From an uncultured Spirochaetia bacterium (GTDB lineage Bacteria > Spirochaetota > Brachyspiria > Brachyspirales > Brachyspiraceae): a stretch of DNA of 42,727 bases. The notes under the pieces are model-generated. The model searched no databases. It worked only from the letters and a program-made list of their open reading frames with translations, and was not told the origin of the DNA. Below are positions 1 through 42,727 of the stretch, one piece after another. The position numbers and the translations under genes were made by a program. Numbering within the stretch: position 1 is the first letter of the stretch; every line of letters begins with the position of its first letter. The stretch spans positions 1 to 42,727 of the forward strand of contig CAMRCO010000007.1 of NCBI GenBank assembly GCA_947040945.1, read 5' to 3'.

Positions 1-1223
1 CACTCACATTCATCTTCACAGTCAATATGTATCTGTTTTAATACATCAAGACCATCATAAGTAACCCATTCTTCTACTATTTTGTTATTTTTTACCGTGT
101 AATGACTAATACCTAAAATAACTACTGATTTACCAGTTGGGTTTCCAAAATATCCAATTCCTTCGTTAAGTCCTCTTAAGTACCAACGAACAGCTACATC
201 TTGATATGTTCCGAAGTCATTAATAGTTACTCTATCAATTGAGTATTTAGCATTTGGGAATGAAGCGAATAGGCTTACTAACATACCTTGAATTTGATCA
301 TATCCTACTAAGTCTTTATCACAAATATAGTGTACTACAGCATTACTTTCATAATATTTTTTTACTGTATTAAATAATTTGCATTCGTAAATATGACTTA
401 ATGCTTCAAGCATGAACTCACCAACAGTATTGTCTTTAGCAATATATTTTTTAGGAGCAAATTGTCCGTCCATAGATTCAGCAAGACCAAACTCAGTTTG
501 CAATGCTGGTAATTTACTTTTAGCGTTTTTAGCCATTTTTTTAGCGACCTCCAAAGGATTAAGTCCAAGTTGTTGCACTATCCATAAATTATCCCTTACC
601 AACCACTCTTCATACACATAGTTTTTTTCAACAGCACAATCTACAGTTGTTCTGAAAGAAACACGTTTTCCTGTAGCAGGACCAAATGAAGAATCATTTA
701 AGTTTGTTGCTACTGATAATATTCTATGGCTTGATAAAAAACCATCGTCCCCAAGTCTAGACCACACAACATTTTGACCAATTAGGCGTCTATCAGGAAA
801 TGAATGCAGTGTTTGTAAAGTTCCAGCTACAATTTCTTTAACTCCAGAAATATTTACTGATCCTGTATGCATAACAATATTGTTACCATAAGTATCATAA
901 ATTACGCCTAAGCCTTTTTCTTCCCAAATCCAATGAGTGATTTTTAAGATATAATCTACAAAATCACCATAGCAGTCATCAAAACCAACCATTTTTTGTT
1001 TTTTAGGTTCATTCTCAAGATATTTTTCGTATGGTAAAAATCTAATTGAGTTCACCTCTGACACATCTCCATAAAATACTTTACTGTTTTCTTCATTAGC
1101 CATTGAATTAATCCTTTTATCTAAGTTTTTTTTATTTTTTTCTACTAGTTCATTTTTAGCCTTTTTAGTTACTTCTTCCTCCTCATTTTTTTTGCTAATT
1201 TCACTATCTTTATCCATATCCAT
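1..1223 (-). CDS. SnoaL-like / ester cyclase-type protein with two NTF2-like domains, 3' end truncated by window edge
   Basis: Not in ORF track. Minus-strand frame open from ATG at 1223 (MDMDKDSEISKKNEEEEVTKKAKNELVEK...) to the window edge (...GLDVLKQIHIDCEDECE). SD GGGGG just upstream. Two SnoaL-like segments: N-half 'GVYDTYGNNIVMHTGS'-type (read as VIYDTYGNNIVMHTGS) and C-half 'YESNAVVHYICDKDLVGYDQIQGMLVSLFASFPNAKYSIDRV'. Confidence 0.85.
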   Translation of the reverse strand, partial: MDMDKDSEISKKNEEEEVTKKAKNELVEKNKKNLDKRINSMANEENSKVFYGDVSEVNSIRFLPYEKYLENEPKKQKMVGFDDCYGDFVDYILKITHWIWEEKGLGVIYDTYGNNIVMHTGSVNISGVKEIVAGTLQTLHSFPDRRLIGQNVVWSRLGDDGFLSSHRILSVATNLNDSSFGPATGKRVSFRTTVDCAVEKNYVYEEWLVRDNLWIVQQLGLNPLEVAKKMAKNAKSKLPALQTEFGLAESMDGQFAPKKYIAKDNTVGEFMLEALSHIYECKLFNTVKKYYESNAVVHYICDKDLVGYDQIQGMLVSLFASFPNAKYSIDRVTINDFGTYQDVAVRWYLRGLNEGIGYFGNPTGKSVVILGISHYTVKNNKIVEEWVTYDGLDVLKQIHIDCEDECE

Positions 1224-1250
1224 AATTTAAGCCCCCTTTTTCATTATTTG

Positions 1251-1298
1251 TGTAACCGATTACGTTATAAAGTATAAACATAAATATCTTATTGTCAA
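1251..1298 (-). promoter_or_regulatory. Sigma-70-type promoter with LacI-family-like operator for the SnoaL-like gene
   Basis: Minus strand: TTGACA (1298-1293), 16-nt spacer, TATACT (1276-1271), then CGTAATCGGTTACA (1264-1251), near-palindrome with central CG. Confidence 0.7.
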
Positions 1299-1310
1299 GA
1301 GAGAATTTGA

Positions 1311-1394
1311 TTTTATGTATACTTTATGATGTTTTATATATAGTTCGGCATGTTTTATGTGTACTTTATAATGTTTTATGTATGCTTTAAGTAT
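1311..1394. repeat. Three imperfect 21-bp repeats TTTTATGTRTRCTTTA...
   Basis: ttttatgtatactttatgatg (1311-1331), ttttatgtgtactttataatg (1353-1373), ttttatgtatgctttaagtat (1374-1394); last two directly adjacent. Confidence 0.7.
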
Positions 1395-1496
1395 AAAAAA
1401 TAAAGGCGTTAATATAACTATAAAAAGTATATTTAAAACAGAACTTGATAAACTACTAACTGAATAAATATAAAAGCTCTATTATCAGCATATAAC

Positions 1497-1524
1497 TTGA
1501 CAATAATCATCATATTAGTATAAT
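1497..1524 (+). promoter_or_regulatory. Consensus sigma-70 promoter of the VWA gene
   Basis: TTGACA (1497-1502), 16-nt spacer, TATAAT (1519-1524), 7 nt before ATG at 1532. Confidence 0.75.
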
Positions 1525-1531
1525 AATCAAC

Positions 1532-2503
1532 ATGTTTTTTCAATATGCATATTATGCGTTCCTTTTTTTATTAGTGCCATTATCAATTTATTTGTTTTTG
1601 AAATCTATAAAAAATTATAACCTAATAATAAAGTCTTATTTCAATTCAATTAAGCTTAATAAAAATGCTCGAAGACAAAAGAATATTATAGCTGTAATGA
1701 TAATGCTTTCTATGACTTTATTAATTATAGCCATAATGCAACCGAAATGGGGCAGAGAAAAAGAAACTATAAAAATAAACAGTTATAACATATCAATAGT
1801 TATAGACTTATCTGAGTCAATGAATGCAAAGGACATTAACCCATCAAGGCTCGAGAAAACAAAGCTTGAGATAAATAAGTTTGTAAAAGAAAATAATAAT
1901 ATCACAGTGTCTTTAGTCGGATTTGCAGGAAGTAGTTTTATAGCAAGCCCGCTAACTCAAGATACTGAAACATTTTCAATTATATTAAACGCACTTAACA
2001 CAGACTCGGTAACTTTGCAAGGAACGAGTATTGCGACCGCCTTAATGACATCAATAAAATCATTTCCAGAGACTCACTCATTGCCACGTTCAATTATAAT
2101 CATAACAGATGGCGAAGATCATACGGGTGATTTTGATAATGTTGTAAAACAATTAAAAAATAGTGATATAAGCCTCTATGCTGTTGCTATAGGAAATGAA
2201 GCTGGGGAGTATATACCAGATAAAAAAGACGATATGGGAAACAATATTTTATCTAAGCGAACTGATAATATTCTTTCTTCGTTGGTTAATGAAACTAGAG
2301 GAAAGTTTTATGTTTCAGAGAATGGTAATATTCCATTTAATGAAATATACAGAGAAATAGAAAAAAATGGTAATGTGTCTTCAATTAAAAATACCATGTC
2401 ATATAAAAATAGATTTCAATTTTTTCTTCTGCCAGTAGTTATTTTACTTTTAATAGTGGCAATTCTTATGGCTTTGGTGGGCAAAGATAAATCAGAACAA
2501 TAG
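1532..2503 (+). CDS. VWA-domain membrane protein, BatA/BatB-like
   Basis: N-terminal TM segments, MIDAS-type DLSESM (VIDLSESMNAKDINPSRLEKTK), TDGEDH, C-terminal TM; BatA/BatB architecture. Confidence 0.8.
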   Translation: MFFQYAYYAFLFLLVPLSIYLFLKSIKNYNLIIKSYFNSIKLNKNARRQKNIIAVMIMLSMTLLIIAIMQPKWGREKETIKINSYNISIVIDLSESMNAKDINPSRLEKTKLEINKFVKENNNITVSLVGFAGSSFIASPLTQDTETFSIILNALNTDSVTLQGTSIATALMTSIKSFPETHSLPRSIIIITDGEDHTGDFDNVVKQLKNSDISLYAVAIGNEAGEYIPDKKDDMGNNILSKRTDNILSSLVNETRGKFYVSENGNIPFNEIYREIEKNGNVSSIKNTMSYKNRFQFFLLPVVILLLIVAILMALVGKDKSEQ

Positions 2504-3391
2504 TTATTTTATAGTAATAACTTGCTTCCATTGAGGTAATGGGTATCTGCCAGTGTTCCCAATATGGTTTCCAAGCTTGTCTGTTACTTGTGCTTCTACG
2601 TAAAGCAAGTATCTACCACTTGGTAAAAATGTATTCTGTGTAGTTCGACCACTAAAGTAAAATTGTGTTTGTGCTTGTCCGTCTACAACATATATTTTTG
2701 GAAGTCTGAAAACTGGTGTTCTTGAAAGAATTTCATTATTTCTTGAAAGGCGTCTTGCATAAACTCTAATACTTGTGAAAAGTGCTTCCTCTGGTGCTTT
2801 TAATACTACTGTAACCAAAATTGGATTAGAACGACTTGTTACAAGCTTATCATTATAGTTTAATATAATGGCACTTAACCTAACAGGGTCTTTTATTGGA
2901 ATAGCTGGTACATAAGGAGTCATATCCTCTTTCTCAAACTGCCCAGCAGTATTGTTTTTTACTCTAGGTATTTCTGTCATAGTTTTTTGACTAGTAGTTA
3001 TCGTGTTACTTTCCATATTTACTTTATTGCTTGCCACAACCATTTCATTGCTCTTCATAGTTAAAGTATTAGTTTCTAAAGCTAGAACATTAGTTTGCAT
3101 AGCTAATTCATTGCTTTTCATAGCTAAAGCATCACTTTCCATAGTGCTATCTTTAAACATTTCAGAATCACTGTTTAAGAAAGCCATATCCTCACTTGTT
3201 ACGTCATCACCAAGTATATCGTCTAATGTGGTGTCTTCATTTAAGGCGTTTGTATCTTTGCTAAACTCATCAACAAACATGTCATTAATAACAACATTAT
3301 TAGTAGTAAAAAATTTTATAGCAAAATATCCACCAGCAGACAAGCCCAGTAGAATAATCGTTACTAGAGCAATTTTAATATATTTTTTCAT
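2504..3391 (-). CDS. Single-pass anchored protein with heptapeptide repeats and a C-terminal beta-rich (Ig/FlgD-like?) domain
   Basis: N-terminal TM; repeats ALAMKSN ELAMQTN VLALETN TLTMKSN EMVVASN KVNMESN; C-terminal domain FLPSGRYLLYVEAQVTDKLGNHIG. Confidence 0.7.
   Translation of the reverse strand: MKKYIKIALVTIILLGLSAGGYFAIKFFTTNNVVINDMFVDEFSKDTNALNEDTTLDDILGDDVTSEDMAFLNSDSEMFKDSTMESDALAMKSNELAMQTNVLALETNTLTMKSNEMVVASNKVNMESNTITTSQKTMTEIPRVKNNTAGQFEKEDMTPYVPAIPIKDPVRLSAIILNYNDKLVTSRSNPILVTVVLKAPEEALFTSIRVYARRLSRNNEILSRTPVFRLPKIYVVDGQAQTQFYFSGRTTQNTFLPSGRYLLYVEAQVTDKLGNHIGNTGRYPLPQWKQVITIK
3003..3146 (-). repeat. 21-bp imperfect tandem repeat, about 6-7 units, within CDS
   Basis: Plus-strand units such as 'tttcatagctaaagcatcact', 'ttgcatagctaattcattgct', 'ttctaaagctagaacattagt', 'cttcatagttaaagtattagt', 'tgccacaaccatttcattgct'. 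Confidence 0.75.
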
Positions 3392-3460
3392 AATTATTTT
3401 ATCCCAAAAGCATTATTGTATTAACAACTTCGGTTAATTGTAAGTTTATATTAGACATAT

Positions 3461-4396
3461 TTAATCCCATAAAAAGCTTTTAAGCTCATCTGATAAATTA
3501 AGCTCTCTTATTTTTTTTAATGCTTTTATTTGAATTTGCCTAACACGTTCTCTTGTTAGGTCAAGTTGTTCTCCTGTTTCTTTAAGCGTTTTAGATGCAC
3601 TTCCATCAAGACCAAATCGTGCTATTAAGACAGTGCGTTCTTTTTCATCTAAATGTTTGAGAGCTTCATTTATAATTGATTTTAAATTTGAATTAATCAA
3701 TTCATGATGTGGTGAGACAGTCGTTTTGTCTTCTATAAAGCTTATAATTTCATTGCTATTACTATTGCTGTCTGTAAAAAATCCATCTATACTACTTATT
3801 TCTTGTGAGAAAACCATTATAGAAGCGAATGTTCTTCTGTCAATCTTCATTTCATCAGCTATTTCATTATAATTAGGTTCTCTTCCAAGCGTTTGGTTTA
3901 GCTTTCTAGAAACTTGAACGCTATTTCTTATGATTCTTGAAATGTAAATAGGGAGTGTTATTGCATTGTTTTTAATTGATATTATCTTTATAATTCTTTG
4001 TCTAATCCACCAAACAGCGTATGTTGAAAACTTATAACCTTTTACATAATCAAATCGTCTAACAGCTTCAATAAGCCCTATATTTCCTTCATCTATTATG
4101 TCTATAAATGGAATACCGCTGTTATAGTAACGTTTTGCGATACTGACAACAAGGCGTAAGTTTGACTTAACAAGTTTGTTTTGAATAGTTTCAATTTCTA
4201 ATTCTATTTTATTAACTTCTTCATCATAGGTTGGGCTGTTTTTAGATAAATCTTCTTTTATTTTTTTGATTTCATCAAAGTGTTTCCATAACTCAAGTTC
4301 TTCTTCTTTGGTCAAACGCCTCATATTTCCTATTTGTTTTAAGTAAATAGCTACAGCACCATTGCTATACTCTTGACTTGGACCACTTTTACTCAT
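3461..4396 (-). CDS. Sigma-70 family RNA polymerase sigma factor (RpoD/RpoS-like, short)
   Basis: Region 1.2/2: YLKQIGNMRRLTKEEE, NLRLVVSIAKRYYNSGIPFIDIIDEGNIGLIEAVRRFDYVKGYKFSTYAVWWIRQRI; region 4: LKETGEQLDLTRERVRQIQIKALKKIR. SD GAGG. Confidence 0.93.
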   Translation of the reverse strand: MSKSGPSQEYSNGAVAIYLKQIGNMRRLTKEEELELWKHFDEIKKIKEDLSKNSPTYDEEVNKIELEIETIQNKLVKSNLRLVVSIAKRYYNSGIPFIDIIDEGNIGLIEAVRRFDYVKGYKFSTYAVWWIRQRIIKIISIKNNAITLPIYISRIIRNSVQVSRKLNQTLGREPNYNEIADEMKIDRRTFASIMVFSQEISSIDGFFTDSNSNSNEIISFIEDKTTVSPHHELINSNLKSIINEALKHLDEKERTVLIARFGLDGSASKTLKETGEQLDLTRERVRQIQIKALKKIRELNLSDELKSFLWD

Positions 4397-4590
4397 AAAG
4401 AAACCTCGAATTTTATATTGTTTTTATTGCATAATTACACTCACTATACATGATTTAAAAAAAATTATCAATATAAAAAAATACTTTAAACATCATGTTG
4501 TATTATATATATATTAAATTGTTCTTGAGTAATATGCTAAAAAATGTTATATTGAATTAGTTTAATAAAAATAAAAGAGGTTTATATAAA

Positions 4591-5301
4591 TTGAAAACTT
4601 ACGCTGATTTACATATGCATACTTCTGTAAGCCAACATGCATACAGCACACTCGATGAAATGGTTGTTAAGGCAGAAGAACTTGGTTTGCATGCTATTGC
4701 TATTACAGATCATGGCCCCGGAATGATGGATGGAGCATCGCCAATTCATTTTTATGGGCTTCAAGTGATACCGTCAAAAATAGGAAATGTTACTATATAT
4801 AAGGGTGTTGAACTTAATATATTAAACTTTGATGGGGATGTAGATCTTGAAGAAGGTTTATTAAAAAGACTTGATTTTACTATAGCTTCATATCATTCAT
4901 TTGCAGTTGAACCTTCTACATTTGAAAATCATACTAAAGGTTGGCTTAATGTGATTAAAAATCCGTATGTAGATTGTTTAGGGCATATGGGGAATCCTGT
5001 TTTTAATTGTGATATTGATTTAGTAATAAAAGAATGCCTAAAATATAATAAAATACTTGAAATTAATTCATCATCATTTAAGTCTAGAAAAGGAAGTTAT
5101 GAGGTTTGTAAAGAGATAGCTAAACTATGTAAAAAATATTCTCAGAGAGTTGTTGTAAACTCAGATGCACATTACAAGCATAGTGTAGGGGAACATACGG
5201 CAGCATTAGAAATGTTAGACGAAATAGATTTTCCTGAAAGCTTAGTGATTAATGCTAATATTGATACTTTGAATGAATATTTCAAATCAAAACGCAATTA
5301 A
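4591..5301 (+). CDS. PHP-domain phosphoesterase (YcdX/histidinol-phosphatase-like), TTG start
   Basis: DLHMHTSVSQHAYSTLDEMV, ITDHGPGMMDG, VNSDAHYKHSVGE; SD AAGAGG. Confidence 0.88.
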   Translation: MKTYADLHMHTSVSQHAYSTLDEMVVKAEELGLHAIAITDHGPGMMDGASPIHFYGLQVIPSKIGNVTIYKGVELNILNFDGDVDLEEGLLKRLDFTIASYHSFAVEPSTFENHTKGWLNVIKNPYVDCLGHMGNPVFNCDIDLVIKECLKYNKILEINSSSFKSRKGSYEVCKEIAKLCKKYSQRVVVNSDAHYKHSVGEHTAALEMLDEIDFPESLVINANIDTLNEYFKSKRN

Positions 5302-5330
5302 AAATATATAGAATTAGAGCTCTGTTTTAG

Positions 5331-5359
5331 TTGACAAAATACTTTTTATGATATAGTAT
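5331..5359 (+). promoter_or_regulatory. Putative promoter of the rpmH-rnpA-yidD-yidC operon
   Basis: TTGACA (5331-5336), 17-nt spacer, TAGTAT (5354-5359), or overlapping TATAGT at 15 nt. Confidence 0.5.
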
Positions 5360-5435
5360 CAATTGATATTATAGAATGATATAAAGACAGTTTAGAGTAT
5401 TTTAAGCTGTTAAAATACTTTATGAAGGAGATAAC

Positions 5436-5579
5436 ATGAAACGTACTTATCAACCAAGTAAGTTACGTCGTGCTAGGAAATTTGGTTTCTTTAAGCGTAT
5501 GGCAACAAAGCATGGTCGTGATGTTTTAAAACGTAGAAGATTAAAAGGCAGACATCGTTTAACTGCTGCTGACGAATAG
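5436..5579 (+). CDS. rpmH: 50S ribosomal protein L34
   Basis: Below the ORF-track size limit. Translates to [55 protein letters not shown]; followed by rnpA. Confidence 0.97.
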
Positions 5580-5597
5580 AATCTGAGCTCTATTATT

Positions 5598-5960
5598 TTG
5601 ACATTGAATGTTCAAGCAAATAAACTTTATATAAAAGAACGTATCAAAAATAGAAGTGACATTTCTAAATTCTTTAAATACGATTTTGGTGTTTCTAAGT
5701 ATTATGGTGCATATTTTAGTTTATTTGCTTTTAAAAATGAACTTGATTATTCAAGGTTTGCAGTTTCTATAAAAAGTAGTAGCTGTAATGCTGTCAAAAG
5801 AAATAGAGCGAAGCGTATAGTGAGAGAGATATTTAGAAATAATAAAAAAGTTATACCAAAAGGTTTTGATTACTTTATTTTTATGAAAAAACCTTCAAGT
5901 GTTTCTTATAAAGTGAAAGAAGTAGATTTAATGTCATTATTTAAGCGAGTCATTAAGTGA
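5598..5960 (+). CDS. rnpA: Ribonuclease P protein component (TTG start)
   Basis: [19 protein letters not shown] motif; position between rpmH and yidD. Confidence 0.93.
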
Positions 5961-6166
5961 AACATTTTTTTGTTTTGTTAATAGTCTTTTATAAAAAAGC
6001 AATATCTCCGTATTTGCCACCGTCTTGTAGATATATACCAAGTTGTTCTGAGTACACAATCGAAGCTATAACTAAGTATGGTGTAATCAAAGGTGTGTGG
6101 TTGGGATTTAAAAGAATTCTAAGGTGTAATCCTTTGTCAAAAAAAATATATGACCCTGTGCCTTAA
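5957..6166 (+). CDS. yidD: Membrane protein insertion efficiency factor YidD (GTG start, 4-nt overlap with rnpA)
   Basis: [49 protein letters not shown]. Confidence 0.95.
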
Positions 6167-6241
6167 ACATACTAAATTAATTGGTAACTGTCATATATTA
6201 AAACTCTTAGAAAAGAAATAATTTAAGGAGTTCGTATAATT

Positions 6242-8059
6242 ATGGATAGTAATAAAAGAGTCGTGCTAGCTATAGCACTTTCTACTCTTGTTCTTGTGGC
6301 ATTTATGTTTTATCAGATGAAAACTGCACCTCAAATACCAGTAGAAACTCAAAATCAGACTGAACTTTTAGAAGAAGGATTAGCTTTAGATGTTAGTTCT
6401 CTTCAACAACTTACTCCTAAAACAAATGAAGTAATGACTAATCTTACTAAGGAATCAGTAACATTTGAAAATGATTTAGTTGAAGCTACGTTTGAAAATG
6501 GCTCACTTAAATCATATATACTTAAAGATTTTTTAGGTGCTAATGTAAAGGGTGTGAAAGCTACAAACAATGTAAATTTGGTAGAGCAAGTCTATAATGG
6601 AATATATCCTTTTACCTTGGCATTTCAAACAGTTTCAAATTCAATGATTTCAGATAAAAATTTTGTAATAATTACAGATAATGACATCATATATGAAATA
6701 GAAAGTAAAGATGACGAATCAGTAACATTTGTAACTGATGGTTTAATTGATGGAAACTGGATTAGAATAAGAAAATCATTCGGCTTGACAGAAAAATCTT
6801 ATCAATTAGAGAACTCTGTTAGCATCGAAAATATGAGTGAAAATGACATAAATCTAGCTTATTCTTACTTTTTAGGTACAGGTATCGGTCCATATCGACC
6901 AAAAGCTGACACTATAGCTGAAGATAATACAAAAGTTCAATATTTAAGAGAAGGAAAAAAAACAGCCTCAAAGCTTTTAATCGGTACTTCTAAGAAAGAT
7001 GAGCATATATATAAAAGCTATGAAAAACCAATGAATTGGGCTTCACTTGATAACAGATATTTCACTATAATTTCTACATTGCCCACTAAAAATGCACTTC
7101 TCGAAACATTAGCTTTTTCAAATCCTGATACAAATGAATATAAAAATAACTATCAATTAGCAAGTTTTGTATTGACTCATAATATTAAGAAAGGTCAAAC
7201 TGTAACAGATATGATTCCAGTATATGCTGGTCCTAAAAGCAGAGTTTTATTTGCTAAGGAATATAAAGAAGAGTCATATCAATCAATATTTCAAGAATCA
7301 TTTCTTGGACTTAATTTACGTCCTCTTACATACATACTTGATTTAGTACTTGTTAAGCTTTTTAGTTTTACTAAAAGTTATGCTTGGGCGATAATATTGT
7401 TTACTTTTCTGTTTAAGCTTGCAACATTCCCTTTAACTCAAGCATCATATAAATCAATGAAAAAGATGCAATTACTTAATCCAAAAATAGAGAGAATAAG
7501 AAAACAGTATAAAGATGACCCACAGAAAATGAATGCTGAAGTGATGAGTATATATAAAAAAGAGAAGATAAACCCTTTAGGTGGATGCTTACCGATGTTG
7601 CTACCTTTTCCACTTCTAATAGCTTTCTTCTATCTTATGCAGTCAATGGTTGAGCTTAGAAATGCTCCATTCTTGTGGATAACAGATTTGTCATCACCTG
7701 ATAGATTATTTATATTTGCAGAGGCAATACCCCTTATTGGAGGGTTCAATTTTAATTTGCTTCCTATTATAATGGCAGCAACTAGTTATTTAAGCATGAA
7801 ACTACAGCCCTCTTCTTCTGGCAGTAGTGGAGCAGCGGCGACTCAAATGAAGATGATGACGACAATATTTCCACTTATGATGTTGTTTATGTTTTATAAT
7901 TTTGCAAGTGGACTTGCTCTTTACTGGACTGCTCAGAACGTATTTGGTGTTTTACAACAGCTAATAACAGCTAGAATTGACAAAGCAAGAGGGCAGGACA
8001 CAGCTACTTTAATAGAAGAAATTGAAAGTACTAAAAAGAAAAAAAAGAAAAAGAAATAG
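6242..8059 (+). CDS. yidC: Membrane protein insertase YidC
   Basis: N-terminal TM, large periplasmic domain, C-terminal 60KD_IMP region (SYAWAIILFTFLFKLATFPLTQASYKSMKKMQLLNPKI), poly-Lys tail. Confidence 0.96.
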   Translation: MDSNKRVVLAIALSTLVLVAFMFYQMKTAPQIPVETQNQTELLEEGLALDVSSLQQLTPKTNEVMTNLTKESVTFENDLVEATFENGSLKSYILKDFLGANVKGVKATNNVNLVEQVYNGIYPFTLAFQTVSNSMISDKNFVIITDNDIIYEIESKDDESVTFVTDGLIDGNWIRIRKSFGLTEKSYQLENSVSIENMSENDINLAYSYFLGTGIGPYRPKADTIAEDNTKVQYLREGKKTASKLLIGTSKKDEHIYKSYEKPMNWASLDNRYFTIISTLPTKNALLETLAFSNPDTNEYKNNYQLASFVLTHNIKKGQTVTDMIPVYAGPKSRVLFAKEYKEESYQSIFQESFLGLNLRPLTYILDLVLVKLFSFTKSYAWAIILFTFLFKLATFPLTQASYKSMKKMQLLNPKIERIRKQYKDDPQKMNAEVMSIYKKEKINPLGGCLPMLLPFPLLIAFFYLMQSMVELRNAPFLWITDLSSPDRLFIFAEAIPLIGGFNFNLLPIIMAATSYLSMKLQPSSSGSSGAAATQMKMMTTIFPLMMLFMFYNFASGLALYWTAQNVFGVLQQLITARIDKARGQDTATLIEEIESTKKKKKKKK

Positions 8060-8106
8060 GCGGTTTAATTACTAGAATATGCTTTTTTGTTTAGGAGTTT
8101 ATTATT

Positions 8107-8784
8107 ATGTTAGTAAAAGAATTTACTGGTAAAAGTGAAAAAGATGCCATAAATAAGGCTTTAGAAGAACTTAGTCTTACAGAAGATCAAGTTAGAATAG
8201 AGGTTATTGATAAAGGAAAGCGTAATATCTTTGGTATAGGGGAAGAAATCCCTAGTGTAATCAGAGTTTATTATGAAGAGATTTCGACAAATTTAAGCGA
8301 ATTTGAAGACATTATGTCACATATCATCTCATTAATGGGAGTTAAAGCGACTGTTGTTGCCAAAGAAGAGAGCGAAACTAAAATACATATAAATGTTACA
8401 TCAGAGAATCCTGCTCTTCTTATAGGAAAAAAAGGTGCTACACTTGAATCTTTACAATTTTTGTTGTCATTAATGGCATTGAAATATTTTAAGGATTCAA
8501 CTGACAGGCGTATTATTCTTGACATTGATGGATATAGAGAAAGGCGAGAGGAAACATTAAAACAGATGGCACGTCAAGCAGCACAACATGCAAAACGAAC
8601 AAGACGACCTGTAAGCCTTGACCCTATGTCGCCTTATGAAAGACGTATAATACACTTAGAGTTACAAGAAGATTCTGAAATAGATACGAAAAGTGATGGG
8701 GAAGCACCTTACAGATTTGTTAAGATATATTCAAAGCGTAAAAACAATCAAGATGGCAACAGGCATAATAATCAAAGATATTAG
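8107..8784 (+). CDS. jag: Jag/KhpB family RNA-binding protein (Jag_N, KH, R3H)
   Basis: VIDKGKRNIFGIGEE Jag_N, NPALLIGKKGATLESLQFLLSLM KH, RRPVSLDPMSPYERRIIHLELQE R3H. Confidence 0.93.
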   Translation: MLVKEFTGKSEKDAINKALEELSLTEDQVRIEVIDKGKRNIFGIGEEIPSVIRVYYEEISTNLSEFEDIMSHIISLMGVKATVVAKEESETKIHINVTSENPALLIGKKGATLESLQFLLSLMALKYFKDSTDRRIILDIDGYRERREETLKQMARQAAQHAKRTRRPVSLDPMSPYERRIIHLELQEDSEIDTKSDGEAPYRFVKIYSKRKNNQDGNRHNNQRY

Positions 8785-8814
8785 ACTTAATACTTTTTGA
8801 TTATTACCCCTTTG

Positions 8815-9687
8815 TTATTTATTCTTTATAAGAGGGTAGTTTAATGCTTCTCTTGACTCTATGTATGCTGTTGCGACTAATTTCATTAAATCACGAACAC
8901 GAGTGATATATCCAGCACGTTCTGTTACGCTAATAGCATTTCTTGCATCAAGCATATTAAACACATGAGAGCATTTTATTACCATGTCATAAGCGGGTAG
9001 TATGCACCTATTGTCAAGACATATTAAGCATTCTTTTTCATATTCATCAAAGTGTCTAAAGTACATATCAACATCTGCTATTTCAAAATTATACTTTGAA
9101 AATTCTTTCTCACCTTGAAGATGTACATCACCATATTTCACGCCATGACCCCATTCAAGATCATAAACATTATCTATATTCTGTAAATACATACAAAGAC
9201 GTTCAAGTCCGTATGTAAGCTCACCACTTACAGGCTTTAATGATATTCCTCCAAGTGCTTGAAAATAAGTAAATTGAGTAATCTCCATACCATCAAGCCA
9301 AACCTCCCAACCAAGACCCCAAGCACCCAGTGTAGGGGATTCCCAGTCATCATGAACAAAACGTATGTCATGATCCTTAAAGTTTACACCTAATGCGGCT
9401 AAACTTTCTATATACAATTCCTGAATATTTTCAGGTGAAGGCTTAAGTAATACTTGATACTGATAATAGTGCTGAAGTCTGTTTGGATTTTCTCCATATC
9501 TGCCATCAGTTGGACGTCTTGATGGTTCTACGTAAGCTACAGAAAATGGCTCAGGACCAAGTGCCCTTAAAGTTGTGGCTGGATTAAATGTTCCAGCTCC
9601 TACTTCTAAGTCGTAGCCATACTGAATAATACATCCTTTTTCAAACCAAAATTGATTTAAGTTAGTTATAAGTTCAGTGAATGTCAT
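8815..9687 (-). CDS. glyQ: Glycyl-tRNA synthetase alpha subunit (start moved downstream from the track ORF)
   Basis: [88 protein letters not shown] at 9687 preceded by GGAG. Confidence 0.96.
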
Positions 9688-9849
9688 AAATTCTCCATAA
9701 TAATTATATAAAATAACTGTTACATTATATAATAAAATTATTAATCTATCAAGCAAAACATTTATATTTGATTAATAATATTGATTAATTTAGATATGTG
9801 TGTTACTATCTCGACTGGATTATTTTAATATATATATCTGGAGAATAAT

Positions 9850-10584
9850 ATGAAAATTATAGTAACAGAAAATCATTTAGAAAGTTGCGAGAAAACTGCT
9901 AAAATAATGATGGATATTATAAACAAAAATGAAAAACCAATTTTGGGTCTTGCCACAGGCGGTACAGCAGAGCAGGTTTATGAGGAACTTGTAAAGCTTC
10001 ATAAAAACTCTAACTTGAGTTTTAAGAATGTTTCTACTGTTAATCTTGATGAGTATATTGGGCTTGCTCCTACGCATGATCAAAGCTATAGATATTTTAT
10101 GAATCATCACCTTTTTAGTAAAGTTGATATTAATATTGAAAACACTTATGTTCCTTTAGGTAATACTGAGGCTAATGCTGAACTTAAAAAGTTTCAAGAC
10201 AAACTTAATAGCACTAAAAGACATTTTCAAATTTTAGGAGTAGGCCCAAATGGACATGTCGCTTTTAATGAACCAAATGCTAATTTACACGCTAATGCAC
10301 ATATTGTAGACATTGCCGAAAGCACAATTGAAGCTAATTCACGTTATTTTAATAGTAAGAATGATGTTCCTAAAAAGGCATTCACTCAAGGTATGGGGGA
10401 TATTCTTAAGGCTGAGCAAATAGTGCTTCTTGCAACTGGAGCGAATAAGTCTGATGCTATGAAGTCTTTGCTTTTGGGAGATGAAATATCAACAGAATGC
10501 CCTTGTACATTATTAAAAACACATCCTAATACAACTATTTTTATTGATAAAGACTTAGCAACTTTAATTGGTTATAACGGTTAA
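9850..10584 (+). CDS. nagB: Glucosamine-6-phosphate deaminase
   Basis: VNLDEYIGLAPTHDQSYRYFMNHHLF, LGVGPNGHVAFNEPNA; SD GGAG. Confidence 0.92.
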   Translation: MKIIVTENHLESCEKTAKIMMDIINKNEKPILGLATGGTAEQVYEELVKLHKNSNLSFKNVSTVNLDEYIGLAPTHDQSYRYFMNHHLFSKVDINIENTYVPLGNTEANAELKKFQDKLNSTKRHFQILGVGPNGHVAFNEPNANLHANAHIVDIAESTIEANSRYFNSKNDVPKKAFTQGMGDILKAEQIVLLATGANKSDAMKSLLLGDEISTECPCTLLKTHPNTTIFIDKDLATLIGYNG

Positions 10585-10658
10585 AGTATAACTTTTATTT
10601 GACTTTAATTAGCTTTCTTGCTATAATGATAGTTTAAATATCGATTTAGGAGTGTTTT

Positions 10659-10991
10659 GTGAGTATAAATATTGAAGATAATAATGGTATAAAAGTTGTT
10701 AAGTTTGAAGGCAAGCTTGATGTTAGTTTATCAATTTCTATAGAAACTGAATTAGATAAACTTATAAATGATGGTGCTATAAACATGGTTTTTGATCTGT
10801 CTGGTGTCGAGTATTTAAGTTCTAGTGGTCTTAGAATTTTTATAGTATTTATGAGAAGTTTAAAAGAAAAAGGTGGCAAACTAGTTTTGGTTTGTGTTCC
10901 TGATATTGTTACTAGAGTTTTCAAAACAGTTGAACTTAATGATCTTTTTGAAGTTTATAATTCTGTAGAAGAAGGTCTTGCTTCTTTTTAA
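10659..10991 (+). CDS. STAS-domain anti-sigma factor antagonist (SpoIIAA/RsbV-like), GTG start
   Basis: FDLSGVEYLSSSGLRIFIVFMRSLKEKGGKLVL; SD AGGAG. Confidence 0.88.
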   Translation: MSINIEDNNGIKVVKFEGKLDVSLSISIETELDKLINDGAINMVFDLSGVEYLSSSGLRIFIVFMRSLKEKGGKLVLVCVPDIVTRVFKTVELNDLFEVYNSVEEGLASF

Positions 10992-11000
10992 TCAGTAATA

Positions 11001-11720
11001 TTATTTACTTATAACTTTCCCATTTATAAGGCCAAATGATACGCTTCCAAAATTTCTACTATCATATCCATAATCTCTATTGTCGCTTAGTAAGAAGTAT
11101 TCATTGTATCCTATGATATATGGTGCGAAGTTGTCTCTATATGATGATTCTTTATTTAAGATTCTTTTATCTAAATGTACTTTAAGCCATGGCTCATTTA
11201 AAGGTTCTCCATTTATATAAACTGTTTTATCAATTATTTCAATTGATTCATTTGGTAAACCTATAACTCGTTTAACAATATAATTGTTTTCCATTTTATT
11301 AATTCTTCCGAGAGTTAAAAAATACAATGGATATGCAAAAAATTTATTTAAGAAACCTTTTTTTCTAATTTTAGGATCTTTTACTAAAACAATATCACCT
11401 CTTTTTGGTGTTGAAAATACAAATGTTTTTTCTGTAAGCTTAGATATAAATGGATAAATTGTTATAGCATATCTAAGTTTAGATGTAGTTATAAGTTCTT
11501 TTTTTTCAAATGTTTCAAGCATTGTTTCTGAAGGCATTCTATCAAATCTAATAAAGAATGTTATTATACTATATAGTACAAAAGTTATGATTAAAATTAA
11601 GGATATTTTTTTTAATATTACTTTGACAGTCGGATGTATAATAGAAACTATAGAGTAAATAAATAAAAATAAAAAATCTTTTACTTTTTTAAATAATACA
11701 TTCCATTTTATATTACTCAT
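11001..11720 (-). CDS. lepB: Signal peptidase I family protein with Thr at the Ser nucleophile position
   Basis: Box B FDRMPSETMLETF, box C/D YIVKRVIGLPNESIEI, box E LLSDNRDYGYDSRNFGSV, N-terminal TM. Confidence 0.88.
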   Translation of the reverse strand: MSNIKWNVLFKKVKDFLFLFIYSIVSIIHPTVKVILKKISLILIITFVLYSIITFFIRFDRMPSETMLETFEKKELITTSKLRYAITIYPFISKLTEKTFVFSTPKRGDIVLVKDPKIRKKGFLNKFFAYPLYFLTLGRINKMENNYIVKRVIGLPNESIEIIDKTVYINGEPLNEPWLKVHLDKRILNKESSYRDNFAPYIIGYNEYFLLSDNRDYGYDSRNFGSVSFGLINGKVISK

Positions 11721-12043
11721 TAATTAGATTTTGTTTTATGTTCGCTACTTTCAAGAGCAGCAGGAACCGCAGGCACCACAATATAGCCATATTCTCCAAC
11801 TCTAGCAAGATTCATTATAGTCTCATTATCTAAAGTTTCACCAGTCACATCATCTCTTCGTACATCTTCTAATTTTGTTACATGATAAAGTGGTTCCACA
11901 CCATCTACATTTACCTCAAATAGTTTTTCTACAAACTCTAAATCTTTATTTAATCTTTTAATCATTTCTTCTTTCTTATCTTCATCAATTTTTAATTTAG
12001 TTTGGAAAAGAAGTCCATTAAGTTCATTAATATCAGTTTTCAT
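11720..12043 (-). CDS. gatC: Asp-tRNA(Asn)/Glu-tRNA(Gln) amidotransferase subunit C
   Basis: LNGLLFQTKLKIDEDKKEEMIKRLNKDLEFVEKLFEVNVDGVEPLYHV...LRRDDV-type region (LEDVRRDDV); ATG at 12043 after GAGG; 1-nt stop/start overlap with lepB. Confidence 0.82.
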   Translation of the reverse strand: MKTDINELNGLLFQTKLKIDEDKKEEMIKRLNKDLEFVEKLFEVNVDGVEPLYHVTKLEDVRRDDVTGETLDNETIMNLARVGEYGYIVVPAVPAALESSEHKTKSN

Positions 12044-12193
12044 TTTATACCTCAAATCTAAAATATTTTATACCTGTTTGCTATTTTATAATTAAAAGTA
12101 TATTATTTCAAGGGTCTAGGGTTATTGATTTTTTTAGAAATAACACCTTATATTAAATTGAAATAGTTTGTAATATATTTTAAGGTTTTAAAT

Positions 12194-14152
12194 ATGAAAA
12201 AAAGTAAAATTGTTTGTTTTTCAATATCATTAATTATATTAGCATCTTTTATCACTCTTTCATTATTAGGTGGAGTAGAGCGTAAAGGATATTTAGCAGA
12301 GTTTACTCTTTCACAAAAACTAGGTAATAAATATACGTATAACCTACGCATGAAATATTATGATAAAGTTTTTAGGCATAGCGATATATATGGAGTTTAT
12401 CCTAAAAATACTAATTTACCTGAATATATAAAAAGTATTAAATGGGGAGATAATGGGAGTCCTTTTGGAACGCTTATTAGTGAAAAACAAATAAATAAAA
12501 ATGATAAAATAGATATAGGGTATACACTTAAGATAAAACCAGACATAGCTATATATATAATAATAGCTGTTCTTATACTTATTGGTCTTTGTTTTAAGGA
12601 TAAATTATTACTTTGGTCAGAAAATAAAAAATATATACCAAAAATAGCATTTTTAATTATTTTATCTACATTCTTAGCCTTATTAGTAACATTTGTTTTT
12701 TATAATTTAAGTAATGCTAATTGGACTTTTGGTGACGACCATATATATCTTAGAACAACAACTCAAAAACTGACCACTGGATTTGGGCATGGTATGGGCG
12801 GTGATAGATTTGGTCCATTGTTAGATATGCATAATAATTTGCTCATACCTTTTGGAAATAACCCATTTGTATATCTACTATTAAATAACATAATACTTGT
12901 TGCTATGATTTTATGTTTATTTTTTATAATAAAAAGATATTCAAATCAATATATTTCTATTTTCTTTATTTTTGTTTTATTCACTTTACCAGATATAGTA
13001 TATGTCTTCATGAGTAATATTTTTTCTGAACCTTCCTTACTCTTTTATATTTCTCTATTTGCTATTTTTTATCAAAAAGGACTTGATACATCTAAAAACA
13101 GATACTATATTTTAGCATCTATTGCAGCATTAATTTCAACATATTACAAAGAACCTATGTTTGGTCTTTATCTAGTTTTTGCATTAACACAGCTTATATT
13201 TAACTATAAAAACTTAGAAAAAAATCAAAAATATTTTCTAAGCTTTTTAATATTAAATGCTTGTTTATTTGCTTCTCTATACATCTGGCATATAAAAGAC
13301 TTTTCTGGTACTGGATATGCTTCAGGTAGAAGTGATGGACTTAATCAATTTGGTATTTTTGTATTATATGTTAAAGAAAGCACAATGTTTCTTTTAGCTT
13401 TACTCGTTTCTTTAGTACGTTCTTTTTATATTCTTATAAAAAAAGATAAAAAACTTATTATTTTTGATGCTTACCTTTTTGCTGGACTTGCTTACACATT
13501 CGCATACATTATACTTAAGATGCAAGCTTTTTATTATATATTACCTTCTTCTGTATGTTATTTAATTGCTTTTTCAGGGTATATAAATTATTTAATGAAA
13601 CACATAAAAAATAAAAATGCTACCGTAAATAAAAAGACAATTATTTTTAGTAAATTAGCTGTTATTATTTTAATTGGAGTGCCTCTTTTTATAATACCAA
13701 CATCATATATAAAAAATATAACCATAGCAAAAAATATTGTGCGGGGACGTTACGCTACTATACATGAGACTAAATTAATATCCGCCTTAAAAGACGCTGA
13801 TTTTAATATTTATTCGTACTATGGAAATGACTGGAGATATTACGTTTTAAACGCATTTGCTTCATTTGATGCTCATAATGGCGAATATAAAGCTGATTAT
13901 CTTGCAATAGAGAAAATATTTGAAGACAGTGATATTAGTAATATTCACAATTATGATAAAAATATAGTATTATTTGAAAGCAATTATTCAAATTTAATCA
14001 CAAAAGATTATAACCCAATTGAACTTAAATTAGAAGATTATAGTGAACCAGGAACTATAAGCCTTTTTTCTTTAAAAGGATTTGTATCCAAAAAATCTTT
14101 GGATGAGTACACTGAAATTCTAAATGATATTAATGATAAATATTTAAGATAA
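12194..14152 (+). CDS. Polytopic membrane protein, PMT/GT-C-like glycosyltransferase
   Basis: About 11 hydrophobic segments; acidic loop NWTFGDDHIYLRTTTQ after TM; soluble domain between TM1 and TM2; glycan cluster context. Confidence 0.6.
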   Translation: MKKSKIVCFSISLIILASFITLSLLGGVERKGYLAEFTLSQKLGNKYTYNLRMKYYDKVFRHSDIYGVYPKNTNLPEYIKSIKWGDNGSPFGTLISEKQINKNDKIDIGYTLKIKPDIAIYIIIAVLILIGLCFKDKLLLWSENKKYIPKIAFLIILSTFLALLVTFVFYNLSNANWTFGDDHIYLRTTTQKLTTGFGHGMGGDRFGPLLDMHNNLLIPFGNNPFVYLLLNNIILVAMILCLFFIIKRYSNQYISIFFIFVLFTLPDIVYVFMSNIFSEPSLLFYISLFAIFYQKGLDTSKNRYYILASIAALISTYYKEPMFGLYLVFALTQLIFNYKNLEKNQKYFLSFLILNACLFASLYIWHIKDFSGTGYASGRSDGLNQFGIFVLYVKESTMFLLALLVSLVRSFYILIKKDKKLIIFDAYLFAGLAYTFAYIILKMQAFYYILPSSVCYLIAFSGYINYLMKHIKNKNATVNKKTIIFSKLAVIILIGVPLFIIPTSYIKNITIAKNIVRGRYATIHETKLISALKDADFNIYSYYGNDWRYYVLNAFASFDAHNGEYKADYLAIEKIFEDSDISNIHNYDKNIVLFESNYSNLITKDYNPIELKLEDYSEPGTISLFSLKGFVSKKSLDEYTEILNDINDKYLR

Positions 14153-14155
14153 ATA

Positions 14156-16291
14156 TTATTTTTTTACTGAAATTTTAATACCTAAAATATAAAACACATT
14201 AAAGTACCTAGTTTTTTTAATTGAGAATATTCTTTCTTTTAGTGGAATCTTTTGTTTTTTATTACTAGTATTATAACTAAGTAGTTTTTTATAATGTATA
14301 CAAAGTAATTCATAATATAGAGATGGAGTTGTATTATATTTAATATTCATACGTTTTAATTTCTCTTCAAAATTATTTATCAATTCACTTTCGGATACAG
14401 TTGTTATTAAATCTTTTATGTCATACTTACTGTATATTTTGTTATTCTTCATTGCTATACTATACACTTCTTCTAAATAACTTTCTTTAGAGTTTTCATC
14501 GAAGATGTCCCCATTACTAAAAAGCAGTGGCGAGTCATCAATAAAGTATTTGAAATTATTAGCAATTAGATCTAACTTAAACTTATAATCAGATGCAAGT
14601 TTATATGCCAAGTCATAATAACAAGCTATAGAATTATAACAACTTGATTTTATGAAGTATACTTCTTTTGTAGCAATATTATAATTAAAAATAGTGGACT
14701 CTGTTATTTTGCTTGGAATATGCTTTTCTTTTATAATGTAATCATCATCTATTTTTATGATACCTCTGGCTATATAATCAATTTTGTTGTCAACCAATAC
14801 TTCAGAAACACATTCTTCTATAGAGTTTGTAAAATAAAAATCATCACTATTAAGAATAGTAATATAGTCCCCTGAAGCTAGGGGAAGACCTTTGTTTATT
14901 GCGTCATATACCCCTTCATGAGGTTCGCTAATATAATAATCAATATACTCTTCATATTTTTTTATAATGCTTAATGTAGAGTCAGTGCTTCCACCATCAA
15001 TAATGATATATTCAATATTGTCGTATGTTTGGTTAAGAACTGACAAAATAGATCTTTCCAAAAACTTCTCTCCATTGTAGACAGTCATTATAATAGTTAC
15101 AAGTGGTTTATTTTCTGACCCATGTTTATATTTATTTTGGCATCTAAGCCCGCCTTCTGACTTTCTATTATTTGTTAGATCAGGGTATATTATATATTTA
15201 TTTACTATATTGTTAGGAAAAATATTCAGTTTATTTTCAGATATGTTTTTAATAGTTGAATATTCATTATTTTCTTTAAGCTTAAATATATCTATACATT
15301 TTTTAGGATTCTCTTCTAAAACCCGTCTATATAATATTTTTTTTTGATTATCTGTAAAATTATATTTTAATATTACAGAATATACAAAATCAAAAGTATA
15401 CTCACTAAGCCAATTAGCTACAAATTTATATAAACTTTCAAGTTCTTTTATGTTCATATCTTTAAGTCTTTTTGACATAACTTTTACATGTTCTTTATTT
15501 GAAGCATCTAAATTAGAATTACTAGCTCCTCCTAAAGTAAAAGCAACTGTTGAATATCTTATTAATTCATATTTTGGAGACAAATCTATTATCTTAAATA
15601 CTAAGTCTAAATCGCCTGCTATCTTAAACGATGTGTCATAATATCCAATTTTGTTATATATTTTTTTTTCTATAAACATTGTTTGATGACAAGCTGGAAG
15701 TGTCACTAAAAAAGCTACATCATCAAAATTACTTGCTTTTTGTATTCTAATTATATTTTCATGTTCATCTATAATATCAGCATTGGCTGCTATAATATCA
15801 GCATTTGAGGACAAAACCAAATCTACACTGCTTTTTACAGCAAAGTCATAATAAAAGTCATCACTATTAAGAATGGCAATGTAATCCCCTGAGGCTAGGG
15901 TAAGCCCTTTGTTCATCGCATCAAATATACCCTTGTCAGACTCACTAACATAATAATCAATATAGTCTTCATATTTTTCTATAATGCTTAGTGTAGAGTC
16001 AGTACTTCCTCCATCAATAATGATATATTCAATATTGTCGTATGTTTGATTAAGAACAGACAAAATAGCCCTTTCTAAAAATTCTTCCTCATTATAGACC
16101 ACAGTAATAATAGTTACAAGTGGTTTATTTTTTAGACTATGTTTATATTTGTTTTTAGTTCTAAATCCACCTTCAGTTTTTCTATTATCTGTTAAGTCAG
16201 GATATGTTATGTATTTATTTACTATATTCTTAGGAAAAATACTAAGTTTATTTTCAGATATATTTTTAGATGTCGAATAGCATAGATTCAT
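14156..16291 (-). CDS. Bifunctional family-2 glycosyltransferase with two GT2 domains
   Basis: Two copies of PLVTII..VYN.E.FLER.ILSVLNQTYDNIEYIIIDGGSTDSTLSII and LNSDDFY; C-terminal ILGIKISVKK tag. Confidence 0.92.
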   Translation of the reverse strand: MNLCYSTSKNISENKLSIFPKNIVNKYITYPDLTDNRKTEGGFRTKNKYKHSLKNKPLVTIITVVYNEEEFLERAILSVLNQTYDNIEYIIIDGGSTDSTLSIIEKYEDYIDYYVSESDKGIFDAMNKGLTLASGDYIAILNSDDFYYDFAVKSSVDLVLSSNADIIAANADIIDEHENIIRIQKASNFDDVAFLVTLPACHQTMFIEKKIYNKIGYYDTSFKIAGDLDLVFKIIDLSPKYELIRYSTVAFTLGGASNSNLDASNKEHVKVMSKRLKDMNIKELESLYKFVANWLSEYTFDFVYSVILKYNFTDNQKKILYRRVLEENPKKCIDIFKLKENNEYSTIKNISENKLNIFPNNIVNKYIIYPDLTNNRKSEGGLRCQNKYKHGSENKPLVTIIMTVYNGEKFLERSILSVLNQTYDNIEYIIIDGGSTDSTLSIIKKYEEYIDYYISEPHEGVYDAINKGLPLASGDYITILNSDDFYFTNSIEECVSEVLVDNKIDYIARGIIKIDDDYIIKEKHIPSKITESTIFNYNIATKEVYFIKSSCYNSIACYYDLAYKLASDYKFKLDLIANNFKYFIDDSPLLFSNGDIFDENSKESYLEEVYSIAMKNNKIYSKYDIKDLITTVSESELINNFEEKLKRMNIKYNTTPSLYYELLCIHYKKLLSYNTSNKKQKIPLKERIFSIKKTRYFNVFYILGIKISVKK

Positions 16292-16376
16292 TTTATTGTC
16301 CTAGTATCATTTTAAACACTACTTGAAATTATATCATAAAAGTTTATACTGTCAAATATATAGGAGTATGTAGTTT

Positions 16377-17834
16377 ATGAAAAATAATATTTTTTGTTTG
16401 TCTAGAGAAAATAACTTTTTAGTAATTGCAATACTTGGAATAAAAATACGTGTATATAACAAATATTATGCTTTAGAAAGTAGGCTTGATGATTTATCTA
16501 AGTTTACAGCAAAAGTTATCTATGAAGAGAACTTACTTGAGCGTGTAAAAAAATATGAATTAAAAAAACCTAACTCCACTAAACTTAAAAATATAGTATC
16601 TATAAATACTGTAGCTAAAAAAGGTGGAGCTGCTCGAATAGCGTATACTGTTGCTAATACTGTAGGGAAGAGAGGATTTAATAGTGTAATGGCTACAAGT
16701 GGCATCAGTGAAAACCTTAAAGATGAGGAATATGTTAAGTTTTTATCTATTTCATCTAATGAGGAACATAAATTTTCAGAGTATTTAAATAATCAAACAG
16801 GTTACCTAGATTTTTTCTATTATAAAAGTCTAGCCTTAAAAAATAGGGAAGAGTTTAAGAATGCTAGTTTACTACATCTTCATAATTTACATGGTAGCTA
16901 TTTTTCATGTTTTGCACTTCCAGAATTAACAGCACTTAAACCAACTATTTGGACTCTTCATGACACTCAAGCTTTTACAGGACACTGTGCGGGGCTTATA
17001 GATTGTAATAAATGGGAAAATGAAGAGTGTCTAAATTGTCCTAATATATCTTTATATCAAGCATTGCCTTTTGATACGGCTAACTTTATTTATAAAAATA
17101 AAAAATATATATATGAAAATATGGCTAGTGACACTGTTTTAGTATCTCCTTCTAATTGGCTTATTGATAATGTTAAAAAGAGTATACTGCGTAATTATGA
17201 TATACGCTTAATAAATAACGGTATAGATGATAATATTTATAAACCTTATAATAAAGTAGATGTTAGGAATGAGCTTGATTTGCCACAAAACAAAAAAATA
17301 TTGATGTTTGCTTGTGATGGAGGCGACAAAAGTCCTTGGAAAGGTGGAGAGTATATTAAAGAAATATATGACACGTTTAGTAGTAACAAAGATTTGTTTT
17401 TTATGGTTATTGGTGCAGGTAGAAAAGAAGAATTGATAAACAAAAATTATCTAAAAATACCTTATATTACTGATGAGAGTCTACTCGCTAAATATTATAA
17501 TGCATCCGACTTGTTTATTTATCCTTCTAAAGCTGATAGTTTTGGATTAGTTTTAGCAGAAGCATTATCATCTGGATTACCTGTGATTACATTTAATACT
17601 GGGGGAATACCTGAAATAGTTGAGCACATGAAAACGGGGTATATTGCTGAGCATTGCAATATAGATGACTTTATAAAGGGCATAAATACATTTTTATCAG
17701 ATAGCAATTTAATGGAAAAAGCTTCTATTTTAGGAGTAGAAATAGTAAAAGAAAAATTTACTAATAAATTAATGGTTGATAAATATTTGAATCTTTACAA
17801 TGAAGTGTACGAAAAAAGACTAGCCTTAAAATAA
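16377..17834 (+). CDS. Family-4 glycosyltransferase
   Basis: GGAARIAYTVANTVGKRGF, HLHNLHGSYF, TLHDTQAFTGHCA, FIYPSKADSFGLVLAEALSSGLPVITFNTGGIPEIV. Confidence 0.9.
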   Translation: MKNNIFCLSRENNFLVIAILGIKIRVYNKYYALESRLDDLSKFTAKVIYEENLLERVKKYELKKPNSTKLKNIVSINTVAKKGGAARIAYTVANTVGKRGFNSVMATSGISENLKDEEYVKFLSISSNEEHKFSEYLNNQTGYLDFFYYKSLALKNREEFKNASLLHLHNLHGSYFSCFALPELTALKPTIWTLHDTQAFTGHCAGLIDCNKWENEECLNCPNISLYQALPFDTANFIYKNKKYIYENMASDTVLVSPSNWLIDNVKKSILRNYDIRLINNGIDDNIYKPYNKVDVRNELDLPQNKKILMFACDGGDKSPWKGGEYIKEIYDTFSSNKDLFFMVIGAGRKEELINKNYLKIPYITDESLLAKYYNASDLFIYPSKADSFGLVLAEALSSGLPVITFNTGGIPEIVEHMKTGYIAEHCNIDDFIKGINTFLSDSNLMEKASILGVEIVKEKFTNKLMVDKYLNLYNEVYEKRLALK

Positions 17835-17902
17835 GTATTTAAATAATAATACCATTAAATCAGAAGTTGAATTTTTTTAAACTAGAATATATATTATAAT
17901 TT

Positions 17903-18898
17903 ATGAAAAAAATAAATAAAATACTAATACATGCGCCAAATTGGCTTGGTGATATAATGATGTCCTTACCCGCTATGACTCTTATAAGAGAAAAATATAG
18001 TGATGCACATATATCAATTTTTCTTAAAAGTAGTATGTGTTCTGTATTTGAAGAAAGCGACATAATTAATGAAACTATACCATTAAGTAAAATTGACACT
18101 ATAAAAAGTAAAAAATTTGATATGGCTATTTTATTTCCAAACTCATTTATAAGTGCTCTTAGAGTATTTGGTAAAGGTATTAAGTATAGAGTAGGGTATT
18201 CAGGTGATTACAGAAATATGATGCTCACTCATATTGCCGACAGAAAACCTGTTAGGTGGATTAATACAACAGCATATTATGTAAATATGCTTAAAGTTAT
18301 CGGAATTGAAAGCGAAGTTCCAAAAGTAAAACTTAATATTGGTAGTAAAGCTTTAGAGAGAGCATCTTTGTATTTAGAAAATGAAGATGCATTATCTAAA
18401 CCTATATTTGCTTATGGAGTAGGGGCTACAAATAGTTTTGGGAAAGTGTGGCATGAAAAACATTTTGCGGAAATTATGAATACTTTATCAAAAAAATATG
18501 ATGCCAAAACTCTAATTATTTCTACACCAGAGGAAAGTGAAATGGTGAAAAATGTTGTTTCTTTGCTTGACCATAAACCTCTAATTCCTCATCGTGATTT
18601 AGCAACAATATCTGCTATGCTTAGCCTTTGTAAAGGCTTTATAGGAAATGACTCAGGCGCTATGCATCTTTCTAGTGCGATAGGAATCCCAACACTAGGA
18701 CTATACTTCGCAACTCCTCCATATCAAAATATGCCAATAGGTGAAAGAAGTGACATAATAGTTAAGCAACTTCCTTGTGCTTTTTGTGGTGGACAAAAAT
18801 GCAAATTAGGTACATTTGAGTGTAGAGAAGTTATAAAGCCAAATGAAGTTTTAGCAAAATTTGAAAATATGATAGAAAAAGTTAGCTCTAAAAATTAA
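17903..18898 (+). CDS. waaF: Lipopolysaccharide heptosyltransferase II-like GT9
   Basis: ILIHAPNWLGDIMMSLPAMTLIREKY, YGVGATNSFGKVWHEKHFAEI, GNDSGAMHLSSAIGIPTLGLYFATPP. Confidence 0.85.
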   Translation: MKKINKILIHAPNWLGDIMMSLPAMTLIREKYSDAHISIFLKSSMCSVFEESDIINETIPLSKIDTIKSKKFDMAILFPNSFISALRVFGKGIKYRVGYSGDYRNMMLTHIADRKPVRWINTTAYYVNMLKVIGIESEVPKVKLNIGSKALERASLYLENEDALSKPIFAYGVGATNSFGKVWHEKHFAEIMNTLSKKYDAKTLIISTPEESEMVKNVVSLLDHKPLIPHRDLATISAMLSLCKGFIGNDSGAMHLSSAIGIPTLGLYFATPPYQNMPIGERSDIIVKQLPCAFCGGQKCKLGTFECREVIKPNEVLAKFENMIEKVSSKN

Positions 18899-19278
18899 TT
18901 TTTATTTTTAAGCTCTAATGCCTCATGTACTATTGGTATAAGCACATCGAAGTCGAGAGGTTTTTCTATAAGCTTAAATACACCTTCTTCTATAATTTCT
19001 CTTACCATTTCATTATTTCCATAAGCTGTGATAATGATGATAGGTATAGATATACGTCTTTTTTTCATTTCTCTTATAAAAGCAAGCCCTGTCATTGTAG
19101 GCATTAATAAGTCAGTAATTATTACATCAACAGCATTATTTTCAAGAAGTGTAATAGCTGCTTTTCCATTATCAGCTGCTATAACTTCAATATTGTTAGG
19201 TTCAAAAGTGTACCTCATTAAGTCTCTTATGCTACTTTCATCATCTATAATAAGAGCCAATGGTTTTCCATTTTTCAT
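18895..19278 (-). CDS. Single-domain response regulator
   Basis: LIIDDESSIRDLMRYTF, DVIITDLLMPTMTGLAFIREMK, IIITAYG, KLIEKPLD. Confidence 0.95.
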   Translation of the reverse strand: MKNGKPLALIIDDESSIRDLMRYTFEPNNIEVIAADNGKAAITLLENNAVDVIITDLLMPTMTGLAFIREMKKRRISIPIIIITAYGNNEMVREIIEEGVFKLIEKPLDFDVLIPIVHEALELKNKN

Positions 19279-19302
19279 TTTTTATCCTCAAATAAGTATA
19301 CG

Positions 19303-20745
19303 CTAAACAAATTTATTTAATCTATATAAAATACTTTCTTTTCCTAAAATATCGCATATATGTGAAAGCTCGCTTCCCTCAGAAGTTCCTGTTAAAGCAT
19401 ACCTAATTGGATGATAAAGTAGAGGTCCTTTTACTCCAACTTCTTTTTGAGTAAGTTTTATCAAGTCTTTAATATTTGCGTCTTCTATAGTATCCATTTC
19501 TGATATTTTTTCTTTAAAGAATTTAAGTACTTTTTGGCTCTCTTCTTTTTCTAGAATCTCTTTCATTTCAGTTGTAATCTCAAAATCATTTTGAAAAAAT
19601 ATTGGTACATATTTTGATATGTCATTTAAGACAACACAATTATGTCTGATAACAGAAACAAGTTTTTTTGCCCAAGCACCTTCCTCTTCAGTATAATCCT
19701 CTTTAAGGAAACCGTCTTTTATCAAAAATGGCAAAAACAGATTTGTAATTTCATCTAAATCAGTATTTCTAATATGCCAAGCATTTAAGTGTCTAAGCTT
19801 TGCTGTATCAAATATCGCAGGGCTTTTTGAAAATCTATTTAATGCAAATGCTTTTATCATATCCTCATCTACCATAGTTTCAAGAGCCTCAGGATGAGTC
19901 CAACCAAGTAATGCTAAAAAGTTTCTTATAGCTTGTGGTAAATAACCTTCATCTTTAAAATCCATTAAAGTTGAAGCCCCATGCCTTTTTGATAATTTTT
20001 CTTTATCACTTCCAAGTATCATTGCAGTGTGTGCAAACTTTGGCACTTCAAAACCAAATGCTTGATATATTAAAACTTGTTTTGATGTGTTTGAAATATG
20101 GTCTTCGCCTCTGATAACATGTGTTATTCTCATTAACATATCATCTATAACAACAGCATAATTGTATGTTGGAAAACCATTTTCACGACACAAAACAATG
20201 TCGCCAACTTCATGGCTTGCTTTTTTTACAGTGCCACGTACAAAGTCTTCAAACACAGATATTTCATCTTTAGGGCAATTAAACCTGACCCTAGCAAGTT
20301 CCCCATTTTTAATACGTTCTTTAGCTTCATCTAATGACACAGCCTTACATTTTCCGTCATAAGTGATTAATTGATTTAAAGTTTTTTGCATGGAAGATTT
20401 TTTTTCAAGCTCTTCTGATGTGCAAAAACAATAATAGGCTTTGCCTTCTTCTAAAAGTTTATCTGTATATTCTTTATATATTTCAAGTCTATCTGATTGA
20501 TAATATGGTCCATAAGGGCCTTCAATTTCAGGACCTTCATCCCAATCGATATTAAGCCATTTAAGGGACTTAATAGCCATATCAACAGCTTCTTTAGTGC
20601 TACGTTTTTGATCAGTATCTTCTATTCTTAAAACTAATATTCCACCGACTGATTTTGCATAAAGCCAGTTAAACAAAGCAGTTCTAGCATTTCCAATATG
20701 TAAAAATCCAGTAGGAGATGGTGCAAAGCGAACTCTAACTTGCAT
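19303..20745 (-). CDS. gltX: Glutamyl-tRNA synthetase
   Basis: RFAPSPTGFLHIGNARTALFNWLYAKSVGG; KEKLSKRHGA; SD GGAG. Confidence 0.96.
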   Translation of the reverse strand: MQVRVRFAPSPTGFLHIGNARTALFNWLYAKSVGGILVLRIEDTDQKRSTKEAVDMAIKSLKWLNIDWDEGPEIEGPYGPYYQSDRLEIYKEYTDKLLEEGKAYYCFCTSEELEKKSSMQKTLNQLITYDGKCKAVSLDEAKERIKNGELARVRFNCPKDEISVFEDFVRGTVKKASHEVGDIVLCRENGFPTYNYAVVIDDMLMRITHVIRGEDHISNTSKQVLIYQAFGFEVPKFAHTAMILGSDKEKLSKRHGASTLMDFKDEGYLPQAIRNFLALLGWTHPEALETMVDEDMIKAFALNRFSKSPAIFDTAKLRHLNAWHIRNTDLDEITNLFLPFLIKDGFLKEDYTEEEGAWAKKLVSVIRHNCVVLNDISKYVPIFFQNDFEITTEMKEILEKEESQKVLKFFKEKISEMDTIEDANIKDLIKLTQKEVGVKGPLLYHPIRYALTGTSEGSELSHICDILGKESILYRLNKFV

Positions 20746-20818
20746 TTGTAAACTCCATTTAAAAATTAATAAGACAGTTTATACTAAATAAAAATAAATA
20801 TCAAATATTATATTAAAA

Positions 20819-21835
20819 TTATTTTCCAAATATATATCTGTCAATATACTTTAAATGTTGTGCATAATCTTTTGAAAAAGCATGTTTACCTGTTCCGTCA
20901 GCTACAAAAAAGTAGTAATCAGTTTTAGCAGGAAACATAGCTGCATTTATAGCCTTCTCGCCACTACTAGCAATAGGTCCAGGTGGTAGCCCTGAAACTT
21001 TATATGTATTATATGGATGAATCATTAGAAGATCATTTCTCCTCAAATTTGGTTTTTCTATTGAATCACCCTTTTCTAAAACCATAGCATAAACAGTTGT
21101 AGGATCTGCTTGAAGTCTCATGTCAATAGCAAGTCTATTATAATATACAGATGATATAAGGGTAGGGTCATCATTTGGTCCCATTTCTTTTTCAACCAAA
21201 GATGCCATAGAAAGTAATTGATGCATTGTAACACCAAGCTCACTTGCTCTTTTTTTAAGTTGTTCTCTTGGATAAACTTTAAAAAGTGTGTTTATCATTG
21301 TTTCTATTATAGTTTGTGCATTATTCCCTTTTATTATGTAATACGTAGATGGGTATAAATAGCCTTCAACACTTGATGCTGGTATATCATATTTTGAAAG
21401 TATCTCTTTGCTATGAGCCAATTCTAAAAATTCATCTCTGTTAGCAAGACCCAAGCTATCTAAATGATTTGCTATGTCATATATGTTTTTACCTTCTGGT
21501 ATTGTAAAAGAAATTAAAACTTGACGACCTTCATTTATGTAGCGGAGTATATTTATTGTACTCATCGAACTATTTATTTCATAAAAACCCGCTTGAAGTT
21601 TTTTATCATATTTTAAGTATTTTGCCAAACCTGTAAATAGTTTGCTATTTCTGATGAGTTTATCGCTTTCTAGCCTTTTACCAATAGAGTAGGCTGTGTC
21701 CCCTTTTTTTACTTCAAAATAAACACTTTCATTATTGCCTTCATTTGTTGGGCCTAAAAGGTAAAAAAATGTTGCTCCTAAAATAATGCCCACAACTAGT
21801 ATTGAAGTTATACTAATAATTATATTTTTTTTCAT
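20819..21835 (-). CDS. mltG: Endolytic transglycosylase MltG
   Basis: YPSTYYI, MASLVEKE, VYYNRLAIDMRLQADPTTVYA, YNTYKVSGLPPGPIASSGEKAINAAMFPAKTDYYFFVADGTGKHAFSKDYAQH. Confidence 0.94.
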   Translation of the reverse strand: MKKNIIISITSILVVGIILGATFFYLLGPTNEGNNESVYFEVKKGDTAYSIGKRLESDKLIRNSKLFTGLAKYLKYDKKLQAGFYEINSSMSTINILRYINEGRQVLISFTIPEGKNIYDIANHLDSLGLANRDEFLELAHSKEILSKYDIPASSVEGYLYPSTYYIIKGNNAQTIIETMINTLFKVYPREQLKKRASELGVTMHQLLSMASLVEKEMGPNDDPTLISSVYYNRLAIDMRLQADPTTVYAMVLEKGDSIEKPNLRRNDLLMIHPYNTYKVSGLPPGPIASSGEKAINAAMFPAKTDYYFFVADGTGKHAFSKDYAQHLKYIDRYIFGK

Positions 21836-21839
21836 AAAC

Positions 21840-23090
21840 TTACTTATTTTTTAGCTCTTTTTCTATATTATCTAAAGATACTTCTTTTTCGTCTCCACTG
21901 TCCATATCTCTGATTTTGCAAACATTTTTAGAAATCTCATCAGTACCTATAATAAGAGTATATTTTGCATTCTTTTTATTAGCAAGTTTAAACTGTGATT
22001 TTATAGATTTTAAATCGAAATCAAAGTCAGATTTTATATTATTTGCTCTTAATCTTTTAAGTATAGGCATAACATGATTTATAGTTTCCTTAAAAGCGAT
22101 TATAAATACGTCAAGCCTGTCTTCTATAAATTTTTCATTTTCAATCATAAATATGAGTCGCTCTATGCCCATAGCACTCCCTACAGCAGGAACATCTACG
22201 CCATTATTAAACATGCCTGCGAGTTTATCATATCTACCGCCACCTAGAATTGCACTTTGTGCTCCTAAATTACTAGACTGAATTTCGAAAGCAGTTTTAG
22301 TATAATAATCAAGCCCACGAACAAGCATAGGGTTTATAGTAAACGCTTGTCCAAGCCTTGTAAGCTCCTCACAAAGACCGTCAAAATGTTCTCTACACTC
22401 ATCACATACAAAGTCATAGAATGTAGGTATTTTTTTTATAATTTCTTGACATGTTGGATTTTTACAATCGAGCATTCTTAATATATTTTTGTCATATCTA
22501 ACTTGACATGTCTCACATAAATTATCTTTTTCTGAAGAAAGAGATTCCCTTAATGCTTGATTATATTTTGGTTTACAGTTAGGGCAACCCACAGTATTTA
22601 TAACAAGTTCAGTTTCAGTTATATTAAAAGAATCAAGTATAGCTACATTAAGGAGTATAGTTTCGACGTCAGCAAGATATGAACTTGAACCTATACACTC
22701 AATACCAAACTGATGAAACTCTCTATATCTTCCTTTTTGAGGACGCTCACCTCTATACATTGAGCCTATATAAAAAAGTTTATTCATAGCATATTCTTTT
22801 TGTAGAGAGTTTTCTAAATATGCCCTCACAACAGCTGCCGTATTTTCTGGTCTAAGTGTAAGAGAACGTCCACCTCTGTCTAAAAATGTAAACATTTCCT
22901 TAGATACTATGTCAGTTTCTTCACCAATGCCTCTTGTGAATAATTCAGTAGACTCAAATATTGGTGTTCTTATTTCACTGAATCCATGTATTGTAGCAAT
23001 TTTGTTTATTTCATTTTGTACAAAGCTCATTTTTTTAGCACTTTCATAAAATAAGTCGTTAGTGCCTCTTGGTCTTTTTATTATTAACAT
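21840..23090 (-). CDS. hisS: Histidyl-tRNA synthetase
   Basis: RGTNDLF, TLRPENTAAVVRAY, MYRGERPQKGRYREFHQFGIECIG, LVRGLDYYTKTAFEI. Confidence 0.96.
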   Translation of the reverse strand: MLIIKRPRGTNDLFYESAKKMSFVQNEINKIATIHGFSEIRTPIFESTELFTRGIGEETDIVSKEMFTFLDRGGRSLTLRPENTAAVVRAYLENSLQKEYAMNKLFYIGSMYRGERPQKGRYREFHQFGIECIGSSSYLADVETILLNVAILDSFNITETELVINTVGCPNCKPKYNQALRESLSSEKDNLCETCQVRYDKNILRMLDCKNPTCQEIIKKIPTFYDFVCDECREHFDGLCEELTRLGQAFTINPMLVRGLDYYTKTAFEIQSSNLGAQSAILGGGRYDKLAGMFNNGVDVPAVGSAMGIERLIFMIENEKFIEDRLDVFIIAFKETINHVMPILKRLRANNIKSDFDFDLKSIKSQFKLANKKNAKYTLIIGTDEISKNVCKIRDMDSGDEKEVSLDNIEKELKNK

Positions 23091-23126
23091 AATCTTTCCC
23101 CATAAATATATAAAAAATTTAGCCTA

Positions 23127-25199
23127 TCAGTTTGAAAGAAGCAAAATAGAATATGACTCATTTTGCTGTGTGTCTATGTCTATATAAAATATTTGGCTAC
23201 CCCAATTTATAGCTAATTTATTTTTCCCTAAAAATAATTTATCTTTATAAGGTATTTGATATTTAGTATCATTAACAGACATAAACTGAATTGTAGTATT
23301 ATTTGATTTTCCTAATAACTCTATATATAGTGGTATATCTCGTACTTTAATTTTTGATTTATTACTGTTTTGACCCGGATGAGATAAAAAAGCTTTAGCA
23401 GTTATTCTACTTGCGGGTAATACTGATACTTTTGAATCAATTTTAGGGGACATTATCGCAAGTATTTGATATTCTCCTGTTTTCATATCTAGTATAGATG
23501 TAGTTTTTGGTCTGCTAAGTATTTTTTTTTTAAGTTTTGATGTTTCTTTAGCGTCAATAGCACCAATTCTCACTCTCCAATATTCTATAGTTGCTAGATA
23601 TTGATTATGATTTGTGCCTTCTATTTTTTTTGTAGCCGAAACTAAAAATCTTTCAGCATCATTATAATTACCATAAGCATATGCTTCTATATTAGCTAAG
23701 TATATTTCTGTATTAATTAAAATATCTGTATTATTATAGACAGTTGCAATATTGTAAATATCTGTATTAATTAAAGAGCTTCTATTATTATAGACAAACT
23801 CTAAGTCAAATTTAGATTGTGCAGCATACAAAGGATTTTGATCCCGTAAAAATTGTTTATAATACGCAACTCCTCTATAATATGAATATTCTTCAGGAGT
23901 CATATTATAGCTAGATCTATAATAATTTATATTAAACCACTTTATCGCAAGAGCAGGGTCTTGTAGTAACATATTTTTTATTTTATCTATAGTTTCATTA
24001 CTTTCTGCCTGATGTCTTTTCGAAGTATTACTTCTTTTAATACCATCTAATGTAATAATAAACTGAACATAACTTTCTTTAGATGCTGGGCTTTGTGCTA
24101 TTATGGTTAGTATATTTGTTTTATCATTATTAACAGTTATAGAATTAGTATAGGATTTTTTATTATATGTGCTTACAATATTATATGTGCCGGGGTTTAT
24201 ATAAATAGTATATTTTTGTGATTTCCTAGTTAGAATCGTTTTTCCTGCGACTTCTATTTTTATAGGAATATCATCATCATTTTTTTCTACTATAAGCCTA
24301 AAATCAGCCATGTCAGATGCTTTTAGATTTTTAGATGTAGCTTTTATATTAGTAGTATTTGTTACTGTCTTATTTGTTTTAGTAGTAGTTTTTTCTATTG
24401 TCTCTGGTATTGTTACTACTGATGGTTTTAGTATTCCTTTAGGTCTAACATATCGTTGTTCTTTTGCCATTTTATTTGGAATATTTGGGTTATCAAAAAT
24501 TTTTTCATTTAAGATAACTAATTTTATTAATGTGATTATATCAGTGGTATCTCGACTCCATTTATATTGCTGTAATGATACCTCTTCAGGACTATCTAAT
24601 TTTTTCATAATTTGAAATAGCGCTTTTGTCGAAGCAGTGGAATAATCATATACTATAATATTCTTGTCTTCTGAAAGTTCAAGCAAGGTTTCATAATTAT
24701 ATCTATAATTAGTAGGGTTTAAAAATCTTAAATATGTTTGCCAAAAAAGGGCAGTTGTATAATACGGATGCGTGGTTGGAGCATTATCTACAAAATATTG
24801 AAATATACGAGCTGAAATTTCTTTGTCATCTCTAAATTCCATTAAACACGCTGCTATATATAGAAGAGCTCTATCACTATAGTACTCATTATAACTTGTT
24901 CCAGATGTTAGGACTTTATAAAAATCTTGAATAGCTAGTCTAAGTTCTGATACTGCTCCAAGATAATTTTGATATGATGAAAACCGAGCAACACCTCTAT
25001 AAAAGTCAAAAATATTTTCATCTATTTTATGCTTATTATAATCATATTTATTTTTTCTAAACCAGCTGATAGACGCTTCCATATCATTATATTGCATCTC
25101 TTCTACAAAAGTAAGAAAAGATTCTGGACTGTTCTGAGAAATTAAAGTATAGTTAATAGAAAGTATTAATATAATTATATTACAAAACATTTTTTTCAT
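23127..25199 (-). CDS. Exported TPR-like protein with central PEGA-like segment
   Basis: Signal peptide MKKMFCNIIILILSINYTLIS; two related helical halves (WFRKNKYDYNKHKIDENIFDFYRGVARF / WFNINYYRSSYNMTPEEYSYYRGVAYY); PEGA-like IKIEVAGKTILTRKSQKYTIYINPGTYNI. Confidence 0.6.
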   Translation of the reverse strand: MKKMFCNIIILILSINYTLISQNSPESFLTFVEEMQYNDMEASISWFRKNKYDYNKHKIDENIFDFYRGVARFSSYQNYLGAVSELRLAIQDFYKVLTSGTSYNEYYSDRALLYIAACLMEFRDDKEISARIFQYFVDNAPTTHPYYTTALFWQTYLRFLNPTNYRYNYETLLELSEDKNIIVYDYSTASTKALFQIMKKLDSPEEVSLQQYKWSRDTTDIITLIKLVILNEKIFDNPNIPNKMAKEQRYVRPKGILKPSVVTIPETIEKTTTKTNKTVTNTTNIKATSKNLKASDMADFRLIVEKNDDDIPIKIEVAGKTILTRKSQKYTIYINPGTYNIVSTYNKKSYTNSITVNNDKTNILTIIAQSPASKESYVQFIITLDGIKRSNTSKRHQAESNETIDKIKNMLLQDPALAIKWFNINYYRSSYNMTPEEYSYYRGVAYYKQFLRDQNPLYAAQSKFDLEFVYNNRSSLINTDIYNIATVYNNTDILINTEIYLANIEAYAYGNYNDAERFLVSATKKIEGTNHNQYLATIEYWRVRIGAIDAKETSKLKKKILSRPKTTSILDMKTGEYQILAIMSPKIDSKVSVLPASRITAKAFLSHPGQNSNKSKIKVRDIPLYIELLGKSNNTTIQFMSVNDTKYQIPYKDKLFLGKNKLAINWGSQIFYIDIDTQQNESYSILLLSN
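23707..23813 (-). repeat. 54-bp imperfect tandem repeat (18 aa) in the TPR-like CDS
   Basis: Units beginning tctgtattaattaaa at 23707 and 23761, each containing tattattatagaca; protein VYNNRSSLINTDIY / VYNNTDILINTEIY. Confidence 0.7.
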
Positions 25200-25338
25200 A
25201 AATAAAAATTCCTCCGTATATTATTATCTGTCAAAAACTTTATAAACTTTAGTTTAAATGCACATAAATTTGCTTGACAAACATAATACTCTGTATATAC
25301 TCTAAACTATTATATATTTTTAACAAGGGGGGGCATAT

Positions 25339-26784
25339 ATGGACAATGATACAAAAACTATATTATCTTTTTTTGAGGAACTTACTAAAATACCTAGACC
25401 AACAAGAGGTGAAGAGGCTGTAGCTAATTATATTCTTGGTTGGGCAAAATCAAATAATTTAGAGGCAGGTAAAGACGAGACTGGTAATGTTATTATACGT
25501 GCTAAGGCTACTAAGGGGCGTGAAAATGACCCTATAGTAACAATTCAAGGTCACATGGATATGGTATGTGAAAAAACAGCAGAAAGTACAATTGATCCGA
25601 GTACACAGCCTTTAAAACTTATTTATGATGGTGACTGGCTTAGTGCAGATGGAACAACACTTGGAGCCGATAATGGTATAGGTCTTGCTTATGCTATGCA
25701 TGCTGCTACAAATGACAGTATTTCACATCCTGAACTTGAATTATTATTTACTATAGCTGAAGAAGATGGTTTTGATGGAGTTCATGGACTTAAACCGAAT
25801 ACTCTTAAAGGTAAATATTTAATTAATCTTGACTCTAGTGCTTATGGTGTGTTTACAGTAGCGTCAGCATCTACTCAAAATACAGGTGCTACTCTAAAGC
25901 TTTCTAAAACTAACCTAGACTCTAATCTTAAATATTTAGAAATTGTAGCTGACAATATGATGGGTGGGCATTCAGGCATAGACATCGCTAAAATGCGTGC
26001 TAATGCTTCTATTGCTCTGTTTTACTCACTTAAGGATGCTTTTCCTAAGGCTAAGTTTAATTTAGTTAGCTTTGATGGTGGTACAAGAAGAAATGTTATA
26101 CCTAGGCGTGCTACAGCTATTATTGCAGTTGAGGCTGGAAGTGTTGATATTATAAAAGAATCAATTAAAGAAAGCGAAAAATATGTAGCAAATAAATATA
26201 CTGAAGAGACTAACCCTACAATTACAGTAACAGAAACTTCTGCAATTAAAGATGGTTTATCAATTGAAGACACAAAAAAGGCTATCGACTTTATAACTGC
26301 TTTACCAAATGGACTTGAATCATGGAGTAAAGATTTAGAAAACACAATTGAAGCATCAAACAACATAGCTATTGTTAAACTCGAAGATGCTGGACTTACA
26401 TTTTTAAGTTTACAGCGCGGAGCTACAATGGAGGGGCTTAACAGAATTACAGGTAAACTTGTTAAAGCATGTACAGACTTTAATATTGATGAAAAAGACA
26501 TTGACGTGCAACAAAATATATCAACTCCTTGGGCACCAAATCCAAGCTCTCCATTACTTGCAAAATCACAGAAAGTATTTGAAAGTTTATTCGGAAAGAA
26601 AGCTGCTGTTTATGCGACTCATGGTGGACTAGAATGTGCTTGTATTGGTGAGAAACATCCTGAAATGGATATGATTTCATTTGGCCCAAGTATAGAGGAC
26701 TTACATTCACCTGATGAAAGACTTTTTATACCTTCTTTAGAGCCTACTTGGAAGCTACTTGCTGGTATATTAGCAGAAATTTAA
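25339..26784 (+). CDS. pepD: M20 family aminoacyl-histidine dipeptidase (PepD)
   Basis: LTKIPRPTRGEEAVANYILGWAKSNNLEAGKDETGNVIIR, QGHMDMVCEK, TTLGADNGIGLAYAMH, GGHSGIDIAKMRAN; SD GGGGGG. Confidence 0.94.
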   Translation: MDNDTKTILSFFEELTKIPRPTRGEEAVANYILGWAKSNNLEAGKDETGNVIIRAKATKGRENDPIVTIQGHMDMVCEKTAESTIDPSTQPLKLIYDGDWLSADGTTLGADNGIGLAYAMHAATNDSISHPELELLFTIAEEDGFDGVHGLKPNTLKGKYLINLDSSAYGVFTVASASTQNTGATLKLSKTNLDSNLKYLEIVADNMMGGHSGIDIAKMRANASIALFYSLKDAFPKAKFNLVSFDGGTRRNVIPRRATAIIAVEAGSVDIIKESIKESEKYVANKYTEETNPTITVTETSAIKDGLSIEDTKKAIDFITALPNGLESWSKDLENTIEASNNIAIVKLEDAGLTFLSLQRGATMEGLNRITGKLVKACTDFNIDEKDIDVQQNISTPWAPNPSSPLLAKSQKVFESLFGKKAAVYATHGGLECACIGEKHPEMDMISFGPSIEDLHSPDERLFIPSLEPTWKLLAGILAEI

Positions 26785-26828
26785 TTAATTGATTTACATA
26801 AAAATAATATCTTGAAGGGGAATATAAC

Positions 26829-28418
26829 TTGGAGAATTTAGAAACTAATAAAAAAAATTGGGTTGAGAAATCTATACACTTTATTGAATACGTTGGAAAT
26901 AAATTTCCACATCCTTTTTATTTGTTTGGAATATTGTTTTTTATTACAATATTTTTATCTTTTGTATTACATAAATTGGGGTTTAATGCCTCATATTTAG
27001 ACAAAACAGCTGGAAGTGAGGCGATGAAAGTAATTGAGGTGGTTAACCTTCTTACGTTTGAAAATTTAAGAGATTTTTTCTCAAATGTGCCATCTATATA
27101 CGCAGCATATCCACCTTTAGGGCTTACAATCATTATGATGATGTCAATAGGTCTTGTGGAGACTACAGGTTTTTTTCATGCTATTATGAGAAAATATCTT
27201 CTTGATGCTCCTAAGCCTTTAATTACCGCCGCTTTAGTATTTATAGGTATAAACGCGAATATTATGTCAGATGCGGGAACTATACTTACATTTACTTTAG
27301 GTGGTATTTTATATGCGTCTATAGGTAGAAATCCTAAACTAGGTATAATAGTTGGATTTGCTTCTTGTAGTGGTGGATTCACAGCTAATATGTTTGTTAC
27401 ATCAACAGATGCCTTGCTCGCGGGTATTACGCAGAGTGCTGTAAGTAGTTTGGGTATGGAGATTATTGTAAGCCCACTTGCTAACTACTACTTTATGGCA
27501 GTGTCTACAATATTTTTAACATTAACTATTACATTTCTTACAGAAAAGTTTATGGTTAAATGGATTGGAAATGACTATGTGCAACCTGATGACGAAGACT
27601 TGCTAGAAAAATATAGGGTTACTCCTGAAGAAACTAGAGGATTAAAATTCTCTTTATTTAGTTTTCTTGCGTTTTTGGTGATTCTACTTGGATTATCTGT
27701 CCCTGCGAATGCTTTCTTTAGGTCTCCTGACAATACATTTTTGCCAACGTCTCCTTTATTGTCGTCTATAGTTATCATTACATTTTTTATGTTTTGTTTT
27801 ATAGGCATAGCTTATGGAGTTGGTGCGGGAACTATTAAAAAAGCTAAAGACATTCCAGTTTTGCTACAGGCAGGAGTTTCTAAATCAATGCCTCTACTAG
27901 TTACCATATTAACAGCAGCTTCTTTTTTATATATGATTAACAAAAGTAATATATTTAGAATTGTTGCTGTAAAGCTTTCAGATACTCTTAGAGGAGCAGA
28001 TGTTAGTGTATTAATGCTTTTATTCTTAGTTATACTAATAACAGCACTAATAAACCCATTTGTAACATCAGGGTCAACTAAGTGGATAATATTAGCACCT
28101 ATGGTTGTTCCTATGCTTGCATTACTTGATGTAAATCCTGCTTTTGCACAATTAGCATTTAGAATAGGGGATTCTGCTACAAACATTATTTCACCTATAA
28201 GAGCTGATATACCTATTATACTAGGTTTGTTTGCCCAATATGATGCTGAAATATTTGCACGTACGAAAATAAAAAAGACTGAAGCTGGGTTTGGAACTCT
28301 ATTCTCAATGACGCTTCCATACTCTATAGTTATTTTATTTACAATGGTAACTATTATGACTCTATGGTATTTTTCAGGACTACCTATAGGGCCTGGTGTT
28401 GATATGTTCTTAAAATAA
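26829..28418 (+). CDS. abgT: AbgT-family p-aminobenzoyl-glutamate transporter (TTG start)
   Basis: IEYVGNKFPHPFYLFGILFFITIFLS, GINANIMSDAGTILTF, NPFVTSGSTKWIILAPMVVPML, RIGDSATNIISPI; SD GAAGGGG. Confidence 0.9.
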   Translation: MENLETNKKNWVEKSIHFIEYVGNKFPHPFYLFGILFFITIFLSFVLHKLGFNASYLDKTAGSEAMKVIEVVNLLTFENLRDFFSNVPSIYAAYPPLGLTIIMMMSIGLVETTGFFHAIMRKYLLDAPKPLITAALVFIGINANIMSDAGTILTFTLGGILYASIGRNPKLGIIVGFASCSGGFTANMFVTSTDALLAGITQSAVSSLGMEIIVSPLANYYFMAVSTIFLTLTITFLTEKFMVKWIGNDYVQPDDEDLLEKYRVTPEETRGLKFSLFSFLAFLVILLGLSVPANAFFRSPDNTFLPTSPLLSSIVIITFFMFCFIGIAYGVGAGTIKKAKDIPVLLQAGVSKSMPLLVTILTAASFLYMINKSNIFRIVAVKLSDTLRGADVSVLMLLFLVILITALINPFVTSGSTKWIILAPMVVPMLALLDVNPAFAQLAFRIGDSATNIISPIRADIPIILGLFAQYDAEIFARTKIKKTEAGFGTLFSMTLPYSIVILFTMVTIMTLWYFSGLPIGPGVDMFLK

Positions 28419-28449
28419 TTAGATTTTTTTAATTAAGCTTGAAGTTTAG

Positions 28450-28488
28450 TGGCTTGTCTATTTTTTATAGATGAGCCATTTTTATTTG
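28450..28488 (+). terminator. Intrinsic terminator downstream of abgT
   Basis: TGGCTTGTCTAT (28450-28461), loop TTTTT, ATAGATGAGCCA (28467-28478), then TTTTTATTTG; 12-bp stem with two G-U pairs. Confidence 0.75.
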
Positions 28489-29474
28489 TCATTAAAGGAT
28501 TTATATTTTTTTATAGAAAACTTAGATATTCTTTTTTTTCCAGATAATAATCTAATAATCCCATAAAAAAATCCTAGCCCATAAAAGAAATGTGTTATAA
28601 AAAACATGCAAGGATAAATTATAATACCTTTAAGTTTATGATCTGTTTTCATAGCAGTTATAATGGCGAATATACTATTCATTATTATGTAAACAACAAT
28701 AGGTATAAAATATAGGCATAAATATTTATTATTATTTTTACTAGCTATTACAGCCATTATAGGTAATGATAAAATATAGAGAGTAAAAAAAGATGGAATA
28801 GTAAATATAAAATTTTTAATACTAAACTCTCGTGCAGTTTGTTCAAGCCGACCACGTCCATAATTAAGAAGCATTTTAATATATGAAAGTATAGTTGAGC
28901 GAGGAGGACGTTTTACAATAATATCAGGATGATATATTAATTTATATTTTAATTGTAATATCTTATCTATTAAAGCATTCTCTTCGTTTGGGTATAGTCT
29001 TTCATCAAAAAGCTCTGCTTCAATCATTACTGAATGTTTTATAAATAAATTGCATAATATAACGTCTTTATCAGTACCTTCTCTTACAGCTGAATTTTTT
29101 CTGCAGTAGCGATTAGATATTGGACCTACAGCAAAAAAAGATGATAAACAAGTATCTATATATTTTTCAATATTGGTGTTTATTATATGTATGGCAGGTC
29201 CACCAACAATTGCAACGGATGAATCTTTTTCGAAAATATCAGTAGCTATTTTAATGTTTGAAGACGACACTACAGAATCATTATCTATAAAATAAAGTAT
29301 TTTACCTTCTGCTTCTTTTATACAAGCATTTCTTTGTTTGGTAGGGTGTGTTCCTTCAGCTTGAAATATCTCTATATTTTCTTTAGGGTAGTCAGATAAA
29401 TATAAGGCTAATAGAGTATCTTCTATGGATTCGCCTTCTCTGTGTGGTATGATTACACTAACTTTTAATTCCAT
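28482..29474 (-). CDS. Membrane-anchored family-2 glycosyltransferase
   Basis: KVSVIIPHREGESIEDTLLALYLSDYP, ILYFIDNDSVV, VAIVGGPA, C-terminal TMs. Confidence 0.85.
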   Translation of the reverse strand: MELKVSVIIPHREGESIEDTLLALYLSDYPKENIEIFQAEGTHPTKQRNACIKEAEGKILYFIDNDSVVSSSNIKIATDIFEKDSSVAIVGGPAIHIINTNIEKYIDTCLSSFFAVGPISNRYCRKNSAVREGTDKDVILCNLFIKHSVMIEAELFDERLYPNEENALIDKILQLKYKLIYHPDIIVKRPPRSTILSYIKMLLNYGRGRLEQTAREFSIKNFIFTIPSFFTLYILSLPIMAVIASKNNNKYLCLYFIPIVVYIIMNSIFAIITAMKTDHKLKGIIIYPCMFFITHFFYGLGFFYGIIRLLSGKKRISKFSIKKYKSFNDK

Positions 29475-29634
29475 TTAATATTGTACCCCTAAGCAATACA
29501 TTCTATAGTATATTACTATAATAAACAATAAAAGCCTACATTTTTTTAGTATTAGGTCTTTTACTATACATAATATTTAGAACCCTAAAAATTTAACTGT
29601 TTGAATAATTAAATACACTTTTTTTTGCTTTATG

Positions 29635-29688
29635 TTGACTTGCAATAAAACAGTATTTGTAATAATATTCAATACTGTTTTATTTTTT
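29635..29688 (+). promoter_or_regulatory. Putative cmk promoter overlapped by a 14-bp perfect inverted repeat (operator, attenuator or terminator)
   Basis: TTGACT (29635-29640), 17 nt, TGTAAT (29658-29663); arms AATAAAACAGTATT (29644-29657) and AATACTGTTTTATT (29671-29684), then T-rich tract. Confidence 0.6.
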
Positions 29689-29708
29689 AAACCTTAAAAA
29701 GGAAAAAT

Positions 29709-30371
29709 ATGTCTGATAATATAGTTGCTATTGATGGACCTTCAGGGTCTGGAAAAAGTTCTGTTTCTAAACTTCTTGCCACTAAATTAGGCTTTAAGTA
29801 TTTAGATACAGGGGCTATGTATAGAGCTATTACTTTTTATATTATCAGAGAAAGCATAGATATAAATGACATACCTAGCTTAGAAAAACTCCTTCAAAGT
29901 ATAAAAATATCATTTGATACTTCTTTTAATGTTTATCTCAATAATGAGAATATAGCAAAAGAAATTAGAAGTATGCCTGTGGTTGAACGGGTATCAGAAA
30001 TTGCATCAATAAAAATTGTCAGAGAAAACATGGTCGACTTACAAAGGCGTATAGCACTTTCTGGCAAATATGTTCTAGATGGACGTGACATTGGTAGCGT
30101 TGTTTTTCCTAATGCTAAGCATAAATTTTACTTAGAGGCAACAATAGAAGAGAGAGCTAAAAGAAGACACAAAGAAGAAGTAGAAAAGGGTTCTAGCATT
30201 TCTTTTGATGAGGTAAAAGAAAGTATTGCTAAAAGAGATGAGTTTGATAAAAATCGACTAGAAAGCCCTTTAATTATACCTAAAGATGCTATCCTTATAG
30301 ATACAACGAATTTGGGTATTGAAGATGTTATTAATACAATGGTTTCTTATATTGGTGAAATTGTTGATTAA
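29709..30371 (+). CDS. cmk: Cytidylate kinase
   Basis: IAIDGPSGSGKSSVSKLLATKLGFKYLDTGAMYRAITF-like N-terminus, LDGRDIGSVVFPNA, KRDEFDKNR; upstream of rpsA. Confidence 0.96.
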   Translation: MSDNIVAIDGPSGSGKSSVSKLLATKLGFKYLDTGAMYRAITFYIIRESIDINDIPSLEKLLQSIKISFDTSFNVYLNNENIAKEIRSMPVVERVSEIASIKIVRENMVDLQRRIALSGKYVLDGRDIGSVVFPNAKHKFYLEATIEERAKRRHKEEVEKGSSISFDEVKESIAKRDEFDKNRLESPLIIPKDAILIDTTNLGIEDVINTMVSYIGEIVD

Positions 30372-30407
30372 GATAAGTTACAAACGTAGTTATAAAGAGA
30401 GGCAAAA

Positions 30408-32066
30408 ATGGAAGCTAATAGACCTTCAGAACAAGAACAAGAGTTTTTGGACGCTTTTAATAGTGTAAGCGATGTTAAAAAAGGAAGCATCGTAACTGGT
30501 ACAATTATAGAAGTTAAAGATGATCAAGTCATTGTCAACTTAAACTATAAACTAGAAGGAAAAGTAAATCGCTCAGAGTTTGACAAAGAGCCTGCTGTCG
30601 GTGAAGCAATAGAAGTTAAAGTTATGAGTGAAGATAATGAGTATATAACTTTATCTAAGTCTATGGTTGATAGAGATCGTTCTCAATCGATACTTGAAGA
30701 TGCATGGATAAATCAAACAGAAATTAAGGGTACTGTAAAAGAATCTATTAAAGGAGGATTTAGCGTATCCCTATATGGAAATATCGTTTTTTGTCCTTTT
30801 TCACAGATGGATGTTTCAAGATACACTAAACCTGAAGATCATATTGGTAAAGAATATGACTTTAAGATTACTAAAAAAATGAATAGAGATATTGTAGTAT
30901 CAAGAAGAATTATACAAGAAGTAAAACAGAATGCTGAAATTGAAGCATATTTAAATAATCTCAAAGAAAATGATATTGTAGAAGCTAAAGTAAAAAATAT
31001 AGAGCATTTTGGAGCTTTTGTTGAGCTTACAGATGGTTTAGATGGATTTGTTGCTTTAATAAATATGTCATGGAGCAAAATTGTTGACGCTAAAAAGATT
31101 TTGGCTAGAGGGGATATTAAAAACTTTAAGATTCTTTCAGTAGATAAAGAAAAACGTAGAGTAGATTTAGGACTAAAACAACTAGAAGATGATCCTTGGG
31201 GTGAATTCGTTAATTTATATAAAATTAATGATGTTATTGAAGGTGAAGTTACTAATATTAAGAAATTTGGTCTTTTTGTAAAGGTTTACAATGGCGTAGA
31301 AGGACTTGTACATATATCTGACATTACTTGGAATAACTATATTAAAAACCCTGCTGAGTTTGCTAAAAAAGGTGATTTCTTGGAGTGTAAAATACTTGAA
31401 ATGAATGTTCCTGAAAGGCGACTTACTTTAGGTATTAAACAAGTTAAAGATAACCCATGGAAAGATGTTGAAGCTCTTTATCCTATTGGCAAACCTGTTA
31501 AGTGTTTAGCAAAAAGGATATTAAGAGACTTTGTAGTTCTTGAGCTTCCAAATGGATTAGAAGGTATATGTGATATTAATTATTTCGATTGGAAAGAAAA
31601 AGTTATCAACATAAATGACTATGTAAAAGAAGGCGAAACTATTGATATGATAGTTTTATCTATTGATAAGAGCAAACAGAAAATAAAACTTAGCTATAAA
31701 CACACTAAAGAAAGTCCTTGGGATTTATTTGAAAAAGAATATCCTGTAAACTCTATAATTAAAGGTGTTGTAAAAGCTATAATAGAATCTGGAGCTATAG
31801 TTAATTTACCTGATGAGCTTACTGGTTTTGTTCATGTTTCACAAATTGATATGCCAAGAGGTGCAAATATTGCAGACTTCATTACAATTGGAGAAGAGTA
31901 TCCATTTGTAATTAAAGATATAGATCATATTAAAAATAGAATATCTCTTTCAAGACGTGAATATATGGAAACAGAATCTAAAAAAGAAATGAAAGGTTAT
32001 TTAAGTAATGAAGAATCTACATCATTGACATTTAATTACTTTGATGACCTAAATATGAAAAAATAA
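30408..32066 (+). CDS. rpsA: 30S ribosomal protein S1 (six S1 domains)
   Basis: Six S1 repeats, e.g. VEAKVKNIEHFGAFVELTDGLDGFVALINMSW and IEGEVTNIKKFGLFVKVYNGVEGLVHISDITW. Confidence 0.94.
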   Translation: MEANRPSEQEQEFLDAFNSVSDVKKGSIVTGTIIEVKDDQVIVNLNYKLEGKVNRSEFDKEPAVGEAIEVKVMSEDNEYITLSKSMVDRDRSQSILEDAWINQTEIKGTVKESIKGGFSVSLYGNIVFCPFSQMDVSRYTKPEDHIGKEYDFKITKKMNRDIVVSRRIIQEVKQNAEIEAYLNNLKENDIVEAKVKNIEHFGAFVELTDGLDGFVALINMSWSKIVDAKKILARGDIKNFKILSVDKEKRRVDLGLKQLEDDPWGEFVNLYKINDVIEGEVTNIKKFGLFVKVYNGVEGLVHISDITWNNYIKNPAEFAKKGDFLECKILEMNVPERRLTLGIKQVKDNPWKDVEALYPIGKPVKCLAKRILRDFVVLELPNGLEGICDINYFDWKEKVININDYVKEGETIDMIVLSIDKSKQKIKLSYKHTKESPWDLFEKEYPVNSIIKGVVKAIIESGAIVNLPDELTGFVHVSQIDMPRGANIADFITIGEEYPFVIKDIDHIKNRISLSRREYMETESKKEMKGYLSNEESTSLTFNYFDDLNMKK

Positions 32067-32071
32067 GTGCT

Positions 32072-33184
32072 ATGAAAAAAATATTAATTATCAGTTCAGA
32101 ATATACAGGGCATGGACATAAAAGCGTTTCCACCGCTCTCAAAGAATCTTTTAGTTATTATTATAAGGATGAAGTTAGAGTCTCCGTTATAAATGGATTC
32201 GTTTTTACAGGTCTACTTCCTAGTAAATTTGAGAGACTCTATAATCCTTGTGTCAGATATGCTCCTCATGTATGGGACAAAATATTTAGATTATCATCTG
32301 AAAAACCTAGTTATATTAACAAATATTCTAAAAAAATGATTAAAAGAGCTTTCTTAAAGCTAATTAATAAATATAAACCAGATGCCATAGTAAGTGTGCA
32401 TCCCGGTTTTGTAGGTAATATTCTAAATATACTTAGTGAAAATAATAAAAGTAATATAAAATTTTATGTTTTAATAACAGACTTAATTAGTATTTCTAAT
32501 ATTTGGATAGATAGTAGAGTTTGTATGACTATAAGTCCATCAGAAGAGGCGACAGATTACGTAATGAAATCGGGCTTATCCAATGATAAAGTTGTAACAC
32601 TTGGTCTTCCTGTTAGAAATGGTTTTTTTATAGACTATAAGTCGGAAGAAGATGTTATAGAGAATACAAATCTATCACAACCATTAAAAATATTAGTACT
32701 TAATAATTTTGAAAAAAGAAAAAAACTTGAATATATATTAAATAATTTACTTGATAAGTATGATTGTACTGTAACTTTGATATGTGGTAGAAGTAAAAAA
32801 TCTTACTCTACGATGAAACAGATTTTCGATAATAATGAAAGAGTGCATATACATGGGTATAGTAATGATTTACCACTTCATTTTAAATCGAATGATATTT
32901 TAATAACAAAATGTGGGGCGGCTTCTATCATGGAAGCAATAAACTCTATGATACCTATAGTTTCTATGGGTGCTTTACCTGGACAAGAAGAAGATACTCC
33001 TTACTTCATTGAAAAAAATGGACTTGGATTTTCTACTAACTCTACAAATGATATTTTCAATAAAATTGACTTGTTTACTCAAAATAACAGAGAACAATTA
33101 CTTTCTACTCGTTTAAATCAATTTAGATATAAAGGTCGCAATGTAGAAAAATCTATCGTAGATTTAATTTTACAAAATATTTAA
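32072..33184 (+). CDS. MGDG synthase/UgtP-like processive glycolipid glycosyltransferase
   Basis: ILIISSEYTGHGHKSVSTALKESF, DAIVSVHPG, ITKCGAASIMEAINSMIPIVSMGALPGQEEDTPYFIEKNGLGF. Confidence 0.85.
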   Translation: MKKILIISSEYTGHGHKSVSTALKESFSYYYKDEVRVSVINGFVFTGLLPSKFERLYNPCVRYAPHVWDKIFRLSSEKPSYINKYSKKMIKRAFLKLINKYKPDAIVSVHPGFVGNILNILSENNKSNIKFYVLITDLISISNIWIDSRVCMTISPSEEATDYVMKSGLSNDKVVTLGLPVRNGFFIDYKSEEDVIENTNLSQPLKILVLNNFEKRKKLEYILNNLLDKYDCTVTLICGRSKKSYSTMKQIFDNNERVHIHGYSNDLPLHFKSNDILITKCGAASIMEAINSMIPIVSMGALPGQEEDTPYFIEKNGLGFSTNSTNDIFNKIDLFTQNNREQLLSTRLNQFRYKGRNVEKSIVDLILQNI

Positions 33185-33230
33185 ATTTAAACTTATATCT
33201 ACTCATTTTTTAAAAATAAGCACTATATAT

Positions 33231-33351
33231 TGTGTTTTTATTGTTTATTATGCACTAAATTGCGTGTAAGAAATTTATGTTATTTTAGCACCCATCCTAT
33301 ATATAAAATGTGTTTTTATCGCTTATTATGCACTAAGTTCTGTTTAACAAA
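33231..33351. repeat. 43-bp imperfect direct repeat (two copies) upstream of radC
   Basis: TGTGTTTTTATtGtTTATTATGCACTAAaTTgcGtGTAAgAAA (33231-33273) and TGTGTTTTTATcGcTTATTATGCACTAAgTTctGtTTAAcAAA (33309-33351). Confidence 0.8.
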
Positions 33352-33382
33352 GGCATATATAAAAATAAAAAAGGAGTAAAAT

Positions 33383-34024
33383 ATGTGTCAAGGTCAAGAA
33401 GTTTTGTCATATATGCTTAGTTCTGGTTTGTGTAAAGAAAAAGTTGCGATACTAATAAATGAACTATATTCGAAATACGGTAACTTATACAATATAATTC
33501 ATGCTGATAGAAAATCTCTATTAAACATAAAAGGTATGGGAAATCGTAGGGTAGAGTTGCTTAAATCAATTCCTATTATGACAGAATGTTATTCTCTTAG
33601 TAAGCTAGAGTATTCTCCACCGCCTTTTAAAATGAATGATCTCGTAAATTATTTGTCTATATCTCTTAAAAATCTGAAGTTTGAAGTCTTTACTGTTGCA
33701 GGTATTGATCATAGAAAAAGATTTTTAGGAGTAGAAAAAATGTTTAAAGGAAGTATTAACTCAGCTACACTTTACCCTAGAGATGTTGTTCAATATGCTT
33801 TAAAACTTGGAGCATCCTATTTAGTCTTGGCTCATAATCATCCATCTGGTATAGCTAGTCCATCAAAAGAGGATATAGAAATAACTAAGTTATTATATAA
33901 AGCTCTTATTGTGATGAATATTACTATAGTAGACCATATTATCATAGCAGGCAATGTTAGATATAGTTTTAAGAATGAAGGTGTTTTGGATAAGATTAAA
34001 GACAATGTACTATCTACAATTTAA
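33383..34024 (+). CDS. radC: RadC-family JAB-domain protein
   Basis: HhH-like N-terminus (LLNIKGMGNRRVELLKSI), JAMM motif LVLAHNHPSGIASPSKEDIEITK, IVDHIIIAG. Confidence 0.93.
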   Translation: MCQGQEVLSYMLSSGLCKEKVAILINELYSKYGNLYNIIHADRKSLLNIKGMGNRRVELLKSIPIMTECYSLSKLEYSPPPFKMNDLVNYLSISLKNLKFEVFTVAGIDHRKRFLGVEKMFKGSINSATLYPRDVVQYALKLGASYLVLAHNHPSGIASPSKEDIEITKLLYKALIVMNITIVDHIIIAGNVRYSFKNEGVLDKIKDNVLSTI

Positions 34025-34041
34025 TTAATAAGGAGTTTATT

Positions 34042-34509
34042 ATGTTAACAAACGGTTTAAGAAAAAGTTTTATTTCTGAAAAAATTTATGATCAAGAAAA
34101 AATTAATGTTGTAAAAGAAGAAGAGGATATTAAGAAAAAAGAAATTGAAAGTAAAGATACTATTCTTAATATTATCGGTTATAACATAAGATCTATGAGA
34201 AAAACCCAAAAGTATACTATAAGTCAATTAGCAACAAAGGCAGGAATATCTGCTAAATATTTACAAGGTGTTGAGGTAGGAAAAAGAAATATATCTGTAA
34301 CGAATCTTAATAAGGTTGCTAGAGTATTAGATGTAGAACTCGTTGTATTTTTTAGAAACATTGATCCAGAAAAATCAAAAAGGTTATTTTTAATATCAAC
34401 TAAACTAAAAAGATATAATTTAGATCAACTTAAGAGTATTGAATTTTTTATAAAAAACTTTGAAGATCTTGTCGATGATTCAGATAATTCAGATGATTTA
34501 GATATATAA
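34042..34509 (+). CDS. XRE-family HTH protein with acidic C-terminal tail
   Basis: IGYNIRSMRKTQKYTISQLATKAGISAKYLQGVEVGKRNISVTNLNKVARVLDVEL; tail DLVDDSDNSDDLDI; SD AGGAG. Confidence 0.9.
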   Translation: MLTNGLRKSFISEKIYDQEKINVVKEEEDIKKKEIESKDTILNIIGYNIRSMRKTQKYTISQLATKAGISAKYLQGVEVGKRNISVTNLNKVARVLDVELVVFFRNIDPEKSKRLFLISTKLKRYNLDQLKSIEFFIKNFEDLVDDSDNSDDLDI

Positions 34510-34510
34510 T

Positions 34511-35980
34511 TTATTTTAATAAAGATGGAAATTTGTATATAGTATATCCTCCAATATTTGTAAGAACTATAGCATTATTAGTGGATAGATAATTCATTTC
34601 TCTTTCATTTCTGTCTTTATTCCAATTTATAGATACTATATTGTCAACAATAGAATACATAATATCGGGGTTGTCAGATGTTTTTATATTGAGATGAGAA
34701 AAATATGTAGTAAATATATCTTCGTATTGATAAGACATACTTCCTCCAAAATTATTATATATTTTTATATTACTTTCTTTAGAATCTTCTTTTATAAACT
34801 GAGCAACTTTTTCAATATTTTCGTAGTTTCTTGGCTCTTCAAATAATTTGTAATATCTTGTAAGTTCGCCTGTTAATGAAATAATATTGAGTATTAATAT
34901 TATTGTAAGTATATATAATTTTTTATTATTTAGCTTAATAACATTTTCTTTTTGTATAAAAAATAATATTATTGGGATAAACGATAATGCGAATGCTGAG
35001 TAAAGATAGTGAAAAGTTCCTGATTTTGATTTAAATATAAAGAAGCTAATTATTGTAATTGGAATAAAAAGTATCAGTATAAACATAAGTTCTTTACATG
35101 TTTTTTCAGTTTTGATTTTAGAAACGTAATTTTTTTTAATTAAAAATATTACTGCTTTAATAAATGCATAAAGTGAAAATATCATTGAAAAAAATAAAAA
35201 TATTAAACCATAAAAATATGGAGTACCTGTCATCCAAAAATATTTAGTAGAATTAAACCTAGTTCCAAGAAGCACAGATATCTCGTTTGTAGGAAATATC
35301 AATAAAGCATAAAGTTGTGGAATTGGGAATGCAGTTAATCCTTCACGCACATTTAATGCTAATCTTAAATTAACAAAGTCATTTTGTATTTCTGATATTA
35401 AATAGGGTAGATATAGTAAAAAAGAAATAAATACACCTAAAGACCAATAAAGAATATATATTTTTATTTTTTTATGCTTTATAATTAAATAAATTATTAT
35501 GGTTGGCACCATTGAGAAAAAGACAGTAAAATGAGCTTGTGCCATTATTGCCAATATTGGAAATATAAGTATACTAGAAATTATTGTAATATTGACAGTA
35601 TCTTCAGCAATATATTCATATAATAAAATTAATAAAATAAAACTAAATAGTAAAGTTATATTAGGATTCCAGAAATTAATTACAGCACTTATAACATATC
35701 CATTACATAAAATAAAAGCAGATATAATGGATGTTATTAAAATATTAAATTTCTTATAACACCAAAATAAAAATAAAAGTATTATAGTAAAACTAAATAT
35801 CAAATTTAGAAGCCGAGCACCATCTAGATTTTCATTAGCAAGCTTATAAAATAGTGTATAGAAAATATAATAAGCTCCACCGGGAACACGAGGTGTAGTA
35901 AACTCATCTTTTGTTACAGCGGTTGCTATAAATCTGCTACCTGTTGTTGGCAATTTACCAGACTCATAATGAGCTTTCAT
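34511..35980 (-). CDS. GT39/GT-C-like polytopic glycosyltransferase; true 5' end probably upstream of this ATG
   Basis: About 10 TM segments; the in-frame region 35981-36133 encodes KFNSGKKNDIKQSFLCIFAIFLLSLIASVFIQFYAFDKESVGHDQTLHFYD with no ATG/GTG/TTG. Confidence 0.65.
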   Translation of the reverse strand: MKAHYESGKLPTTGSRFIATAVTKDEFTTPRVPGGAYYIFYTLFYKLANENLDGARLLNLIFSFTIILLFLFWCYKKFNILITSIISAFILCNGYVISAVINFWNPNITLLFSFILLILLYEYIAEDTVNITIISSILIFPILAIMAQAHFTVFFSMVPTIIIYLIIKHKKIKIYILYWSLGVFISFLLYLPYLISEIQNDFVNLRLALNVREGLTAFPIPQLYALLIFPTNEISVLLGTRFNSTKYFWMTGTPYFYGLIFLFFSMIFSLYAFIKAVIFLIKKNYVSKIKTEKTCKELMFILILFIPITIISFFIFKSKSGTFHYLYSAFALSFIPIILFFIQKENVIKLNNKKLYILTIILILNIISLTGELTRYYKLFEEPRNYENIEKVAQFIKEDSKESNIKIYNNFGGSMSYQYEDIFTTYFSHLNIKTSDNPDIMYSIVDNIVSINWNKDRNEREMNYLSTNNAIVLTNIGGYTIYKFPSLLK

Positions 35981-36150
35981 ATCGTAAAAATGTAATGTTT
36001 GGTCATGTCCAACAGATTCTTTATCGAATGCATAAAACTGTATAAAAACGGATGCTATTAAACTTAATAAAAATATAGCAAAGATACAAAGGAAACTTTG
36101 TTTAATGTCATTTTTTTTTCCAGAATTGAATTTTTAATTATTGTATAGTT

Positions 36151-37113
36151 TTATACAAAGTGGCAAGCACAATAATGATTAAGAGATATTTCTCTAAACT
36201 CTGGGGTTTTTTCAGAACATAAAGTTTCAGCTATAGGGCAACGTGTTCTAAACTTACAACCACTTGGTGGGTTTATAGGAGAAGGAATCTCACCTTTTAA
36301 TATTATACGTTCTTGATGTTTCGCAATATCAGGATCAGATATTGGAATAGCAGAAATTAAAGATTTTGTATATGGATGTAAAGCGTTAGAGTATAGAGTA
36401 CTACTATCTGTAAGCTCCACTATATTACCTAAATACATAACAGCAACTCTATCAGATATTTGTCTAATTACGGCTAAGTCATGTGCTATAAATAAATATG
36501 TAAGACCAAGTTTTTTTTGCATATCGTCTAACATATTAATAATTTGTGCTTGTATTGAAACGTCCAATGCAGACACGGGTTCATCACAAACTATAAACTC
36601 AGGGTTTACAGCTAAAGCACGAGCTATTCCTATACGCTGTCTTTGACCACCTGAGAACTCGTGAGGGTATCTTGTCGCTTGTTCAGTATTAAGTCCTACA
36701 AAATTAAGTAACTCTTTAACTCTGTCTCTGCGTGCTATTTTGCTAGCACATAAATTATGAATATCTAATGCTTCACCCACAATGTCTTCAACTGTCATAC
36801 GTGGATTAAGAGATGCATAAGGATCTTGAAATATTATCTGCATTTTTTTAGCATAAGGTCTGTAATTTTCTTTTGTAATTTCTTTTCCATCATAGAATAT
36901 CTGACCACTTGTAGGTTGATATAAATGAAGTATACTACGCCCAAGTGTTGTTTTTCCAGATCCAGATTCTCCTACTAAGCCAAATGTTTCACCTTTATTT
37001 ATATGAAAAGAAACGCCATCAACTGCTTTAACAGTTTGCACTTCTTTACCAAAAAATCCACCTAGAATAGGGAAATATTGTTTTAAATCTTTTACTTCTA
37101 TTAATGCTTGCAT
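36151..37113 (-). CDS. oppF: Oligopeptide ABC transporter ATP-binding protein OppF-like
   Basis: GLVGESGSGKTTLGRSIL, FSGGQRQRIGIARALA, FIVCDEPVSALDVSIQAQ; start adjusted to MQALIEV. Confidence 0.92.
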   Translation of the reverse strand: MQALIEVKDLKQYFPILGGFFGKEVQTVKAVDGVSFHINKGETFGLVGESGSGKTTLGRSILHLYQPTSGQIFYDGKEITKENYRPYAKKMQIIFQDPYASLNPRMTVEDIVGEALDIHNLCASKIARRDRVKELLNFVGLNTEQATRYPHEFSGGQRQRIGIARALAVNPEFIVCDEPVSALDVSIQAQIINMLDDMQKKLGLTYLFIAHDLAVIRQISDRVAVMYLGNIVELTDSSTLYSNALHPYTKSLISAIPISDPDIAKHQERIILKGEIPSPINPPSGCKFRTRCPIAETLCSEKTPEFREISLNHYCACHFV

Positions 37114-37135
37114 AAAACTTAAACTCACTTATAAT

Positions 37136-38107
37136 TTATTTGTTATATAACCAACAAGATACTTTATGTGTATTTTCAAACTTGTGCTCTTCTGGTTTAT
37201 GATCAATACATACTTTTAGGCATTCATTACATCTAGGACTGAAAGGACATCCTAAACGCATATTTATTAGGTCTATTGGTGTGCCTTCTATAGGAATTAG
37301 TTTATCTTGTTTTATATCTACACGAGGAAGCGATTTTAATAAACCTCTCGTATATGGGTGTTTAGGATTCTTAAATATATCATAAACACTTCCTGACTCT
37401 ATAATGCCACCACCATACATAACAATGATGTCATCAGCTAAATCAGCCACAATACCAAAATCATGAGTAATCAGTATTACAGCCATATTTATTTTTTTCT
37501 GTATATCTTTAATAAGCTCAAGTATTTGTGCTTGTATTGTAACATCTAATGCTGTTGTAGGCTCATCTGCGATAAGAACTTTTGGGTCGCCTGCCAAAGC
37601 CATAGCAATCATTATACGCTGTCTCATACCACCTGAAAGTTCATGTGGGTATTGTTTAATTCTTTTTCTAGGGTCATTAATACCAACTAAGTCTAGTAGC
37701 TCGACAATTCTCTCGGTAGCTTTATTTTTTGTTGTTTTATGATGAGTAGCAAGAGCTTCTCCTATTTGCATTCCTATAGTATATACAGGATTTAATGATG
37801 TCATAGGGTCTTGAAATATCATTGATATTTGATCCCCTCTAAGTTGTCTAAGCTCCTCAGCAGATATTTTAAGTAAATCACTACCTTCAAAAAATATCTC
37901 GCCACCTGTAATTTTTCCGGGCTTATCTATTAATCCCATAATACTGTATGCGGAAACTGATTTTCCAGAACCAGATTCACCTACAATACCTAAAACGGAT
38001 GATTTTTCAAGTTTATACGATACATTATCTACAGCCTTAACCTCTCCAAGTGGTGTAAAAAATGATACGCTAACATTTTTAAGTTCAAGCAAACTATTAT
38101 TTTCCAT
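37136..38107 (-). CDS. oppD: Oligopeptide ABC transporter ATP-binding protein OppD-like
   Basis: GIVGESGSGKSVSAYSIMGL, LSGGMRQRIMIAMALA, LIADEPTTALDVTIQAQ; start adjusted to MENNSLLEL (SD GGAGTG). Confidence 0.92.
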   Translation of the reverse strand: MENNSLLELKNVSVSFFTPLGEVKAVDNVSYKLEKSSVLGIVGESGSGKSVSAYSIMGLIDKPGKITGGEIFFEGSDLLKISAEELRQLRGDQISMIFQDPMTSLNPVYTIGMQIGEALATHHKTTKNKATERIVELLDLVGINDPRKRIKQYPHELSGGMRQRIMIAMALAGDPKVLIADEPTTALDVTIQAQILELIKDIQKKINMAVILITHDFGIVADLADDIIVMYGGGIIESGSVYDIFKNPKHPYTRGLLKSLPRVDIKQDKLIPIEGTPIDLINMRLGCPFSPRCNECLKVCIDHKPEEHKFENTHKVSCWLYNK

Positions 38108-38133
38108 AGTGGAACACTCCATAAACTACTTTA

Positions 38134-39132
38134 CTATCTTTTCATTCTAGGATCTAATGCATCTCTAAGTCCATCACCAACTAAGTTAAAGCATAAAATA
38201 ATGACACTTATCAATGATGCAGGAAATAAAAGCTGGTATGGATAAGAATACACACCACTTATAGCATTTGAAGTAAGTGAGCCTAATGAAACCATAGGAG
38301 CGCTTACGCCTAAACCTAGAAAACTTAGGAATGATTCAACAAATATAGCATTTGGTATTTGAACCATTGCTGAAACTATTATCGCACCCATTGCATTTGG
38401 CACTAAATGTTTAAATATTATACGTCCATGAGATGATCCTAAAGCACGAGCAGCAGTTACAAACTCTTGGTTTTTTAATGCGAGCATTTGCCCACGAGTC
38501 ATTCTCGCCATGCTTGTCCAATAGAGTAGGGATATTACAATAAATATACTGAAAAGACCAGGGCCAAGCAAACCAATGCCTCGTAAACTTTCATTTTGTA
38601 AAAACAATTTATCCATAGGAGATTTAAGCACAACAGACAAAAGCACAACAATTAATAGACTTGGCACAGCATTAATAACGTCCACAATACGCATCATTAT
38701 AATGTCGAGCATACCGCCAAAGTACCCCGATGTTGCTCCATAAGTAATGCCTATTAAAACAACTAATGTTGCTGACACTATACCAATTAATATTGATATT
38801 CTTGCACCAATCATACATCTTACAAGCAAATCTCGTCCTAAAGTATCGGTACCAAATGGATGAGCAAATGATGAAGTTTGATTTTCAACACCACGATTTA
38901 TTTGAGCATAACCATATTGAGATACCATAGGTATTGTTATCGCAAATATGCTTATTATACCAATAAGTATCATTGATACTAAAGCTACTTTATTTTTCTT
39001 AAACCGCCTAGAAGCATCTTGCCAGTAGGTAACACTTTCTCTTGTAATTTCAGCTGAAGCTCTTTCTTCAAGTGTTGCTGGTTCAAACAATGACGGGTCT
39101 ATATTTTTAAGTGATTGTTCTATATTTTCCAT
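38134..39132 (-). CDS. oppC: Oligopeptide ABC transporter permease OppC-like
   Basis: FGTDTLGRDLLVRCMIGARISILIG; EFVTAARALGSSHGRIIFKHLVPNAMGAIIV (EAA loop). Confidence 0.92.
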   Translation of the reverse strand: MENIEQSLKNIDPSLFEPATLEERASAEITRESVTYWQDASRRFKKNKVALVSMILIGIISIFAITIPMVSQYGYAQINRGVENQTSSFAHPFGTDTLGRDLLVRCMIGARISILIGIVSATLVVLIGITYGATSGYFGGMLDIIMMRIVDVINAVPSLLIVVLLSVVLKSPMDKLFLQNESLRGIGLLGPGLFSIFIVISLLYWTSMARMTRGQMLALKNQEFVTAARALGSSHGRIIFKHLVPNAMGAIIVSAMVQIPNAIFVESFLSFLGLGVSAPMVSLGSLTSNAISGVYSYPYQLLFPASLISVIILCFNLVGDGLRDALDPRMKR

Positions 39133-39159
39133 AATTTCAATTAAATCCTATAATATAAG

Positions 39160-40080
39160 TTATTTTTCTATTTTTATTCTAGGGTCTATTACTCCATAAG
39201 AAAGGTCAACTAAAAAGTTCATGGCTATTAGAAAAGCACCATAAAATATTGTAACCCCAAGTATGGTTGGATAATCTCTTTGAGTAATACTTTCCACAAA
39301 ATATCTTCCAAGCCCCGGTATATTAAAAATCTTTTCTATTACGAAAGAACCTGTTAGAATACCCGCCGCAAGTGGCCCTAAATAAGTAACTATTGGAAGT
39401 ATTGCGTTTCTTAAAGCATGTTTAAATATGACAACATAAGGTTTAAGTCCCTTAGCACGAGCTGTTCTAATATAATCTTGGTGTATTACGTCAAGCATAG
39501 AACTTCTCATAAGACGTGACATAAAACTAAGTGAACCAAAACTTAATGCAAAACCCGGCATAATGTATTGTTCAAATCTATCAAACCCGTATGCTGGTAA
39601 CACTCTAAGCTGAACTGAAAATATAATTATAGAAATGGTCGCAATAACAAAACTCGGCACAGCTATGCCAAGAGTTGCCGTAAGCATAACGGCTCGGTCT
39701 TGCCAAGCTCCATGTTTTAATGCGGCTATAACACCAAAAAGAACTCCTATAGTAGTTGATATAAACATACTAAAAAGACCTAATTTTAATGATACGGGAA
39801 ACGCTCTCATTATTGTACCTGATACAGATTGCCCAATTTTTGTGAGAGATTCACCTAAATCGCCTTTCAAAGCATTTTTTAAATAATTATAATATTGCAC
39901 TGGTAAAGGTTTATCAAGCCCATACTTTTTATTTAAGTTTGCTAATGCCGCCTCTGAAAGTGGTTTTTCGCCAAGGAATGGACCACCAGGAACTGTGTGC
40001 ATTAGGAAAAATGTAATAGTTATTATTATAAAAAGTGTGAACACAGATATTATGAGTCGTTTTATTATGTATGAAAGCAT
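39160..40080 (-). CDS. oppB: Oligopeptide ABC transporter permease OppB-like
   Basis: FFLMHTVPGGPF, YGLDKPLPVQYYNYL, DYIRTARAKGLKPYVVIFKHALRNAILPIVTYLG. Confidence 0.93.
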   Translation of the reverse strand: MLSYIIKRLIISVFTLFIIITITFFLMHTVPGGPFLGEKPLSEAALANLNKKYGLDKPLPVQYYNYLKNALKGDLGESLTKIGQSVSGTIMRAFPVSLKLGLFSMFISTTIGVLFGVIAALKHGAWQDRAVMLTATLGIAVPSFVIATISIIIFSVQLRVLPAYGFDRFEQYIMPGFALSFGSLSFMSRLMRSSMLDVIHQDYIRTARAKGLKPYVVIFKHALRNAILPIVTYLGPLAAGILTGSFVIEKIFNIPGLGRYFVESITQRDYPTILGVTIFYGAFLIAMNFLVDLSYGVIDPRIKIEK

Positions 40081-40282
40081 ATAAACCTCTAGGAATCTTT
40101 TTTATACCACAGTTTATTATGTACTTTATTTGGATAAAAGTCAAGCATATTATACTTTTATATAGAATAATACTTTTTTAACATAAAATACATCTTCCGA
40201 TAATGTCTATTATGTTAAGTTCTACAATATTTTTTTTATTTCAATAAAATATATTTTAATAATTTGTTTCAATGAGTATTTC

Positions 40283-41275
40283 TTAAAAATAAATAGTAGT
40301 TTCAAATCCCCAATATTCTTCAACTGTTGCGTAAGAAATTGGCTGTCTCGATTGCATTCTGCTATATTTAATTCCAGCTGTATAATTGTATATTTCAATT
40401 CCAACACCCACAACTATAGCAGGATTTAACTGTTCATTTTCAGAATATAATTCACCTGTTCGCATATTATACTCTCTAATTAGATCATAATTAAGTGCAA
40501 AATAAAAACCAGTTATAAAATTAATTTCACCCCAAATAGGTATTCTCACATCTGTACCTATGTTTGCTCCAAATATAGTTGCGTATGGAGCTTTATCTAA
40601 ACCTGAATAAGTAAAGTTGATTCCTCCATAAAAAGTAAAATAATTCCAGTTATAGAAAGCTTCTATAATCATACCCTCAATGGCAAGATCAGTTACTCTG
40701 TTTTTATAAATATCACTAAAACCAAAATCCCCCATATAATCACCTGATGCATGAGCACAAGAATGAGATAATGGCGCAAACCTTATTTTTAGGCTATCAT
40801 TATATATAGCATCAAAGTGTAGACCAACACGCATATAGTCCGACATAATTATGCTACCATTAAGGCCATATAAAGGCTCAGATCCTTTCTCATAAAGTAT
40901 AAACTGTAAATCAACAAGAAATGAAACTCCAACACGAAACATCCAGTCATCAATTCTGAACGCTATAGGATTAATATCAGCCACAGCAGTTACTGAAAAA
41001 AAAACAATACTATCATCTATATTCCAAGCAGGATCAGCTAATGTTTCATTTTTACTTATAATATCTCCAATCCAAAAACGCATTAAATAAGAGTTAGGAT
41101 CAAGCCATCCTGTAAGTTTCTTTTCGCCGTCCACTTTCTTAAAAGGATTATATTGCCACTCAGCTTTTGTTTTTTCTATTTTTTCTGTTGCTTTTTCATC
41201 AAAAGTATCTATTTGTGTATAAACAGGCTTTATTAAAAATAAAAATAAAAACGCTACTATTAAATATACTCGCAT
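40283..41275 (-). CDS. Exported protein, probable outer-membrane beta-barrel (possibly DUF1207-like)
   Basis: Signal peptide MRVYLIVAFLFLFLIKPVYTQ; alternating amphipathic strands; FAPLSHSCAHASGDYMGDF; C-terminal aromatic FETTIYF. Confidence 0.6.
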   Translation of the reverse strand: MRVYLIVAFLFLFLIKPVYTQIDTFDEKATEKIEKTKAEWQYNPFKKVDGEKKLTGWLDPNSYLMRFWIGDIISKNETLADPAWNIDDSIVFFSVTAVADINPIAFRIDDWMFRVGVSFLVDLQFILYEKGSEPLYGLNGSIIMSDYMRVGLHFDAIYNDSLKIRFAPLSHSCAHASGDYMGDFGFSDIYKNRVTDLAIEGMIIEAFYNWNYFTFYGGINFTYSGLDKAPYATIFGANIGTDVRIPIWGEINFITGFYFALNYDLIREYNMRTGELYSENEQLNPAIVVGVGIEIYNYTAGIKYSRMQSRQPISYATVEEYWGFETTIYF

Positions 41276-41333
41276 ACTTCTCCATGAAATAAATATTATA
41301 ATAAATCAGTTATCATAATATTTATTTTTTATA

Positions 41334-42305
41334 CTAACGCTCTATATATAATAAACCAGAGCACGCTACCACTTCAAAACTTTTTTTAGTTTTTTCTCTT
41401 ATAGCCTTAAACATAAGATTAAGTCCAAGACTATCACTTGCAATATGCCCAGCACACACCACATTAACATGATGTTTTTCACATTCTTTACGATGAGCTT
41501 CAGGCAAATGCATAACAATTATTGTACCAACACCAGCATTAGCAAGATGTGTCATAGCCTCAACATCAGGAGTCGTTCCACCTGTCATGTCAACCATTAT
41601 TTTCCCTGCTCTATTTTTTTCATTACCAACAAAAACTTTAGGAGGATTATTATTTTGTGAAGCCATTTCATATTCTTCTATATCACCTATAATACTAAGT
41701 ATATCAGAAACTGTTTTCGGACTTTTTTCTTTCATAACATTTAGAAGATATGACTCAACATGATTATCAGCAAATGTATGCATACAAGCATAAGCAATAT
41801 CAAGAAGTTTGGCAGCATCAGTTGCTCTCATGTGATTACTTGGAGAAACACTAAACTCTACTTCCTTCATACGCTTTCTTGTAACACTTTCAGCCTTATT
41901 AATAGGCACGCCATAGCTTTCAATAATTTCTGCTTGCATATTCATAACATCATAAAAGTTAGCCTGAGCATGTCCTTCAGGATGATGAGCTATAGCAAAG
42001 TCAATATTATGTCCTTTTTCATTAAGCCTGTCGGTGAGAGTAAGTTCCCCTACTCCTAAATCAATTCCACATATAACTTTTGATACTTTTTTATTAGTAT
42101 CACCATAAAGTATTCTTGAATCTGCATAAGGATTTTTAAGTGATTCTAAATCAAAATATTTTTTCTTTTTTTCATCAGTTATTTTTTCATAATCTTTTTT
42201 TACTTTAAGAAGTATATCTAAAACTACTTTTTTACCACGTGGGTCAACTTCAATAGCTGCTTCTAAAGCGGCATTAAAAAATTCTTTTATTGTTAATTCA
42301 GACAT
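41334..42305 (-). CDS. NIF3-family (DUF34) protein
   Basis: VICGIDLGVGELTLTDRLNEKGHNIDFAIAHHPEGHA, HMRATDAAKLLDIAYACMHTFADN, GAGTIIVMHLPEAHRKECEKHHVNVVCAGHIASDSLGLN; ATG at 42305 with GGGAG SD. Confidence 0.8.
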   Translation of the reverse strand: MSELTIKEFFNAALEAAIEVDPRGKKVVLDILLKVKKDYEKITDEKKKKYFDLESLKNPYADSRILYGDTNKKVSKVICGIDLGVGELTLTDRLNEKGHNIDFAIAHHPEGHAQANFYDVMNMQAEIIESYGVPINKAESVTRKRMKEVEFSVSPSNHMRATDAAKLLDIAYACMHTFADNHVESYLLNVMKEKSPKTVSDILSIIGDIEEYEMASQNNNPPKVFVGNEKNRAGKIMVDMTGGTTPDVEAMTHLANAGVGTIIVMHLPEAHRKECEKHHVNVVCAGHIASDSLGLNLMFKAIREKTKKSFEVVACSGLLYIER

Positions 42306-42727
42306 ATAATCTCCCTTCAAAAAAATTAATTTACAATTAGTAACCATAGATTGTAAGATTAAAACAAAAAATAGTCAAGTTGTTGTATTCTTAAACGATT
42401 TTAAATTAGATTATAATCACTATTACCACTGTATATAATACTATATACAGAATTATAACTAAAGAAATATTCCATACACATCACATACGTAAAAATGTTA
42501 GATTAATATATCTATTTTATGTTTATAGGATGTATAGCTACAAACACAAAATGTCAATTTAACTTTTAGAAAGTAAAAGTAGTTTTAGTGTACTGGAACT
42601 AAGAGAGTTTGGATTTCTCTTTATTTAAATCTATATAATATATAAATCTGTATTTCAAACTTTTATGAAAGTTTTTGAAGTATGTCCCTAGTTGCTATAA
42701 TTCCATAACAGCAGCCTGATTAAGCCC

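What the first reader, a model, noticed from the sequence alone, without database searches (positions are those of the whole stretch)
11515..11535. Signal peptidase I with Thr at the catalytic Ser position
Signal peptidase I box B is normally P-S-x-S-M, with the second Ser as nucleophile. This gene reads M-P-S-E-T-M (ATG CCT TCA GAA ACA ATG on the minus strand), so T66 sits at that position. The Lys-containing box (YIVKRVIGLP) and SDNRD..DSRNFG are intact. It may be a Thr-nucleophile signal peptidase, an enzyme with altered specificity, or a non-catalytic paralogue.
Basis: partly seen in the sequence, partly recalled or inferred. Interest (0 to 1): 0.7.

Follow-up and report, generated by a model that had tools for sequence, protein, structure and literature searches.

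The report
Signal peptidase paralogue with altered nucleophile
This gut spirochaete carries, beside two normal signal peptidases, a third relative in which the cutting serine is threonine; almost all of its Brachyspira relatives share the change and two have alanine there, so the protein is kept by selection but probably no longer cuts, or cuts in an unusual way.

Summary
The 239-aa gene at 11001-11720(-) is a Peptidase_S26 homologue (Pfam E 3.7e-29). Residue T66 (ACA, 11525-11523) aligns with the Ser90 nucleophile of E. coli LepB. The orthologue is present in 29 of 29 Brachyspiraceae genomes: 25 have Thr, 2 have Ser (one in the window's own genus) and 2 sister Brachyspira genomes have Ala. 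Two order-level relatives also have Thr. The base Lys150 (LepB K145) and D220/R222 are retained. Two further active-site positions have changed: LepB Gly272 is Ser212 and Ser278 is Gly218, even where Ser90 is kept. The genome also encodes two canonical SPases. In the two Ala species (one with four extra residues directly after the site) dN/dS is 0.08-0.11, as low as in gatC and in the Thr species. The nucleophile is therefore dispensable there while the protein is not. Parallel second SPases across Spirochaetes have lost Ser and/or Lys (A, G, V, I, E at 90; R, S, A, L, F, C at 145). Best reading: a conserved, largely or wholly non-catalytic SPase-like binding protein that works like SipA/SpsA. 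The rival is an active Thr-Lys dyad in the Thr species.

The parts
11001..11720 (-). SPase I-like gene (239 aa, Peptidase_S26), nucleophile position Thr66
   Evidence: Pfam PF10502 E 3.7e-29, residues 39-236; ORF
11523..11525 (-). Thr66 codon ACA, equivalent of LepB Ser90
   Evidence: sequence; profile alignment to solved SPase I
11529..11531 (-). Ser64 codon, equivalent of LepB Ser88 (oxyanion-hole side); near-invariant in the family
11271..11273 (-). Lys150 codon, equivalent of the general base LepB Lys145; invariant in the orthologues
11085..11087 (-). Ser212 codon at the position of LepB Gly272 (Gly in canonical SPases)
   Evidence: role of Gly272 from PMC4049620
11067..11069 (-). Gly218 codon at the position of LepB Ser278
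11055..11063 (-). Asp220-Ser221-Arg222 (LepB D280/R282), retained
11544..11606 (-). N-terminal transmembrane helix, about residues 39-59, just before box B (a weaker hydrophobic stretch at about 16-36)
   Evidence: Kyte-Doolittle maximum 2.69 at residues 39-57
11720..12055 (-). gatC, directly upstream and overlapping by one base; this order is kept in the Brachyspiraceae orthologues except G028 (L032)

Best explanation
The gene encodes an inner-membrane-anchored SPase I paralogue whose cutting function has been, or is being, lost in the Brachyspira family, while the SPase fold and peptide-binding cleft are kept. Shown: homology, the position of T66, conservation of the gene in all sampled relatives, S/T/A exchange at the nucleophile, loss of Gly272 and Ser278, canonical paralogues in the same genome, and strong purifying selection even where the nucleophile is Ala. 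Inferred: it binds a signal-peptide-like or other extended segment of an exported client at the periplasmic face of the inner membrane and acts as a holding, assembly or regulatory factor, working like SipA/SpsA. Any residual proteolysis by Thr66-Lys150 would be slow and not the selected function.
For: Nucleophile column: T 25, S 2, A 2 of 29 orthologues, Ala in two sister species. In one of them (L031) four residues are inserted directly after the box B Met. The Ala pair has omega 0.084 (domain only) or 0.111 (whole protein), against 0.01-0.11 for Thr-containing Brachyspira pairs, 0.088 for gatC of the same two genomes and 0.180 for their canonical small SPase. Gly272 is Ser and Ser278 is Gly/Ala in all Brachyspiraceae sampled in the wide alignment, including the two with Ser90. 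PMC4049620 states that any side chain at 272 would clash with Lys145 and that Ser278 stabilises it. Among 78 spirochaete S26 proteins, 46 of 47 with Gly272+Ser278 have Ser90+Lys145, against 7 of 31 without (not corrected for relatedness). L082 and L085, which group with this clade in one tree, have Arg145, and L085 also Ala90. The genome has two canonical SPases, L001 and L002, and the relatives checked keep theirs.
Against: Lys150, Asp220 and Arg222 are invariant in the aligned orthologues and Ser64 nearly so, which is unusually tidy for a dead active site. Substitutions at 66 are only S/T/A. Order-level relatives L076/L077 have Thr90 with Lys145 and Gly272 intact, L077 also Ser278. Independent-pairs analysis had too few pairs to test the linkage of the losses. 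No activity data exist.
Confidence: 0.62

Rival explanations
1. A functional Thr-Lys dyad signal peptidase: Thr66 is the nucleophile, Lys150 the base, with narrow or slow substrate use; the two Ala species lost activity secondarily.
For: Thr in 25 of 29 family members and in both order-level relatives; Lys150, Ser64, Asp220 and Arg222 retained; at least three S/T/A changes in the order clade, with S and T interchanging, as expected if both work.
Against: Gly272Ser and Ser278Gly; Pro87 replaced by Lys or Asn in Brachyspira box B; Ala species without detectable relaxation; related second SPases with Arg145; literature searches found no Thr-nucleophile SPase (limited library).
Confidence: 0.27
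2. Another serine (Ser64, LepB Ser88 position) is the nucleophile and T66 is incidental.
For: Ser64 is kept in all but one family member, including the Ala species.
Against: Profile alignment puts T66 on Ser90; Ser64 is Thr in L005; the neighbouring x position is Glu in the window protein and so cannot serve.
Confidence: 0.05
3. Sequencing error or an isolated decaying copy.
For: The one same-genus relative (L005) has Ser.
Against: Thr is shared by 24 other genomes, the ORF is intact, and dN/dS is low.
Confidence: 0.02

Closest known systems
Type I signal peptidase LepB/SPase I (MEROPS S26A, PF10502)
   Same: Fold family, membrane anchor before box B, Lys of box D, DNRD..DSR.FG skeleton
   Different: Nucleophile Ser to Thr (Ala in relatives), Gly272 to Ser, Ser278 to Gly
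SipA of Streptococcus pyogenes (PMC4049620)
   Same: SPase I-like protein, retained gene, altered nucleophile and altered 272/278 positions
   Different: SipA has Asp/Gly in place of Ser/Lys and lies in a pilus locus; here Lys is retained, the substitution is Thr/Ala and the neighbour is gatC
SpsA of Staphylococcus aureus (described as inactive in PMC12445088)
   Same: Second SPase homologue lacking conserved catalytic residues beside a canonical essential one
   Different: SpsA lacks two catalytic residues; here the base Lys is kept
Second SPase of Treponema-like and other spirochaetes, often in tandem with canonical lepB (found here)
   Same: Paralogue beside canonical SPase, drifting 90/145/272/278 positions, D280/R282 mostly kept
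   Different: A separate branch of the tree, in tandem with lepB rather than next to gatC; often loses Lys too

Membership tests
Type I signal peptidase (S26A), as a homologous family | Significant match to Peptidase_S26 profile | tested here: met
   E 3.7e-29, 102 bits against cut-off 22.9
Type I signal peptidase (S26A), as an active enzyme | Ser nucleophile in box B (LepB Ser90) | tested here: not met
   Thr66; T 25, S 2, A 2 in 29 orthologues
Type I signal peptidase (S26A), as an active enzyme | General base Lys (LepB Lys145) | tested here: met
   Lys150, invariant
Type I signal peptidase (S26A), as an active enzyme | Gly272 and Ser278 of box E | tested here: not met
   Ser212 and Gly218
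Type I signal peptidase (S26A), as an active enzyme | Asp280/Arg282 and a membrane anchor before box B | tested here: met
   Asp220, Arg222; hydrophobic segment 39-57
Type I signal peptidase (S26A), as an active enzyme | Cleaves signal peptides | not testable with these tools
   needs an assay
Catalytically deficient SPase-like proteins (SipA/SpsA type) | SPase fold family with catalytic dyad lost | tested here: inconclusive
   Nucleophile Ser lost, Lys kept; both lost only in more distant relatives such as L085
Catalytically deficient SPase-like proteins (SipA/SpsA type) | Retained by selection although the nucleophile is absent | tested here: met
   Ala pair omega 0.08-0.11, similar to gatC and to Thr pairs; two genomes only
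SipA proper | Located in a sortase/pilin cluster | tested here: not met
   Neighbours are gatC and a STAS-like ORF

The most novel reading that the evidence does not exclude
In Thr-bearing Brachyspirales, Thr66-Lys150 is a working Thr-Lys dyad: a signal peptidase with a threonine nucleophile that has interchanged with serine during evolution, with an adapted active site (Ser212, Gly218) and its own substrate set.
Probability: 0.27. Interest if true: 0.75.

Novelty: new variant of a known kind. Interest (0 to 1): 0.45.

Why it matters
If non-catalytic, the gene shows that SPase-like binding proteins, known from SipA and SpsA in Gram-positive bacteria, also exist in the two-membrane spirochaetes and arose there more than once. 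Annotations that call all of these 'signal peptidase I' would then be misleading, for instance when choosing drug targets. If catalytic, it would be a Ser/Lys-type peptidase that uses threonine. The natural S, T and A versions of one orthologue make the question directly testable.

Tried and rejected
AlphaFold2 with the 12 permitted orthologues gave a poor model (mean pLDDT 49), so no structure comparison was run and no geometry is claimed. A scan of viral contigs for relatives found none. An NCBIfam scan failed on a coordinate error and was not repeated. Papers: no S90T hit and no paper on this protein apparent in the titles and abstracts of the four Brachyspira hits (not read). Direction of the S/T changes: by my own count on the tree, Ser or Thr as the ancestral state needs equally many changes, so 'Thr derived from Ser' in the window lineage is not claimed. 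Sequencing error and alternative Ser nucleophile were considered and rejected as described.

Full report
The observation. The ORF at 11001-11720 on the minus strand encodes 239 aa starting MSNIKWNVLF. Box B reads R-M-P-S-E-T-M; T66 is codon ACA at 11525-11523. The protein matches Peptidase_S26 with E 3.7e-29 over residues 39-236. A profile of 14 orthologues matches solved SPases at E down to 1.3e-14, and its alignment to E. coli LepB pairs the T66 column with the Ser of PSGSM. In LepB numbering S64=Ser88, T66=Ser90, K150=Lys145, S212=Gly272, G218=Ser278, D220=Asp280, R222=Arg282.

Its own genome. The genome (2.17 Mb, 130 contigs, 98.7% complete) has three S26 genes. The 357-aa L001 (IPTGSM, KRV, GDNRDQSCDSR) and the 169-aa L002 (TNNSM, KRV, GDN...SRDSR) keep Ser90, Lys145, Gly272 and Ser278. 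Secretion therefore need not depend on the Thr protein being an enzyme.

Its relatives. An orthologue is found in 29 of 29 family genomes, counting the window's own. Several of them coincide in position with named Brachyspira records, for example B. alvinipulli, B. hampsonii and B. pilosicoli. Position 66 is Thr in 25 (ACT, ACA, ACG), Ser in two (L005, the only other member of the window's genus, and L032, another genus) and Ala (GCC) in two sister Brachyspira genomes (L029, L031). Thr is thus the prevailing family state and not an error. Two genomes of the same order but another family (L076, L077) also have Thr, with Lys145 and Gly272 intact. At least three changes among S, T and A are needed within the order. 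By my own count Ser-ancestral and Thr-ancestral histories cost the same, so I do not polarise them. The gene follows gatC throughout the Brachyspiraceae sampled, except in L032.

Evidence on activity. Lys150, Asp220 and Arg222 are invariant and Ser64 nearly so, which argues for a retained active-site architecture. Against activity: Gly272 is Ser and Ser278 is Gly or Ala in every Brachyspiraceae member of the wide alignment, including those with Ser90. PMC4049620 describes Gly272 as invariant because a side chain there would clash with Lys145, and Ser278 as stabilising the Lys. PMC12984324 describes the tripeptide Gly272-Asn274 as coordinating the Ser90 nucleophile. In the Ala species the nucleophile is absent, and L031 has four extra residues just after box B, yet omega between the two is 0.084 over the domain and 0.111 over the whole protein. 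For comparison, omega is 0.01-0.11 among Thr-containing Brachyspira pairs, 0.088 for gatC of the same two genomes and 0.180 for their canonical small SPase. A protein that needed residue 66 as nucleophile should show relaxation after its loss; none is visible, although two genomes are a small sample and the loss could be recent.

The wider pattern. Fetching 40 further spirochaete loci, and S26 genes from 8 further genomes, shows that second SPases with a drifting dyad are common in the phylum. Examples: T90 R145 (L110), A90 R145 (L101), G90 F145 (L104), I90 R145 (L090), V90 L145 (L151), E90 with S or A145 in two roughly 1-Mb genomes that I take to be Borreliaceae (L147, L149), and A90 C145 (L153). 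Many sit in tandem with a canonical lepB. In the tree most of them form one large clade apart from the Brachyspirales clade (98/99 and 98/94 supports), so the erosion probably happened more than once; the placement of the longest branches is unsure. L082 and L085 (Arg145; L085 also Ala90) group next to the Brachyspirales in one tree (96/97) and less firmly in the other. Across 78 proteins, changes at 272/278 and at 90/145 go together: 46 both canonical, 24 both changed, 7 with 272/278 changed only, 1 with 90/145 changed only. The plain Fisher p of 7e-13 is not corrected for relatedness, and the independent-pairs test had too few pairs to be informative. That 272/278-only cases outnumber the reverse suggests that change around the Lys comes first and change of the nucleophile follows.

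Conclusion. The most economical reading is a conserved membrane-anchored SPase-like protein that keeps its fold and cleft and no longer depends on proteolysis, working like SipA and SpsA (0.62). A Thr-Lys signal peptidase remains possible in the Thr-bearing species (0.27). What it binds is unknown; an exported client's signal-peptide-like segment is an inference from the retained SPase architecture. As a member of S26 by descent it qualifies. As an active SPase I it fails two tested features (Ser90; Gly272/Ser278). As a SipA-type protein it is functionally similar but not the same lineage or locus. I found no prior description of these substitutions in the searched open-access library, which misses most subscription papers.

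Noticed in passing
window 14156-16291 (-): A 711-aa protein with two tandem glycosyltransferase-2-like halves, 56% identical over 267 aa, whose DNA is 84% identical over about 430 bp: a recent internal duplication or gene conversion.
   Followed up: partly
L031 (G001), box B of the orthologue: Four residues (SNST) are inserted directly after the Ala-Met of box B, where the other orthologues have none.
   Followed up: partly
L090, L091, L099, L102, L105-L107, L109, L145, L147, L149, L151: Tandem or adjacent pairs of a canonical lepB and a divergent second SPase with altered 90/145/272/278 positions in Treponema-like, probable Borreliaceae and other spirochaetes; likely annotated as signal peptidase I.
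   Followed up: partly
L102 and L106 (second SPase): Thr at the nucleophile position with Lys145 kept and Ser272/Thr278, an apparently parallel occurrence of the Thr state outside Brachyspirales.
   Followed up: no
window 10659-10991 (+): A 110-aa STAS/anti-sigma-factor-antagonist-like ORF converges on the SPase-like gene, ending about 10 bases from its stop codon.
   Followed up: no
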